Part shown: in pieces, positions 1 to 64,000 of the stretch
Numbering within the stretch: the stretch's first letter is position 1
Layout of the letters: every line of letters begins with the position of its first letter
Assembly: GCF_023897065.1 (NCBI RefSeq)
Contig: NZ_JAMHIV010000011.1
Location: 62,001-126,000, forward strand
Direction of reading: 5' to 3'
DNA: 64,000 bases
Source of the DNA: Crossiella sp. SN42
GTDB taxonomy: Bacteria > Actinomycetota > Actinomycetes > Mycobacteriales > Pseudonocardiaceae
The notes under the pieces: generated by a model
Database searches by the model: none
What the model saw: the letters and a program-made list of their open reading frames with translations, nothing else
What the model was told of the DNA's origin: nothing
Made by a program: the position numbers and the translations under genes

Positions 1-285
1 GTCGGTGATCAGCCGCATGGCGCGGGCGGCCAGGTCGGCGCGCAGGTTCCACTCCGGTGAGCCGGGCACCGCGTCCGGCAGGCAGCGGCGGCAGGCCCGG
101 AAACCGGCGGTCTGCGCGGCCGCCGCGGTGAGGTGGAACTCGACGTTGCGGCGCTTGGGCGTGACCGCGGGGCAGGACGGGCGGCAGTAGATGCCCGTGG
201 TGCGCACCGCGAAGACGAAACAGCCGTCGAACCGGGCGTCGCGGGCGGCGACGGAGCGGTAGGCGCGTTCCGGATCGAGGAGCAT
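1..285 (-). CDS. Ada-type DNA methylation damage protein, N-terminal part (partial)
   Basis: The first 95 codons are visible and the gene runs off the left edge. They form the metal-binding methylphosphotriester domain of Ada/AdaA proteins. The four zinc-ligand cysteines are at residues 34, 38, 65 and 68, in the family contexts GIYCRPSC and ACRRC. In this family Cys34 would accept the methyl group from a DNA phosphotriester. In actinobacteria the domain is often followed by an AraC-type HTH and an AlkA 3-methyladenine glycosylase, but that part lies outside the window, so AdaA, full Ada and Ada-AlkA fusion cannot be told apart. The ATG at 283-285 fits the domain start. Its position next to sbcCD fits a DNA repair neighbourhood. 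Confidence 0.85.
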
Positions 286-348
286 GGCACCGATCCTGCC
301 AGCGCCGACACCCGGCCGCTGGCGGAAATCGGACACCACGTTCCGGGC

Positions 349-3306
349 CTAGACGGTGATCTCCAGGGTGGAGCCGGTGCGGGCCTTGCGCACCCGCAGC
401 CGGGTCGGGATCCGGGTGCGCAGCTCCTCCACGTGCGAGACCAGGCCGACCACCCGGCCACCTGCCCGCAGCTCGTCCAGGGTGTCCATCACCAGGTCCA
501 GGGTGTCCGCGTCCAGGGTGCCGAAGCCCTCGTCCACGAACAGGGTGTCCAGCACCGCGCCGCCGGTCTCCGCGGCCACCACGTCGGCCAGGCCCAGCGC
601 CAGCGACAGCGAGGCCAGGAAGGACTCGCCGCCGGAGAGCGTCTTGGCCGGGCGCTGCTGCCCGGAGTACTCGTCCAGCACGTCCAGCCCGAGCCCGCCC
701 CTGGTGCCGCGCGGACCGGCCACATCGCTGTGCACGAAGGCGTAGCGGCCCTGGCTCATCCGCCGCAGCCGGTGCGTGGCCGCCTCGGCCACCTCCTCCA
801 GCCGGGCCGCCAGCACGTAGGAGCGCAGCGACATCTTGCGGTTGTTCTGGCCGCGCCCGTTGACCACATCGGCCAGCGCGGCCAGCTCGCTGTGCGCGGC
901 CTGCACCGGGGCCAGCTCGGCCAGCGCGTGGCTGAGCCGGGCGGCCAGCTCGTCCACCTGGCGTTTGCGGTCGGCCGCCGCCCTGGCCCGCGCCACCGCC
1001 GCCTCGGCGACCTGCCTGGCCAGCCGGGCCGCCTCGCGCGGCTCGGTCAGGTCGACCTCGGTGTCCGGGCTGACCTCGCTCAGCTCATCCAGCACGGACT
1101 TGGCCGCGGCCTCCCGGTCGTCGAGCTCGCGCAGCCGCCGCTGCACCTCGGCGCACTTGGCCTCCGGCCGGACCGCGGCCAATGCCGTTGGCACATCGGC
1201 GAACCCGGCCGCGCCGACCGCCTCGGCCAGCTCCCGCCGCTGTTCCTCCACCCGCCGCCGCGCCTCCGCCAGCGCGCCTTTGGCCTGGGCCAGGGTCTCC
1301 ACCGCGGCGGCGAAGTCGAGCAGGTGCTGCCGCCGGGCGGCCACGTCCGGGTGCTCGCCGCGCGCGAGCTCCAGCCGGTCCGCCCGCGCGGCGATGGTGT
1401 CGGTCAGCGTGGCCTGTTCGGCGCCGAGCACGGCCACCTGCTGCTCGGCCGCGGCCAGCTTCTCCCGCAGCCGCTCGGCCTCGGCCTCCAGCTCGGCCAC
1501 CGCGCCGACCTTGGCCGCGACCGTGGACTTGGCCGCGGTGGCCGCGCGCAGCTCCGCCTCGGCCGCTGCGAACGCGGTCTCCAGCGCGGCGATCTCGTTG
1601 TCCCCCAGGCGTTCCCGCAGCGCGGCCAGCTCCTGCGCGGCCTGCTGGGCAGCGCGCAGTGTCTCGTCCCTGCGCTCGGCGGCCCTGGCCTCGGCGACCT
1701 CGGCGGCCCGCTCGTCCTCGGCCCGCACCCGGTCGGCCACCGCACCGGCCGGGGCAGGGTGCTCGGTGCCGCCGCACACCGGGCAGGACTCGCCGGCGAG
1801 CAGGCCCTCGGCGAGCTCGGCGGCCATGCCGTCCAGCCGCCGCTGCCGCAGCAGCTGCCGCCGGTCCCTGGTCTCCTGGTGCTCATCCACCGCCCGCCGG
1901 TGCGCGTCGGCGGCCCGTTCGGCCGCGGTCTGCGCCGCGGGCAGCCGCCGCGCGTCTGTGCGCAGCGCGGCCAGCTCCGCCCGCCGGGCCGCCACCCCGT
2001 CCAGCCGGGCCGCCGCCTCCCGGGCCGCGTCCAGCGCGGTCCTGGCCGCCTGCAACCGTTCCGGCAGCGTGCCCAGCGCCTCGGTGTGCTGCTTGACCTG
2101 CCGCCGGGCCTGCTCCGCCTCGGTCTCCGCCTGGACCAGCCGCTGCCGGTCGGCCAGCTGCCGCCCCGCCTCGGCCACCAGCCCGGCCAGCTCGCCCGCG
2201 GACTCCCGGTGCCCGGCGGCCAGCTCCCACAGCCGGTCCACCTCACTGTCCACAATGGACTCGTCAAAGCGGGCCAGCCCGGCGCGCGCCCCGGTCGCGG
2301 ACTCCTGCGCCTCGGCCAGCTCCCGCTCGATCCGGGCCAGCACCTGCTGCGCGGCCTGCACCGGCACCGCGCGCCTGGCCTGCGCCAGCTCCTCGGCCCA
2401 CCTGGCCCGGTCGGCCGCGGCCGCCTCGACCTCGGCCAGCTCCACCCGCGCCCTGACCACCCGGCGCACCCGCTCGGCCAGCGCGGTCCGCTCGCCCAGC
2501 ACGGCGTCCGCCCGCTCCCGCTCAGCCTGCGCTTGTTCTTCCGCGGCAACGGTTCCGGCCAGCTCGGCGGCCGCGGCCGCGGTGACCTCGGCCAGCCAGT
2601 CCTGCTCGCTCTGCTCCTCGCCGGGGTCTGCGCCCGCGGCCTGCGCGAGCCGGGCCACCAGCGCCCTGGTGTCCTGCTGCCTGGCCTCCAGCTTGCGCCA
2701 GGAGTCCTGCCGGCGGTTGGCGAACCAGGCCTCGATCTGGCCGAAGCGCTCGGTGCCGAACAGCTTCTCCAGCAGCTTCTGCCGCTCGTCGGTGTCCGAG
2801 CGCAGGAACCGGGCGAACTCGCCCTGCGGCAGCAGCACCACCTGGAAGAACTGCTCGGCGGTCATGCCGACCAGCCGCTCCACCGTGCGCGCGATCTCAT
2901 CGATCCGGGACAGGCCCTCGGGGCTCTGCCCGGAGGGCGCGGCGCCGACCCAGGTCAGCGAGGCCTTGGCGTTCTGCTTGGTGAACCCGGTGCCCCTGGT
3001 CTTGGGCCGCTGGTACTCCGGCGTGCGGGCGATCCGCAGCCGGTGGCCCTGCACGGTCAGCTCCAGCGCCACCTCGGTCGGATCGGCCGGGTCGGCGTAG
3101 TCGCAGCGCAGCCGCTTGGCCTCGTTGCGCGCGCCCGGCACCTTGCCGAACAGGGCGAAGGCGACCGCGTCCAGCAGCGTGGTCTTGCCCGCGCCGGTGT
3201 CGCCGTGCAGCAGGAACAGCCCGTCGATGCCCAGCGCGTCGAAGTCCACCGTCTCCCGGCGCGGGTACGGCCCGAAGGCCGCCACCTCCAGCACGTGCAG
3301 CCTCAT
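349..3306 (-). CDS. sbcC: Exonuclease SbcC, SMC-like ATPase subunit
   Basis: A 985-residue Rad50/SbcC-family ATPase. With SbcD it forms a nuclease that cleaves hairpins and processes double-strand ends. The Walker A motif GDTGAGKT lies at residues 35-42. A very long Ala/Glu/Arg-rich coiled coil follows, interrupted near the middle by the zinc-hook CPVC motif. The C-terminal ATPase lobe has the ABC signature LSGGES and a Walker B of the LFVDEGFG type. The start ATG overlaps the TGA of sbcD by four bases, so the pair is translationally coupled. The length is normal for actinobacterial SbcC. Confidence 0.96.
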   Translation of the reverse strand: MRLHVLEVAAFGPYPRRETVDFDALGIDGLFLLHGDTGAGKTTLLDAVAFALFGKVPGARNEAKRLRCDYADPADPTEVALELTVQGHRLRIARTPEYQRPKTRGTGFTKQNAKASLTWVGAAPSGQSPEGLSRIDEIARTVERLVGMTAEQFFQVVLLPQGEFARFLRSDTDERQKLLEKLFGTERFGQIEAWFANRRQDSWRKLEARQQDTRALVARLAQAAGADPGEEQSEQDWLAEVTAAAAAELAGTVAAEEQAQAERERADAVLGERTALAERVRRVVRARVELAEVEAAAADRARWAEELAQARRAVPVQAAQQVLARIERELAEAQESATGARAGLARFDESIVDSEVDRLWELAAGHRESAGELAGLVAEAGRQLADRQRLVQAETEAEQARRQVKQHTEALGTLPERLQAARTALDAAREAAARLDGVAARRAELAALRTDARRLPAAQTAAERAADAHRRAVDEHQETRDRRQLLRQRRLDGMAAELAEGLLAGESCPVCGGTEHPAPAGAVADRVRAEDERAAEVAEARAAERRDETLRAAQQAAQELAALRERLGDNEIAALETAFAAAEAELRAATAAKSTVAAKVGAVAELEAEAERLREKLAAAEQQVAVLGAEQATLTDTIAARADRLELARGEHPDVAARRQHLLDFAAAVETLAQAKGALAEARRRVEEQRRELAEAVGAAGFADVPTALAAVRPEAKCAEVQRRLRELDDREAAAKSVLDELSEVSPDTEVDLTEPREAARLARQVAEAAVARARAAADRKRQVDELAARLSHALAELAPVQAAHSELAALADVVNGRGQNNRKMSLRSYVLAARLEEVAEAATHRLRRMSQGRYAFVHSDVAGPRGTRGGLGLDVLDEYSGQQRPAKTLSGGESFLASLSLALGLADVVAAETGGAVLDTLFVDEGFGTLDADTLDLVMDTLDELRAGGRVVGLVSHVEELRTRIPTRLRVRKARTGSTLEITV

Positions 3307-4448
3307 GCCTCGCTCCCCCGCACCGACTCGATCGCCGAGGTCAGCAGGGCCAGCTCGCGTTCGTTCGGCGGCGCGCCCCGGCAGTCGTCGACGAACCGCT
3401 CGGCGATCTGGTTGTCCGTGCGGCCGCGCACCGCGGCCACGTAGCGCAGTTCGGCCTCACCGCCGCCGTCGGGCTTGAAGTCCAGGTGCACCGCGTGCGG
3501 GAAGCGCTGTTGCAGGCGGCGCATGGCCTCCAGCGGGCGGACCGGGTCGGTCAGGGTGAGCGAGAGGTAGCACTCCTCCAGCTCGGCGTAGTCCGGTTCG
3601 CTGAGCAGCTCCTCGATCCGCCCGGTCACCGTGGCCAGCTTGCGCGGCACCGGCAGCGCCTTGCGCTCGACCCCGGCGAGTCCGTTCGCGTCCAGCTCGA
3701 CCAGCCAGACCGCCTTGTGGTGGCGGGCCTCGGAGAAGGAGTAGGCCAGCGGGCTGCCGGAATAGCGCAGGTGCTCGGCCAGCACCTGCGGGCCGTGCAG
3801 GTGGCCCAGCGCCACGTAGTCCACCCCGTCGAAGGTGCCGCCCGCGACGTGTTCCACCCCGCCGACGGTGATCCGCCGCTCGGACTCCGAGGCCTCGCCA
3901 CCGACCACGAACGCGTGCGAGAGCACCACCGAGCGCACGCCCTCGCCGCGTTCGGCCAGGTCCGCGCGGATCCGCCGCATGGCCTCGGCGAGCACCGCCT
4001 CGTGTCCCCGGCAGCCGGTGAGCTCCAGCGCGTGCAGGGCCGGATCCGGGTCCAGGTAAGGGATTCCGTAGCAGGCGACCGGTCCGTGCGGATCGGCCAG
4101 CAGCACCGGCTGGTGCAGGGTGGCGATCCGGGTGCACAGGTGCAGCCCACCCGCGCGGGCGAACCCGCCGAAGGCGCCCAGCCGCTGCGCGGAGTCGTGG
4201 TTGCCGCTGATCAACACGATGTCCGCGCCCGCGGCCCTGATCGCGGTGAGGATGCGCTGACAGGTCTCCACGGCCTCGGCCGAGGGCACCGCGCGGTCGT
4301 AGAGATCACCCGCGATGAGCACCGCGTCGATCCGCTCGTCCGCCACCACATCGGCCAGCCCGGTGAGCACCGCCTCCTGTTCGGCCAACAGGTCGCGGCC
4401 GTGGAAGGTGCGCCCGACATGCCAGTCCGAGGTGTGCAGGAGCCGCAT
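3303..4448 (-). CDS. sbcD: Exonuclease SbcD, metallophosphoesterase subunit
   Basis: A 381-residue Mre11/SbcD-type nuclease. The start is placed at the ATG giving MRLLHTSDWHVG, because this carries the first metal-binding motif (DxH) at the expected extreme N terminus. The reading frame stays open upstream but that stretch is not family-like. The further metal motifs GDLYDR and GNHD are visible, followed by the late GHLHG motif. It acts with SbcC, whose start codon overlaps the sbcD stop. It is transcribed divergently from the rmuC gene across a 58-bp gap that must hold both promoters. Confidence 0.95.
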   Translation of the reverse strand: MRLLHTSDWHVGRTFHGRDLLAEQEAVLTGLADVVADERIDAVLIAGDLYDRAVPSAEAVETCQRILTAIRAAGADIVLISGNHDSAQRLGAFGGFARAGGLHLCTRIATLHQPVLLADPHGPVACYGIPYLDPDPALHALELTGCRGHEAVLAEAMRRIRADLAERGEGVRSVVLSHAFVVGGEASESERRITVGGVEHVAGGTFDGVDYVALGHLHGPQVLAEHLRYSGSPLAYSFSEARHHKAVWLVELDANGLAGVERKALPVPRKLATVTGRIEELLSEPDYAELEECYLSLTLTDPVRPLEAMRRLQQRFPHAVHLDFKPDGGGEAELRYVAAVRGRTDNQIAERFVDDCRGAPPNERELALLTSAIESVRGSEA

Positions 4449-4506
4449 GGCGAACAAAGTAGGCCGGTGCCGAACAGTGTCGGTGGGTGGGTCCATCATC
4501 GGTGGC

Positions 4507-5454
4507 GTGACCGAAGTGATCACCACCGCGCTGGTCGTCCTGACCCTCGTCCTCATCGGGGCGCTGGTGCTGCTGTGGCGGCTGTACAACGACTCCGTGC
4601 GCCGCACCGACGCCGCGCTGGCCATGGTCGAGGGCGAGCGGGAGCGGGCCGCGCAGCACCAGCGGGCCCTGCACCGGTGGGAGGTGGCGTTCTCCTCGGT
4701 CACCGGAAGGGGTGAACTTGGCGAGCAGGTGCTGGTGGAGACCGCTCGCGCGCTGGGCCTGCGCGAGGGCCTGCACTTCTCCCTGCAGACCGACCTGGCC
4801 GGCGGCGGTTCGGCCAAGCCGGACCTGGTGCTGACGGTCAGCGGCGGGCGGCAGGTGCCGGTGGACGCCAAGGCCAGCCTCGCGGTGTGGATGGAGGCGG
4901 CCGAGACCGACGACGCCGGTGAGCGGGCCGAGGCGCTGCGGGTGCACGTGCGCAACATCCGCTCGCGCGCGGCGGAACTGGCGGGCAAGGGCTACCAGCG
5001 CTGGGCGGACGCCATCTACGGGACGATCATGTTCGTGCCCTCGGACGCGGCGGTGGTCTCGGCCATGGACACCGACCCGAACCTGCTGCCCTGGCTGCTG
5101 GACCGGCGGATCTTCCTGTGCGGCCCCACCGGTTTCGCGGTGCTGGCCTCGGCCGCGCTGTTCGCGGCCACCGAGCGGACGCTGGCCGAGGACGTGGAGG
5201 CGGTGCGCGGGCAGGCGGCCAAGGCGCACCGGGCGGCCACCGGCGCGGTGGACGCGGTGAACCTGTCCAGCACGCACCTGCAGCGGTTCCTCTCCGCCCG
5301 GCGGCGGGAGCTGGACGCGCTGGAGAGCTTCCGCAGCGCGGCCCAGCCGCTGACCGAGGCCGCGGCCAGCCCGACACCCGTTCCGGGGATTCGCCGCGCG
5401 GAGGAGCTGACCGTGGGCGGCCCCACTGCCGAAGAGGAGGAGAGCGCCAGCTGA
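4507..5454 (+). CDS. rmuC: RmuC-family DNA recombination protein
   Basis: A 315-residue protein with an N-terminal membrane segment (about residues 5-27), a short charged helix and the RmuC domain. The domain shows the restriction-endonuclease-like element VDAK followed by conserved blocks around AIYGTIMFVPSD and DRRIFLCGPTGF. In E. coli RmuC limits inversions at short inverted repeats. It is shorter than E. coli RmuC because the coiled coil is reduced, which is usual in actinobacteria. The GTG at 4507 is chosen because it immediately precedes the membrane helix. It is divergent from sbcD, another DNA-end processing gene. Confidence 0.88.
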   Translation: MTEVITTALVVLTLVLIGALVLLWRLYNDSVRRTDAALAMVEGERERAAQHQRALHRWEVAFSSVTGRGELGEQVLVETARALGLREGLHFSLQTDLAGGGSAKPDLVLTVSGGRQVPVDAKASLAVWMEAAETDDAGERAEALRVHVRNIRSRAAELAGKGYQRWADAIYGTIMFVPSDAAVVSAMDTDPNLLPWLLDRRIFLCGPTGFAVLASAALFAATERTLAEDVEAVRGQAAKAHRAATGAVDAVNLSSTHLQRFLSARRRELDALESFRSAAQPLTEAAASPTPVPGIRRAEELTVGGPTAEEEESAS

Positions 5455-5629
5455 GTTGATCTTCTAACTGAATATCCGCGCTGGTCGGAGCGTGTGCGAC
5501 CGTGCTGGTCAAGGTCCGTTTTGGGAAAGTTGGGCGGAAGCCGGTTGCCCTACCCGGCAGTTACCCAGCAGACTCGATCGCACCCAGTCCAGCGCGCGTC
5601 CGGGCACACCCTCTACCGGACGGGCTAAC

Positions 5630-6541
5630 GTGTCACGCGTGACCACCACCCGCGACCGTCGAAGCGACGTGGAACAGGACCGCGCGGAGTCCGACTGGGC
5701 CTCTCTGTCCCTGTTCGGCTCCTCCCGGGGCGTGCCCTGGTGGGCCGCGGTGTTGCTCGCCTTCGGGGTGTCCCTGCTCACCGCCTTCGTCAACCGGGCG
5801 CCCAACGGCGAGCTCGGCTGGATCTTCAAGAGCGGCTACTTCCTCAGTTGTGTCGTCGCGGTGTGCTGGGTGCAGCGCAAGAGCCTGTTCGGGCCGATGG
5901 TGCAGCCGCCGCTGGTCGCGGTGATCGTGGTGCCTGCCGTCGCGCTGATCAGCTCCACCGCCCCGCCCTCCGGCGGCACGACCGCGCGCCTGCTGACCGT
6001 GGCCCAGCCACTGGTCACCTCGTTCCCGGCGATGGCGGTCACCACCGCCGCGACGGTGATCCTGGGCGTGGTCCGGATCTTCCTGCAGAAGCGGCCAGCC
6101 GCCGCGGCGGAAGCCCGGCCTGCCCGGCCGCGGCCGGTCCGCGAGGAGGACGAGCCGGTGCGCAGGCCCGCCGGAGGCCGCACGCCCGCGCCGAGGCCGC
6201 AACCCGGTGGCCGCCCGGCCCCGAGGGACGGCGCGCCTGCCCCCAGGGGCGGCGGCGTGCCCGGTGGTGCGGCAGGCGGTGGCGCGGCTGGTGGCCGGGG
6301 CGCGGGTGGCCGTGGTGCCGCCGGTGGCCCAGGCGGTGGGCGGGCCGGTGGCGCTCGCGATGCCGGTGGCGCGGCAGGCGGCCGTGGTGGCGCGGCAGGC
6401 GGTGGTCGGCCGGTGCCGCCCAGGGGCGGTCAGCCCGGCCGTCAGCAGCCGCCTCCGCCGCAGCGCGGTGGCCCGCCGCCCAGGACTGGCGGCCAGCCGC
6501 CCGCCCCGCGCAGGCGCCCGCCACGGGACGACGACTACTAG
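5630..6541 (+). CDS. DUF6542-type membrane protein with Gly/Arg-rich tail
   Basis: About 303 residues. A short charged N terminus is followed by four predicted transmembrane segments (about residues 35-150). The C-terminal half is disordered and extremely rich in Gly, Arg, Pro and Ala, with many GGRG and PRGG repeats. The membrane part matches the DUF6542 family, whose members sit beside ispH in mycobacteria (Rv1111c by recall). The function is unknown. Starts at GTG 5630 or GTG 5639 are both possible, and neither has a strong ribosome site. It is convergent with ispH and separated from it by a strong stem-loop. Confidence 0.75.
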   Translation: MSRVTTTRDRRSDVEQDRAESDWASLSLFGSSRGVPWWAAVLLAFGVSLLTAFVNRAPNGELGWIFKSGYFLSCVVAVCWVQRKSLFGPMVQPPLVAVIVVPAVALISSTAPPSGGTTARLLTVAQPLVTSFPAMAVTTAATVILGVVRIFLQKRPAAAAEARPARPRPVREEDEPVRRPAGGRTPAPRPQPGGRPAPRDGAPAPRGGGVPGGAAGGGAAGGRGAGGRGAAGGPGGGRAGGARDAGGAAGGRGGAAGGGRPVPPRGGQPGRQQPPPPQRGGPPPRTGGQPPAPRRRPPRDDDY

Positions 6542-6547
6542 AGACGA

Positions 6548-6580
6548 AAAGGGCCGCTCCCGAGGTGGGAGCGGCCCTTT
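6548..6580. terminator. Bidirectional stem-loop terminator
   Basis: A perfect 14-bp stem (6548-6561 with 6567-6580) and a 5-base loop, flanked by A and T tracts. It lies exactly between the convergent DUF6542 and ispH genes. Confidence 0.85.
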
Positions 6581-6599
6581 CGCTTTGTCAGTGTGGCCG

Positions 6600-7574
6600 T
6601 CAGGACTCCTTGGCGGCCTTCTCCTTCATCTCCTTGCGCAGCTCCCGCGGCAGCGAGAAGGTGATCTTCTCGTTGGCCGTGGTGACCGTCTCGACGTCGG
6701 CCCAGCCGCGCTCCTCCAGGTGCAGGAGCAGCTTCATCACCAGCTCGTCCGGCACCGAGGCGCCGGAGGTGACGCCGATGGTGCCGACACCCTCCAGCCA
6801 GGCGTCGTCCACCTCGTGCGCGAAGTCCACCAGGTAGGCGGCCTTGGCGCCGTAGTCCAGCGCCACGTCGACCAGCCGCAACGAGTTGGACGAGTTCTTG
6901 GAGCCGACCACCAGGACCAGGTCGCACTGCGGCGCCATCACCTTGACCGCGGTCTGGCGGTTGGAGGTGGCGTAGCAGATGTCATCGCTCGGCGGGGCCT
7001 GGAGCTCGGGGAACCGGTTCTTGAGCTGGTTCACCCGCACCATGGTCTCGTCGACCGACAACGTGGTCTGGGACAGCCAGATGACCTTGCTGGGGTCGCG
7101 GACGGTGACCTTGTCCACGTCCTCGGCGGTGTCCACGAGCTGCACGTGGTCGGGGGCCTCACCAGCGGTGCCCTCGACCTCCTCGTGCCCCTCGTGGCCG
7201 ATCAGGAGGATGTCGTAGTCCTCCTTGGCGAAGCGCTTGGCCTCCTGGTGCACCTTGGTCACCAGGGGGCAGGTGGCGTCGATGGTGCGGAGGTTCCGCT
7301 CGGCCGCCTCCGCGTGCACCATCGGGGACACGCCGTGCGCCGAGAAGACCACCATGGCGCCCTCGGGCACCTCGTCGGTCTGGTCGACGAAGATCGCGCC
7401 GCGCTCACGCAGCGTGTCCACGACGTGCTTGTTGTGCACGATTTCCTTGCGGACGTAGATGGGAGCGCCGTAGGTCTCCAACGCCTTCTCGACGGTGATC
7501 ACGGCCCGGTCCACGCCGGCGCAGTAGCCGCGAGGGTTGGCCAGCAGCACGCGCTTGGGCTTGGCAGTGGTCAT
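6600..7574 (-). CDS. ispH: 4-hydroxy-3-methylbut-2-enyl diphosphate reductase
   Basis: A 324-residue iron-sulfur enzyme for the last step of the MEP pathway, reducing HMBPP to IPP and DMAPP. The three cluster cysteines are at 18 (GYCAG), 102 (ATCPLV) and 200 (ICYATSNRQ). The catalytic TNRQ-like element is present as SNRQ. Length and motif spacing are normal. It is one of the conserved markers of the block, next to the lipid-droplet protein and xseA, and is transcribed divergently from them. It supplies precursors also used by the Z-FPP synthase at 30093. Confidence 0.97.
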
Positions 7575-7714
7575 GCCAACCAGGGTACGGAGCGTTCCGC
7601 CGGTGAGTCGATTCGATCAGGTGACCAGAAGAATTAGCGAGGTCACAGCGCACTCACCCGGATGGCGCAACGAAAAGTTTCCCTGATCCGCCGGACTGCG
7701 GCAGGCTGTACCAC

Positions 7715-8371
7715 ATGAAACCGCTGCCACTGCCGGTCCGCGTGGCCGCCGGGCTCGCCGCGGCCGCCGTGGAGCAGGCCCGCAAGCTGCCGAGTTCACT
7801 CGCCGGGCTGCCGGTCACGGTGGCCAGCACCGCGATGCAACTGTCCATGCGCGCCCAGCAGCACGTGACCGAGCTCGCCATCAAGGGTGACGAGATCCTG
7901 GCCACGCTGCGCCCTGCGGAGGAGACCCCCGAATGGGCGACCTTCGACGAGGACCTGGATGACGCGCCGCCGCCCGCCCCGCCGAAGGCTGACGACACTG
8001 AGCGGCTGCCCGGCCGGAAGAAGGCGGGCGAGGTCACCGTCACGGACGAGCCGCCGAGCGCCCGCGAGCAGGCCGGTGAGGTCGCCGCGACCCGCTCGGA
8101 CGGGCCGCCGAGCGCCCGCGCCAAGCCGGGCGAGCTCACCGTGACCCGAGCCGCCGAGCAGCCCGCCGCCGAGGTCCCGGAGCCGTCCGGGAACGAGCCC
8201 GCCGGTGTGCCCGGCTACGACGCGCTCTCCCTCGCCCAGGTGCGGGCCCGGCTGCGCTGGCTCACCGTCGAGCAGCTCGACGACCTGCTGGCCTACGAGC
8301 AGGCCACCAAGGCCCGCGAGGAGTTCGTCCGGATGCTGACCCGGCGGATCGCCACCGTGCGCGAGTCGTGA
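7715..8371 (+). CDS. Lipid-droplet-associated-type protein
   Basis: A 218-residue protein with an N-terminal amphipathic Pro/Ala/Val-rich region (residues 1-45). A low-complexity middle contains three imperfect repeats of the type GEVTVTxxPPSARxxA. A C-terminal helical domain carries the pattern [13 protein letters not shown]. It corresponds by position and N terminus to the mycobacterial gene between ispH and xseA (Rv1109c by recall), which databases name lipid droplet-associated protein. Its biochemical role is not established. Its stop codon overlaps the GTG start of xseA, so it leads the xseA-xseB operon. Confidence 0.75.
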
Positions 8372-9633
8372 CCGCGCCCAGCACCGCGGAGCAGCCGTGG
8401 CCGGTCCGGACGGTGGCGCGCAAGATCGCGGAGTGGATCGCGCGGCTGGGTTCGGTGTGGGTGGAGGGTGAGGTCACCCAGATCTCCAACCGGCCGGGCA
8501 CCGCGACCGCCTTCATCACCCTGCGCGACCCCTCCGCCAACGTCTCGGTCACCGTGACCTGCGCGACCGCGCTGCTGCGAGGCCTGGAGACGCCGCTCAC
8601 CGAGGGCGCGCGGGTGATCATGCACGGGCGGCCGGTGTTCTACGAGGGCCGCGGCACCATCAGCCTGCGGGTGGACGAGATCCGCGCGGTGGGCATCGGC
8701 GAGCTGCTGGCCCGGATCGAGCGGCTGCGCAGGCTGCTGGCCGCCGAGGGCCTGTTCGAGCCGGCCCGCAAGCGCCGCCCGCCGTTCCTGCCCAACCGGG
8801 TCGGGCTGATCACCGGCCGGGCCTCGGCGGCCGAGCGGGACGTGCTGACCAATGCCAAGCACCGCTGGCCCGCGGTGCACTTCCGGGTGATCAACGTTGC
8901 GGTGCAAGGACATCTGGCCGTGCCGCAGGTGCTGGAAGCGCTTGCGGAGCTGGAAGCCGACCCCGAGGTCGACGTGATCGTGATCGCCCGCGGCGGGGGC
9001 AGCGTGGAGGACCTGCTGCCCTTCTCCGACGAGGCGCTGTGCCGGGCGGTGGCCGCCTGCCGCACCCCGGTGCTCAGCGCGATCGGGCACGAGCCGGACA
9101 CCCCGCTGCTGGACCACGTGGCCGACCTGCGCTGCTCGACGCCGACGGACGCGGGCAAACGGGTGGTTCCGGACGTGGCCGAGGAGACGGCCAGGATCGG
9201 CCAGCTCCGCGACCGGGCCCGCCGGGCACTACACGGATGGGTGGATCGCGAGCACCGGTTGCTGACCCAGTTGTGTTCCCGCCCAGCGCTTTCCGACCCG
9301 TTCGGCCCATTGGAACGCCGGGCGGAGGACGTGCGGGCGCTGCGCGAGCGGGCCCGCCGGGCCACCGTCTCCCGGCTCGGGCACGAACAGAGCGGGTTGG
9401 ACGGTGTCAAAGCACGCTTGACGACCCTGGGACCGGCGGCCACTCTGGCCCGCGGATACGCGGTTGTGCAGCGCGTCGTGGCCGGTGCCCCGGACGGGGT
9501 GCTCCGTTCGGTCGCGGACGCGCCGCCGGGAACGCTGCTGCGGGTCCGAGTCGTTGACGGAGCGGTGCACGCGATCGTGCCCGAAGACACCGGAGCGGTG
9601 AACGGAGGTAGCGGTGGCGTCGCTGGCCCATGA
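8368..9633 (+). CDS. xseA: Exodeoxyribonuclease VII large subunit
   Basis: A 421-residue protein. The N-terminal OB-fold (about residues 10-105) carries the [10 protein letters not shown] motif. The catalytic domain contains [22 protein letters not shown] and [12 protein letters not shown], the signature blocks of the family. A helical C-terminal region ends in RGYAVV. With XseB it degrades single-stranded DNA to oligonucleotides. The GTG start overlaps the previous stop by four bases. The gene ends inside the next coding region, so the whole segment is one tightly packed operon. Confidence 0.96.
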
Positions 9634-10048
9634 GCCGACCTTTCTCCCGCTGACCGTCGCCGCGGCCAGGACGGCGGCGCAAAGCCAGGTCGACCCGCCG
9701 GTGCGGGCGGCGGCCGGGGTGGTGCAGCGCAGGGCCGAGGAGGCCAACTCCGCCGCGGCCGAGTGCTGGGCCGCGCTGCTGGCCGGCTGCGACGCGCCGG
9801 GCAGGCGCGCCCTGCCGTCCCGGCTGCGCGCGCTGTCGGAGGCCACCTCGCACTACGTCGGCAGCCACTGGTGGTACGGCACGGGGTCCCCGCACCGCCG
9901 CCGGGTGAGCGAGGCGGAGAATCGCATCGACGAAGCCGCCATGGAGGGCGACGGCGCGGAGTTCGCCGAAGCCTTCATCGGCTACGACCAGGCGGTGGCC
10001 ACCGCCGTGGTCCGGGTGCAGAGCACGATGGGGAGCCCCACCGCGTGA
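9614..10048 (+). CDS. Hypothetical helical protein between xseA and xseB
   Basis: A 144-residue, Ala-rich, predicted all-helical protein with no motif I recognise. A GGAGG ribosome site lies 5 bases before the GTG start. The first 20 bases overlap the end of xseA and its stop overlaps the xseB start, so it is a genuine operon member, not spurious. It contains two Cys, and the central stretch [14 protein letters not shown] is the most distinctive. A role linked to exonuclease VII is inferred from context only. Confidence 0.7.
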
Positions 10049-10272
10049 GTGAGAACAACACCGACGCCGCTCTTGGTTACGAGGCGGCGCGGGACGAGCT
10101 GGTCGAAGTCGTTCGCAAGCTGGAAGCCGGTGGACTGTCCCTTGAGGACTCGCTGGCGTTGTGGGAGCGCGGCGAGGCGCTGGCGAAGGTCTGCGAGAAG
10201 CACCTCGCCGGTGCGCGGGCCAGGGTGGAACAGGCGCTGGCCACCGTGGAGCAGGCTGAGCCGAAGGACTGA
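10045..10272 (+). CDS. xseB: Exodeoxyribonuclease VII small subunit
   Basis: A 75-residue protein with the typical XseB helical hairpin: [17 protein letters not shown], then [18 protein letters not shown]. It binds XseA in a multi-subunit nuclease. The GTG start overlaps the preceding stop by three bases, giving tight translational coupling. Confidence 0.95.
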
Positions 10273-10443
10273 CCTGACTCGGTCCTGAATCACGGTCGAT
10301 CCTGGCGAGCAGATCTCCGAAATCGGTTCAGTGAGTGCGAATAGTCACTGTCACCCCTGCTCAGCTCACCCTCCGTCGTCAGGGTCTGCCAGGATCGGTA
10401 AGCAGTTTCAGCGTCGATCTGCGCAGACCTCTGGAGGCGGAAC

Positions 10444-11487
10444 ATGGCCGCGAACACTGCCCCGCGACGTCGTGAGGCACCCGATCGCAACCTCGCCCTG
10501 GAACTGGTCAGGGTCACCGAGGCGGCCGCGATCGCCGCGGGCCGCTGGGTCGGCCGGGGTGACAAGAACGGCGGCGACGGCGCGGCGGTGGACGCCATGC
10601 GCAAGCTGATCGGCACCGTGTCCATGCGCGGCGTGGTGGTCATCGGGGAGGGCGAGAAGGACGAGGCCCCGATGCTGTTCAACGGCGAGGAGGTCGGCAA
10701 CGGCGACGGCCCGGACTGCGATGTCGCGGTCGACCCGATCGACGGCACCACGCTGATGGCCAAGGGCATGCCGAACGCGCTGGCCGTGCTCGCGGTGGCC
10801 GAGCGGGGCGCGATGTACGACCCGTCCGCGGTGTTCTACATGCAGAAGCTCGCGGTCGGCCCGGACGCCGCCGACGTGGTCGACCTGGACGCCCCGGTGG
10901 CGGAGAACATCCGCAGGGTAGCCAAGGCCAAGCACACCGACGTGGCCGACGTGACCGTGTGCATCCTGGACCGGCCCCGGCACGAGGCCCTGGTCAAGGA
11001 GGTCCGCGAGGCCGGCGCCCGGATCCACTTCATCAGCGACGGCGACGTGGCCGGCGCGATCTCCGCGGCCCGGCCGAGCACCGGCGTGGACCTGCTGCTG
11101 GGCATCGGCGGCACCCCGGAGGGCATCATCGCCGCGGCCGCGCTCAAGTGCATGGGCGGCGCGATCCAGGCCCGGCTGTGGCCCAAGGACGACGAGGAGC
11201 GCGAGCGCGCGCTGGCCGCCGGGCACGACCTGGACCGGGTGCTGACCACCGACGACCTGGTGCGCGGGGACAACGTGTTCTTCTGCGCCACCGGCATCAC
11301 CGACGGCGACCTGCTGCGCGGCGTGCACTACCGCTCCGGCGGCTGCACCACCCAGTCCATCGTGATGCGGTCCAAGTCCGGCACGCTGCGGATGATCGAC
11401 GGCTACCACCGGCTGACCAAGCTGCGCGAGTACTCCTCGGTGGACTTCGGCGGCGACGCCGTGGAAGACGTCCCGCCGCTGCCCTGA
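10444..11487 (+). CDS. glpX: Class II fructose-1,6-bisphosphatase
   Basis: A 347-residue GlpX enzyme that hydrolyses fructose 1,6-bisphosphate in gluconeogenesis. Family blocks seen are [29 protein letters not shown], the metal site [11 protein letters not shown], and [10 protein letters not shown]. The start ATG has a GGAGG site 7 bases upstream. The 171-bp leader upstream carries no other gene. It is separated from fum, its partner in the mycobacterial order, by the 11.5-17.1 kb insert. Confidence 0.97.
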
Positions 11488-11497
11488 ACCACCTGCC

Positions 11498-11534
11498 GAA
11501 CCGGCCGTCCGCCCACCCGGCGGGCGGCCGGTTC
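11498..11534. terminator. Stem-loop between glpX and the convergent small gene
   Basis: A 9-bp perfect GC stem (11498-11506 with 11526-11534) with further pairing inside. It lies 11 bases after the glpX stop and 8 bases beyond the stop of the convergent gene. Confidence 0.65.
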
Positions 11535-11541
11535 GTCGTGC

Positions 11542-11739
11542 TCAGTCCTCCGGCTGCGGCGCGGGTCCCGCGTCCACGGCCCCGGCCTCGGCGACCGCGA
11601 GGTTGACCGGCGCCGCGCCCGCGTCCTGGTCCTCGCCAGAGACCTGGGCCGAGGTCTGCCGCTCGGTCCGCTCCTGGCCGATCCGGATCACCAGCCCGGC
11701 CGCGAGCTCAGTGCTGTCCAGCTCGATCTCGATACGCAC
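11542..11739 (-). CDS. Small protein, third gene of the protein-glutaminase cassette
   Basis: A 65-residue protein starting at a GTG with a GGGAGG site 5 bases upstream. It is acidic, with a beta-like N terminus (VRIEIELDSTEL) and an Ala/Pro-rich tail. There is no signal peptide and I recognise no family. It lies 14 bases after the stop of the 85-residue gene and clearly belongs to the same transcript. A chaperone or inhibitor role for the upstream enzyme is possible but purely contextual. Confidence 0.6.
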   Translation of the reverse strand: MRIEIELDSTELAAGLVIRIGQERTERQTSAQVSGEDQDAGAAPVNLAVAEAGAVDAGPAPQPED

Positions 11740-11753
11740 GGCTGCCTCCCCGT

Positions 11754-12011
11754 TCACGCGTTCAGGACCGCGTAGCGGCCCTCGAAGGTGACCGGGATCC
11801 CGGTCAGGTTCCGGACGGTGATCCAGTAGGTGCACAGCGCCGCGCTGGTCCGCTCGACCGCGACGTCCCAGTCGATCGCGGGTCCGCCGGAGACCGGCGT
11901 GACCGGCATCAGGTACCAGACCACGTGCTGACTGGCGTTCCAGCTGTGGTTGAAGTAGCGCACGGTCGCACCGGCGCCGATCGTGACGGTGAATGCTGTT
12001 CCGGTCCACAT
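11754..12011 (-). CDS. Stand-alone copy of the glutaminase C-terminal domain
   Basis: An 85-residue protein that aligns along nearly its whole length with the last ~80 residues of the upstream protein-glutaminase-like gene. Shared blocks are HSW near residue 22, the SGGP element, LCTYWITV and FEGRY/FEARY. About half of aligned residues are identical by eye. It starts at ATG 12011 with a GGGAG site. There is no signal sequence. The domain looks like a small beta sandwich; the function is unknown. It lies 13 bases after the upstream stop. It could be a subunit, a decoy or an immunity-like partner. Confidence 0.7.
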   Translation of the reverse strand: MWTGTAFTVTIGAGATVRYFNHSWNASQHVVWYLMPVTPVSGGPAIDWDVAVERTSAALCTYWITVRNLTGIPVTFEGRYAVLNA

Positions 12012-12024
12012 GGACGGCTCCCGG

Positions 12025-13338
12025 TCAGATCTTGAGGTAGTGGTAGCGGGCCTCGAACTTGACGGTGCGCCCGGTGAGGTTCTGCACGGTGATCCAGTAC
12101 GTGCACAGGTTCGCGTCGGTGCGCTGCATGGCGACCTCGTGCCGGATTTGCGGGCCACCCGAGCAGATCGAGGTGGGCATGACCGTCCAGTACACGTGCC
12201 GGCCGGCCTGCCAGCTGTGGGTGAACCAGCGGGCGGTCTGCCCGGGGGCCAGGCTGGCGCGGAACTGCACGCCAGGGGTGGCCGGCTGGCAGTTCGCGTA
12301 CGGCGGCGGGCCCGCCGGGCCGTTGGACCGCAGCTGGAGCGCGGCGCGGTAGCGGGCCAGCGTCGCGTTGGTCTTGCTGTAGTCCGGGTCGAACCGGTCC
12401 GGGTCGTAGTGGTTGTGGAAGACCTCCGCGCCGGTGGGCACCAGCCGCGCGGCCGGATCGCCCTGCACGCCCTTCCAGGTGTCCTGGGTGACCGGTCCGT
12501 CGAACAGCGCGGGGTCGATGACGTAGGTGACCCCGTCCGCGACCAGCGTGGGGGCCACGTGCCAGGACCAGCCCACCAGGCAGTCCGGCTTGTTCGCGCT
12601 GTTCACCCGCAGGGTGCCGTAGATCCAGACCTTGTCCGGCGTGATGCCGTTGGCGATCATCAGCCGGGCCATCTCGTGCGCCCGGCCCCAGCAGCCGTCG
12701 TCGGGGTAGGTGAACGGGATGCCCGGCGCGGTCGGGTTGGCCGAGCAGGCGGTCTGGCCTGCCACCAGGCGGTACATCTGCACGACCTGGGCGTAGCTCA
12801 CCGGCGTGCCGAGCGCCTCCGCGCCGCCCTCGGTGAGCTGCTCAGCTACCGCGGCTTCTTTTGGGGCGGGGCGCACATCGATGATCGCGCGCTCGTCGGG
12901 GGTCGCGGTGACCAGCACGCGCTCCCGGCTGTCCTGGAACCGTTCGAGCAGGGCCAGCAGCTCATCGAAGTCCGGGTTGTCCCGGCGCAGGTGGTGGTGG
13001 GCGTGCGAGGGCTCAAGATCGACCTCGACCAGGTCCTCGCCGGGGGTCAGGCCCATGACGGCGACCTCGTGCGGCACCAGCACCTCGGTGACCAGGCCGG
13101 TGTCCGGGTCGACCTCGACGTAGGCGTCCAGGTTCGCCGCGTGCAGCTCGCCCAGCGCGCCGAGCCAGCCGGTGGCGCGGGGTTCGCGCCGGTCGACGCG
13201 GGCGGTGCGGCCGCCGGTGAAGGTGATGGACTCGTAGGTCTCCGCTGCCGCGGCCTGAGCCGGAGCCCGTGCCGCCAGCGGACTGGACAATGTGTCGACT
13301 ATTGCATTTCTTCGGGGCACAAAATCAAGGTCCCCCAC
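12025..13338 (-). CDS. Protein-glutamine glutaminase-like (protein deamidase) protein
   Basis: Up to 437 residues. The central part (about 180-335) matches the protein-glutaminase domain known from Chryseobacterium. The nucleophile Cys216 lies in DDGCWGRAHEMARL, His260 in WSWHVAPT and Asp275 in VIDPALFDGPVT. These correspond to the family Cys-His-Asp triad, which deamidates glutamine side chains in proteins. Residues 1-175 are an uncharacterised N-terminal region, possibly a pro-region. Residues 356-437 form a domain duplicated in the next gene. No convincing signal peptide is present. The GTG at 13338 or the in-frame GTG six codons later (preceded by GGGGGA) may be the start. It is divergent from a secreted protease. 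Confidence 0.8.
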   Translation of the reverse strand: MGDLDFVPRRNAIVDTLSSPLAARAPAQAAAAETYESITFTGGRTARVDRREPRATGWLGALGELHAANLDAYVEVDPDTGLVTEVLVPHEVAVMGLTPGEDLVEVDLEPSHAHHHLRRDNPDFDELLALLERFQDSRERVLVTATPDERAIIDVRPAPKEAAVAEQLTEGGAEALGTPVSYAQVVQMYRLVAGQTACSANPTAPGIPFTYPDDGCWGRAHEMARLMIANGITPDKVWIYGTLRVNSANKPDCLVGWSWHVAPTLVADGVTYVIDPALFDGPVTQDTWKGVQGDPAARLVPTGAEVFHNHYDPDRFDPDYSKTNATLARYRAALQLRSNGPAGPPPYANCQPATPGVQFRASLAPGQTARWFTHSWQAGRHVYWTVMPTSICSGGPQIRHEVAMQRTDANLCTYWITVQNLTGRTVKFEARYHYLKI

Positions 13339-13545
13339 GCAAAAAGATCAGTTCAACCATTGGCCACAGGACTGACCCGCGGTGTGCCTTTTCGCGCTAT
13401 TCACCTAACATAGGGCCTTTGCCCGCGTGCCTGCCCGATGAGGCACGCAGGTGCGCCCATCAGGCGGTACCACGCTCCGATTACGATCTATTACCGTCCG
13501 TGTCAACCTTGGCAGAGGGCGCCGGGGTTGAGAGGAGAAATCCCT

Positions 13546-14310
13546 GTGCGAGCGAAAAGAATGGTCGTCGGATTACTCGCGGCCGTGGCCACCGCGTTTG
13601 CCGGGCTGACCGGATCCGCCACCGCGGCCCCGGACCACACCGATGTCGATCCGTTCATCGTCGGCGGCGTCAACGCCACCCAGGTCTACAGTTTCATGGT
13701 TTCCCTGCAGAACACCTCGGGTGGGCATTTCTGCGGCGGTTCCCTGATCAAGTCGAACTGGGTGGTCACCGCCAAGCACTGCGTCCAGGGCAAGACCCCG
13801 GCCTCGGTGCGCGCCCGGATCGGCACCACCAACCGCACCTCCGGCGGCAGCTACGTGGCCGCCGCGGCCATCCACCTCAACCCGACCAGGGACATCGCGC
13901 TGGTCCGGCTGGCCGCCGCGGTGCCGCAGGCGCCGATCAAGGTCGCCGCGGCGTCCGGCCCAGTGGGCACCGCGACCCGGCTGCTCGGCTGGGGCCAGAC
14001 CTGTCCGTCACCCGGCGGCTGCGGCGCGCCGGTGATCCTGCAGCAGCTGAACACCTCGATCGTGGCCGACGGCCTGTGCGGCGGGATCTTCGGCGCCCAG
14101 GAGATCTGCACCAACAACCCCGGCGGCACCAGGGGCGCCTGCTACGGCGACTCCGGCGGGCCGCAGATCAAGATGGTCGCGGGCGCGTGGCAGCTGATCG
14201 GCGCGACCAGCCGTTCCGGCGGCGGTTCCATCTGCGCGGTGAAGCCGTCGATCTACGTCGATGTGCCGGTCTTCCGCCCGTGGATCAGCGGAATCGCCGG
14301 TCCCGTATAA
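13546..14310 (+). CDS. Secreted chymotrypsin-fold serine protease, copy 1
   Basis: A 254-residue S1-family protease. A signal peptide (about residues 1-28, cleavage after TATA) is followed by a short propeptide and the mature start IVGG (38-41). The catalytic triad is His78 (TAKHC), Asp116 (RDIALV) and Ser203 (GDSGGP). Several Cys pairs suggest disulfides. The GTG start at 13546 follows an AGAGGAG site. About 65% of residues match the next gene by eye, so the two are a tandem duplication. The 207-bp gap to the divergent glutaminase-like gene contains a TAACAT box at 13406-13411 that could be a -10 element. Confidence 0.93.
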
Positions 14311-14323
14311 CGGGTCGATAGCT

Positions 14324-14356
14324 AACGGGCCCGCGGTGTATCGCCGCGGGCCCGTT
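14324..14356 (+). terminator. Stem-loop after protease copy 1
   Basis: A perfect 13-bp GC stem (14324-14336 with 14344-14356) and a 7-base loop, 13 bases after the stop. It separates the two protease genes into distinct transcripts. Confidence 0.8.
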
Positions 14357-14497
14357 CGGTTAACGGTCATAAACCGTTATGTGCGGACACAAAGCCGGTC
14401 CCCGGCCCTACTTATGCAGGGTTCACCCTGTGGAACGGATGTCCTTACGGTGCACCTCACCTCCGGCGAACGCGCCGGAAGTTGAGAGGAGAGAACC

Positions 14498-15268
14498 GTG
14501 AGGGCACGTTCTCTGATCGTCGGAATCCTGGCCGCGGCCGCGACCGCGCTGGGCGGTCTCGCGATGCCGGCCGCCGCGGCGCCGGCGACCACCGCCGGTG
14601 ACGTCGATCCGTTGATCGTCGGCGGCACGAACGCGACCGAGACCTACAGCTTCATGGTGTCCCTGCAGAGCACCTCCGGCAGCCACTTCTGTGGCGGCTC
14701 ACTGGTCAAGGCGAACTGGGTGGTGACCGCCAAGCACTGTGTGCAGGGCAGGCAGCCGTCCTCGATCCGCACCCGGATCGGCACCACCAACCGCACCACC
14801 GGCGGGGTGACCGCGGGCGTGTCGCGGATCATCAACCACCCCAGCGCCGACCTGTCCGTGCTGCAGCTGTCGTCCTCGGTGAGCGTGGCGCCGATCTCGA
14901 TCGCGCCGGAGTCCGGCCCGGTCGGCACCGCGAGCCGCATCATCGGCTGGGGCCAGACCTGCCCCACCCGCGGCTGTGGCTCCGCGCCGATCACCCTGCA
15001 GCAGCTGGACACCTCGATCGTGGCTGACAACCGGTGCTCCGGCATCAACGCCGCCTCCGAGATCTGCACCAACAACACCGGCGGCAACAAGGGCGCCTGC
15101 TACGGCGACTCCGGCGGCCCGCAGGTGAAGGGCACCCCGGGCAACTGGACCCTGATCGGCGCGACCAGCCGCTCCGGCGGTGGCGCGACCTGCGCGACCG
15201 CGCCGTCGATCTACGTCGACGTGTCCTACTACCGCAACTGGATCAGCACGAACACGGGCGGTCTCTGA
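14498..15268 (+). CDS. Secreted chymotrypsin-fold serine protease, copy 2
   Basis: A 256-residue S1-family protease, paralogous to the preceding gene. The signal peptide spans about residues 1-28 and the mature start IVGG is at 40-43. The triad is His80, Asp118 and Ser205 in GDSGGP. The Asp motif is SADLSVLQL rather than TRDIALVRL, so the two copies have diverged around the active site. The GTG start has the same AGAGGAGAG leader as copy 1. It has its own upstream region and its own terminator, so the copies can be regulated separately. Confidence 0.93.
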
Positions 15269-15288
15269 CCCCTCCCCTGATCGGCTGA

Positions 15289-15326
15289 CAAACGGCCCGC
15301 CGCCTCCTGTAGCGGCGGGCCGTTTG
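15289..15326 (+). terminator. Stem-loop after protease copy 2
   Basis: A perfect 15-bp stem (15289-15303 with 15312-15326) beginning 20 bases after the stop, ending in a short T tract. Confidence 0.85.
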
Positions 15327-15443
15327 TCACAGTTCGAAACGGGTAAGCGAGAAAGAGCAACCTCGGGATCCCAAGGCACGTCATTGTCGTTGCTGGATGC
15401 GATGACTCGCCCGTGCAGTCGGGCGAAGAACTTGGGGTGAGCG

Positions 15444-16070
15444 ATGCGTGGCAAGAAGACCTCTGTGATGCTGGCGGTGACCGCGACTTTCGGTCTGCTG
15501 CTGGCCGCCTGCGGCACGCCGGAGACGCCGCAACTGGCCGGGAACACCGGGCAGGTGGCGAGCAGCGCGGCCCCGTCATCGTCCACTTCGGCCTCCACCA
15601 GCAAGCAGCCGGCCACCACGCGGCCCACCACGACGCAGCCGACCACCACCACCACGCCGCCGAAGCCGAAGCCCAAGCCGGAGCAGAAGGACACCGTCGA
15701 GCCCGCCTCGGCAGGCAACACCACTCCGTGCAAGGACACCGCGCGGGCCTGCATCGACCTCTCCGCCAACAAGGCGTGGATCATGGCCGACGGCAAGGTC
15801 GTGGCCGGCCCGGTGCCGATCACGCACGGCCGCAAGGGCTGGCTGACCCCGCCCGGCACGTTCCGGGTGAACGTCAAGCGCCCGATGCACTACAGCAGCA
15901 TCTTCAACAACGCGAAGATGCCGTGGTCGGTGTTCTTCAACGGCGGCATCGCCTTCCACCAGGGCAGCCTGCGGGAGAAGTCGCACGGCTGCATCCACCT
16001 GTCGCCCTCGGCCGCCAAGCAGTTCTACAACCACCTCAACAACGGCGACATCGTGCACGTGGTGCCGTGA
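15444..16070 (+). CDS. L,D-transpeptidase (YkuD) lipoprotein
   Basis: A 208-residue exported protein. A lipobox LLAAC places the lipidated Cys at residue 23. It is followed by a long Ser/Thr/Pro/Lys-rich linker (25-85) and a YkuD domain. The catalytic motif SHGCIHLS has Cys183 and His181, preceded by His172. Such enzymes form 3-3 peptidoglycan cross-links or attach proteins to the wall. The protein is short, with only one catalytic domain and no PG-binding repeat, closer to single-domain transpeptidases than to the Ig-domain LdtMt2 type. It stands alone between terminators. Confidence 0.9.
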   Translation: MRGKKTSVMLAVTATFGLLLAACGTPETPQLAGNTGQVASSAAPSSSTSASTSKQPATTRPTTTQPTTTTTPPKPKPKPEQKDTVEPASAGNTTPCKDTARACIDLSANKAWIMADGKVVAGPVPITHGRKGWLTPPGTFRVNVKRPMHYSSIFNNAKMPWSVFFNGGIAFHQGSLREKSHGCIHLSPSAAKQFYNHLNNGDIVHVVP

Positions 16071-16085
16071 TGGTCCACTGAGGAC

Positions 16086-16118
16086 AAACGGCCCCGGTCC
16101 GCGTGACCGGGGCCGTTT
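16086..16118. terminator. Bidirectional stem-loop
   Basis: A perfect 14-bp stem (16086-16099 with 16105-16118), 5-base loop and flanking A/T runs, between the convergent L,D-transpeptidase and reductase genes. Confidence 0.85.
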
Positions 16119-16129
16119 TCCGTTGTGGC

Positions 16130-17125
16130 TCAGGGCATGTTGCTGGAGTGACCCGGGAACAGGTGCGCGTCCGGGTTGAGCGCGACCGCGATGTTGTTCA
16201 CCGCGGTGGCCGCCTCGCCGAAGCCGGTGGCGATCAGCCGGACCTTGCCCGGGTAGGTGGCCACATCGCCCGCGGCGTAGACCAGATCGCGGTTGGTGCG
16301 GCAGGTGCTGTCCACCAGGACCGTGCGCTTCTCCAGTTCCAGGCCCCAGGTCTCCAGCGGGCCGAGGTCGGCGGTGAAGCCAAGTGCGGCCACCACCGCC
16401 TGGGCGGGCAGCACCTTGTGGTCGCCGGCCTTGAAGGACAGTTCGACCTCCTCGATGCCCGCGCCGCCGCGGATCGCGGCCACCTCGGCATCGGTCAGGA
16501 TCGGCACCCCCAGTTCGCGGACCTGCCGGACGGTGGCCTGGTGCGCGCGGAAGGTGGCCCGCCGGTGCACCAGGGTGACGCTGCGCGCGATCGGGTGCAG
16601 GGCCAGCGCCCAGTCGAAGGCGGAGTCGCCACCGCCGACCACCACCACGTCCTGGTCCCGGTGCACCTCCAGCGCGGGCACGAAGTAGGACAGCCCGCGC
16701 CCGAACCAGTCCTCGCCCACCGGTAGTGGCCGGGGCCGGAACTCGCCCAGCCCCGCGGTGATCAGGACCGCGCCCGCGCGGATCACGCTGCCGTCGGCCA
16801 GGCCGACGTCGAACCCACCACCGTCCACTGTGGACAGTGTGCGGGCCTTGCGGTTCAACAGGTAGTTCGGTTTGTACTGGGCCGCCTGCTCGACCAGCGC
16901 GCCGATCAGGTCACGCCCGCGGACCGCGGGGAACCCGGCGACGTCGAAAATCATCTTCTCCGGGTACATCGCGGTGACCTGGCCGCCCGGTTCGGGCAGC
17001 GAGTCCACCAGTGCGGTGGACAGGTCCCGGAAGCCCGCGTAGTACGCCGCGAACAGTCCGGTGGGCCCGGCCCCGACGATCAGCAGATCGACCTCGGTTC
17101 GGCTGTGCTCGGACGGTGCGCTCAT
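16130..17125 (-). CDS. Ferredoxin/flavodoxin-NADP reductase, type 2
   Basis: A 331-residue FAD/NAD(P)-binding protein of the thioredoxin-reductase fold. The N-terminal FAD motif is GAGPTGLFAAYYA, the NADPH motif is VVVGGGDSAFDWAL, and the C-terminal FAD element is VYAAGDVATYPGK. The redox CxxC of true thioredoxin reductase is missing, and GGQVTAMYPEK matches the YumC-type ferredoxin-NADP reductases. The ATG at 17125 is preferred; a GTG two codons upstream is possible. It is divergent from fum across a 95-bp gap. Confidence 0.87.
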   Translation of the reverse strand: MSAPSEHSRTEVDLLIVGAGPTGLFAAYYAGFRDLSTALVDSLPEPGGQVTAMYPEKMIFDVAGFPAVRGRDLIGALVEQAAQYKPNYLLNRKARTLSTVDGGGFDVGLADGSVIRAGAVLITAGLGEFRPRPLPVGEDWFGRGLSYFVPALEVHRDQDVVVVGGGDSAFDWALALHPIARSVTLVHRRATFRAHQATVRQVRELGVPILTDAEVAAIRGGAGIEEVELSFKAGDHKVLPAQAVVAALGFTADLGPLETWGLELEKRTVLVDSTCRTNRDLVYAAGDVATYPGKVRLIATGFGEAATAVNNIAVALNPDAHLFPGHSSNMP

Positions 17126-17220
17126 TGACACCCGCTCTCTAGCCAGTCCTGGAAACCCTGTCGAGCCTAGGTGGTGCGGACCACGGTGCCCAGTAACCGG
17201 AAGAGGCGCAGAATTCGGAT

Positions 17221-18618
17221 ATGAGCGACGAGGGATTCCGGGTCGAGCACGACACGATGGGCGAGGTCAGGGTTCCGGCTGAGGCGCTGTGGCGGGCGCA
17301 GACCCAGCGCGCGGTGGAGAACTTCCCGATCTCCGGCCGTGGCCTGGAGCGGGCCCAGATCCGGGCGCTTGGCCTGGTCAAGGCGGCCGCGGCCAGGGTG
17401 AACGGGCGGCTGGGCGTGCTCAGCCCCGAGATCGCCGAGGCGATCGCGACCGCCGCGGACGAGGTGGCCGCTGGCGGACACGACGGGCACTTCCCGATCG
17501 ATGTGTTCCAGACCGGTTCCGGCACCTCCTCCAACATGAACGCCAACGAGGTGATCGCCACCCTGGCCAGCCGGGCGCTCGGCCAGGACGTGCACCCCAA
17601 CGACCACGTCAACGCCTCCCAGTCCTCCAACGACGTCTTCCCCACCACCATCCACCTGGCCGCCACCGAGGCCGTGCTGCGCGACACCATCCCCGGCCTG
17701 GCGCACCTGGCGCAGACCCTGGAGCGGCGGGCCGAGGAGTGGGCCGAGGTGGTCAAGGCCGGGCGCACGCACCTGATGGACGCGGTGCCGATCACCCTCG
17801 GCCAGCAGGTCGGCGGCTGGGCCCGGCAGGTGCGCCTGGGCGTGCAGCGGCTGGACGGCACGCTGCCCCGGCTGGCCGAGCTGCCCATCGGCGGCACCGC
17901 GGTGGGCACCGGCATCAACACCCCGGCCGGGTTCGGCGCGGCCGTGGTGGAGGAGCTGATCAAGTCCACCGCGCTGCCGGTGACCGAGGCGGCCGACCAC
18001 TTCGAGGCCCAGGGCGCGCGGGACGGCCTGGTCGAGGTCTCCGGGCAGCTCAAGACGGTCGCGGTGAGCCTGTTCAAGATCGCCAACGACCTGCGCTGGA
18101 TGGGTTCCGGCCCGCGCACCGGCCTGGCCGAGCTGCACCTGCCGGACCTGCAGCCGGGCTCCTCGATCATGCCCGGCAAGGTCAACCCGGTGATCTGCGA
18201 GGCGGCCATGATGGTGGCCGCGCAGGTCATCGGCAACGACGGCACGGTGGCCTTCGCCGGCGCGGCTGGCAACTTCGAGCTCAACGTGATGATGCCGGTG
18301 ATGGCCCGCAACGTGCTGGAGTCGGCCCGGCTGCTCGGCGCGGTGGCCCGGCTGCTCGCGGACAAGGTGGTCGCCGGGGCCGAGCCGGACGTGGACCGGC
18401 TGCGCGAGTACGCCGAGTCCTCGCCCTCGGTGGTCACCCCGCTCAACCGCTACCTCGGCTACGAGGAGGCGGCCTCGATCGCCAAGCAGTCCCTCAAGGA
18501 GCGCAAGACCATCCGCGAGGTGGTGCTGGCGCGCGGGCACGTGGAGGCGGGCAAGCTCACGCTCGCACAGCTGGACGAGGCTCTGGACGTGCTGAAGATG
18601 GCGCACGGCGGCCGCTGA
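17221..18618 (+). CDS. fumC: Class II fumarate hydratase
   Basis: A 465-residue enzyme of the aspartase/fumarase superfamily interconverting fumarate and malate. The signature [12 protein letters not shown] and the upstream [14 protein letters not shown] block are present, as in heat-stable class II fumarases. The length is normal. Its 3' end overlaps the convergent EamA gene by 62 bases, with no room for a terminator between them. It is a core marker next to glpX in mycobacteria, here displaced by the 11.5-17.1 kb insert. Confidence 0.97.
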
Positions 18619-19483
18619 ACAACCGGGCGCGCTGGCCGAGGGCACATCCCGCGGCCACGGTCAGCGCGCCCGCCGCCGAGGTCAGGGTGAGCGGCTGCGC
18701 GCCCAGCAGCACGGAGACCACAAGTCCGGACACCGGGATCAGCCCGGCCAGCACGCCGGAGCGCTCCGGCCCGACCACGGACACGCAGCGGTAATACAGC
18801 CCGAAGGCCACCGCGGTGACCAGCAGGCCGAGCACCACCAGCGCGGTCCACTCCACCGCGGTCGGCGCGGGCCACGGGTTGTCGCTGACCAGCATGCTCA
18901 GCAGCGCGCTGCCCACGGCCGCGACCACGCAGGCGTAGGCCGAGGTGGCGATGCCGCCGATCCGGCGCACCACACCCACCGCGAACAGGGTGAACCCGGC
19001 CTCGCCCAGCATGGCCAGCAGCGCCAGGCCCAGCCCCGGCAGCGACCAGCGCCCGCCACCGGAGATCACCAGCACCCCGGCGAAGACCAGCCCGGCGCCC
19101 AGCACCGCGGTCAGCCGCGGCCGCCTGCCAAGGGCCAGTGGCACCACCAGCGCGATGACCAGCGGTGATCCGCCGATGATGGCGGCGACAAAACCGGGTT
19201 CGGCGTAGCGCTGGCCCTCGATGATGGCCACGTTGAACCCGACCATGCCGGTGACCGCGAGCGCGACCAGCGCCAGCACGTCCCGGCCGGTCACCCTGGG
19301 CAGGCCGCTACGCCAGAGCAGCCAGCCGAGCAGCGCGAGCGCGCCGATGGCGTACCGGATGGCCTGCGCGGACAGCACCGGGTACCCGCCGAGCAGCCCG
19401 TTGACCGGCACCGCGCCGCCGACCAGGCAGAGCGCGGCCATCCCGCCGGCCAGGGCGAGACCAGTGGACTTCGAGGTGGTCAT
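18557..19483 (-). CDS. EamA/RhaT-family membrane exporter
   Basis: A 308-residue protein with about ten hydrophobic segments in two EamA repeats (roughly 10-140 and 150-285), typical of drug/metabolite transporters exporting amino acids or related compounds. The tail is Arg/Pro-rich and cytoplasmic. It is divergent from a MocR regulator across 47 bp, a common arrangement in which the regulator controls the exporter. Its last 62 bases overlap the 3' end of fumC. Confidence 0.85.
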
Positions 19484-19502
19484 GGCGGAAGCCTGGCTCC
19501 GG

Positions 19503-19552
19503 AAGTGGTCTGGCCATAAGCTCCACTTCGATGGCGAAGGATTGGACCACTT
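19503..19552. promoter_or_regulatory. Candidate MocR operator in the exporter-regulator gap
   Basis: AAGTGG at 19503-19508 and CCACTT at 19523-19528 form an inverted repeat. AAGTGGTC at 19503-19510 recurs inverted as GACCACTT at 19545-19552, just inside the mocR gene. CTCCACTT and GACCACTT are direct half-sites 24 bases apart. MocR proteins usually bind such repeated half-sites. CATAAG at 19515-19520 could be a -10 box giving an almost leaderless mocR mRNA. Confidence 0.5.
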
Positions 19553-20961
19553 TGCGGGAGCTGCTGCTCCCCGCCGTGTCCGGGCCGGGCGCCCGCGGCA
19601 AGGCCCTGGAACAGGCGATCCGGGAGATGGTGCGGGACGGGCGGCTGCGGCCGGGCGTCCGGCTGCCCTCCAGCCGGGACCTGGCCGCCCAGCTCGGGCT
19701 GTCCAGGGGCACGGTCACCGCGAGCTACGAACAGCTGGTCGCCGAGGGCTACCTGGTGGCCAGGCACGGCTCCGGCACCCGGGTCGCCGAGGCGGTCGGC
19801 CCGGCCGAGTCCCCGGCGCCCGCGCCGACCGCCGCGCCGCAGTGGCGGTTCGACCTGCGGCCGGGACTGCCCGCGCTGGGCGCCTTCCCGCGCGCCGCCT
19901 GGCTGGCCGCGACCAGGGCCGCGCTCAACGAGATGCCCGACTCCGCGCTGGGCTACCCCGAGCCCAGCGGCCTGCCCGAGCTGCGCGCCGAGCTGGCCGG
20001 GTACCTGGGCCGGGTCCGCTCGGTGGTCACCGACCCGGCCGGGATCACCGTCACGCACGGGGCCGCCGAGGCCCTCGCGCTGCTCGCCCAGGTGCTGCGC
20101 GACCGCGGCTTGACCGAGATCGCGGTGGAGAACCCCAGCCACCACGGCCAAGCTGAACTCCTTGCCGCGCAAGGGCTCCGGCCGGTCCCGGTGCCGGTGG
20201 ACTGCGACGGGATCCGGGTGGACGCGCTGGCCCGCACGCGGACCAGGGCGGTGCTGGTCACCGCCGCGCACCAGTTCCCGCTGGGCACCGCGCTGGCCCC
20301 GCAGCGGCGGCGCGCGCTGCTGGCCTGGGCGCGCGAGCGGGACGCGGTGGTCATCGAGGACGACTACGACGCCGAGCACCGCTACGACCGGCCCACGGTG
20401 TGCGCGACCCAGTCGCTGGACCCGAGCCGGGTGGCCTACATCGGCAGCGTCAGCAAGATCCTCGCCCCCGCGCTGCGCCTGGGCTGGCTGGTGCTGCCCG
20501 CCGACCTGCGCGCCGCGGTGGCCGACCGGAAACGCCTGCACGACCTGGGCTGCGGGCCGCTGCCGCAGGCCGCGCTGGCCCGGTTCCTGCGCGAGGGCGG
20601 CTACGACCGGCACCTGCGCCGCACCCGGCTGCTCTACCGCCGCCGCCGGGACGCGCTGCTGGCCGCGCTGGCCGAGCACCTGCCGGAGTGGCACCCGGTG
20701 GGCATCGCGGCCGGCCTGCACCTGGTGGTCCGGCTGCCCGAGGGCATCGACGACGCCGCGCTGTCCGCCCGGCTGGCCGCGGCCGGCATCAACGCGCCCG
20801 CGCTCTCCGGCTACGCGCACCCGCCAGTGCCCGCGCCCTACCCCGGCCTGGTGCTCGGCTACGCCGCGCTGTCGGCCGACCGGCTGCGCGCGGCCGTCGC
20901 GCACATCGCGCGGAATGTCGGTGACCTGGTGAAGATGGAGGGATGCGCCTCGCCGAGCTAG
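19531..20961 (+). CDS. MocR/GabR-type regulator (GntR HTH fused to aminotransferase)
   Basis: A 476-residue two-domain protein. The N-terminal winged helix (residues 15-85) has LPSSRDLAAQLGLSRGTV, the GntR recognition helix. The C-terminal class I aminotransferase-like domain keeps the PLP region DDYDAEHRY and SVSKILAPALRLGW, with Lys309 as the probable PLP lysine. Such regulators sense PLP or amino compounds. Being divergent from an EamA exporter suggests it regulates that exporter. Its end overlaps the DNA ligase start by 19 bases, so the ligase may be co-transcribed. Confidence 0.92.
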   Translation: MAKDWTTLRELLLPAVSGPGARGKALEQAIREMVRDGRLRPGVRLPSSRDLAAQLGLSRGTVTASYEQLVAEGYLVARHGSGTRVAEAVGPAESPAPAPTAAPQWRFDLRPGLPALGAFPRAAWLAATRAALNEMPDSALGYPEPSGLPELRAELAGYLGRVRSVVTDPAGITVTHGAAEALALLAQVLRDRGLTEIAVENPSHHGQAELLAAQGLRPVPVPVDCDGIRVDALARTRTRAVLVTAAHQFPLGTALAPQRRRALLAWARERDAVVIEDDYDAEHRYDRPTVCATQSLDPSRVAYIGSVSKILAPALRLGWLVLPADLRAAVADRKRLHDLGCGPLPQAALARFLREGGYDRHLRRTRLLYRRRRDALLAALAEHLPEWHPVGIAAGLHLVVRLPEGIDDAALSARLAAAGINAPALSGYAHPPVPAPYPGLVLGYAALSADRLRAAVAHIARNVGDLVKMEGCASPS

Positions 20962-22445
20962 TGCACACCTCCGCCACGGTCGCGGGCACCCGCGCGCGCA
21001 AGGCGAAGATCGAGACCCTGGCCGCACTGCTGCGCGGCGCCACCGACGTCCGCGACGTCCGGCTGGCCACCGCCTACCTGATCGGCGTGCCGCCGCAGGG
21101 CCGCACCGGCGTGGGCTGGCGCTCGCTGACCGCGCTGGACACCGCGCCCGCCACCGAACCCGGCCTCACCCTGCACGCGGTGGACGACACCCTGTCCGCG
21201 CTGGCCACCACCGCGGGCTCCGGTTCGGCGCAGCGGCGCAAGGACCTGCTCACCGCGCTGTTCAGCCAGGCCACGAAGCCAGAGCAGGACTTCATGATCC
21301 GCCTGCTCACCGGCGAGCTGCGCCAGGGCGCGCTGGACGGCGTGATGGCCGACGCGGTGGCCGCCGCCTTCGAGGTCCCGGCGGCCGCGGTGCGCCGGGC
21401 GCACATGCTCAGCGGCGAGCTGTCCGCGGTGGCCGAGTCGGCCCGCGCCGGCGGCGAGGCGGCGCTGGCGGAGTTCCGGCTGGAGGTCGGCCGTCCCATC
21501 CGGCCGATGCTGGCCTCCCCCGCGGAGTCCCTGGACAGCGCGCTGGCCGAGCTGGGCGAGGTCAGCGTGGAGTACAAGCTGGACGGCGCCCGCATCCAGG
21601 TGCACCGCGACGGCGAGGCGGTGCGCGTGTTCACCCGCACCCTGCGCGAGATCACCGCCTCGGTGCCGGAGCTGATCGAGGTGGTGCTCGGCCTGCCCTG
21701 CACCTCGGTGGTGCTCGACGGCGAGACCCTGGCGCTCACCGACGACGGTCGCCCGCGCCCGTTCCAGGAGACGATGAGCCGCTTCGGCGCCACCTCGGCC
21801 AGGGAACTCCTGCTGCACCCGTACTTCTTCGACCTGCTGCACCTGGACGGCGTGGACTACCTTGACGCACCCCTGCGCGACCGTCTGTCTACTTTGGACA
21901 CTCTCGTCGGTGACCGCCGCATACCGTCCACAATGGACCCATCGGCGGCGGCCACCTTGCTGGACAACGCGTTGGCCGCCGGCCACGAGGGCGTGATGGT
22001 CAAGTCCCTCGACTCGCCCTACGCCGCGGGCCGCCGGGGCAAGTCCTGGCAGAAGGTCAAACCGGTGCACACCCTGGACCTGGTGGTGCTGGCCGCGGAA
22101 TGGGGCCACGGCAGAAGAACCGGCTCACTGTCCAACCTGCACCTGGGCGCCCGCGACCCGGACGGCGGCCCGCCGGTGATGGTGGGCAAGACCTTCAAGG
22201 GCCTCACCGACGAGCTGCTGGCCTGGCAGACCGCCGAGCTCCGGAAACTGGCCACCAGCACCGACGACTACACGGTGTACGTGCGGCCGGAACTGGTGGT
22301 GGAGATCGAGCTGGACGGGGTGCAGGTCAGCCCGCGCTATCCGGGTGGCGTGGCGCTGCGCTTCGCCCGCGTGCTGCGCTACCGGCCGGACAAGGAAGCG
22401 GCGGACGCGGACACCATCGACGCGGTCCGCGCATTGCTGCCCTGA
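20943..22445 (+). CDS. ATP-dependent DNA ligase
   Basis: A 500-residue ligase resembling the mycobacterial LigB type. It has an N-terminal helical DNA-binding domain (1-195), then the nucleotidyltransferase domain with motif I EYKLDGARI and adenylated Lys212. Motifs of the type VLDGETLAL and GHEGVMVKS follow, then an OB-fold. It would seal nicks in duplex DNA using ATP, alongside the essential NAD-dependent LigA that should exist elsewhere. The ATG lies 7 bases after GGAGGG and inside the end of mocR. Confidence 0.93.
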   Translation: MRLAELVHTSATVAGTRARKAKIETLAALLRGATDVRDVRLATAYLIGVPPQGRTGVGWRSLTALDTAPATEPGLTLHAVDDTLSALATTAGSGSAQRRKDLLTALFSQATKPEQDFMIRLLTGELRQGALDGVMADAVAAAFEVPAAAVRRAHMLSGELSAVAESARAGGEAALAEFRLEVGRPIRPMLASPAESLDSALAELGEVSVEYKLDGARIQVHRDGEAVRVFTRTLREITASVPELIEVVLGLPCTSVVLDGETLALTDDGRPRPFQETMSRFGATSARELLLHPYFFDLLHLDGVDYLDAPLRDRLSTLDTLVGDRRIPSTMDPSAAATLLDNALAAGHEGVMVKSLDSPYAAGRRGKSWQKVKPVHTLDLVVLAAEWGHGRRTGSLSNLHLGARDPDGGPPVMVGKTFKGLTDELLAWQTAELRKLATSTDDYTVYVRPELVVEIELDGVQVSPRYPGGVALRFARVLRYRPDKEAADADTIDAVRALLP

Positions 22446-22500
22446 TGCTGACCTGCGCCGGAGCCGGAAAGCCGAGCCTGGACCGCCTACTGTCGCGGAC

Positions 22501-22821
22501 ATGACACGGTTCTGCGCGGTGATCGTCTTGTGCTCGCACGCCGAGGGCAAGGACCCGCTGTACCAGGAGAACATCGTGCTGCTCGAGGCCGACTCGCTGG
22601 AGTCGGCGCGGGCCCGCGCGCAGCGGCACGGCCGGGACGGCGAGACCGAGTACCGCAACGGCGAGGGCGAGCTGGTGCGCTGGCGGCTGGCCCAGGTGGT
22701 GGACGTGGCCGAGGTGCCGGACCAGGCGCTCGGCGACGGCGCCGAGGTCTACACCCGCCATTTCCGCGACTACGCCGCCTATCGCCGGTTCGAGCCGCTA
22801 CTGGACGGCGAACCGCTCTGA
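22501..22821 (+). CDS. Small DUF4288-like protein
   Basis: A 106-residue soluble protein. A hydrophobic beta strand at the N terminus (FCAVIVLCSHAEG) precedes a helix with ESARARAQRHG and a second strand EYRNGEGELVRWRLAQVVDV. This pattern resembles DUF4288, a small domain of unknown role seen in actinobacteria and among polymorphic-toxin immunity proteins. Family assignment is by general pattern only. It lies 55 bases after the ligase gene on the same strand. Confidence 0.65.
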   Translation: MTRFCAVIVLCSHAEGKDPLYQENIVLLEADSLESARARAQRHGRDGETEYRNGEGELVRWRLAQVVDVAEVPDQALGDGAEVYTRHFRDYAAYRRFEPLLDGEPL

Positions 22822-22917
22822 GCGCCGGCCGCAGACAGCAAAAATCGCGATCCGTCAAATAGTTTCGCCATATTTCCTTTAGCAAAGTCCTATGTGCGTG
22901 TAGGCGATTTTCCTGGC

Positions 22918-22955
22918 TAGGGTCGCCGCCGAGGGAAATCAAACGCACTGGAGGG
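22918..22955 (+). promoter_or_regulatory. Probable promoter and ribosome site of the NmrA-like gene
   Basis: TAGGGT at 22918-22923 fits the actinobacterial TANNNT -10 form, and GGAGGG at 22950-22955 is a strong ribosome site 4 bases before the ATG at 22960. The preceding 70 bases are strikingly AT-rich for this genome, which supports a promoter here. Confidence 0.45.
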
Positions 22956-22959
22956 ACTT

Positions 22960-23799
22960 ATGACGATTCTGGTGACCGGCGCGACCGGCTCGGTCGGCAG
23001 GCATGTGGTGGACGGCCTGCTGGCCAGGGGTGAGCAGGTGCGCGCCACCACCAGGGACCCCGGGCAGGCGAACCTGCCGGGGGCGGCCGACGTCCGGCAG
23101 GCCGACATCAACGACCCGGACACCTTCCTGCCCGCACTGGAGGGCGTGGCCAAGCTGTACCTGTTTCCGCACTTCGCGCGCTTGGAATATTTCCTGGGCA
23201 AGGTCAAGGAGGCCGGGGTCCGGCGGATCGTGACGCTGTCCTCCTCCTCGACGGTGCAGCGGCTGCGCACCAACAAGGAGGCCGGGGACGAGCACCTGCG
23301 GGTCGAGCAGGCGGTGGAGGACACCGGGCTGGAATGGACCCATCTGCGGCCGGGAATGTTCGCCGGGAACACCGCGGAATGGGCGGAGAGCATCAAACTG
23401 GAAGGCCTCGCCTACGGCGCCTATCCGCAGGCTGCGATGGCGCCCATCCACGAACGGGATATCGCTGAAGTGGGCATCGCGGCATTGCTGGAGGACGGTC
23501 ATGTTTATGCCAGGTACAGCCTGACCGGACCGGAAACGCACACCAGGGTCGAACTGGTGCGGATCATCGGCGAGGTGCTCGGGCGGGAGCTGAAGTTCCG
23601 CGAGCAGACCCCGGCGGAGGCGGTGGCGTTCTGCCGGACGCTGGGCTATCCGGACGACGTGATCACCATGATCGAGGGCTACCGGGCCGAGGCCAGCAGG
23701 CGGCCGGACGAGGTGACCGACACCGTCGAGCGGGTGCTGGGCCGCCCCGCGCTGTCCTACCGGCAGTGGGTCCAGGACCACGCGGACTGGTTCCAGTGA
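22960..23799 (+). CDS. NmrA-like NAD(P)-binding protein
   Basis: A 279-residue atypical short-chain dehydrogenase. The Rossmann motif GATGSVGRHVV is at the N terminus. The catalytic Tyr-Lys pair of classical SDRs is absent, and the block VTLSSSSTVQ is typical of NmrA/TMR-like proteins. These act as redox sensors or as quinone or nitrogen-related reductases. The substrate is not predictable. It has its own promoter region and stands in the same direction as guaB1, 47 bases before it. Confidence 0.87.
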   Translation: MTILVTGATGSVGRHVVDGLLARGEQVRATTRDPGQANLPGAADVRQADINDPDTFLPALEGVAKLYLFPHFARLEYFLGKVKEAGVRRIVTLSSSSTVQRLRTNKEAGDEHLRVEQAVEDTGLEWTHLRPGMFAGNTAEWAESIKLEGLAYGAYPQAAMAPIHERDIAEVGIAALLEDGHVYARYSLTGPETHTRVELVRIIGEVLGRELKFREQTPAEAVAFCRTLGYPDDVITMIEGYRAEASRRPDEVTDTVERVLGRPALSYRQWVQDHADWFQ

Positions 23800-23804
23800 T
23801 GTGA

Positions 23805-25286
<1,482 letters not shown>

Positions 25287-25300
25287 CGAAGACAAAACGA

Positions 25301-25333
25301 ACCCCATGCCTCCCCCCGAAGGAGGCATGGGGT
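25301..25333. terminator. Bidirectional stem-loop after guaB1
   Basis: A perfect 13-bp stem (25301-25313 with 25321-25333) and a 7-base loop between guaB1 and the convergent small membrane gene. Confidence 0.85.
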
Positions 25334-25382
25334 CCGTGGGCAACGGACCGCCCCGAGCGGTCCGGCTGGTTGTCTCCCCGCG

Positions 25383-25565
25383 TCAGGCGGCGATCGGTCC
25401 CGCGGCGCGAACCGCGGGGTGCACCCCGGCGTGCTCCGGCCCCCGAGCCGGCTTGGCACGCTTCGCCGCCTTGCCCGTGCCGTCCACCATGACCGGCAGC
25501 ACCATGAGGACCAGGACGAGCACGCTCAGCACGGCTCCGGTCCAGGTCAGCACCATCTCGATCAT
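25383..25565 (-). CDS. Small single-pass membrane protein
   Basis: A 60-residue protein with one strong transmembrane segment (about residues 4-28, rich in Leu and Val) and a basic cytoplasmic tail. GAGGAG lies 7 bases before the ATG, which is the main reason to call it a gene. I recognise no family. It lies between guaB1 and phoH2 and may be co-transcribed downstream of phoH2, with a 170-bp gap. Cell-envelope localisation is inferred from the helix. Confidence 0.65.
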   Translation of the reverse strand: MIEMVLTWTGAVLSVLVLVLMVLPVMVDGTGKAAKRAKPARGPEHAGVHPAVRAAGPIAA

Positions 25566-25735
25566 CGTGGTCTCCTCGGGCTCGCTGTGTTCTCCGAACC
25601 ACTATCGCCCGGTGCCACCTACCCGCGGATCGGCAGTACGGCCACTGTCCACCTGGCCGATCGGCCACCTCCGGCCTGCCGATCGGCCGATGAGCGCGGG
25701 GCGGGCGGCACGAGCCCGGGCCGCCCGCCCTCGCC

Positions 25736-27103
25736 TCAGCTCATGTAGTCGCCCTCCAGCATCTCGGTGACCAGTGCCGCGATCGGCGAGCGCTCCGAGC
25801 GGGTGAGGGTGACGTGCGCGAACAGCGGATGCCCCTTCAGCTTCTCGATCACCGCCGCGATGCCGTCGTGCCTGCCGACCCGCAGGTTGTCCCGCTGCGC
25901 CACGTCGTGGGTGAGCACCACCCTGGAGCCGGTGCCCAGCCGGGACAGCACGGTCAGCAGCACGTTGCGCTCCAGCGACTGCGCCTCGTCCACGATCACG
26001 AAGGAGTCGTGCAGCGACCGGCCCCTGATGTGGGTCAGCGGCAGCACCTCCAGCATGCCGCGGTCGAGCACCTCGTCGATGATGTCCTTGCTGACCATCG
26101 CGCCCAGCGTGTCGAACACCGCCTGGGCCCAGGGCATCATCTTCTCGTTCTCGCTGCCCGGCAGGTAGCCCAGCTCCTGGCCGCCGACGGCGTAGACCGG
26201 CCGGAACACCACCACCTTGCGGTGCAGCCGCCGTTCCATCACCGCCTCCAGACCGGCGCAGAGCGCCAGCGCGGACTTGCCGGTGCCGGCCCGCCCGCCG
26301 AGGGAGACGATGCCGACCTCGGGGTCCAGCAGCAGGTCGAGTGCGATCCGCTGCTCGGCCGAGCGGCCGTGCAGCCCGAAGGCCTCGCGGTCGCCACGGA
26401 CCAGCCGCACCCGCTTGTCCGGGGTGACCCGGCCCAGCGCGCTCGCGGTCCCGGCGAGCAGCCGCAACCCGGTGTGGCAGGGCAGGTCCCGCGCCTCGTC
26501 CAGGTCGACCACGCTCTCCTTGTACAGCGTGTCCACCACGTGCGAGCCGACCTCCAGGTCAGCCGTGCCGGTCCAGCCGGACGGCGTGACGTCCTGGGCC
26601 CGGTACTCGTCAGCGGCCAGCCCCACCGCACTGGCCTTGACCCGCAGCGGCATGTCCTTGGTGACCAGGGTGACCCGGTTGTTCTCCGCGGCCAGGTTCA
26701 ACGCGCAGGCGAGGATCCGGGCGTCGTTGGAGTCGGTGCGGAAGCCGGAAGGCAGGACATCCGGATCCGAGTGGTTCAGTTCCACGTGGAGGGTGCCGCC
26801 CTCCTCGCCGATCGGGACCGGCGAGTCCAACCTTCCGTGCAGTACGCGGAGGTCGTCGAGCAAGCGCAGTGCCTCGCGAGCGAACCAGCCCAGCTCCGGG
26901 TGGTGTCGCTTCCCCTCGAGCTCACTGATCACCACGAGCGGCAGCACCACCTGGTGCTCCGCGAACCGGGTGATCGCCCAGGGGTCGGACAGCAGCACCG
27001 AGGTGTCCAGCACGTACATACAGCCCTTCGAGGCTGTCGCACGGCGGGCACCGCTGCGGGAGGAACGGGTCGAGGACTGTGCTGGGGACCGTCGTGCGCT
27101 CAC
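25736..27103 (-). CDS. phoH2: PIN-PhoH fusion ATPase/RNase PhoH2
   Basis: About 455 residues. An Arg/Ser-rich N terminus precedes a PIN ribonuclease domain beginning YVLDTSVLL with Asp33. The C-terminal PhoH ATPase domain has Walker A GRAGTGKS and a Walker B region FVIVDEAQS. In mycobacteria PhoH2 is an ATP-dependent RNA helicase/ribonuclease, part of a toxin-antitoxin-like family. The GTG at 27103 is chosen because GAGGGAG precedes it. An internal ATG 28 codons later, at the PIN domain start, is the alternative. A hairpin lies just upstream of the ribosome site. No small antitoxin-like gene is seen immediately upstream. Confidence 0.92.
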
Positions 27104-27417
27104 GGCAACTCCCTCACGAACGCGGCACCCGCGTTCGGTGCTCGGTGGGCCAGGCACTACCCTGCGGGTCGGTGTTCGTCGACGCTGATGGCTTCAGCGT
27201 CGGAACACACGGCCACAAGGGCCGGGTGCCGGCCCCCGCGTGCGCGTAGACGTCACGACCAGGGCCTCCCTGGACGAGTCGATCGGGTCGACCCGTCACT
27301 GGCAAGCTACCTGCGGCCACCGACAATCGGCATGAAGCCACACAGGTGATTTGGTTAATTGTCACCGCAACGCTACGTACTGCACACATAGCGCCACGGT
27401 CACCAGGCGAAATGTCC
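27104..27417. other. Intergenic region upstream of phoH2
   Basis: A 314-base gap between the phoH2 start and the pfkB stop on the same strand. It holds the leader hairpin at 27117-27137 and an AT-richer stretch around 27345-27430 where the phoH2 promoter may lie. I see no coding potential or RNA gene in it. Confidence 0.5.
27117..27137 (-). promoter_or_regulatory. Leader hairpin upstream of phoH2
   Basis: A perfect 9-bp stem (27117-27125 with 27129-27137) with a 3-base loop, immediately upstream of the GAGGGAG ribosome site (27109-27115). In the mRNA it could affect translation initiation or stability. Confidence 0.45.
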
Positions 27418-28317
27418 CTATTGTCGCTTTTCGGTCACGCTGGGTGCATACCGCAGCCAGTCCCGCGGCCCCGGGTACCGCACCCGCACCGAAGCCACCC
27501 CCACCGCCCAAGCCAGGTGCTCCGCCAGTTCCGCGGTCACCCACCCCCGCGCCGCCACCGAGCTCGCGAACGCCCCGTGCAAGGCGTCCCCGGCCCCGAG
27601 CGTGTCCCGCACCGGCACCCGCGACACGGCCACTTCACCGGTCCCCAGCTCCCGGTCCCAGTAGACGACCGGCTCGCCGCCCGCGGTCATCGCCCCGGTC
27701 CGCACGATCTCCCGCAACGCCGCCAGCGTCTCCGCCCGACCCTCCTGACCAGGGAGTCGGTAGTCCCCGGAGCAGATCACTACATCGGCGGCGGCAAGCA
27801 GCTCGTCATGGTGCGGCCGGTACCGCCCGGCGTCGAAGACCACCGGCGCACTGGCCCGGACGGCGGCCCTGGCCAGGTCCGGATGGTGGCCGTCGATGAG
27901 CACAACGTCGGCCGCGGCGAGCAGAGCGGACAGGTCCGCCGGCGGCCTCGCGGACACCCCGCCCGCGTCGGTGGACACGATGTTCCGGTCCCCGGTCCGC
28001 TCGTGCACGGTGATCGCGGAGACCGCGGGCGGCAGCTGCCGGTCGGGCGTGCAGTCACGCACGGTTATACCGAAACCGGCCAGTTCCTGGTGGATGAGAC
28101 GTGCCAACGGGTGATCTCCGAGTGCGGTCAGGAGAGTGACGGCGGATCCGGTGGCGGCAGCGGTAACCGCGGCGTTACACGCGGGGCCACCAGCGGCGAC
28201 GTCTTGGCGGGTGGCGGTGACCTTGTGGTTGGGGGCGGGGAAGCCGGGGACGCGGTGCAGGACGTCGAGGGTGGCCAGCCCAACACACAGCACCCGCCCT
28301 GGAATGTGACCGGTCAT
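27418..28317 (-). CDS. PfkB-family carbohydrate kinase
   Basis: A 299-residue ribokinase-superfamily sugar kinase. The N-terminal region has the GGPACNAAV di-glycine element. The C-terminal signature DTLGAGDALHGAF holds the catalytic Asp and anion hole. The substrate is unknown; ribokinase, fructokinase and ketohexokinase-like activities are all possible. Its ATG (28315-28317) is embedded in a copy of the GACCGGTC repeat that forms a tandem array upstream, so the encoded N terminus MTGHI comes from the repeat. The 510-bp region upstream carries that array. Confidence 0.85.
   Translation of the reverse strand: MTGHIPGRVLCVGLATLDVLHRVPGFPAPNHKVTATRQDVAAGGPACNAAVTAAATGSAVTLLTALGDHPLARLIHQELAGFGITVRDCTPDRQLPPAVSAITVHERTGDRNIVSTDAGGVSARPPADLSALLAAADVVLIDGHHPDLARAAVRASAPVVFDAGRYRPHHDELLAAADVVICSGDYRLPGQEGRAETLAALREIVRTGAMTAGGEPVVYWDRELGTGEVAVSRVPVRDTLGAGDALHGAFASSVAARGWVTAELAEHLAWAVGVASVRVRYPGPRDWLRYAPSVTEKRQ
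28308..28315. repeat. Isolated GACCGGTC repeat copy at the pfkB start
   Basis: The sequence AATGTGACCGGTCATCTCAC, seen at the units of the upstream array, occurs here and includes the pfkB start codon on the minus strand. It lies 117 bp from the first unit of the main array. Confidence 0.85.
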
Positions 28318-28419
28318 CTCACCCGTGCTTTCTGGTTGGTGGGGCTGTCATCGGCAGTCTCGCTTGCCTCGCCGGTGATCGGCACGGCGCGACCTGCCGT
28401 TGCGACCCACCCGGCTGGC

Positions 28420-28707
28420 AATGTGACCGGTCATCTTGAGCTAGGCCGCAATATGACCGGTCGTCTTCAAGCGGCAGCGAATGTGACCGGTCATCTCACG
28501 TAGCCAGCGAATGCGACCGGTCATCTCACGCAGCCCAGGAATGTGACCGGTCGTCTCACGCAGCTCGGGAATGTGACCGGTCGCCTCAGACAGCCCCGAA
28601 AGTGACCGGTCATCTCACGTAGCCAGCGAATGCGACCGGTCGCCTCGTGCAGCTCACGAATGTGACCGGTCGTCTTAGACAGGCCGCGAATGTGACCGGT
28701 CGTCTTA
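28420..28707. repeat. Tandem array of ten 30-bp units with palindromic core
   Basis: The 8-base palindrome GACCGGTC occurs at 28425, 28455, 28485, 28515, 28545, 28575, 28604, 28634, 28664 and 28694, i.e. every 30 bases with one 29-base step. Unit consensus around it is AATGTGACCGGTC followed by A/G, TCTCA and a variable GC-rich spacer with a recurring CAGC. The core is more conserved than the spacers. Because 30 is a multiple of three, both strands carry repeated peptides (NVTGHLT-like forward, TGHIR-like reverse). I regard these as by-products, not genes. Confidence 0.9.
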
Positions 28708-28775
28708 AATTGCCCACGCGCGGCTTCACCCGGGACTCGCTCCCGCCCGCCCATCCCCCTGTTCCCCCAACCACC

Positions 28776-28796
28776 TCTAAGACGACCGGTCACATT
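28776..28796. repeat. Inverted copy of the 30-bp repeat core
   Basis: These 21 bases are the exact reverse complement of 28659-28679 in the array. The palindromic core starts at 28784, exactly 90 bases (three periods) after the last direct copy at 28694. The pair could form a long-range stem or bound the array. It lies 31 bases before the stop of the DUF885 gene. Confidence 0.8.
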
Positions 28797-28827
28797 GAGC
28801 CCCGGCCAGCGAACCGAACCGGACCGC

Positions 28828-30063
28828 TCACCCGACCCTCGGCACCGCCGGAATGTCCGCCGCGATCTCCGCCCGCACCCCAGCCGGAATCAACGGCTCA
28901 TCCAGCAACCGCCGATACCGCTCCGCCACCGTCTCCCCCGACGGCCGCGCGTTCAACCACGTCCGCAACAGCCGGTACCCCTCCACATACGTCGTCGTAT
29001 AGGCCCGCCACAGCGGATCCGACAGGAACCGGATCATCTGCCGGGCACGCGCGTCCGTGCACAGCAGCCAGCGGCGCAGGAACATGGCGACCTCGTCCAC
29101 GTCGGCGCCCCGGTCGTGCAGCATGAGGGCGGCGTCCTGGCGGACGGTGGCGAGTTTGCCGAGGGCGCCTTCGAGGCGTTCCTGTTGTTCGCCTTCCATG
29201 CGCAGGCCCAGGTCGGCGACGATCTCCTGGGTCCAGGTGCCCCAGCCGGAGCCGATGACGGCGTGCAGGCCCAGGTCGGCGAGGCCTTCGGCCATCAGGC
29301 ATTGCGGGGTGTTGACCAGGAAGATCGTCTGTTCGGTCTGGCCGAGGGTGCCGACCAGGCCGGCTTCCTTGCGGCAGTGCTCGGTGTGGTGGCCGGGATA
29401 GGACTCGTGCGCGACCAGGTGCGGGAGGTTGGCCATGCGGTGGCCGAGGTCGGCGTTGATGGCGACCTTGGAGTGGTAGTCGCCGAGGTAGTAGTTGAAG
29501 CCGCTCCACGGTTTGTCCGTGACGATCTCGTAGTCGACGACCTCCTGCTCCGGCAGGCCGAAGGTGGTGCGGACCTCGTCGCGCAGCGCGCTGGAAAGGG
29601 CGTGCACCACGGGTTCCAGCTTCTCCGGGGGGACCAGGTCGCGGGCGCGGAAGGTGCTCAGGCGGGTTTCCAGCGAGCCCTCGCCGGGCAGCAGGTCCGA
29701 CAGCTCGGCGTGCGCGGCGCGGTAGTCGTCCTGTTCGCCTGGGGTGATCCGGACCTGGAAGTAGGCCTCGACCTCCTCGACGAAAGAGACCGCTTCCCCG
29801 GCGAGCTTGCGGCCGGAGCACTCCAGCGCGACCAGGTGCGCGTCCAGGAAGGCGACGCGTTCCGGTTCCAGGTTGATCCCGGCCAGTTCCGCGCGCAGTT
29901 CCCTGGCCCTGGCGGCCAGTGCCGCCGGGTCGGGGCGGGCTTCGGCGAGCACCTGCCGCCGCAGCGCGGGATCGCCGGTGTAGGCGTCGACGAAACCGTC
30001 GACCAGGCGGTCGAACCGCAGGCCGAGCAACAGGTACTCGCGTACGAGCTGATGTCCCTCCAC
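28828..30063 (-). CDS. DUF885-family putative metal-dependent hydrolase
   Basis: About 411 residues. The motif HESYPGHHTEH in the centre is the metal-binding signature of DUF885 proteins, which resemble M3/M32-type gluzincin peptidases. Downstream blocks such as MAEGLADLGLH and FLSDPLWRAYTTTY also match the family. It is a bit shorter than many DUF885 proteins (~550). The start is set at the GTG of VEGHQLVREYLL; the frame is open far upstream but there resembles no protein. No signal peptide is seen, so it is probably cytoplasmic. The substrate is unknown. Confidence 0.85.
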   Translation of the reverse strand: MEGHQLVREYLLLGLRFDRLVDGFVDAYTGDPALRRQVLAEARPDPAALAARARELRAELAGINLEPERVAFLDAHLVALECSGRKLAGEAVSFVEEVEAYFQVRITPGEQDDYRAAHAELSDLLPGEGSLETRLSTFRARDLVPPEKLEPVVHALSSALRDEVRTTFGLPEQEVVDYEIVTDKPWSGFNYYLGDYHSKVAINADLGHRMANLPHLVAHESYPGHHTEHCRKEAGLVGTLGQTEQTIFLVNTPQCLMAEGLADLGLHAVIGSGWGTWTQEIVADLGLRMEGEQQERLEGALGKLATVRQDAALMLHDRGADVDEVAMFLRRWLLCTDARARQMIRFLSDPLWRAYTTTYVEGYRLLRTWLNARPSGETVAERYRRLLDEPLIPAGVRAEIAADIPAVPRVG

Positions 30064-30092
30064 CGCGCGGACCCTACGCGAGCGGTCCGGGA

Positions 30093-30872
30093 CTACGAGC
30101 CGAAACGCCGGTGCCGGGCGGCGTAGGCGCGCAGCGCGCGCAGGAAGTCGATGCGGCGGAACTCCGGCCAGTAGGCCTCGCAGAACCAGAACTCCGAGTG
30201 CGCGGACTGCCAGAGCAGGAAGCCGGAGAGGCGCTGTTCGCCGGAGGTGCGGATGAGCAGGTCGGGGTCGGGCTGGCCGGAGGTGTAGAGGTGCTCGGCG
30301 ATGTGGTCGACGTCGAGGACCTCGGCCAGCTCCTCGATGGTGGTGCCGGCCTCGGCGTGCTGGAGCAGCAGCTTGCGCACCGCGTCGGCGATCTCCCTGC
30401 GTCCGCCGTAGCCGACCGCGACGTTGACCTCCATGCCGTCGCGGTCCCTGGTGCGCAGCGCCGCCGCGGACAGCCGCGCCGCGGTCTCGGTGGGCAGCAG
30501 GTCCAGCGCGCCCACGATGCGCACCCGCAGGCCGGTGCCGGGCTCGGTGAGCTCGTCCACCACGCCGGCGATGATGTCCAGCAGCGGGTTCAGCTCCTCC
30601 GGCGGCCGGTCCAGGTTGTCGGTGGAGAGCAGCCACAGGGTGACCACCTCGACGCCGACCTCACGGCACCAGCCGAGCATCTGCTCGATCTTCTGCGCGC
30701 CGATCCGGTGCCCGTCGTTGACGTCGACGAGCCCAGCTTCCTTGGCCCATCTGCGGTTTCCGTCCAGGATCACGCCGACGTGGCGGGGATGCTCCACCCC
30801 GATCAGGCCACGGCGCAGCCGCCACTCGTAACCGATTTCGAGCAGATCGCGTACTCGCTGACGTACACCCAC
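30093..30872 (-). CDS. uppS: Short-chain Z-isoprenyl diphosphate synthase (Z-FPP synthase type)
   Basis: A 259-residue cis-prenyltransferase. The N-terminal block HVGVILDGNRRW holds catalytic Asp37, and the C-terminal block PDPDLLIRTSGEQRLSGFLLWQSAHSEF is typical. Length and its position beside a hemolysin III gene match mycobacterial Rv1086 (by recall), which makes omega,E,Z-farnesyl diphosphate, the first step toward decaprenyl phosphate. A second, longer UppS would be expected elsewhere. The GTG at 30872 gives the family-length protein. It is divergent from the CoA-binding gene. Confidence 0.92.
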   Translation of the reverse strand: MGVRQRVRDLLEIGYEWRLRRGLIGVEHPRHVGVILDGNRRWAKEAGLVDVNDGHRIGAQKIEQMLGWCREVGVEVVTLWLLSTDNLDRPPEELNPLLDIIAGVVDELTEPGTGLRVRIVGALDLLPTETAARLSAAALRTRDRDGMEVNVAVGYGGRREIADAVRKLLLQHAEAGTTIEELAEVLDVDHIAEHLYTSGQPDPDLLIRTSGEQRLSGFLLWQSAHSEFWFCEAYWPEFRRIDFLRALRAYAARHRRFGS

Positions 30873-30912
30873 GTCCGCGCAGCGTACGCCGATACCCAGG
30901 CACACTGTTCGT

Positions 30913-31329
30913 GTGCACCCCCAGTGGCAGGACCCCGAGGTGATCGCACGGCTCGTGCGCACCGCCCGCACCGTGGCCGTGGTCGGCGTCAGCGCCCGGC
31001 CGGACCGGCCGAGCCATCAGATCGCGCAGTACCTGCACCAGCAGGGTTTCCGGGTGTTCCCGGTGAACCCGGCCCTGCGCGAGTTCCGCGGCATGCCGGT
31101 CTACCCGGACCTGGCCTCGGTGCCGGAGCACATCGACATCGTGGACGTCTTCCGCCGCGCCGAGTCGGTCCCGCCGGTGGCCGAGCAGGCCATCGAGGTC
31201 GGCGCGGGCGCGCTGTGGCTCCAGCTCGGCATTGTCGAGGAGGAGTCCTGCCAGAAGGCGGCCGCGGCCGGGCTGGACGTGGTGGCGGACCGGTGCATTC
31301 TGGTCGACCACCGGAACCTCACCAGCTGA
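30913..31329 (+). CDS. CoA-binding domain protein (YccU-like)
   Basis: A 138-residue single-domain Rossmann-like protein. The block VAVVGVSARPDRPSHQIAQYL and the VFPVNP strand are typical of the small CoA-binding family. The function is unknown; structures of relatives bind CoA. The GTG start is close to the divergent uppS start (40 bp), and there is no clear ribosome site, so it may have a leaderless mRNA. It is followed by the hemolysin III gene in the same direction. Confidence 0.88.
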   Translation: MHPQWQDPEVIARLVRTARTVAVVGVSARPDRPSHQIAQYLHQQGFRVFPVNPALREFRGMPVYPDLASVPEHIDIVDVFRRAESVPPVAEQAIEVGAGALWLQLGIVEEESCQKAAAAGLDVVADRCILVDHRNLTS

Positions 31330-31391
31330 AGTGATGTGCAGCTGACCACAACATAACCAGTGCGTAACCTACGGTGCCGTAACCTTGACAG

Positions 31392-32069
31392 GTGTCATCC
31401 GCGACCCTTCCCACACCTCCGGACCAGATCGTCAAGCCGCGGCTGCGCGGCTGGATCCACCTGTGGTCCTTCTTCGTCTCGCTGGTCGCGGGCAGCACGC
31501 TGATCGCGGTGGCCGCCAGCTCGGTCTCCGCGCGGGCGGCCCTGGCCACCTCGATCTACACCGTGACCATCCTCGGCCTGTTCGGCATCAGCGCGCTGTA
31601 CCACCGGCGCACCTGGGTGACCGAGGGCGCGCTGCGCTGGATGCGCCGCCTGGACCACTCGATGATCTTCCTGTTCATCGCGGGCACCTACACCCCGTTC
31701 TGCCTGCTGGCCATGGAACCGGGCCTGGGCAGCGTGATCCTGGCCGTGGTCTGGGGCGGCGCACTGGCCGGGGTGACGCTGAAGCTGGCCTGGCCGGAGG
31801 CCCCGCGCTGGCTGGGCGTGCCGATCTACATCGCGCTGGGCTGGGTGGCCATCTTCGTGCTGCCCGAGCTGGGTGCCCGCGGCGGGATCACGGCACTGGT
31901 GCTGCTGCTGGTCGGCGGCCTGTTCTACACCGTCGGCGGCATCATGTACGGCATCCGCCGGCCCAACCCGTGGCCGAAGGTCTTCGGCTTCCACGAGTTC
32001 TTCCACGCGGCCACCGCGCTGGCCGCGCTCTGCCACTACATCGCGGTCTGGCTGGTGCTCTTCCCGTAG
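31392..32069 (+). CDS. trhA: PAQR/hemolysin III-family membrane protein TrhA
   Basis: A 225-residue protein with seven hydrophobic segments. The conserved metal-site elements are the ISALYHRR block after TM2 and HEFFHAATALAALCHY near the C terminus. PAQR-type bacterial proteins regulate membrane lipid fluidity. The position beside the Z-FPP synthase matches the mycobacterial order. The GTG start lies 62 bases after the CoA-binding gene. Confidence 0.9.
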   Translation: MSSATLPTPPDQIVKPRLRGWIHLWSFFVSLVAGSTLIAVAASSVSARAALATSIYTVTILGLFGISALYHRRTWVTEGALRWMRRLDHSMIFLFIAGTYTPFCLLAMEPGLGSVILAVVWGGALAGVTLKLAWPEAPRWLGVPIYIALGWVAIFVLPELGARGGITALVLLLVGGLFYTVGGIMYGIRRPNPWPKVFGFHEFFHAATALAALCHYIAVWLVLFP

Positions 32070-32075
32070 AGACTT

Positions 32076-32114
32076 GCCGGGGTGCGGGCGCCCGCCGCCT
32101 GCCCGCACCCCGGC
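32076..32114. terminator. Bidirectional stem-loop after trhA
   Basis: A perfect 14-bp stem (32076-32089 with 32101-32114) between trhA and the convergent hypothetical gene. Confidence 0.8.
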
Positions 32115-32124
32115 ATCCCCTTCC

Positions 32125-32643
32125 TCAGAGCCCCGGCCCCTTGGCCCGCAGCTCGTCGACCTTGGTCATCGCCTCGCGCAGCTCGCCCAGCCACTCGTCG
32201 GCGTGCTTGCCCACCAGTCGCACCGCCCAGGCCAGCGCCTCCGAGCGGGACCGGGCCACGCCCGCGTCCACCAGGGTGTCCAGCACCAGGCGTTCGGGCT
32301 GGCGGAGGCGGGTCATCACCGGGACGGAGAGCCGGGTGAAGCGTTCCTCGGTGCCGCCGAGGCGGGCCGCCCAGGCGACCTTGCGGCCGTAGCGGTGCTC
32401 GGCCTGGCGGGCGATGTCGATGCGTTCCGCGCGGGTCTGCTCGCGCCAGCGGGCGATCCGGCCCGCTTCGGCCGCGGCGCGTTCGGCCTCGTCCGGGTAG
32501 TCGCCGTCCAGGGGCTGGAGCTCGCCCAGGATGGTGATCTCCTCGCGGTCCACGATGACCTCGGGCGGGCCGGTGAACCAGCCGTCCGGCAGCCTGCCCG
32601 CGAACCAGCCCGCCGCTTCCTTGCCGCTGTGTCGGTGCCCCAT
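32125..32643 (-). CDS. Hypothetical protein, Arg/Glu-rich, DNA-binding-like C terminus
   Basis: A 172-residue soluble protein. The N-terminal third contains GWFAGRLPDGWFTGPPEV and a short beta region (EEITILGELQP). The centre is a charged helix. The C-terminal part (TRLRQPERLVLDTLVDAGVARSRSEALAWAV) resembles a ribbon-helix-helix-type segment, suggesting DNA binding. I do not recognise the full-length family. The ATG at 32643 follows AGGAG by 7 bases. It stands alone, convergent with trhA and divergent from the next gene. Confidence 0.7.
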   Translation of the reverse strand: MGHRHSGKEAAGWFAGRLPDGWFTGPPEVIVDREEITILGELQPLDGDYPDEAERAAAEAGRIARWREQTRAERIDIARQAEHRYGRKVAWAARLGGTEERFTRLSVPVMTRLRQPERLVLDTLVDAGVARSRSEALAWAVRLVGKHADEWLGELREAMTKVDELRAKGPGL

Positions 32644-32760
32644 GGCTTTCTCCTCTTGTCCTCGTTGCACTGATTACATGCTTACACCTCTGCCAACCCG
32701 TTCGGCGAGTACTTCGTTTCGCGGTCGCGTTCGCCCGTGGAGAACGGTGAAGATGGGGCC

Positions 32761-33378
32761 ATGGGGTCCGACTGGTCTTGGCAGCTGCACTTCGCCACGC
32801 CGCTGACCGCCGCGCGGGCCGAGGAGCTGCTGACCGTGCTGGCGGCCTGGGGCTGGCGGCTGGGGCCGCGGTTGTCCATCAGCCGCAAGGAGTTGCTGGA
32901 GGGGCTGGCCGTCGGCCGCTGGGACGTGCCGCTGTGGTCAGCCGAGGAGACCGACCTGCTGCTGAGCACCACCCCGGACTCGGTCTGCCTGACCCTGGAC
33001 GCCGCGCACACCTGGCGCGAGCCACGGCCGGAGGCGGACGGCTACCGGCTGCTGCACCGGGGGCTGACCGAGCTGTGGGTGCACCTGGCCGAGCGGTTCG
33101 AGGCGGTGTTCGGGCGGGTGGAGGACGAGCTGTCCTGGGACCGGGTGTCCGGGCTGCTCACCGAGTCCCAGCCGGACGGCGTGCCCGCGCCGGGTCAGTG
33201 GCCGGACTGGCTGGGCTGGTGGACCTACTTCAACGCCGAGCGCGCCGACATGCTGCCCAACCCGCCTGCCGGGCTGCGGCTGACCCCGCGCGGCGCGGTG
33301 CTGGCGCTGCTGGACGATCCGGCCGCGGTGGACCCGGCCGAGTTCGCGCGCATTCACCAGGGAATGCTGGCCAGCTGA
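32761..33378 (+). CDS. Hypothetical protein beside the PE/PPE-like cassette
   Basis: A 205-residue soluble protein with many Trp residues and a mixed alpha/beta composition. The opening SDWSWQLHFATPLTAARAEELL looks like a strand-helix unit. No known motif was recognised. The ATG at 32761 is chosen because GGGG lies 5 bases upstream; an in-frame GTG at 32737 is possible. It precedes the PE-like gene by 67 bases on the same strand and may form the start of the same transcript. Confidence 0.65.
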   Translation: MGSDWSWQLHFATPLTAARAEELLTVLAAWGWRLGPRLSISRKELLEGLAVGRWDVPLWSAEETDLLLSTTPDSVCLTLDAAHTWREPRPEADGYRLLHRGLTELWVHLAERFEAVFGRVEDELSWDRVSGLLTESQPDGVPAPGQWPDWLGWWTYFNAERADMLPNPPAGLRLTPRGAVLALLDDPAAVDPAEFARIHQGMLAS

Positions 33379-33445
33379 GAAAGCTTTTGCTCGTCGGTCC
33401 GGTGACGTAGTCTCTCCATTCTCGACTGTCGGGAAAGGACACCGG

Positions 33446-33787
33446 ATGGCATCTCCCGATTCCGGGGCCACCATGCGGATCAGCCCGGAAAGCGCGGCCG
33501 CGCTCAGCACGCGCCTGCGCTGGTTGCTCGACCGGCTCGAATCGCTGCGCAGCAGGGGGCTGCACGCGGCCAGGCTGACCCCACCGGCGAAAGACCCGGT
33601 CAGCGGCTTGGCCATGGCCAGGTACCGCGATCTGGTGGACCGGGGACCCGGTTCCTTCCTGGCCGAGATGGACCAGGCGATCATCGAACTGCGCAGGCAA
33701 CTCAGCGCCGCCGAGAACATGGCAACCGATTACCGATCAGTCGAGCGTGACAATTCGCACGCTCCGGGTTTACCGGGCGACAAATAA
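33446..33787 (+). CDS. PE-like small helical protein
   Basis: A 113-residue protein predicted as two helices (about 13-35 and 65-100) joined by a loop, with a short disordered tail. Size and position directly before a PPE-like gene and an espG gene suggest a PE-type partner of a type VII secretion pair. The exact YxxxD/E export motif is not clear: YRDLVDRG and YRSVERD are candidates. The assignment rests on context more than similarity. Confidence 0.55.
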   Translation: MASPDSGATMRISPESAAALSTRLRWLLDRLESLRSRGLHAARLTPPAKDPVSGLAMARYRDLVDRGPGSFLAEMDQAIIELRRQLSAAENMATDYRSVERDNSHAPGLPGDK

Positions 33788-33813
33788 GCGGATCGTAGGG
33801 GGCAGGGGGAATC

Positions 33814-34593
33814 GTGAATACCTGGAACGAGGGGCTTTTCTGGTGGGCTGAGGCGCCCATCGCGCGCGTCTGCGCCGATGTGCACACCGGCCCAGGCGCC
33901 GGTCCGCTGTACCAGGCCGCCGAGCACTGGCAGCGGATCTGGGCCGAGCTGGACGAGCTGCGCACCGACTACCACCGCGGCTTCGCCGAGTTCGCCCGGC
34001 ACAACACCGACCGGGGCGCGGTGGTGGCCACCGAGGTCGCGCACGCGGCCAGCGCGCTGCTGGTGGACGCGCAGGCGCAGGCCGCCGCGGCCAGGGAGCT
34101 GCTCGCCACCGTGGCCGGGGAGTTCGACCTGGTGCGGGCCAGCGTGCCTGCCCAGCTGCCGCCACCGCCGGCGCACAGCACCGGGTTCCTGGACACCACC
34201 GGCGCGGCCTGGCTGCACACGCCGGACCTGCACGGCGCGGAGACCCAGCTCCGGCAGGTCACCGACCGGGCGCGGGACGTGCTGGGCGGGTACGAACGGG
34301 CGGTGCTGTTCGGGCTGCCCAACCGGCCGGCCGGCCCACCGCAGCCGCCCGCGGGAAGGCCCGCGGTGCGGGTGCGCGCGGCCGAGGCGGAGACCGAGCC
34401 GCTGCCACTGCCGGCGAACTTCGGGCCGACGGGCGCGCGGCCCGCCGCGCCCGCGCCGGTTCCGGCGCCGCCGCCCGCGCCGCCGCCGCGGTGGGATGAA
34501 CCGGAGCAGGGCTACCTGCGGCACGTCGCGGCGGATCCGGACGACCCGTTCAGCTCCGACCTGACCGTGGCGCCCCCGGTGATCGGCGAGTAG
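33814..34593 (+). CDS. PPE-like protein with proline-rich tail
   Basis: A 259-residue protein. The first ~125 residues form long helices with aromatic-rich opening (NTWNEGLFWW) and a GxGxxPLYQAAEHWQRIW block resembling PPE N-termini. The rest is disordered and very Pro/Ala-rich. PPE proteins pair with PE proteins and are exported by ESX systems. A GGGGGA site precedes the GTG start. It is 26 bases after the PE-like gene and 6 bases before espG. No ESX membrane-complex genes are in the window. Confidence 0.6.
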   Translation: MNTWNEGLFWWAEAPIARVCADVHTGPGAGPLYQAAEHWQRIWAELDELRTDYHRGFAEFARHNTDRGAVVATEVAHAASALLVDAQAQAAAARELLATVAGEFDLVRASVPAQLPPPPAHSTGFLDTTGAAWLHTPDLHGAETQLRQVTDRARDVLGGYERAVLFGLPNRPAGPPQPPAGRPAVRVRAAEAETEPLPLPANFGPTGARPAAPAPVPAPPPAPPPRWDEPEQGYLRHVAADPDDPFSSDLTVAPPVIGE

Positions 34594-34599
34594 GCGGCG

Positions 34600-35346
34600 A
34601 TGTCGAACTTGTGCCGAGAACCGTTGTCCCGCTTGGGTTTCAGCACGCTGTGGCAGGCCGTGCACGGGGACCGCCCGCAGCCGGTGGTGCTGGACCTGGC
34701 GCCGGAGACCGGTGACTACCCCGAGCGGGACGCCTGCCTGCGGCGGGGCATGGACGAGTTGTCCGCCAAGGGATACCGGGACCAGCGGCGGATCGCCGAG
34801 GACGTGCTGGCGCTGATCCGGCTGCTGGCCGAGCACAACCGGTCGCTGGACCTGCGGCTGGTCGGCCGGGGTGGCTGGGTGCGCGCGCTGGCCGCGGCGG
34901 GCGGGGCGGAGCAGGCCGGGCTGGCGGTGCTCTCCCCCGAGGGGCTGACCCTGCGGCCGGTGCGGGACACCGGGTTGGCCGCGGCGCTGGTGGCCGAGCT
35001 GCCGGAGCACCCGCGCGGCACGCTGCGCCAGCTGTCCGTGCCCACCGCGCAGCTGCGCGCGGCCACCGTGGGCGGCCCCGATCCCTGGGAGCGGCCGCTG
35101 TCCAAGGCGGACCGCGGTGTGCTGGCCCCGCTGGTGGCCGATCCGGTGGTGCGCCGGGCGCAGATCGGCGGCACGGTGCGGGAGCGCTGGGGCACGCCGC
35201 GGCGCGTCGAACGGCAGCTGCTGGTCAACGACGGGCAGCGGCATGGCCGGCACCTGGTCTACGCCACCGGCACGCACACCACGCTGGTCAGGGCCGATGC
35301 CAGGCTGCTGGTGCGCAGCGCGGGGGAACTGCTGGACCGGCGATGA
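34600..35346 (+). CDS. espG: ESX secretion-associated chaperone EspG-like
   Basis: A 248-residue protein with the EspG fold pattern. Late elements include LRQLSVPTAQLRAA, ERPLSKADRGVLAPLVADP and a C-terminal strand RHLVYATGTHTTLVRADAR. In mycobacteria EspG binds the tip of PE-PPE heterodimers and delivers them to its own ESX system. Here it directly follows a PE-like and a PPE-like gene, the expected client pair. Its stop overlaps the start of a membrane pentapeptide gene by four bases. Confidence 0.75.
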   Translation: MSNLCREPLSRLGFSTLWQAVHGDRPQPVVLDLAPETGDYPERDACLRRGMDELSAKGYRDQRRIAEDVLALIRLLAEHNRSLDLRLVGRGGWVRALAAAGGAEQAGLAVLSPEGLTLRPVRDTGLAAALVAELPEHPRGTLRQLSVPTAQLRAATVGGPDPWERPLSKADRGVLAPLVADPVVRRAQIGGTVRERWGTPRRVERQLLVNDGQRHGRHLVYATGTHTTLVRADARLLVRSAGELLDRR

Positions 35347-36392
35347 GCGGGCGGCGCTGGCGCGGGGAGCGGTTGCCGCTGGCGGTGCTCGGCGTGGCCT
35401 TCCTGCCACTGGCCGGCACGGTGGCCTGGCTGCTGGCCAGTGGTCAGGAGATCGGCCAGAGCGCGATGCTGGCGGGCACGGCGCTGGTCAGCGCGGTGCT
35501 GGCCGGGTACACCGCGTGGCTGGCCGACCGGCGCAGGCGGGTGGAGGAGGAACGCGGGCTGCTGGAGCGGGAGAAGGCCGAGACCGAGCGGCAGCGGCAG
35601 GCGCTGGAGCTCCAGCGGCACGAGCTGGACCAGCTCAAGCACGAGCGCGACCTGCAGCGGGTGGCCGACGAGGGTTTCGTGGGCACCGTGGAGCTGCTGG
35701 GTCACGCGGCCGCGCAGGTGCGGGTGGGCGCGCTGTACGCGCTGGCCGGCATCGCCGCGGCACGACCGGCCATGGCGCAGCAGGTCGTCGACATCGTGTG
35801 CGTCTTCCTCCGGCAGGCGATCCCGGCGCAGGAGCCGGGGGCGCGGCACCTGCGCCGGGAGGCGCAGAAGGTGCTGGACCGGGTGTTGCGGGCGCACCAG
35901 GGCAGACCGGTGCTGCTGGACCTGTCCGACACCACGCTGCACGGGCTGGCGCTGACCGAGGTGACCCTGGCCGGTCTGGACCTCAGCGGCGCGGTGCTGG
36001 AGGGGCCGTGCACCCTGCGCGGGGTGCGGGTGCTGGGCAAGCTCGTCCTCAGCGACGCGGTCTTCCACGGGCCCGCGCACTTCGAGCGGGCCGGCCTTGG
36101 CGAGCTGACCGCGGACCGCACCCGGTTCCGGCAGACCGCCGGGTTCGCCGCGATCGTGGTGCGGGACAAGGTGAAGCTCGCCCAGGCCAGGTTCGAGCGG
36201 GCCGCCGAGTTCGGGCAGGCGGCCTTCGGCGGGGCGGTGCACTGCATGGCCGTCTTCGCCGACCGGGCCGACTTCGCCGGCTGCCGGTTCGGCGGGCTGG
36301 TCAGCCTGACCGGCTCGCGGTTCGCCAGCCCGCCGGACTTCGGCGGCGCCACCTTCGCGGTGCCGCCGCGGCTGGACGAGGGGCCGGGCGGC

Positions 36393-38420
<2,028 letters not shown>

Positions 38421-38450
38421 GGGTGCGTCTCCCGAGCGTTGGTGGCGAGG

Positions 38451-39941
38451 TCAGTGCGGTTGGTGCAGGTGCAGGGCGAGCCAGAGCTCGGCGCGCACGC
38501 CTGGCGAGTCGAGGTCCTTGTCCAGCAGGTCGGCCACCTTACGCATGCGGTTGCGCAGGGTGTGCCGGTGGACACCAAGCTGTTGCGCGGCCGGGTCCCA
38601 CTGTCCATGGTGGCTCAGCCATACCCGCAGGGAGGTCAGCAAATCCCCGCGGCCGGTGGCATCGTGCGTCTCCAACGGGCTGAGCAGGGCCGAGGCGAAG
38701 GCAGCGCCCCGGCGGCCGTCCACCAGCGCGAGTAGTCCGGAGCCTGCCAGGTCGGTGAATTCCAGCACCGGCCGGTCCTGGCGGCGGGCCGCGTCCACCG
38801 CGGCCAGCGCCTGCCGATGTCCCTCGGCGACCTCGGTCACCGGCCCGGACACGCCCAGCCGGACCCCGGCCAGGCGGCCGGGCAGGGCGCGGCACCAGGC
38901 CAGCAGCTCACCCTCGGCGGCCAGCACCACCACCCGGTCGGCCACCTCGGCGAAGAAGCAGGGCTCGGCCACGCCCTGGGCGCCGAGCAGGTCCACCGCG
39001 GCCGCGCGGGCCGGGGCCGGGCCGGTCAGCGCCAGCACCCGCAGCGGCGGCGCGGGCAGCGCGCCCCACAGCGGCCGGACCACCTCGGCGACCAGGTCCC
39101 GCTGCCCGGCCGCGAGCAGCGTGAACAGCCCGGCCCGCAACCGCCGGGCGGCCGCGTCCAGGCCGCCGGTCTGCTCCAGGGCCAGCGCGAGCAGCGAGGC
39201 GGCCGCGCCGAGCAGGTGGTGCTCAGCCGGGGTCCACGCCCTGGCGCTGCCCAGCAGCAGGAAGGCCCTGGTGCGGCGGCCCGCGCCGAGGGCCTGCGCG
39301 GTGATCCGCTCGCCAGGTGCGTGCGCGGTGACCGCGGCCGGTGGCCGGGACGCGCGCAGCCGGTCCAGCAGGCCGGCCGCCTCGGCGACCCGGCCGCGGG
39401 CACTGGCCGGGGCGGCCCGCAGCGGTTCACCGGCCACGTCCAGCAGCACCACCCAGGCGTCCAGCTCGCGGGCCAGCCGCCGCAGCACCGCGCCCAGCCC
39501 GTCCACCCCGGTGACCGCGCCGGCCAGGGCTTGCAGCGCCCCGCTCATCCGGGTGGCCTCGGCGTAGGAGTCGGCCGCCACCGCCCGGCTGACCGCCTTG
39601 GTGACCGCGATGAACGGGGTGTCCCTTGGCACCTCCAGCAGCGGGAAGTCCCTGGCCCGCGCGGCTTTCACCAGCTCGGCGGGCACCCGCTGGTGGCTCA
39701 GCCCGGTGCCGAAGGCCAGCCCGGCGGCGCCCGCGGCGGCCAGCCGGTCCAGGTAGGCCCGCCAGGCAGGCCGGGCCAGCCCGGTGGTCAGCAGCAGCTC
39801 GCCGCCCTCCAGGAACGGCGTCGGGTCGGCCAGCTCACTGACGTGCGCCCAGGGCAGCGGCCGGTCCAGCTCCCGGGCGCCGGCCAGCAGCCGGAGGCCC
39901 AACTCGGGCAGCTCCAGCAGCGCGCGCACGGTCAGCGGCAC
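38451..39941 (-). CDS. PucR-family transcriptional regulator
   Basis: About 496 residues. The N-terminal PucR domain begins PLTVRALLELPELGLRLLAG and contains PTPFLEGGELLLTTGL. A GGDEF-like middle domain follows, then a C-terminal HTH of the Fis/PucR type (QLGVHRHTLRNRMRKV). The GTG at 39941 is chosen because GAGG lies 5 bases upstream and the domain begins there. It is divergent from gabP-gabT, strongly suggesting control of GABA or polyamine use. The 89-bp shared promoter region contains two inverted repeats. Confidence 0.9.
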   Translation of the reverse strand: MPLTVRALLELPELGLRLLAGARELDRPLPWAHVSELADPTPFLEGGELLLTTGLARPAWRAYLDRLAAAGAAGLAFGTGLSHQRVPAELVKAARARDFPLLEVPRDTPFIAVTKAVSRAVAADSYAEATRMSGALQALAGAVTGVDGLGAVLRRLARELDAWVVLLDVAGEPLRAAPASARGRVAEAAGLLDRLRASRPPAAVTAHAPGERITAQALGAGRRTRAFLLLGSARAWTPAEHHLLGAAASLLALALEQTGGLDAAARRLRAGLFTLLAAGQRDLVAEVVRPLWGALPAPPLRVLALTGPAPARAAAVDLLGAQGVAEPCFFAEVADRVVVLAAEGELLAWCRALPGRLAGVRLGVSGPVTEVAEGHRQALAAVDAARRQDRPVLEFTDLAGSGLLALVDGRRGAAFASALLSPLETHDATGRGDLLTSLRVWLSHHGQWDPAAQQLGVHRHTLRNRMRKVADLLDKDLDSPGVRAELWLALHLHQPH

Positions 39942-39954
39942 CGGTACCTCGACA

Positions 39955-40023
39955 AAGTGGTGTGATGAGAGTTCCAAACTAGCCACTTCGTCGACTTCCC
40001 GCCGGGTGTGGCCACGCCCACAC
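39955..40023. promoter_or_regulatory. pucR-gabP intergenic region with two inverted repeats
   Basis: AAGTGG at 39955-39960 and CCACTT at 39983-39988 form one inverted repeat, and GTGTGG at 40006-40011 with CCACAC at 40018-40023 forms another just before the gabP start. Either could be a PucR operator. The first half-site equals the one near mocR at 19503-19528. Confidence 0.4.
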
Positions 40024-40030
40024 TCGGCCC

Positions 40031-41341
40031 ATGGCCACCCTCGCACGCACGCTCCAGCAGCGGCACCTGTCGATGATCGCGATCGCCGGGGTGATCGGCG
40101 CCGGGCTGTTCGTCGGCTCCGGCGCGGCCATCGCCAAGGCCGGTCCCGGCGTGCTGGTCTCCTACGCGGTGGCCGGGCTGCTGGTCGTGCTGGTGATGCG
40201 GATGCTGGGCGAGCTGGCCGTGGCCAACCCGGAGACCGGCTCCTTCTCCAGCTACGCCGACCGCGCGATCGGCCGCTGGGCCGGGTTCTCCATCGGCTGG
40301 CTGTACTGGTGGTTCTGGGTGGTCACCGTCGGCATCGAGGCCACCGCGGGCGCGGCGATCGTGCACCGCTGGATACCTTCGATCCCGCAGTGGACCTGGG
40401 CGCTGGCGCTGATGGTGCTGCTCACCGCGACCAACCTGTTCTCGGTGCGCTCCTACGGCGAGTTCGAGTTCTGGTTCGCCTCCATCAAGGTCGCCGCGAT
40501 CACGGTGTTCCTGCTGCTGGGCGTCGCCGCCATCGCGGGCACCCTGCCCGGGGTCACCGCGCCCGGCACGGACAACTTGGTCGGGCACGGCGGGTTCTTC
40601 CCGAACGGGGCCGCGCCGGTGTTCTCCGCGATGCTGGTGGTGGTGTTCTCCTTCTTCGGCGCGGAGATCGCCACCGTGGCGGCCGGTGAGTCGGCCGATC
40701 CGCAGCGGGCGGTGCGGCTCGCGGTGCGCTCGACGGTGTGGCGGATCCTGGTGTTCTACCTGGGTTCCATCGCCGTGGTGGTCACCCTGCTGCCCTACGA
40801 CGACGCCAGCGTGGCCACCAGCCCGTACGTCGCGGTGCTGCAACGGATCGGGCTGCCCGCCGCGGCCACCGTGATGGACGTGGTGGTGCTGACCTCGGTG
40901 CTGTCCTGCCTCAACTCCGGCCTCTACACCGCCTCCCGGATGGCCTTCTCGCTCTCCGGCCGCGGCGACGCGCCGAGGTCCTGGCAGCGGCTGAGTGCCA
41001 GCGGCTCGCCGCGCACCGCGGTGCTGGTCTCCACCGTGTTCGGCTTCGGCACCGTGGTGCTCAACTACTTCGCGCCGCAGGACGTGTTCACCTTCCTGGT
41101 CAACTCCTCCGGCGCGATCGCGATCCTGGTCTGGCTGGTGATCGCGGTGTCGCACCTGCGGACCCGGCAGTCCCGCGCGGTGCTGACCTGGCTGAGCATC
41201 GTGGCCATGGTGGTGCTGCTGGTGGGCATGCTGTTCGACGCCGGCACCCGTCCGCAGCTGCTGGTCAGCCTCGGCGTCGCCGCCATCGTGCTGGTCGTTT
41301 CCCTTCTGCGCCAACGAAACCCGAGGAGCCTCCCGTCATGA
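40031..41341 (+). CDS. gabP: Amino acid permease, probably GABA permease
   Basis: A 436-residue APC-superfamily transporter with twelve predicted membrane segments. TM1 carries the substrate-binding GVIGAGLFVGSG, followed by AGPGVLVSYAVAGLL. The EIATVAAGES block is typical of GabP/AnsP/ProY-type AAT permeases. The substrate assignment comes from the gabT gene, whose ATG overlaps its stop. It would import GABA or a related omega-amino acid. A GATC-rich start region has no strong ribosome site. Confidence 0.85.
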   Translation: MATLARTLQQRHLSMIAIAGVIGAGLFVGSGAAIAKAGPGVLVSYAVAGLLVVLVMRMLGELAVANPETGSFSSYADRAIGRWAGFSIGWLYWWFWVVTVGIEATAGAAIVHRWIPSIPQWTWALALMVLLTATNLFSVRSYGEFEFWFASIKVAAITVFLLLGVAAIAGTLPGVTAPGTDNLVGHGGFFPNGAAPVFSAMLVVVFSFFGAEIATVAAGESADPQRAVRLAVRSTVWRILVFYLGSIAVVVTLLPYDDASVATSPYVAVLQRIGLPAAATVMDVVVLTSVLSCLNSGLYTASRMAFSLSGRGDAPRSWQRLSASGSPRTAVLVSTVFGFGTVVLNYFAPQDVFTFLVNSSGAIAILVWLVIAVSHLRTRQSRAVLTWLSIVAMVVLLVGMLFDAGTRPQLLVSLGVAAIVLVVSLLRQRNPRSLPS

Positions 41342-42666
41342 CCCGACAGGCCGGACCACCCCAGCAGCGCACGCTGGCCACCGCCCTGCCCGGACCCAGG
41401 TCCGCCGAACTGCTGGCGCGCAAGGAGAACGCGGTCGCCCCCGGCATCGGGGTGACCGTGCCGGCCTTCGCTGCCGAGGCCGGCGGCGGGGTGCTGGTGG
41501 ACGTGGACGGCAACTCGCTGATCGACCTGGCCTCCGGCATCGCGGTGACCGGGGTGGGCAACGCGGACCCGGTGGTGGTCGCGGCGGTGGCCGAGCAGGC
41601 CGCCCGGTTCACCCACACCTGCGCGATGATCAACCCGTACGAGAGCTACGTCGAGGTGTGCGAGCGGCTCAACGAGCTGACCCCCGGCGAGTTCGACAAG
41701 CGCTCGGCGCTGTTCAACTCCGGCGCGGAGGCGGTGGAGAACGCGGTCAAGATCGCCCGCTACGCCACCGGCCGGTCCGCGGTGGTGGTCTTCGACCACG
41801 CCTACCACGGCCGCACCAACCTGACCATGGCGCTGACCGCGAAGAACATGCCGTACAAGCAGGGGTTCGGCCCGTTCGCGCCCGAGGTGTACCGGGTGCC
41901 GATGTCGTATCCGTTCCGCGACGGCCTCAGCGGCCCGGCGGCCGCGGCCAGGGCGATCGAGACGATCGAGGCCCAGGTCGGCGGCCGGAACGTGGCCGCG
42001 GTGCTGATCGAGCCGATCCAGGGCGAGGGCGGGTTCATCGTCCCCGCGCCGGGTTTCCTGCCCGCGCTCTCGGCCTGGTGCGCGGACTCCGGCGCGCTGT
42101 TCGTGGCCGATGAGATCCAGACCGGCTTCTGCCGCACCGGCGACTGGTTCGCCGTCGACCACGAGCAGGTGGTGCCCGACCTGGTCGCCACCGCCAAGGG
42201 CATCGCCGGCGGCCTGCCACTGGCCGCGGTCACCGGCCGCGCCGAGGTGATGTCCGCGGTGCACCCCGGCGGCCTCGGCGGCACCTACGGCGGCAACCCC
42301 CTGGCCTGCGCCGCCGCCCTGGCCACCATGGACCGGATGCGCGAGCTGGACCTGGCCGCCGCGGCCCGCCGGATCGAGGTCCTGGCAGGGACCCGGCTGC
42401 GCGCGCTGGCCGCCACCACCCCCACCATCGGCGAGGTCCGCGGCCGGGGCGCGATGCTGGCCATCGAGTTCGTCAGGGACGGCGGCGAGCCGGACGCGGC
42501 ACTGGCCAAGCGGGTCACCGCGGACTGCCACGCGGCCGGGGTGATCGTGCTCACCTGCGGCACCTACGGCAACGTCATCCGGCTGCTGCCGCCGCTGGTG
42601 ATCGGCGAGGACCTGCTCGCCGAAGGGCTGGACGTGCTGGAGACCGCGATCCGGGACGCGGGATAG
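41338..42666 (+). CDS. gabT: 4-aminobutyrate aminotransferase
   Basis: A 442-residue class III PLP aminotransferase. Blocks seen are the GSGAEAVENAVKIAR-like NSGAEAVENAVKIAR, DHAYHGRTNL, the PLP Asp region LFVADEIQTGFCRTG, and VATAKGIAGGLPLA with Lys287 as the PLP lysine. It converts GABA and 2-oxoglutarate to succinic semialdehyde and glutamate. No succinic semialdehyde dehydrogenase gene follows, unlike gabTD operons, so that enzyme must be elsewhere. A large hairpin repeat begins 20 bases after the stop. Confidence 0.93.
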   Translation: MTRQAGPPQQRTLATALPGPRSAELLARKENAVAPGIGVTVPAFAAEAGGGVLVDVDGNSLIDLASGIAVTGVGNADPVVVAAVAEQAARFTHTCAMINPYESYVEVCERLNELTPGEFDKRSALFNSGAEAVENAVKIARYATGRSAVVVFDHAYHGRTNLTMALTAKNMPYKQGFGPFAPEVYRVPMSYPFRDGLSGPAAAARAIETIEAQVGGRNVAAVLIEPIQGEGGFIVPAPGFLPALSAWCADSGALFVADEIQTGFCRTGDWFAVDHEQVVPDLVATAKGIAGGLPLAAVTGRAEVMSAVHPGGLGGTYGGNPLACAAALATMDRMRELDLAAAARRIEVLAGTRLRALAATTPTIGEVRGRGAMLAIEFVRDGGEPDAALAKRVTADCHAAGVIVLTCGTYGNVIRLLPPLVIGEDLLAEGLDVLETAIRDAG

Positions 42667-42686
42667 CCGCCAGGCGCTGACCAGTC

Positions 42687-42860
42687 GCGAAAGAGGCGTG
42701 GCGCGCCAGCGACACGGCGGGCCTTTAACCCCGCGGTGGGGTTGATTTTTTCGCGTCGTGCGTTCGTGACCCCGGCACTCCGAAGCTTGCTTCGCGTGTG
42801 CCGGGGTCACGAACGCACGACATAAGGAGCGAAAAAATCCCGCGCGCGGAGCGCGCCAAT
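42687..42860 (+). repeat. Dispersed hairpin repeat, copy A
   Basis: A 174-bp non-coding element present again, inverted, at 62356-62528. Inside it a perfect 23-bp stem (42756-42778 with 42798-42820) encloses a 19-base loop that itself pairs. An outer pairing (GATTTTTTCGC at 42744 with GCGAAAAAATC at 42829) extends the hairpin. The ends carry GGCGCGCC-like sequences but no clear terminal inverted repeats or target duplication. It lies between gabT and hen1 and can act as a terminator between them. Peptides read through it are not real genes. Confidence 0.85.
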
Positions 42861-42903
42861 AAAACACAGCACCGATCAGCGCGAGCGGGAATACTCCCCG
42901 TTC

Positions 42904-44292
42904 GTGCTGTTCACCCTGACAACCACCCACCAGCCAGCGACCGACCTCGGCTACTTGCTGCACAAGCATCCAGGCAAGGTGCAGACCTTCGAGGTCGCCG
43001 CGGGGACCGCGCACGTGTTCTACCCACAAGCGGAAGAACATCAGTGCACGGTCGGTCTGCTGCTGGAGCTCGACCCGATCGAGCTGGTGCGGCGGGGACG
43101 GGAGAACACCGCGTTCAGCCTGGGCCGCTACGTCAACGACCGGCCGTACGTGGCCTCCTCGATGCTCGCGGTGGCGCTGGGCAAGGTGTTCCGCACCGCG
43201 CTGGGCGGACGCTGCGAGTCCCACCCCGAACTGGCCGCCACGCCGATCCCACTGGCCATCCACCTGCCCGCGGTGCCCTGCCACGGACCGGCGGACCTGG
43301 TGACGCGGCTGTTCGAGCCGCTGGGCTGGACGGTGGACGCGCGGCCGATCCCGATGACCGGCTGGGGTGACTCGCCGTATGTGGACCTGCGGCTGACCGG
43401 CACGCTGCGGCTGGCCGAGGCGCTCAACCACCTCTACGTGCTGCTGCCGGTGCTGGACAACGCCAAGCACTACTGGGTCTCCGAGGACGAGGTGGAGAAG
43501 CTGCTGCGGGCCGGGGACACCTGGCTGGCCGAGCACCCGGAGCGGGACCTGGTGAGCCGCCGCTACCTGCGGCACCACCGGGGGCTGGTGACCGCCGCGC
43601 TGACCAGGCTGGCCGAGGCCGACGACACCGAGCCCGCGGAGCTGGACAACGCGTTGCAGGAGGCGGTGGTGCCCAGCGAGCCGCTCGCGGTGGCCCGCAG
43701 GCACGCGGTTGTGGCGCTGCTCAAGGAGATCGGCGCGCGGCAGGTGGTCGACCTGGGCTGCGGTGCTGGCGCGCTGCTGCGGGAGTTGTTGCGGGACTTG
43801 CACTTCACCCGGATCCTCGGGGTGGACGTCTCCGCGCGGGCGCTGGCCGATGCCGAGCGCGGGCTCCAGCTGGACCGGATGTCCGAGCACGTCGCGGACC
43901 GGCTCACCCTGCGCCAGTCCGCGCTGACCTATGTGGACGCTGAGCTGCGCGGCTTCGACGCGGCGGTGCTGATGGAGGTCGTCGAGCACGTGGACCCGCC
44001 GCGGCTGCCCGCGCTGGCCCGCGCGGTCTTCGGCGGCGCCACCCCCGGCGCGGTGCTGGTGACCACGCCGAACGTGGAGTACAACGTGCGCTTCCCCGGC
44101 CTGCCCGCCGGGCAGTTCCGGCACCCGGACCACCGCTTCGAGTGGACCCGCGCCGAGTTCCGGGCCTGGGCCGGGGAAGTCGCCCAGCGCTACGGATATG
44201 CCGTGGAGTTCCGGCCGGTCGGACCCGATGACCCCGAAGTCGGACCGCCCACCCAGCTCGCTCTTTTTCGCCGCACGGAGGTCGCCCGATGA
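42904..44292 (+). CDS. hen1: Bacterial Hen1, 3'-terminal RNA ribose 2'-O-methyltransferase
   Basis: A 462-residue protein. The N-terminal half (1-245) is the bacterial Hen1 domain needed to activate Pnkp ligase. The C-terminal methyltransferase has the SAM motif VVDLGCGAGALL (281-292) and the metal-binding EVVEH (Glu358, Glu361, His362) plus FRHPDH (His407, His410). Family enzymes methylate the 2'-OH at the break site before ligation, so a repaired RNA cannot be cut again there. It is the first gene of a four-gene coupled operon; its stop overlaps the pnkp ATG by four bases. Confidence 0.95.
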   Translation: MLFTLTTTHQPATDLGYLLHKHPGKVQTFEVAAGTAHVFYPQAEEHQCTVGLLLELDPIELVRRGRENTAFSLGRYVNDRPYVASSMLAVALGKVFRTALGGRCESHPELAATPIPLAIHLPAVPCHGPADLVTRLFEPLGWTVDARPIPMTGWGDSPYVDLRLTGTLRLAEALNHLYVLLPVLDNAKHYWVSEDEVEKLLRAGDTWLAEHPERDLVSRRYLRHHRGLVTAALTRLAEADDTEPAELDNALQEAVVPSEPLAVARRHAVVALLKEIGARQVVDLGCGAGALLRELLRDLHFTRILGVDVSARALADAERGLQLDRMSEHVADRLTLRQSALTYVDAELRGFDAAVLMEVVEHVDPPRLPALARAVFGGATPGAVLVTTPNVEYNVRFPGLPAGQFRHPDHRFEWTRAEFRAWAGEVAQRYGYAVEFRPVGPDDPEVGPPTQLALFRRTEVAR

Positions 44293-46826
44293 CCGCACTG
44301 TCCATTCCGGACAAGTCGCTGGTGCTGCTCGTCGGCGTCTCCGGCTCCGGCAAGTCCAGCTTCGCCGCCAAGCACTTCAGGCCGACCCAGGTGCTCTCCA
44401 GCGACTTCTTCCGCGGCCTGGTCAGCGATGACGAGAACAACCAGGAGGCCACCGCGGCGGCCTTCGACGCGCTCCAGTACGTGGCGGGCAAACGACTGGC
44501 CGCCGGGCTGCTCACCGTGGTGGACGCGACCAACGTGCAGCAGACCTCGCGCGCCTCGCTGATCGCGCTGGCCAAACAGCACCACGTGCTGCCAGTGGCG
44601 ATCGTGCTGGACGTGCCGGAGTCGGTGTGCGTGCAGCGCAACGCGGCCCGCCAGGACCGCCAGTTCGGCGCGGAGGTGATCGCCCGGCAGAAGTCGCAGC
44701 TGCGCCGCTCGCAGAAACACCTGACACGCGAGGGCCTGCGCAAGGTGCACACCCTGCACGGCCAGGAGGAGATCGACGCGGCCACCATCGTGGTGGAGCC
44801 GCTGATCAACGACCGCACCGGGCTGACCGGGCCGTTCGACGTGATCGGCGATGTGCACGGCTGCCGGGGCGAGCTGGAGTCGCTGCTCACCGAGCTGGGC
44901 TGGGACCTGGAGTGGGAGAACGAGAAAGCGGTCGGCGCCAGCCACCCGGAGGGCCGGACCGCGGTGTTCGTCGGCGACCTGGTCGACCGCGGCCCGGACA
45001 CCCCCGGCGTGCTGCGGCTGGTGATGAACATGGTCGAGGCGGGCACCGCGATCTGCGTGTGCGGCAACCACGAGCAGAAGCTGCACCGGGCGCTGACCGG
45101 CCGCAAGGTCACCGTCTCGCACGGGCTCGCCGAGTCCCTCGACCAGCTGGCCGGGCAGCCCGAGGAGTTCCGGCAGCGGGTGGCGGAGTTCTGCTACGGC
45201 CTGGTCTCGCACTACCTGCTCGACGGCGGCAACCTGGTCATCGCGCACGCCGGGCTGCCGGAACGCTTCCACGGCCGCGCCTCCGGCCGGGTGCGCAGCT
45301 TCGCCCTCTACGGCGACACCACCGGCGAGACCGACGAGTACGGGCTGCCGGTGCGCTACCCGTGGGCCAACGACTACCGCGGCCGGGCCATGGTGCTCTA
45401 CGGGCACACGCCCACGCCCGAGGTCGAGTGGATCAACAACACGATGTGCCTGGACACCGGCGCGGTGTTCGGCAACAAGCTGACCGCGCTGCGCTATCCG
45501 GAGCGCGAGGTGGTCTCGGTGCCCTCGGAGAAGGTCTGGTACGAGCCGACCAAGCCGCTCGTCCCGCCCGCGCCGCCGGAGCGCGAGGCCGGGCTGCTGG
45601 AGCTGGCCGACGTGGCGGGCAAGCGGGTGGTGGAGACCGGCGAGCTGCACGGGCGGGTCACGGTGACCGCCGAGCACGCCGCGGCCGCGCTGGAGGTGAT
45701 GAGCCGGTTCGCGCTGGACCCGCGCTGGCTGCTGTACCTGCCGCCGACCATGGCCCCGGTGAACACCTCGGCCCTGCCGGAGCTGCTGGAGCACCCGGCC
45801 GAGGCCTTCGCCGCCTACCAGGCCGACGGGGTGCGCGAGCTGCTGTGCGAGGAGAAGCACATGGGCTCGCGCGCGGTGCTGCTGGTCTGCCGCGATGAGC
45901 AGACCGCGCTCAAGCGCTTCGGCGTGGCCGGGCCGGGCGTGGTGCACACCCGCACCGGGCGGGCGTTCTTCGCTGACGACCGCGGCGAACAGCTGCTCGC
46001 CCGGGTCAGCGCGGCGGTCACCGCGGCCGGGCTGTGGGCCGAGCTGGACACCGACTGGCTGCTGCTGGACGCCGAGCTGCTGCCGTGGAGCGCCAAGGCA
46101 GGCGGGCTGATCCGCGAGCAGTACGCCGCGGTCGGCGCGGCCGCCACCGCCGCGCTGCCGGTGGCCGCGGACGTGTTGCGGCAGGCCGCCGGACGCGGGC
46201 TGGACGTGGCGGAGCTGTTGGCGCGCACCGAGTCCCGGCTGGCCAACGCCACCGCGTTCGAGGCGGTGCACCAGCGCTACTGCTGGCCGACCGAGGACCT
46301 GGACGGCATCCGGCTGGCCCCGTTCCAGCTGCTCGCCTCGCAGGGCCGCAACCACGCGCGCACCGCGCACGCCTGGCACCTGGCGCAGGCTGACAAGATG
46401 ATCTCGGCGGCACCCGGACTGTTCACCGCCACCCGCACCATCGCGGTGGATACCGAGGACCCGGAGTCGGTGGCCAGGGCCGTCGCGTGGTGGGAGGAGC
46501 TCACCGCGGCCGGGGGCGAGGGCATGGTGGTCAAACCGGCGGCGAACCTGAGCCGGGGGAAGCGAGGACTGGTGCAGCCGGGTTTGAAGGTGCGTGGCCG
46601 GGAGTACCTGCGGCTGATCTACGGACCGGACTACACCGAGCAGGCCAACCTGAAGCGGGTGCGCCAGCGCAAGATCGCCGGCAAGCGGTCGATGGCGCTG
46701 CGCGAGTACGCCATCGGCATGGAGGGCCTGGACCGGCTGGCCGCGGGGGAACCGCTGTGGCGGGTGCACGAGTGCGTGTTCGCGGTGCTCGCGCTGGAGT
46801 CCGAGCCGGTGGACCCGCGGCTGTGA
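44289..46826 (+). CDS. pnkp: Polynucleotide kinase-phosphatase-ligase Pnkp
   Basis: An 845-residue three-domain RNA repair enzyme. The N-terminal kinase has P-loop GVSGSGKSS with Lys22/Ser23. The central calcineurin-type phosphatase has GDVHGC (Asp188, His190), GDLVDRG (Asp230), GNHE (Asn260, His261), and His320 and His372. The C-terminal adenylyltransferase has CEEKHMGSR with Lys523 as the adenylated residue. It heals 5'-OH and 2',3'-cyclic phosphate ends and, with Hen1, seals them. Length is normal for the family. Its stop overlaps the next start by four bases. Confidence 0.96.
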   Translation: MTALSIPDKSLVLLVGVSGSGKSSFAAKHFRPTQVLSSDFFRGLVSDDENNQEATAAAFDALQYVAGKRLAAGLLTVVDATNVQQTSRASLIALAKQHHVLPVAIVLDVPESVCVQRNAARQDRQFGAEVIARQKSQLRRSQKHLTREGLRKVHTLHGQEEIDAATIVVEPLINDRTGLTGPFDVIGDVHGCRGELESLLTELGWDLEWENEKAVGASHPEGRTAVFVGDLVDRGPDTPGVLRLVMNMVEAGTAICVCGNHEQKLHRALTGRKVTVSHGLAESLDQLAGQPEEFRQRVAEFCYGLVSHYLLDGGNLVIAHAGLPERFHGRASGRVRSFALYGDTTGETDEYGLPVRYPWANDYRGRAMVLYGHTPTPEVEWINNTMCLDTGAVFGNKLTALRYPEREVVSVPSEKVWYEPTKPLVPPAPPEREAGLLELADVAGKRVVETGELHGRVTVTAEHAAAALEVMSRFALDPRWLLYLPPTMAPVNTSALPELLEHPAEAFAAYQADGVRELLCEEKHMGSRAVLLVCRDEQTALKRFGVAGPGVVHTRTGRAFFADDRGEQLLARVSAAVTAAGLWAELDTDWLLLDAELLPWSAKAGGLIREQYAAVGAAATAALPVAADVLRQAAGRGLDVAELLARTESRLANATAFEAVHQRYCWPTEDLDGIRLAPFQLLASQGRNHARTAHAWHLAQADKMISAAPGLFTATRTIAVDTEDPESVARAVAWWEELTAAGGEGMVVKPAANLSRGKRGLVQPGLKVRGREYLRLIYGPDYTEQANLKRVRQRKIAGKRSMALREYAIGMEGLDRLAAGEPLWRVHECVFAVLALESEPVDPRL

Positions 46827-47515
46827 TCGTCCTGGACCTGGTGCGGGAGCACACGATTCTGTCCACGGTGGTCGGCTCGCGGGCCTACGGGCTGGCCGGG
46901 CCGGACTCCGACCTGGACCGGCGCGGGGTCTACGTCGCGCCGACCGAGCTGTTCTGGGGCCTGATGAAGCCGCCGGACAGCGTGGAGGGCCCGGAGCCGG
47001 AGCGGCTGAGCTGGGAGGTCGAGCACTTCTGCCTGCTCGCGCTCAAGGCCAACCCGACCGTGCTGGACGTGCTGGCCTCCGGGCAGGTCGAGCGGTGCGG
47101 CACGGCGGGCGCGGAGCTGCGCGCGCTGCTGCCCGCGTTCCTGTCGCTGCGCGCGGTGAAGACCTTCCGCAAGGCCACCGAGCAGCAGTTCCTCCGCGCC
47201 CAGGCCTCGATGGCCGAGGGCGGGGACCCGAAGTGGAAGCAGATCATGCACGGGCTGCGGCTGTTGCTGGTCTGCGAGCACCTGGTGCGCACCGGCGAGC
47301 TGAGCATCGACGCCGCGCCGTTCCGGGACGAGCTGCTGGAGATCAAGTCCGGGGCCAGGGACTGGGAGTCGGTGCGCACCAGGGTGATCGGGGCGCAGGC
47401 CGACATCGAGCTGGCCGAGGCGAACAGCCCGCTGCCGCCGATGCCGGATCGGGCCGCGGTGGAACGCTGGCTGGTCTCGGTGCGTCGACGGTCCGTGGAA
47501 GGAGAGTTGACGTGA
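46823..47515 (+). CDS. RlaP-like nucleotidyltransferase 1 (RNA repair operon)
   Basis: A 230-residue polymerase-beta-fold nucleotidyltransferase. The signature is GSRAYGLAGPDSDLDRRGVYV, with the paired aspartates that bind metal, then a helical domain with KTFRKATEQQFLRAQ. Such proteins, named RlaP in comparative genomics, are found with RNA ligases and are predicted to extend or mend RNA 3' ends before sealing. That activity is a prediction, not shown here. The GTG start overlaps the pnkp stop and its own stop overlaps the next GTG. Confidence 0.83.
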   Translation: MIVLDLVREHTILSTVVGSRAYGLAGPDSDLDRRGVYVAPTELFWGLMKPPDSVEGPEPERLSWEVEHFCLLALKANPTVLDVLASGQVERCGTAGAELRALLPAFLSLRAVKTFRKATEQQFLRAQASMAEGGDPKWKQIMHGLRLLLVCEHLVRTGELSIDAAPFRDELLEIKSGARDWESVRTRVIGAQADIELAEANSPLPPMPDRAAVERWLVSVRRRSVEGELT

Positions 47516-48279
47516 GCTTGCAAGACCTGGACACCGCCGTGCTGGCAGGTGTCGTCGCCGAACAGGACCGGCCGCTGGTGTTCGCCACCGTCTCCGGCGC
47601 GCACCTCTACGGCTTCCCGTCCCAGGACTCCGACGTCGACCTGCGCGGGGTGCACCTGCTGGCCACCAGCGAGCTGGCCGGGCTGCGCTACGGGCCGGAG
47701 ACGGTGGAGCGGATCTGGCAGCACGAGGGGACCGAGCTGGACCTGGTCACCCACGACATCGCCAAGTTCGCCCGGCTGCTGCTGCGCCCCAACGGCTACG
47801 TCGCCGAGCAGCTGCTCTCGCCGCTGGTGGTGCACACCACACAGGCGCACCAAGAGCTGATCGCGCTCGCGCCGGGCTTCCTGACCAGCAGGCACGCCCA
47901 CCACTACCGCGGTTTCGCCAAGACCCAGTGGCGGCTGTTCGAGCGCAACGGCGAGCTGAAACCGCTGCTCTACACCTTCCGCGCGCTGCTGAGCGGGGTG
48001 CACCTGATGCGCACCGGGTCGGTGCTGGCGCACCTGCCCACGCTGATCGAGGAGCAGGGCGGCCCGGCCTACCTGAAGGAGCTGATCGCGGCCAAGGTCG
48101 AGGGCGAGCACCGGCCGCTGGACTCGGTGCCGGGCGCGCCGGACGCGGAGACGCTGGCCGCGGACCTGCTCAGCTGGCTGGAGTGGCTGGACGTGGCGGA
48201 GAACGGCTCGGCGCTGCCGCAGGAACCCTCGGTGCACGAGGAGATGCACCAGCTGGTGCTGCGGCTGCGGCCTGCCTAG
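47512..48279 (+). CDS. RlaP-like nucleotidyltransferase 2 (RNA repair operon)
   Basis: A 255-residue paralog of the preceding protein. The signature here is SGAHLYGFPSQDSDVDLRGVHL. The glycine/serine lead-in is GA instead of GSRA, but the Asp pair is intact. The helical part contains HHYRGFAKTQWRLFE and KPLLYTFRALLSGVHLMRTG. Sequence similarity to copy 1 is low outside the catalytic motif, so this is an old divergence rather than a recent duplication. It is the last gene of the operon; its stop shares the bases CTAG with the stop of the convergent small membrane gene. Confidence 0.83.
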   Translation: MSLQDLDTAVLAGVVAEQDRPLVFATVSGAHLYGFPSQDSDVDLRGVHLLATSELAGLRYGPETVERIWQHEGTELDLVTHDIAKFARLLLRPNGYVAEQLLSPLVVHTTQAHQELIALAPGFLTSRHAHHYRGFAKTQWRLFERNGELKPLLYTFRALLSGVHLMRTGSVLAHLPTLIEEQGGPAYLKELIAAKVEGEHRPLDSVPGAPDAETLAADLLSWLEWLDVAENGSALPQEPSVHEEMHQLVLRLRPA

Positions 48280-48599
48280 GAAGCGCCCGAGGTCGCCTCG
48301 GGTTTCTTGCTCTCCGGCCGCGCCGGCTCGGCGGACTCCGCCGCCGGGTCCGGTGTGGCCGGTGTCTCCTCGGCCGCCGGGGCGTCCTTGTCGAAGCTCT
48401 GCGGCAGCTTGCGTAGGTGCTTGTTCATCGAGCGCACCAGGAAGCCCACCGCGATGAAGAACAGGATCAGCAGGACCAGCCCGACCGGGCTGGACTTGCC
48501 GAAGTCCTCGCCGCGGCCGCCGGGCTCTTCCGGCTTCTTCGGCTGGGCCACCACGAGAGCGGTCGTCTCGTGGTGGCCAACCGTGTCGAGCAAAGTCAT
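48276..48599 (-). CDS. Small membrane protein downstream of mca
   Basis: A 107-residue protein with one strong transmembrane segment ([17 protein letters not shown], about residues 39-56). A Lys/Arg-rich stretch and an acidic Pro/Ala/Glu-rich tail follow. It corresponds by position to the small gene after mca in mycobacteria. Its ATG overlaps the mca stop by four bases, so it is translated with Mca. The function is unknown; it may tether or assist a detoxification partner at the membrane. Confidence 0.75.
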
Positions 48600-49477
48600 G
48601 TACGCACCTGGGTCAGGACGCCGGCGAACAGGTCGTCCTCCGGCAACGTGGTGTCGACCAGCGAGCGGGCCAACTCGTACTCCTCGGTGGGCCACACCTC
48701 CCGCTGGAGGTCCAGGGGAACCGCGAACCACCTGCTGGTCGGGTCGATCTGGGTGGCGTGCGCCTTCAGCGCCTCGTCCCGGATCTCAAAGTACTCCCCG
48801 CACTCCACCTGGGTCGTCACCCGCTCCATCACATCGGGCTTGTCGTTGTCCCAGTGCTTGAGCCACTCCTCGTACGGCGACTCCAGCCCGCGCGCGAGCA
48901 GGGTGTCGTGGAAGGTCAGCAGCTTCTTCCGGGAGAAGCCGTGCGAGTAGTACAGCTTCAGCGGCTGCCAGGGCTCACCGGCCTCCGGGAAGCGGTCCGG
49001 GTCGCCCGCGGCCTCGAACGCGGCCACCGAGACCTCGTGGCAGCGGATGTGGTCCGGGTGCGGGTAGCCGCCGTTCTCGTCGTAGGTGATCATCACGTGC
49101 GGCCGGAACTCGCGCACGATCTTGACCAGCTCCGCGGTGGACTCCTCCAGCGGCACCAGGGCGAAGCAGCCCTCGGGCAGCGGCGGCAGCGGGTCACCCT
49201 CCGGCAGGCCGGAGTCGACGTAGGGCAGCCAGCGGTGCTGGACCTTGAGGATCTCCGCGGCCCGTGCCATCTCCTCGCGGCGCACCGCGGCGAGGTTGTT
49301 CACCACTTCCGGCCGGTCCATCGCCGGGTTCAGGATGCTGCCACGTTCGCCCCCGGTGCAGGTCACGACCATGACCTCATGCCCGTCGGCCACCAGTTTC
49401 GCGGTGGTGGCGGCACCCTTGCTCGACTCGTCGTCGGGGTGGGCGTGCACCGTCATCAGGCGCAGCTTCTCTGCCAT
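48596..49477 (-). CDS. mca: Mycothiol S-conjugate amidase
   Basis: A 293-residue LmbE-family zinc hydrolase. The zinc motif AHPDDE has His13 and Asp16, and the third ligand is in YPHPDH. Mca cleaves mycothiol conjugates of toxins to a mercapturic acid for export, so the organism makes mycothiol. The related deacetylase MshB is less likely because length, the [15 protein letters not shown] block and the linked small membrane gene fit Mca. The ATG follows AGGA by 8 bases; an upstream extension is not family-like. Confidence 0.93.
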
Positions 49478-49604
49478 GGATGTTCCTGGTCCTCTCGTCA
49501 GCCCGGCGCGACCCCCAGTCGGCGCGGTCATGGATACTCAACGCGGGCGTTGCCGCCCATTGTTCCCTGCGGGTACGACAAAGACGGCCGGGAGGTCCGC
49601 GTCG

Positions 49605-50042
49605 ATGGGTGAGCGTCCGCTGCCGGAGGGCCGCTACGGCCGGTCCTCCGATCGAAGGACACCCCAACGGGTGCGGATCGCACTGCTGGTGGCCGGCGTG
49701 CTGGTCGGCGGGGTGCTGGCTTTTGTCGGATACCGCAACCTCGGCACCACGCCGATCGAGGGCAAGCAGACCGCCTACGAGATCCTCGGGAACGACGCGG
49801 TGAAGATCAGCTTCGAGGTGGCCCGCGACCAGCCGGAACGACCCGCGGTGTGCATCGTGCGGGCCCGGTCCAAGGACGGCGACGAGGTCGGTCGGCGGGA
49901 GGTCCTGATCCCGCCCAGTGAGAGCACGTTGATCGAGTCCGCCGTGATCAAGACCTCACGTCCGGCGATCACCGGGGTCGTGTTCGGGTGCTCCTACCAG
50001 GTGCCGGAGTACTTGTCGAGCACCACGCGGCCAAGCGGGTGA
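49605..50042 (+). CDS. DUF4307 membrane protein
   Basis: A 145-residue protein with an N-terminal charged segment, one transmembrane helix (about 26-47) and an extracytoplasmic beta-rich domain. The domain contains the DUF4307 pattern VKISFEVARDQPERPAVCIVRARSKDGDEVGR. The function is unknown. The gene lies divergent from mca and just before greA, as in mycobacteria. GGGAGG is 9 bases before the ATG. Confidence 0.85.
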   Translation: MGERPLPEGRYGRSSDRRTPQRVRIALLVAGVLVGGVLAFVGYRNLGTTPIEGKQTAYEILGNDAVKISFEVARDQPERPAVCIVRARSKDGDEVGRREVLIPPSESTLIESAVIKTSRPAITGVVFGCSYQVPEYLSSTTRPSG

Positions 50043-50119
50043 ACTGCACCTGCCAGCGGTCCTCGCCAGCCGTAATTTCCACCCGTTGAACACGTAACCG
50101 TGTTACCCTCGCCTGACAG

Positions 50120-50146
50120 CACGGCCCCGGTGTGGGCCGTGTTTTT
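50120..50146 (+). terminator. Intrinsic terminator or attenuator upstream of greA
   Basis: An 8-bp stem (50120-50127 with 50134-50141) is followed directly by TTTTT, a canonical intrinsic terminator form that is unusual in this GC-rich window. It may end the DUF4307 transcript or attenuate greA, whose start is about 70 bases further on. Confidence 0.7.
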
Positions 50147-50214
50147 CCGTTTCCTGGTGCAGCCTGCCAGGAGCGACCAGCCCACAGCCGTGGGCCTGGA
50201 GGAGACGAGGAGTG

Positions 50215-50706
50215 GTGACCGTGGCCGAGACCGTGACCTGGCTGACCCAGGATGCTTTCGACCGGCTCAAGCACGAGTTGGACGATCTCATTGCCAACCG
50301 CCCGGTCATCGCCGCGGAGATCAACGCCCGCCGTGAGGAGGGCGACCTCCGGGAGAACGGTGGCTACCACGCCGCCCGCGAGGAACAGGGCAAGCAGGAG
50401 GGGCGGATCCGTCAGCTCCAGGAGCTGTTGCGCCAGGCCAAGGTGGGCGAGGCGCCCACCGAGTCGGGCATCGCCCAGCCGGGCATGGTGGTCACCATCC
50501 GCTACGACGGCGATGACGAGAAGGAGACCTTCCTGCTCGCCACCCGCGAGGAGGGCTCGCACGGGGACCTCGAGGTCTACTCGCCGAGCTCCCCGCTGGG
50601 CGCGGCGCTGCTGGAGGCCAAGGTCGGCGAGACCCGTGAGTACGCCACGCCCAACGGCCGCACCATGAAGGTCACCCTGCTGGACGCGGTGCCGTACCAG
50701 AGCTGA
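50215..50706 (+). CDS. greA: Transcription elongation factor GreA
   Basis: About 163 residues. The N-terminal coiled coil includes the tip region [19 protein letters not shown], whose acidic residues reach the RNA polymerase active site to stimulate RNA cleavage. The C-terminal FKBP-like domain ends in [11 protein letters not shown]. It has the GreA-type sequence of actinobacteria. GTG codons at 50212, 50215 and 50221 are all possible starts, served by GGAGGAG (50198-50204) and AGGAG (50208-50212). It is followed by a 17-bp stem-loop. Confidence 0.95.
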
Positions 50707-50712
50707 GCGCAC

Positions 50713-50751
50713 GCGAAACGGGCCCGGGAGCGCTTCCCGGGCCCGTTTCGC
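50713..50751. terminator. Bidirectional stem-loop after greA
   Basis: A perfect 17-bp stem (50713-50729 with 50735-50751), 5-base loop, between greA and the convergent CPBP protease gene. Confidence 0.88.
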
Positions 50752-50755
50752 TGTC

Positions 50756-51586
50756 TCAGAGCAGCCAGAGCAGGCTGAGGTGGTTCACCCCGGCGTGCAG
50801 CGCGATGACCGCCCACAGGTTCCGGAACCGGCTCCACAGATAGCCCGCGACCAGCCCGAACGCCCCCTGGATGGCGATCACCGCGGCCAGCGCGTAACCG
50901 GCGTCGCCGAGCACCGGCAGCCGGGTGGGCAGGTGCATCAGCGCGAACAGCAGCGCACTGGCCAGGATGGCGGGCCAGCGGCCGAGCAGCAGCTCCAGCC
51001 GGGTCTGCAAGAGCCAGCGGTAGAAGACCTCCTCGCCGACGCTCGCGGTGAGGAAGACCAGCAGGACCCCGATCACCAGCCGCAGCGGGTCGCCGCGCTC
51101 CAGGCCCTCCGGCACCCCGAAGGTGCCGTGGTAGAGCAGCAGGAAGCCGGCCATCGCGGGCAGCGGCCCCAGCCAGCGCCACCGCGCGGGCGGCCGGGAC
51201 ACCGGCACCCGGATGCCGCCGGTGAGCGCCAGCGCGGTCAGCGGCAGCGCGAAGAACAGCACCAGCTTGGCCACCCAGCCCAGGCTCTGCGCCTGACCCA
51301 GCGCGACCAGCACGGCGAAAACCGCCGGGGTGATCAGCGACACACCCAGCAGCAGCCAGCTCTGGCGGGTCAGCCGGGCCCGATCGGGCGGCTCGACGCG
51401 CTCCAGCGGGATCGGCGAGACCCGGCGGGCCACGATCATCGCCACCGCCGCGGTCAGCGCGGTGCCCAGCACGGACACCCCGATCGCGCCCTCGGCGGCC
51501 ACCGGCACCACCGGGTGCCCGCTCAGGATCAGCCACAGGGCGCAGCCGGCGAAGATCGCCCAGCCCGCCACCACCACGAGGCGCAT
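50756..51586 (-). CDS. CPBP-family intramembrane metalloprotease
   Basis: A 276-residue protein with about eight membrane segments. Motif 1 is GEEVFYRWLL (EExxxR), motif 2 FALMHLP, and motif 3 ALHAGVNH, as in CAAX/Rce1-like and bacteriocin-related proteases. The substrate is unknown. The ATG at 51584-51586 overlaps the stop of the preceding gene, which fixes the start and indicates coupling; an earlier in-frame GTG at 51601 is less likely. Confidence 0.88.
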   Translation of the reverse strand: MRLVVVAGWAIFAGCALWLILSGHPVVPVAAEGAIGVSVLGTALTAAVAMIVARRVSPIPLERVEPPDRARLTRQSWLLLGVSLITPAVFAVLVALGQAQSLGWVAKLVLFFALPLTALALTGGIRVPVSRPPARWRWLGPLPAMAGFLLLYHGTFGVPEGLERGDPLRLVIGVLLVFLTASVGEEVFYRWLLQTRLELLLGRWPAILASALLFALMHLPTRLPVLGDAGYALAAVIAIQGAFGLVAGYLWSRFRNLWAVIALHAGVNHLSLLWLL

Positions 51587-51933
51587 CAGTCGACCGGGCA
51601 CAGCCAGCTGACCGGCACGGTCACCGACTCCATGGTCGGCCTGCTCACCAGCGCCCCGGTCGCGGCGTCCACCAGCACCCCCTGGACCAGGTACGCCACG
51701 CCCGGTGGCAGGCCCATCCGCTGGGCCTGCTCCGGCGGCAGCGGCAGGCTGACGTTGTGCCGGTCGGCCACCCGCACGCCGGTCACCGCGGCCTGTTCAC
51801 CGAGTACCGCGCCAGTGCCGGTGACGGTCAGCTCGAACTCGTCCGGGCCGCTGAACATCCAGGCCAGCGTGCCGTGGTTGTGGCGGGGCTGAACGCGGTA
51901 GGTCGCCCCGACCTCGACCTCGTGCGCATGCAT
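51586..51933 (-). CDS. Hypothetical protein coupled to the CPBP protease
   Basis: A 115-residue protein, probably a small beta-rich domain, starting MHAHEVEVGATYRV. The core block FELTVTGTGAVLGEQAAVTGVRVADRHNVSL looks like alternating strands. There is no signal peptide or membrane helix. No family was recognised. It ends on the start of the CPBP gene (TGATG), so the two form one unit. The gene upstream is a divergent-side AsnC regulator in the same direction, only 15 bases away. Confidence 0.65.
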   Translation of the reverse strand: MHAHEVEVGATYRVQPRHNHGTLAWMFSGPDEFELTVTGTGAVLGEQAAVTGVRVADRHNVSLPLPPEQAQRMGLPPGVAYLVQGVLVDAATGALVSRPTMESVTVPVSWLCPVD

Positions 51934-51948
51934 GGATCAAGGATCGCA

Positions 51949-53794
<1,846 letters not shown>

Positions 53795-53811
53795 CGGGTT
53801 GAACCAGCGCG

Positions 53812-53859
53812 CCGGGCGGGCCGTTCACCGGGTAGTGATCCGGGGAACGGCCCGCCCGG
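53812..53859 (+). terminator. Stem-loop after hpd
   Basis: A perfect 15-bp stem (53812-53826 with 53845-53859) with an 18-base loop, 17 bases after the hpd stop. Confidence 0.75.
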
Positions 53860-53908
53860 TTTCGCGGGGTTCGGTAGGCTGGCACCAGTCTTGGCCTGGA
53901 GGTGGCGG

Positions 53909-54151
53909 ATGGCACGTGTGCGCAGCAGTGGCGCGTTGCCGCTGGCGGTCGCGCTCAGCACCGCCGCGCTGCTGACCGGGGCCGCGGTGTTCACCGTGGT
54001 GCGGGTCAGCTGCCACGACCCCGGCCAGTACGTCCAGCACAACGGCATCGTCGAGCTGATCGGCGGCTGTGTGGAGCAGGACGACCTGCCGGTGGGCCCG
54101 AAGCAGCCCGAACCGGCCAAGCCGGAGCAGCAGTCCCCGCCCGGCGTGTGA
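53909..54151 (+). CDS. Small exported or membrane protein
   Basis: An 80-residue protein with an N-terminal basic region and one hydrophobic helix (about 10-30), then an extracytoplasmic segment with two Cys and a Pro/Glu-rich tail. GGAGG lies 6 bases before the ATG. The helix could be an uncleaved signal anchor. I recognise no family. Its stop abuts the stop of the convergent erythromycin-esterase gene with no spacer. Confidence 0.65.
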   Translation: MARVRSSGALPLAVALSTAALLTGAAVFTVVRVSCHDPGQYVQHNGIVELIGGCVEQDDLPVGPKQPEPAKPEQQSPPGV

Positions 54152-55459
54152 TCACCGCCGCGGCACAGCTGCCCGCACCTGGTGCAGGTGGATGAGCACG
54201 TCGTAGGAGCGCGCGAGCGCGACGGCGTGGTTCTCCTGGGGGAAGACGGTGCCGATGCCGCGAGTGGGCCGGGCCTCTGCCAGCCAGGCACGGGCGGCGG
54301 GCGGCGCGGTCCGCAGGTCCAGGTAGAAGTCCCGGTGCCGGACCCGGTCCAGGGTGTGCTCGTTCATGCCGGGCTCGGCCGCGCCCACGCTGAACTTGCG
54401 CCAGGCGTCGCCGAGCGCGCCGTCGGTGGACAGGAACGAGCCCCGGTCGAAGGTGAAGCCGATCGGCAGGTAGCCGGCGCCCAGCTCATCGCGCAGGAAG
54501 GCGCCCTGCGACTTGGGGTAGGCCGCCGGGTTGTCCGCGACGTAGGCGAGGTGGCTGTTGTGCGCCGAGACCAGCACCTTGTGCCCGGTCCGCCGCTGCC
54601 ACCAGAGCACGTTGCGCGCCATCACCTCGTCCCGGAAGCGCTGGTACTGGGCCATCCCCGCCGGGTCGCCGAGGTCAAGGGTGAGGAAGTGCGCGGTCTC
54701 GGCGATGGAGCGGGCGTTCTGCACCGCCAGCTCGAACTCCGGGCCGCGGCGGGGCAGCCCGCTGATCCGGTCCAGCGCCTGCCGGGCCCGCTCGGCCTGC
54801 CGCCTGCGCTCCTCCACCGGCTTGCGCAGGTAGGCGAAGACGTCCTCCAGCGGGCGCAGGCCGGTGTAGTACTCGCCGAGCTCGGGCAGGTACCCGGTCA
54901 CCCGGTCGAAGAACTCGTCGCCGACCCTGGGCGCGCCGAGGTCGTCGCCGACGAAGTGCACGGTGTGGCCGGGGTTGCGGCGGTTGTGCTCGCGCATCCA
55001 CGCGAGGAGGCTGACGAACTCCTCGCGATCCCACGGCGACCCGCCCAGCGTCTCCTTGACCACGGCCCTGGCCTCGCCCTTGCCGGTCTGCAGGAACTCG
55101 TTGATCTTGAGTCCGGCCGGCCAGCTCAGCTCCAGCGCGAAGGCCCGGAAACCCTTCTCCCGCACCAGGTACTGGAAGACCCGCTGCTTCATGGCGAAGA
55201 ACTCGTGCGAGCCGTGGGTGGCCTCGCCCAGGCCGACCACGGAGGCCTCGCCGATCATCCGGCCCAGCGCGCGCAGGTCGGCGGTGCCGCGACCGGGTTC
55301 GGTGCCGCGCAACGGGTGCGCAGCCTGTTCCAGCGCCCGGACCGGGTCCCGCTGGGACGGGCTCGCCTGGGCCGCGACGGGAGCGAGCAGGGCTCCCGTC
55401 GCGACCACGGCGGTGGCGAGCAGGGCCCGCCTGGTGAGGTGCGTTCGCTGACTTGCCAT
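54152..55459 (-). CDS. Exported erythromycin-esterase-family protein
   Basis: A 435-residue protein. A Tat-like signal begins with TRRALLATAVVATGALLAPVAAQA. The mature part is of the erythromycin-esterase/succinoglycan-biosynthesis superfamily: GLGEATHGSHEFF, FALELSW, VHFVGDDLGAP and SAHNSHLAY are recognisable family blocks with conserved His/Glu residues. Family members hydrolyse macrolactones, but many have other or unknown substrates, and export is unlike classical EreA. It probably acts outside the cell. It should not be taken as proven macrolide resistance. Confidence 0.82.
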   Translation of the reverse strand: MASQRTHLTRRALLATAVVATGALLAPVAAQASPSQRDPVRALEQAAHPLRGTEPGRGTADLRALGRMIGEASVVGLGEATHGSHEFFAMKQRVFQYLVREKGFRAFALELSWPAGLKINEFLQTGKGEARAVVKETLGGSPWDREEFVSLLAWMREHNRRNPGHTVHFVGDDLGAPRVGDEFFDRVTGYLPELGEYYTGLRPLEDVFAYLRKPVEERRRQAERARQALDRISGLPRRGPEFELAVQNARSIAETAHFLTLDLGDPAGMAQYQRFRDEVMARNVLWWQRRTGHKVLVSAHNSHLAYVADNPAAYPKSQGAFLRDELGAGYLPIGFTFDRGSFLSTDGALGDAWRKFSVGAAEPGMNEHTLDRVRHRDFYLDLRTAPPAARAWLAEARPTRGIGTVFPQENHAVALARSYDVLIHLHQVRAAVPRR

Positions 55460-55545
55460 GGCTGTAGATCCTGATCAGCGCGCGCACGCCGCACACTGGT
55501 GCGCGCTGCCGGGATCATCCGGGGGCAGGCCCCACCCCCGGCGGC

Positions 55546-56685
55546 TCAGCCCAGGGCTTGCAGCAGGTCGGCGACCAGGTCCGCGCCGTCCTCGATGCCC
55601 ACCGACACCCGCACCAGGTCCGAGGGGACCTGCAGCAGCGAGCCCGCGGTGCTGGCGTGCGTCATCTTGCCGGGGTGCTCGATCAGCGACTCCACCCCGC
55701 CCAGGGACTCGGCCAGGGTGAACAGCCGGGTCTTGGCGCACACGTCCAGCGCGGCCTGCTCGCCACCGGTGACGGTGAAGGAGACCATGCCGCCGAAGCG
55801 GCGCATCTGCTTGGCCGCCACGTGGTGGCCGGGGTGGTCGCTCAGGCCCGGGTAGAGCACCGCGCCGACCTTGGGGTGGTCGAGCAGGGCCTGGGTGACC
55901 AGCTCGGCGTTGTCGCTGTGCTTCTCCATCCGGACCGCGAGGGTCTTCAGCCCGCGCAGGGTCAGCCAGGCGTCGAACGGGCCGGGCACCGCGCCCGCGC
56001 CGTTCTGGATGAAGGCGAACTTCTCGGCCAGCTCGTCGTCGTCGGTGACCAGCGCGCCGCCGACCACGTCGGAGTGGCCGCCGATGTACTTGGTGGTGGA
56101 GTGCAGCACCACGTCCGCGCCGAACTCCAGCGGGTTCTGCAGGTACGGCGAGGCGAAGGTGTTGTCCACCACCAGCTTCGCGCCCGCGGTCTGCGCCAGG
56201 CTGGCCAGCGCGGCGATGTCGGCGATGTTGAGCAGCGGGTTGGTGGGCGTCTCCACCCAGATCACCTTGGTGCTGGGCCGGATCGCCGCGCGCACCGCGT
56301 CCACGTCGGACAGCGGGACGGGGGTGTGCTCGATGCCCCACTGGGAGAGCACCTTGTCCACCAGGCGGAAGGTGCCGCCGTAGGCGTCGTCCGGGATGAC
56401 CAGGTGGTCGCCGGGGCGCAGCACCGAGCGGAGCACCGCGTCGGTGGCGGACATGCCGGAGGCGAACGCCCGCGCGTGCCTGCCGCCCTCCAGCGAGGCC
56501 AGGCAGGTCTCCAGCGCGGTCCGGGTGGGGTTCCCGGTGCGGGAGTACTCATAGCCGCCGCGCAGCCCGCCGACGCCGTCCTGGGCGTAGGTGGAGGTGG
56601 CGTGGATCGGCACGATGACCGACCCGGTGGTCGGGTCGGGTTCCTGGCCGGCGTGAATGGCCCTGGTCGCGAAGCCGTCGTTCAT
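55546..56685 (-). CDS. metB: Cystathionine gamma-synthase
   Basis: A 379-residue PLP enzyme of the Cys/Met metabolism family. The PLP lysine is Lys199 in HSTTKYIGGHSD, and other blocks are YSRTGNPTR, FASGMSA and VDNTFASPYLQ. It joins an activated homoserine with cysteine to make cystathionine. With the CBS gene two genes upstream it supports interconversion of cysteine and methionine sulfur. In actinobacteria some members act as gamma-lyases, so the exact activity could be either. The position matches mycobacterial metB (Rv1079 by recall). Confidence 0.92.
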   Translation of the reverse strand: MNDGFATRAIHAGQEPDPTTGSVIVPIHATSTYAQDGVGGLRGGYEYSRTGNPTRTALETCLASLEGGRHARAFASGMSATDAVLRSVLRPGDHLVIPDDAYGGTFRLVDKVLSQWGIEHTPVPLSDVDAVRAAIRPSTKVIWVETPTNPLLNIADIAALASLAQTAGAKLVVDNTFASPYLQNPLEFGADVVLHSTTKYIGGHSDVVGGALVTDDDELAEKFAFIQNGAGAVPGPFDAWLTLRGLKTLAVRMEKHSDNAELVTQALLDHPKVGAVLYPGLSDHPGHHVAAKQMRRFGGMVSFTVTGGEQAALDVCAKTRLFTLAESLGGVESLIEHPGKMTHASTAGSLLQVPSDLVRVSVGIEDGADLVADLLQALG

Positions 56686-56715
56686 GGAGCCGAGCCTACG
56701 TGCTCGGTAAACGAT

Positions 56716-56745
56716 CAGCCCCCGGCCTTGTCGGGCCGGGGGCTG
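56716..56745 (-). terminator. Stem-loop between the pra-like gene and metB
   Basis: A perfect 12-bp stem (56716-56727 with 56734-56745) with a 6-base loop, about 30 bases after the stop of the pra-like gene. It may reduce read-through into metB. Confidence 0.65.
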
Positions 56746-56773
56746 AAGTTTCGCTTACAGCTTGCGCGGTGGC

Positions 56774-57895
56774 TCAGTAGCCGGGGTAGCCGCCGCCACC
56801 CTGGCCGTAGGGCTGCTGCGGGTAGCCGCCCTGCTGCGGGCGCTGCGCCTGCTTGAGCTTCATGCCCGCCGTGGTCGACGGCAGCCACCAGAGCACCAGG
56901 ATGGTGGCCCAGAACAGCAGCGGCAGGATGCCCAGGATCCCGACGATGCCGATGCTGCCGAGCGAGGCGAGGCCACCGAGCAAGCCGAGGCCGGCCAGCA
57001 CGGTGATGGTGATCCGGGCCCAGTTGGCGCCCTGCGAACCGGCCAGGAAGGCCAGCACACCGACACCGGCGGCGATCAGCATGCCGATGATGACGGGCAC
57101 GTAGAGCCCGGCGGTGGCGTAGCGCGAGGGGATGTTCGCCAGGCTGATCAGGCTGAAGATGTTCAGGATCAGCACCAGACCGGTGATGCCGATCGTGGTC
57201 CACATGGCCGCCGGGAGCGTGTTGCCGCCGCCACCGGACTTGCCGTAGGGCTGCGCGCCGTAGCCCTGCTGCTGGCCACCCCAGCCCTGCTGCTGGCCGT
57301 AGCCCTGCTGCGGCTGCTGGCCCCACTGCTGCTGGCCGGGCTGCTGCTGGGCCTGCTGGCCCCACTGCTGCTGCGGCTGCGGGCCGGTGCCCGGCTGCTG
57401 CCCCCACTGCTGCTGGGGCTGGCCGCCGGTCTGCGGGTAACCGGGCTGGGCCTGCGGCTGCTGGCCCCACTGCTGCTGGCCCGGCTGCTGCTGCTGGGGC
57501 TGCTGCCCCCACTGCTGCTGCGGCTGCGCCTGCGGCCCGGTGGGCTGCTGGCCGCCCTGCTGGGCGAAGGACGGCGGGGTGTACTGCGGTGTCACCGGTG
57601 GCTGCTGGCCGGGCGGCACCACCTGGGTGGCATCCGGCGCCGGTGCGGCCGGGGTGGCACCCGGCTGGACCACCTGGGTGGCCTCCGGGTTGGCGGGCGC
57701 CGCGGGCTGCTGCCCCGCAGAAGAGCCCAGCGCCGAGGAGATCACCTGGGTGGTGTCGGCGTGCGGCGTGTGCGTGGTCGTCGGCAGACCCTGCGCCGGA
57801 GATGGCGTCGGGTCGGCCGCGCCACTCTGCGGATCAGCCTGCGGCTGCCCACCCTGGCCCTGGTACGGCTGCTGGGGCGGCTGCGGAGCGCTCAT
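56774..57895 (-). CDS. Gln/Pro-rich membrane protein, pra-like
   Basis: A 373-residue protein. The N-terminal ~220 residues are a disordered Gln/Pro/Gly-rich region, including many repeats of the WGQQPQQQ type. The C-terminal domain has four hydrophobic segments (about 222-345) and ends in a short Gly/Pro/Tyr-rich tail. The position between cbs and metB equals that of the proline-rich antigen gene (pra, Rv1078 by recall) of mycobacteria, which has the same layout. The function is unknown. The ATG at 57895 follows AAGGAA. Confidence 0.8.
   Translation of the reverse strand: MSAPQPPQQPYQGQGGQPQADPQSGAADPTPSPAQGLPTTTHTPHADTTQVISSALGSSAGQQPAAPANPEATQVVQPGATPAAPAPDATQVVPPGQQPPVTPQYTPPSFAQQGGQQPTGPQAQPQQQWGQQPQQQQPGQQQWGQQPQAQPGYPQTGGQPQQQWGQQPGTGPQPQQQWGQQAQQQPGQQQWGQQPQQGYGQQQGWGGQQQGYGAQPYGKSGGGGNTLPAAMWTTIGITGLVLILNIFSLISLANIPSRYATAGLYVPVIIGMLIAAGVGVLAFLAGSQGANWARITITVLAGLGLLGGLASLGSIGIVGILGILPLLFWATILVLWWLPSTTAGMKLKQAQRPQQGGYPQQPYGQGGGGYPGY
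57245..57545. repeat. Coding repeat region of the pra-like gene
   Basis: A DNA-level imperfect repeat of CTGCTG/CCCCACTG-type units encodes about ten copies of a WGQQ motif followed by Gln and Pro runs. Such repeats are prone to length change. Confidence 0.75.
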
Positions 57896-57986
57896 CGGGT
57901 TCCTTACCCCCTTCGGGGTGGCTGGCCGTCGTGTGGTTGCGGCAACGCTATCGGATGCTCCGAACGGGCGTAGTCCCAACGCGGCA

Positions 57987-59357
57987 TTATCTGCCGGCGA
58001 GGAAGCCCAACACGTCCTGTCGGGTGACAACACCGGCCGGTTTGCCGTCGATGAGCACCATCGCGCCGTCGGCGTCGGTGAGCGCCTTCATCGCGGTGCT
58101 GATCGTCTCGCCGGCGCCGATGGTGGGCAGCGGCGGGGACATGTGCGTCTCCACCCGGTCGGCCAGCGCGGCCTTGCCCGCGAACAGCGCGTCCAGCAGG
58201 TCCTTCTCGTTGACCGCGCCGGCGACCTCGGCGGCCATCAGCGGCGGCTCGGCGTTGACCACCGGCATCTGGGACACGCCGAACTCGCGCAGCACCGAGA
58301 TGGCGTCCGCGACGGTCTCGTTCGGGTGCACGTGCACCAGCTCGGGCAGGGTGCCGTCCTTGCGCCGCAGCACATCGCCCACCGAGGCGCTGCTGTGGTC
58401 GGCGGTGAGGAAGCCGTAGGAGGCCATCCAGGAGTCGTTGAAGACCTTGGACAGGTAGCCGCGGCCGCTGTCCGGCAGCAGCACGACCACCACGTCGTCC
58501 TCGGTCAGGCCCTCGGCGATCTTGAGCGCGGCCGCCGCGGCCATCCCGCAGGAGCCGCCGACCAGCAGGCCCTCCTCGCGGGCCAGGCGACGGGTGATGT
58601 CGAAGGAGTCCGCGTCGGAGACCTCGACGATCTCATCGCACACCGTGCGGTCGTAGGTGGTCGGCCAGAAGTCCTCGCCGACGCCCTCGACCAGGTACGG
58701 CCGCCCGGTGCCACCGGAGTACACCGAACCGTGCGGGTCGGCGCCGATGATCTTGACCTTGCCGTCGGAGACGTCCTTGAGGTACCGGCCGGTGCCGGAG
58801 ATGGTGCCGCCGGTGCCCACGCCCGCCACGAAGTGGGTGATCCGGCCGTCGGTCTGCCGCCACAGCTCCGGGCCGGTGGAGTGGTAGTGCGAGAGCGGGT
58901 TGTTCGGGTTGGCGTACTGGTTGGGCTTCCAGGCGCCGGGGATCTCGCTGACCAGGCGGTCGGAGACGTTGTAGTAGGAGTCCGGGTGCTCCGGCGCGAC
59001 CGCGGTCGGGCAGACCACGACCTCGGCGCCGTAGGCCTTGAGCACGTTGCGCTTGTCCTCGCTGACCTTGTCCGGGCAGACGAACACGCAGCGGTAGCCC
59101 TTGCGCTGGGCGACCAGGGCCAGGCCGACACCGGTGTTGCCCGAGGTCGGCTCCACGATGGTGCCGCCGGGCTTGAGCTCACCGGAGGCCTCGGCCGCCT
59201 CGATCATGCGCAGCGCGATGCGGTCCTTCACGCTGCCGCCGGGGTTCAGGTACTCGATCTTGGCCAGGACCAGCGGCTTCAGGCCGTCGGTCAGGTTGTT
59301 CAGCCTGACCAGCGGGGTGTTGCCGACCAGGTCCATCACGTGCTCGGCGTACTCCAC
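57987..59357 (-). CDS. cbs: Cystathionine beta-synthase with CBS domain pair
   Basis: A 456-residue enzyme. The PLP domain has NPGGSVKDR with Lys44 as PLP lysine, EPTSGNTGVGLA, and GVGTGGTISG. A C-terminal CBS pair (about 330-455) contains VSQMPVVN and GVVTRQDVLGFL. It condenses serine and homocysteine, the first step of reverse transsulfuration. CBS-domain regulation, by SAM in animal enzymes, is not assured in actinobacteria. The GTG start follows GGGAGGACC by 8 bases. It heads the run cbs, pra-like, metB on this strand. Confidence 0.94.
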   Translation of the reverse strand: MEYAEHVMDLVGNTPLVRLNNLTDGLKPLVLAKIEYLNPGGSVKDRIALRMIEAAEASGELKPGGTIVEPTSGNTGVGLALVAQRKGYRCVFVCPDKVSEDKRNVLKAYGAEVVVCPTAVAPEHPDSYYNVSDRLVSEIPGAWKPNQYANPNNPLSHYHSTGPELWRQTDGRITHFVAGVGTGGTISGTGRYLKDVSDGKVKIIGADPHGSVYSGGTGRPYLVEGVGEDFWPTTYDRTVCDEIVEVSDADSFDITRRLAREEGLLVGGSCGMAAAAALKIAEGLTEDDVVVVLLPDSGRGYLSKVFNDSWMASYGFLTADHSSASVGDVLRRKDGTLPELVHVHPNETVADAISVLREFGVSQMPVVNAEPPLMAAEVAGAVNEKDLLDALFAGKAALADRVETHMSPPLPTIGAGETISTAMKALTDADGAMVLIDGKPAGVVTRQDVLGFLAGR

Positions 59358-59533
59358 CGCGCGGTCCTCCCATTAGTTGAGACGTCCGGGTCAGCGTAGC
59401 TGGCGCGTCGTCACCCGATCGCTGTCACTCCGTGGCGCGTGCCACTCTTGGCGGCGGTCGGCCACCGCCCGGTCACGTATTCTTGGCTTGTCGGAAAGAT
59501 CCGTTCCGTTCCGGGCTCGCGTCGGGGGTAACC

Positions 59534-59962
59534 ATGAAACTCACGGTGCACCTGTTCACCACCGACGCCCTCTCCTTCGGGGACGTGCTCGCACTGCCCG
59601 GCCAGGACCAGGCCGCCGTGGTCTGCCTGCTTCCCGCCGCTGAGCTGGACTTCTCCTGTGTGCTCGCGGCGCGCGCCGAGCCGGGCGAGCCCGGTCCGGA
59701 GGAGCTGGCCGAGCACTTCGCGCTCTCCGACATCGGGGCCGCCGACTCCGCCCTGCTGGCCGAGGTGGACGGCCGCCTGTTCGCGCTGACCTTCGGGCGT
59801 GGCGCCGAGCTGCTGGAGTCCGCGCTGCTGGACACGAGGTTCGAGGGCAAGGCCATCCCGTTCCCGCTGGCCGGGCTGGGCCACCAGCTCTCCGCGCTGC
59901 TCGGGCACTACGACGACCCGCTGCACCGGGCCGAACTGCCCTTCTCCGCCGACCGCGCCTGA
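59534..59962 (+). CDS. Hypothetical protein, acidic
   Basis: A 142-residue acidic protein starting MKLTVHLFTTDALSFGDVLALPG. It seems mixed alpha/beta with no membrane segment or signal peptide and no motif that I recognise. GGGGG lies 5 bases before the ATG. It stands alone between the cbs promoter region and the SGNH hydrolase gene, in the same direction as the latter. Confidence 0.6.
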   Translation: MKLTVHLFTTDALSFGDVLALPGQDQAAVVCLLPAAELDFSCVLAARAEPGEPGPEELAEHFALSDIGAADSALLAEVDGRLFALTFGRGAELLESALLDTRFEGKAIPFPLAGLGHQLSALLGHYDDPLHRAELPFSADRA

Positions 59963-60051
59963 GGCGCGAATCACCCTTCCGCCAGTCCCGCTGGCCCAGG
60001 CGCTAAATCGTCGCCTCATCCGAAAGTGGGAAGTAAAAATGTCTGCCTGGC

Positions 60052-60091
60052 GTTAACCCGTTCGGCCTTACTTACGGAACACTGGGTTAAC
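60052..60091. promoter_or_regulatory. Inverted repeat upstream of the SGNH hydrolase gene
   Basis: GTTAACCC at 60052-60059 and GGGTTAAC at 60084-60091 form an 8-bp inverted repeat with a 24-base AT-richer spacer containing CTTACTTACGG. This 181-bp gap otherwise holds nothing recognisable. It could be an operator or promoter region. Confidence 0.4.
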
Positions 60092-60143
60092 AGCTGGTGG
60101 TGGGGCCATAGGGGGAACCACCAGAGCGGAGGGGAGACGGGCC

Positions 60144-61097
60144 ATGTTCGGATTGCGCGTTCTCCGCGCCGCGGTCTTCACCGCGGGTGCGATCGGCGGG
60201 CTCTCCGGCGCCGCGTACGGGCTGCTGACCGAGCAGTCCAAGCGAGCCCGGAAGATCATCGGACCGCCGGCCGCAGCGCTGCGCGCCGACGGCGTGTACC
60301 TGCCGGAGGGCGTCGGGCCGCTGGACCCGGCCGACCCCCGGATCACCGGCGACCCGCTCGTCTTCGCCGTGCTCGGCGACTCCTCCGCGGCCGGGGTCGG
60401 CTGCGACACCGACGAGGAGCTGCCCGGGGTGCTGCTGGCCAGGGGGCTAGCCGAGGAGTCCGAGCGGCCGGTGCGGCTGCTCACCCACGCGATCAGCGGG
60501 GCCACCAGCCGGGAGCTGGCCGGGCAGACCGACGCCGCGCTGCTCACCCCGCCGGACGTGGCCCTGGTGATCATCGGCGGCAACGACGTGACCGCGCGGC
60601 TGAGCCCCGGCGCCTGCGCGCTGCTGCTGGGCGCCGCGGTGCGCAGGCTGACCGAGACCGGCACGGCCGTGGTCGTGGGCACCTGCCCCGACCTGGGCGC
60701 GATCCGGCCGATCGCGCAGCCGCTGCGCTCGCTGGTGCGGTCCTGGAGCCTGACCCTGGCCAGGGCCCAGCGCAAAGCGGTGCTGCTGGCCGGCGGGCAG
60801 CCGGTGGCGCTGGCCGACCTGCTCTCGCCGGAGTTCCTGACCAGGCCCGCCGAGCTGTTCAGCAAGGACATGTTCCACCCGTCCGCGGCCGGCTACGCCG
60901 CGGCGACCCAGGTGCTGCTGCCCGAGCTGTGCGCGGCCGCGGGCGTGTGGGACGGCGGCCCGCTGCCCACCCAGCCCACCCGTTCGGCCGCGGCCGAGGC
61001 GCGGCGGCCGACCGCGAAGCTGGTGGCCAAGCTGAACTGGCGGCTCAAGCAGGTGCCCCCGGCAACGTCACACTCCGCCGCCGTTACCGGACAGTAG
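60144..61097 (+). CDS. SGNH/GDSL-family hydrolase
   Basis: A 317-residue protein with an N-terminal membrane segment (about 5-27). The SGNH blocks are GDSSAAG with Ser80, ISGATS, GGND with Asn147, and the DMFHPS block with the catalytic Asp/His. It should act as an esterase or lipase facing the membrane or outside. The position before fadA3 matches mycobacterial Rv1075c (by recall), an esterase of this family. It leads into fadA3 with a 33-bp gap. Confidence 0.88.
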   Translation: MFGLRVLRAAVFTAGAIGGLSGAAYGLLTEQSKRARKIIGPPAAALRADGVYLPEGVGPLDPADPRITGDPLVFAVLGDSSAAGVGCDTDEELPGVLLARGLAEESERPVRLLTHAISGATSRELAGQTDAALLTPPDVALVIIGGNDVTARLSPGACALLLGAAVRRLTETGTAVVVGTCPDLGAIRPIAQPLRSLVRSWSLTLARAQRKAVLLAGGQPVALADLLSPEFLTRPAELFSKDMFHPSAAGYAAATQVLLPELCAAAGVWDGGPLPTQPTRSAAAEARRPTAKLVAKLNWRLKQVPPATSHSAAVTGQ

Positions 61098-61130
61098 GCT
61101 GCGCTTCAGGCGAACAAAGGAGTTCTCGAC

Positions 61131-62351
61131 ATGCCTGAAGCCGTGATCGTGGCGACGGCCCGCTCCCCCATCGGCCGCGCGAACAAGGGCTCCCTGAAGG
61201 ACGTCCGCGCCGACGACCTGACCGCGATGATGGTCAAGGCGGCGCTGGCGAAGGTCCCGGAGCTGGACCCGCGCGAGATCGACGACCTGATGCTCGGCTG
61301 CGGCCTGCCCGGCGGTGAGCAGGGCTTCAACATGGGCCGCGCGGTCGCCGTGCTGGCCGGGTTCGACCACCTGCCCGGCACCACCATCACCCGCTACTGC
61401 GCCTCCAGCCTGCAGACCACCCGGATGGCGCTGCACGCGATCAAGGCGGGCGAAGGTGAGGTGTTCATCAGCGCCGGCGTGGAGATGGTCTCCAGCTACG
61501 CGCGCGGCAACTCCGACGGCTGGCCGGACACCCAGAACCCGCGCTTCGCCGACGCGCAGGCGCGCACCCAGCACGCCGCCGAGCACGGCGCGGGCGAGTG
61601 GGTGGACCCGCGGGAGTCCGGGCTGCTGCCCGACGTCTACATCCCGATGGGCCAGACCGCGGAGAACCTGGCCCTGGCCAAGGGCGTGACCCGCGAGGAC
61701 ATGGACCACTTCGGCGTCCGCTCGCAGAACCTGGCCGAGAAGGCGATCGCGAACGGCTTCTGGGCCCGGGAGATCACCCCGGTCGAACTGCCCGACGGCA
61801 CCGTGGTCAGCGCCGACGACGGCCCCCGCGCCGGAACCACGTACGAGAAGGTCTCCACCCTGGACCCGGTGTTCCGGCCGGACGGGCGGGTCACCGCGGG
61901 CAACTGCTGCCCGCTCAACGACGGCGCCGCGGCCCTGGTGATCATGAGTGACACCAAGGCCAAGCAGCTCGGCATCACCCCGCTGGCGCGGGTGATCTCC
62001 ACCGGCGTGTCCGCGCTGTCCCCGGAGATCATGGGCCTCGGCCCGGTGCAGGCCTCCCAGCAGGCGCTCAAGCGAGCGGGCATGAGCGTGGACGACGTGG
62101 ACCTGGTGGAGATCAACGAGGCCTTCGCGGCCCAGGTGATCCCGTCCTACCGCGACCTTGGTGTGCCGCTGGAGAAGGTCAACGTCAACGGCGGGGCGAT
62201 CGCGGTGGGGCATCCGTTCGGGATGACCGGGGCGCGGATCACCACCACGCTGCTGAACTCGCTGTCCTGGCACGACAAGACCATCGGGCTGGAGACGATG
62301 TGCGTTGGCGGCGGTCAGGGCATGGCGATGGTGATTGAACGCCTGAGCTAG
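61131..62351 (+). CDS. fadA: Acetyl-CoA acetyltransferase / 3-ketoacyl-CoA thiolase
   Basis: A 406-residue thiolase. The nucleophile is Cys90 in RYCASSLQ. Further blocks are [23 protein letters not shown] and the C-terminal [10 protein letters not shown] with the second catalytic Cys. It catalyses the last step of beta-oxidation or acetoacetyl-CoA formation. It corresponds to fadA3 in the recalled mycobacterial order. AAAGGAG is 9 bases before the ATG. Copy B of the dispersed hairpin repeat starts 5 bases after its stop. Confidence 0.94.
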
Positions 62352-62355
62352 TTAC

Positions 62356-62528
62356 ATTGGCGCGCTCCGCGCGCGGGATTTTTTCGCTCCTGAGTCGCAC
62401 GTTCGTGACCCCGGCACACGCGAAGCAAGCTTCGGAGTGTCGGGGTCACGAACGCCTGACGCGAAAAAATCAACCCCACCGCGGAGTCAAGAGCCCGGCG
62501 TGTCGCTGGCGCGCCACGCCTCTTTCGC
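62356..62528 (-). repeat. Dispersed hairpin repeat, copy B
   Basis: This is the inverted copy of the element at 42687-42860, differing at about a dozen positions by eye. The internal stem survives but with mismatches near its base. It starts 5 bases after the fadA stop. As in copy A, the ends are GCGAAAG and GCGCCAAT, with no visible target duplication. Confidence 0.85.
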
Positions 62529-62550
62529 AGAGGTGGGACCCCTCCCCACA

Positions 62551-62593
62551 CAAACGAGAAGGCCCCCGGGAGTGCCGGGGGCCTTCTCGTTTG
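62551..62593. terminator. Bidirectional stem-loop between fadA and the BI-1 gene
   Basis: A perfect 19-bp stem (62551-62569 with 62575-62593) and a 5-base loop between two convergent genes. It is the longest simple terminator-like stem in the window. Confidence 0.88.
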
Positions 62594-62608
62594 TCTTGCG
62601 GTGTTGGG

Positions 62609-63406
62609 TCAGTCCTGCCGGAAGTAGCTGAGCAGGCGCAGGATCTCCAGGTACAGCATCACGATGGTGGCGGTCAGGCCGAAGGCCGCGTACCAGGCCC
62701 ACTTCGCGTCCATGCCGGAGCGGATCATCTCGTCGGCCTGGTCGAAGTCGAGCAGCAGCGCGAAGGCCGCCACACCGATGATGACGATGCTGAAGATGAT
62801 CGCGATGGCGCCGCCGTCGCGGAGGCCGAGGCCGCCGGGGACGAAGAAGCCGGCCACGATGTTGGCCAGGATCAGCACCAGCACGCCGACCAGCGCGCCG
62901 ATCACCCAGCGGGTGAGCTTCGGGGTGACCCGGATCGCACCCGTCTTGTAGACGACCAGCATGCCGGCGAACACACCGGCGGTGCCGATCAGTGCCTGCA
63001 CCACGATGCCGGGGAAGCGCAGGTCCATCAGGGCGCTGATCGCGCCCAGCGCGACACCCTGGGCCACCGCGTAGATCAGCGTCAGCGGCGCGGACGGCCG
63101 CGGACGGAAGGACAGGAACAGGCCGACCCCGAACCCGACCAGCACGGCCGGCAGGGCCAGGTAGTAGGCCTGGAAGAAGGCGGTCAGGAAGCCGGCGACC
63201 AGAGTGACACCGAACGACGTCGCGGTCTTGAGCACCACGTCGTCCACGGTCATCGGACGCTCGGAAACCCCTGGCCGCGAGTCGTACGGCTGCTGCTGGT
63301 AGCCAGCCTGGTAGCCGGGGGCCGCCTGGCCACCGGTGTTGAACGTCGCGTAACCGGAGCCCTGGGTGGGCAAGTTACGGAACGCCGGGTTACTGCTAGT
63401 GCGCAC
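62609..63406 (-). CDS. Bax inhibitor-1/YccA-family membrane protein
   Basis: A 265-residue protein. A disordered Gln/Gly/Tyr-rich N terminus (1-45) is followed by seven hydrophobic segments of the BI-1 family, ending in LDFDQADEMIRSGMDAKWAWYAAFGL, a typical block with conserved acidic residues. It may be a pH- or calcium-related channel in the membrane, as in the bacterial homolog BsYetJ. The GTG at 63406 is chosen because AGGAGG lies 5 bases upstream. The place matches Rv1072 in the recalled mycobacterial order. Confidence 0.88.
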   Translation of the reverse strand: MRTSSNPAFRNLPTQGSGYATFNTGGQAAPGYQAGYQQQPYDSRPGVSERPMTVDDVVLKTATSFGVTLVAGFLTAFFQAYYLALPAVLVGFGVGLFLSFRPRPSAPLTLIYAVAQGVALGAISALMDLRFPGIVVQALIGTAGVFAGMLVVYKTGAIRVTPKLTRWVIGALVGVLVLILANIVAGFFVPGGLGLRDGGAIAIIFSIVIIGVAAFALLLDFDQADEMIRSGMDAKWAWYAAFGLTATIVMLYLEILRLLSYFRQD

Positions 63407-63729
63407 CTGGTCCTCCTGGAGCGTGCTCGCGCCGTCACCCGGTACAACGTCCAAAGGCGCGGACCGGTTCCATGACAGGTAAAGCTGACTTTACTCGCAT
63501 CATCATCGTCTCACGCGCCCCCTGGTCTTCGCTCTGGGTTATCAGGACGAGTCCATTGGTGAGCGGAACGTAGTCCGAGAAGATCAGCAGATTGCGCCTA
63601 ATGGTCTAGACGTCAAGGTGAGGGACACCACAGCGTCACCTGCTTGCGTAGTTCTAAAGGCCGATTGCGGCTCGCCCGGCGACCCCGACAGCATGCGTGG
63701 CGACAGGCCGTAGCTAACAAGGAGCTTTC
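63407..63729. other. Divergent intergenic region
   Basis: A 323-base gap between the BI-1 gene and the secreted-protein gene. It is less GC-rich than average, with AT-richer stretches near 63480-63520 and 63590-63610 that are likely to hold the two divergent promoters. I see no RNA gene or further coding sequence. Confidence 0.5.
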
Positions 63730-64000
63730 ATGCCTGGCCTTAGAAATCTGCTGGTCGGCGCGCTGAGTGTGACACTCGCCGCAGGCGGCCTCGGGCTGGC
63801 GATCCCCGGTTCGGCGCTGGCCGCCGGGGAGCGCATCGGCGAGTACACGAAACCGCAGGAGTACCAGGGCCGCCCCAAGGGAGACGACTGGATCGGCTCC
63901 TACACCTGGCGCGGCAGGCAGGTCTGGTGCGTGCGGTACGCCCTCGACGAGCCCGGCGACGGGATCGAGTACACCCCCAGCAAGGACGGGCTGACCACCA
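63730..64000 (+). CDS. Secreted protein, N-terminal part (partial)
   Basis: The first 90 codons are visible before the window ends. A signal peptide (about residues 1-32, ending in GSALAA) is followed by ERIGEYTKPQEYQGRPK and then GDDWIGSYTWRGRQVWCVRYALDEPGDG. GGAGC lies 4 bases before the ATG. The mature start faintly resembles large actinomycete surface proteins with a thioester or pilin-like domain, but this is a guess. The C-terminal part is outside the window. Confidence 0.75.
   Translation, partial: MPGLRNLLVGALSVTLAAGGLGLAIPGSALAAGERIGEYTKPQEYQGRPKGDDWIGSYTWRGRQVWCVRYALDEPGDGIEYTPSKDGLTT

Follow-up and report, generated by a model that had tools for sequence, protein, structure and literature searches.

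The operon at 42904-48279 of the window, the stretch of 64,000 nucleotides of DNA analysed here, encodes the RNA repair proteins Hen1 and Pnkp together with two RlaP-family nucleotidyltransferases, hereafter referred to as NT1 and NT2 (Table 1). On balance, we favour the reading that this operon mends RNA breaks, with Hen1 and Pnkp healing, methylating and sealing the cut ends and the NT pair restoring lost nucleotides, and that in this family it has long resided at the mca-greA locus. The first-pass annotation had described a four-gene operon in which every stop codon overlaps the next start. Open reading frames and family searches bore out the gene content, and the overlap proved to be exactly 4 bases at all three junctions. 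In relatives, candidate start codons yield identical 4-base overlaps at many junctions, the remaining junctions being 1-base overlaps or short gaps. Because the reading frames overlap, the four proteins are probably produced jointly. The genome that contains the window is 9.7 Mb in size.

Table 1. Positions of the operon, its gene junctions and neighbouring features in the window
Feature	Position	Strand	Remarks
hen1, 3'-terminal RNA ribose 2'-O-methyltransferase	42904..44292	+	GTG start, 462 aa; TIGR04074, PF12623
pnkp, kinase + metallophosphatase + ligase	44289..46826	+	ATG start, 845 aa; TIGR04075, PF13671, PF00149, PF16542
NT1, RlaP-family Pol-beta nucleotidyltransferase	46823..47515	+	GTG start, 230 aa; PF10127
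NT2, RlaP-family nucleotidyltransferase, separate lineage	47512..48279	+	GTG start, 255 aa; PF10127
ATGA overlap, hen1 stop / pnkp start	44289..44292	+	4 bases
GTGA overlap, pnkp stop / NT1 start	46823..46826	+	4 bases
GTGA overlap, NT1 stop / NT2 start	47512..47515	+	4 bases
Dispersed hairpin repeat between gabT and hen1	42687..42860	.	not part of the system
mca-like amidase (PIG-L family)	48596..49531	-	conserved locus-marking neighbour; PF02585
greA	50212..50706	+	conserved neighbour; PF03449, PF01272; gene order

Hen1 and Pnkp are full-length members of their families

Hen1, in which an N-terminal Hen1_L domain (PF12623, residues 1-237; Pfam 3e-110, over the cut-off) is joined to a methyltransferase domain, belongs to TIGR04074 (bacter_Hen1) as a whole protein, scoring 674.7 bits over residues 2-457 against a cut-off of 340. 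Pnkp scored 1378.1 bits with TIGR04075 (bacter_Pnkp; cut-off 750) and is a single chain with the Pfam domains in the order kinase (about residues 1-170), metallophosphatase (about 173-430) and ligase (466-840; PNKP_ligase, Pfam 2e-179, over the cut-off). Relatives with solved structures are available for the domains of Hen1 (PDB 4dqz and 3jwh) and of Pnkp (PDB 4gp6, 4j6o and 4drf).

The catalytic motifs of both proteins had been called intact, and they were so at the motif positions checked in alignments of 57 Hen1 matches and 60 Pnkp proteins. Hen1 has EVVEH at residues 358-362 as well as RHPDHRFEW; we take ExxEH...H to be the metal-binding motif of terminal 2'-O-methyltransferases. The ExxEH motif was kept in 56 of the 57 Hen1 matches, which count the window copy and include four genomes twice; the exception (L103) is a match of 237 residues. 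The RHxDHRFEW motif was kept in 54. For Pnkp, we picked 18 positions in the kinase, metallophosphatase and ligase motifs, to which we presume catalytic roles, and none of the 18 varied across the 60 aligned proteins, among which is the copy from the window genome. Family membership and the intact motifs support the annotation of Hen1-Pnkp as an RNA repair system. In the sections of PMC4411300 drawn on here, Pnkp-Hen1 complexes heal the ends of cut tRNA, methylate it and seal it, and the natural substrates of Hen1-Pnkp are said to be unknown.

Judged by family membership and by published work on these families, Pnkp would phosphorylate the 5'-OH at an RNA break and remove the 2',3'-phosphate, Hen1 would 2'-O-methylate the freed 3' end and activate the ligase domain of Pnkp, and Pnkp would seal the break. 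NT1 and NT2 may work jointly, probably in a heteromer with template-independent nucleotidyltransferase activity, and where nucleotides were lost to the damage they could add back one or a few at the healed 3' end before methylation and sealing.

The NT pair co-occurs with Pnkp

A scan of genome contigs with an NT2 profile returned at least 550 NT2-like loci, of which the best 80, all actinobacterial, were kept; the scan patterns include the NT2 motif, and motif counts from these loci are biased accordingly. We scored the 79 genomes behind these 80 loci for Pnkp, leaving out L165. Among these genomes of the best 80 of at least 550 loci, 75 of 79 had Pnkp over the cut-off (40/41 and 35/38). The four without a full Pnkp were L153, which has a phosphatase only, and L163, L172 and L178, which have C-terminal pieces only. 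Since L153 has the pair and no full Pnkp, the pair can persist after the ligase is gone, which counts against a strict dependence.

A class-wide sample of 394 genomes, in which Pnkp was scored at E <= 1e-100, contained 28 genomes with NT2. Pnkp was present in 27 of these 28 and in 97 of the 366 genomes without NT2 (Fisher p = 7e-14, genomes treated as independent). The exception, G351, has NT2 without Pnkp, and G206 of the same genus has both. The 97 genomes with Pnkp and without NT2 show that Pnkp does without NT2. Within Streptomyces (n = 169, partial copies of NT2 and of Pnkp scored as present), NT2 was found in 72 of 153 Pnkp-positive and 1 of 16 Pnkp-negative genomes (p = 0.0012); among genomes of up to 8.3 Mb, the counts were 30 of 66 and 1 of 16 (p = 0.0035), genomes being treated as independent in both comparisons. 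The Streptomyces genome with NT2 and no Pnkp, G677, is a draft of 1420 contigs.

We also compared genomes of the Pseudonocardiaceae, which by common taxonomy we take to be the family of the window genome and to hold Lentzea and Kutzneria. Pnkp was found in 39 of the 43 family genomes with any RlaP versus 34 of the 107 others, again with genomes treated as independent. A tree-paired test of any RlaP against Pnkp, on an Mca-GreA tree of 84 genomes, used 11 independent pairs that differ in RlaP. On average, Pnkp followed RlaP in 3.2 of them, ran opposite to it in 0.2 and did not differ in 7.6; the test was not significant (median p = 0.25) and points the same way, with too little power. From this co-occurrence and from the repeated linkage described below, we infer that the NT pair is tied to Hen1-Pnkp.

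We regard it as unlikely that, beside RNA repair by Hen1-Pnkp, the NT pair serves decay or quality control by putting tags or non-templated tails on RNA ends. Such a duty would suit the loci where the pair is separate from the ligase, as well as the NT1 model, which only remotely matches nucleotidyltransferases of various duties, but the nested co-occurrence with ligase-bearing Pnkp better fits a step that feeds the ligase.

NT1 and NT2 belong to separate RlaP lineages

NT1 (98.0 bits, 9e-28) and NT2 (154.2 bits, 6e-45) both scored over the gathering cut-off of 23 for PF10127 (RlaP). We take the Pol-beta nucleotidyltransferase motif to be G[GS]...DxD plus a third acid. The NT1 motif reads GSRAYGL...SDLD and that of NT2 SGAHLYG...SDVD; the third acid, placed by alignment, is probably E60 in NT1 and probably D77 in NT2. 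The SGAHLYG of NT2 stands where NT1 has GSxAxGL, and the second position of G[GS] is Ala in NT2. Residues G18, S19, S29, D30 and D32 of NT1 were invariant in 34 of 34 aligned rows. In the 34 NT2 rows, D43 was invariant and G29, A30, S40 and D41 were conserved in at least 90%; the L214 row is cut short in this stretch. We built a tree from 126 RlaP rows by a quick method, with long branches flagged, and it placed NT1 (53 rows) on one side of a branch with a support of 98 and NT2 (51 rows) on one side of a branch with a support of 100. The 20 single-copy RlaPs of Pseudonocardiaceae and the two viral-contig rows included in the tree fell outside both. On this tree, NT1 and NT2 are separate lineages, and they travel together.

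The cited sections of two papers predict that RlaP restores nucleotides beside RNA ligases (PMC7824862) and that it serves several repair systems (PMC6514570); nucleotide addition to RNA ends is in both a predicted function only.

A further reading is that NT1-NT2 would be a polymerase of two subunits, one active site standard and the other altered, its upkeep dependent on Pnkp; it would read a healed RNA end and either refill it to a set length or turn it into a signal, so that Actinobacteria could mend RNA that has lost nucleotides, beyond clean cuts. Taken in all its parts, we hold this to be unlikely.

The AF2 model of NT1 (mean pLDDT 91.9) had three matches in the PDB at E <= 0.001 by Foldseek, all of them chains of HalB from the Hailong phage-defence system (9dbj, 9dbh), the best being 9dbj (E 6.3e-4, prob 1.0, TM 0.46, about 15% identity). 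Kanamycin nucleotidyltransferase (E 2.4e-3) and streptomycin nucleotidyltransferase came next, and all of these are remote. The model supports NT1 as a putative Pol-beta-type nucleotidyltransferase and is neutral between RNA-end refilling and signal making. The AF2 model of NT2 is poor over the active-site part, with residues 1-58 below pLDDT 50; it had no Foldseek match at E <= 0.001, a result of little weight because the model is poor over these residues. Sequence searches of the PDB with the NT1 and NT2 profiles returned nothing credible and no solved structure.

These matches bear on a different proposal, that the pair is a signal synthase of the Hailong or Clover type, which would report RNA breaks and be joined to the repair genes in transcription only. 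HalB chains are the only matches of the NT1 model within the threshold, and PMC12265719, in the sections drawn on here, counts the Hailong and Clover nucleotidyltransferases among immune enzymes. However, the TM-score stays under 0.5 at 15% identity, with kanamycin nucleotidyltransferase next in rank; no recurring effector gene stood beside the pair in the loci examined, among neighbours that were partly identified; and the NT2 model, poor as it is, had no match. We judge a signal synthase to be improbable.

Gene arrangement of the pair across Actinobacteria

In 77 of the best 80 of at least 550 loci, NT1 was no more than 233 bases away from NT2; L172, L203 and L227 had no NT1. Within these best 80, the two genes were on the same strand in 15 of the 77 pairs (Lentzea, Kutzneria, Plantactinospora and Kribbella) and convergent in 62, all of them in Streptomyces, which contributed 65 loci; the frames of the convergent pairs overlapped by at least 60 bases in 45 of the 62. 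The four-gene order at mca was seen in 10 of the 11 Lentzea loci (the ligase domain of L174 being matched in two pieces) and in both Kutzneria loci of the same best 80. At mca, Lentzea sp. NBRC 102530 (L153) has the phosphatase-only gene followed by NT1 and NT2, without hen1 or a ligase. No hen1 or pnkp was found within the flanks of the Streptomyces, Plantactinospora and Kribbella NT loci among these best 80. In L162, the gene upstream of NT2 encodes an ADP-ribosylglycohydrolase, relatives of which were seen at 57 more of the 67 loci compared, and genes for chorismate mutase and prephenate dehydrogenase lie beyond NT1. Since the Streptomyces pair stands far from hen1-pnkp, with NT2 after an ADP-ribosylglycohydrolase gene, its first duty may be elsewhere.

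A second linkage was seen in another family (g151), where two genomes (L233 and L234) have hen1, pnkp, phosphomannomutase-like and phosphotransferase-like genes, NT1 and NT2 within about 9-11 kb, with NT1 about 3 kb from pnkp. NT1 and NT2 overlap by 4 bases in L233 and are 1.8 kb apart in L234; the spacing in L234 and L242 is 1.8-2.4 kb. In G008 and G032, the NT pair and hen1-pnkp are at different loci. These comparisons suggest that NT1 and NT2 are a long-standing matched pair, which occurs mostly in bacteria with the Hen1-Pnkp repair enzymes.

Could the four-gene linkage be a chance of neighbourhood, with two unrelated modules sharing an operon at mca? The separation of the pair from hen1-pnkp in the Streptomyces, Kribbella and Plantactinospora genomes examined, as well as in G008 and G032, and the exceptional genomes that have the pair without Pnkp, lean this way. 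The second linkage in g151 argues against it, as does the co-occurrence of the pair with Pnkp even where the two are unlinked, and we consider mere chance quite improbable.

Residence at the mca-greA locus

The first-pass annotation had seen the operon as a module acquired within a conserved core gene block. Mca was matched in all 150 Pseudonocardiaceae genomes sampled, and Pnkp was over the cut-off in 73 of them. In 45 of these 73, from 12 genera, Pnkp shared a contig with mca and lay within 12 kb of it; Pnkp was placed otherwise in 28. The common neighbours in the regions compared were a small membrane gene, mca, a DUF4307 gene and greA.

We compared 80 family regions, hand-picked to span genera and cases, so that proportions among them carry no meaning. 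The order hen1-pnkp-NT1-NT2 was present in 15 of these chosen regions, counting that of the window genome (in L086, the phosphatase domain was matched in part), and hen1-pnkp with NT1 and without NT2 in one (L081). Another 21 had hen1-pnkp without NTs, two of them inverted (L097 and L098) and three with an extra kinase-phosphatase gene. Seven regions had a kinase-phosphatase without the ligase, six the phosphatase alone and one NT1 alone (L090). One region (L088), without mca, carries a stand-alone NT pair; in another, from the 300-contig draft L124, the locus retains hen1 and the ligase domain as fragments only. No part of the system was found at the locus in 26 of the 80. The one remaining region (L087) has a kinase-phosphatase with NT1-NT2, hen1-pnkp being elsewhere in the same genome (L245); this arrangement fits an NT step after end healing.

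When the 60 rows of a Pnkp tree are labelled by whether the gene lies beside mca, the label takes 7 changes, versus a mean of 18 when shuffled, and the G+C content across 42-48 kb (0.718-0.722) is ordinary for the window (range 0.664-0.768). Because the label clusters on the tree, the G+C content is ordinary and the site is shared, we read the module as long established; the evidence favours long residence at the mca-greA locus in the family, with many losses or moves, over a fresh island. A recently acquired genomic island would be marked by odd composition and by absence from relatives at the site; the ordinary G+C content and the Pnkp genes beside mca do not support the idea of an acquired module. 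The annotation had named two findings that would weaken its case: the same neighbours in all relatives, which were found in many of them and not in all (the 45 of 73), and changed catalytic residues in homologs, which proved unchanged. That the operon is a recently acquired defence island is very improbable: its patchy presence (Pnkp in 73 of 150 family genomes), the 26 chosen regions with no part of it and the inverted block in L097 and L098 would agree with that origin, but the position shared by 12 genera, the fragments left in place in one genome, the clustered label on the Pnkp tree and the unremarkable G+C content oppose it.

None of 64 matching phage records covers 80% of Pnkp, and 16 of 284 matching plasmid records do. 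Relatives of NT1 were found at two loci on viral contigs, with 34% identity. PADLOC reported no full anti-phage system, only single-domain matches to mad1-3: the methyltransferase domain of Hen1 accounts for the mad2 match (2.6e-12), and the matches to mad1 and mad3 are at 0.007-0.008. A defence or self-protection role for the operon is plausible.

A dispersed repeat upstream of hen1

Just upstream of hen1, a hairpin at 42755-42821 has perfect 24-bp arms (42755-42778 and 42798-42821) and a folding z of -8.8. It lies in a repeat that, counting this one, has 12 copies sharing at least 84% identity over at least 113 of the first 121 bases; the window contains another copy at 62356-62528. No copy was found at this site in a same-species genome or in three congeners, and a search of the window against Rfam at gathering thresholds gave no match. 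We rejected the hairpin as an operon-specific RNA regulator, since it is a dispersed repeat that is not at the site in the same-species genome.

Comparison with known systems

Burroughs and Aravind (2016) reportedly set out a general 'syntax' in which a ligase, a nucleotidyltransferase, end-modifying enzymes and a methylase are combined for RNA repair, and the operon here presumably obeys it. Their work is cited as a source on RlaP in the sections of later papers drawn on here. In the sections of the literature searched, a scope outside which Burroughs and Aravind (2016) lies, we found no RlaP pair tied to Pnkp. If the NT pair is tied to Hen1-Pnkp across Actinobacteria, the natural damage probably includes the loss of nucleotides; the search for the nuclease would then narrow, and an in vitro test with defined gapped RNAs would follow.

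Like the bacterial Pnkp-Hen1 system, the operon has both proteins at full length, with all domains and checked motifs, in one operon, as hen1 and pnkp are always arranged according to the sections of PMC4411300 drawn on here. It differs in the two extra RlaP nucleotidyltransferase genes coupled to them. The Pnkp1-Rnl-Hen1 complex of Capnocytophaga has an equal set of repair activities, but its kinase-phosphatase and ligase are separate proteins and its phosphatase is of another superfamily, and the same sections mention no nucleotidyltransferase subunit for the complex (PMC4411300). Hailong HalB and the kanamycin and streptomycin nucleotidyltransferases have the folds nearest to the NT1 model, yet they are remote, at about 15% identity and a TM-score under 0.5. 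NT1 and NT2 resemble RlaP (PF10127) in scoring over its cut-off and in the role beside RNA ligases that the cited sections predict for it (PMC7824862, PMC6514570); they differ in being two distinct lineages, paired and here beside Pnkp-Hen1, and NT2 has GA in place of GS. Hen1-Pnkp and RlaP were already known, and what is new here is NT1 and NT2 as apparently separate lineages that travel together.

Hairpin repeat upstream of hen1

In Crossiella sp. SN42, gabT and hen1 are separated by a dispersed hairpin repeat, a ~174-base unit whose 24-bp arms pair perfectly and which has 12 good copies in the genome. The repeat is absent from this position in a same-species genome, where the gap between gabT and hen1 is only ~55 bases, provided that the gabT end is identical. 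It may separate transcription of the operon from that of gabT.

Coordinates of the repeat copies and of the gene beside NT2
Feature	Position	Remark
Hairpin repeat, copy 1	window 42687-42860	between gabT and hen1
Hairpin repeat, copy 2	window 62356-62528	
ADP-ribosylglycohydrolase gene	L162 (Streptomyces locus) 6960-7994	directly upstream of NT2; likewise in other Streptomyces loci

Variant arrangements in other genomes

At the mca locus of several genera (L111-L123), we observed a ligase-less Pnkp-like protein or a lone phosphatase; some genomes with such a gene encode full Pnkp at another place, and full and partial genes adjoin at mca in L093, L109 and L110. The partial forms could reflect either decay or a second function.

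NT1-NT2 pairs also occur in genomes lacking full Pnkp (loci L153 and L235). A phosphatase-only gene adjoins the pair in L153, from Lentzea; the genome containing L235 (G351) has a congener, G206, with both the pair and Pnkp.

NT1 and NT2 are convergent in Streptomyces loci (L161-L230, ~8650-8760). Among loci of the best 80 of at least 550 NT2 relatives, their frames overlap tail to tail by at least 60 bases in 45 of the 62 convergent Streptomyces cases, an unusual arrangement for two conserved genes. Among the 67 loci compared, relatives of the L162 ADP-ribosylglycohydrolase gene were found in 57 others. In L179, this gene is preceded by one of Nudix/NrtR-like type. ADP-ribose removal may be connected with the repair of RNA ends.
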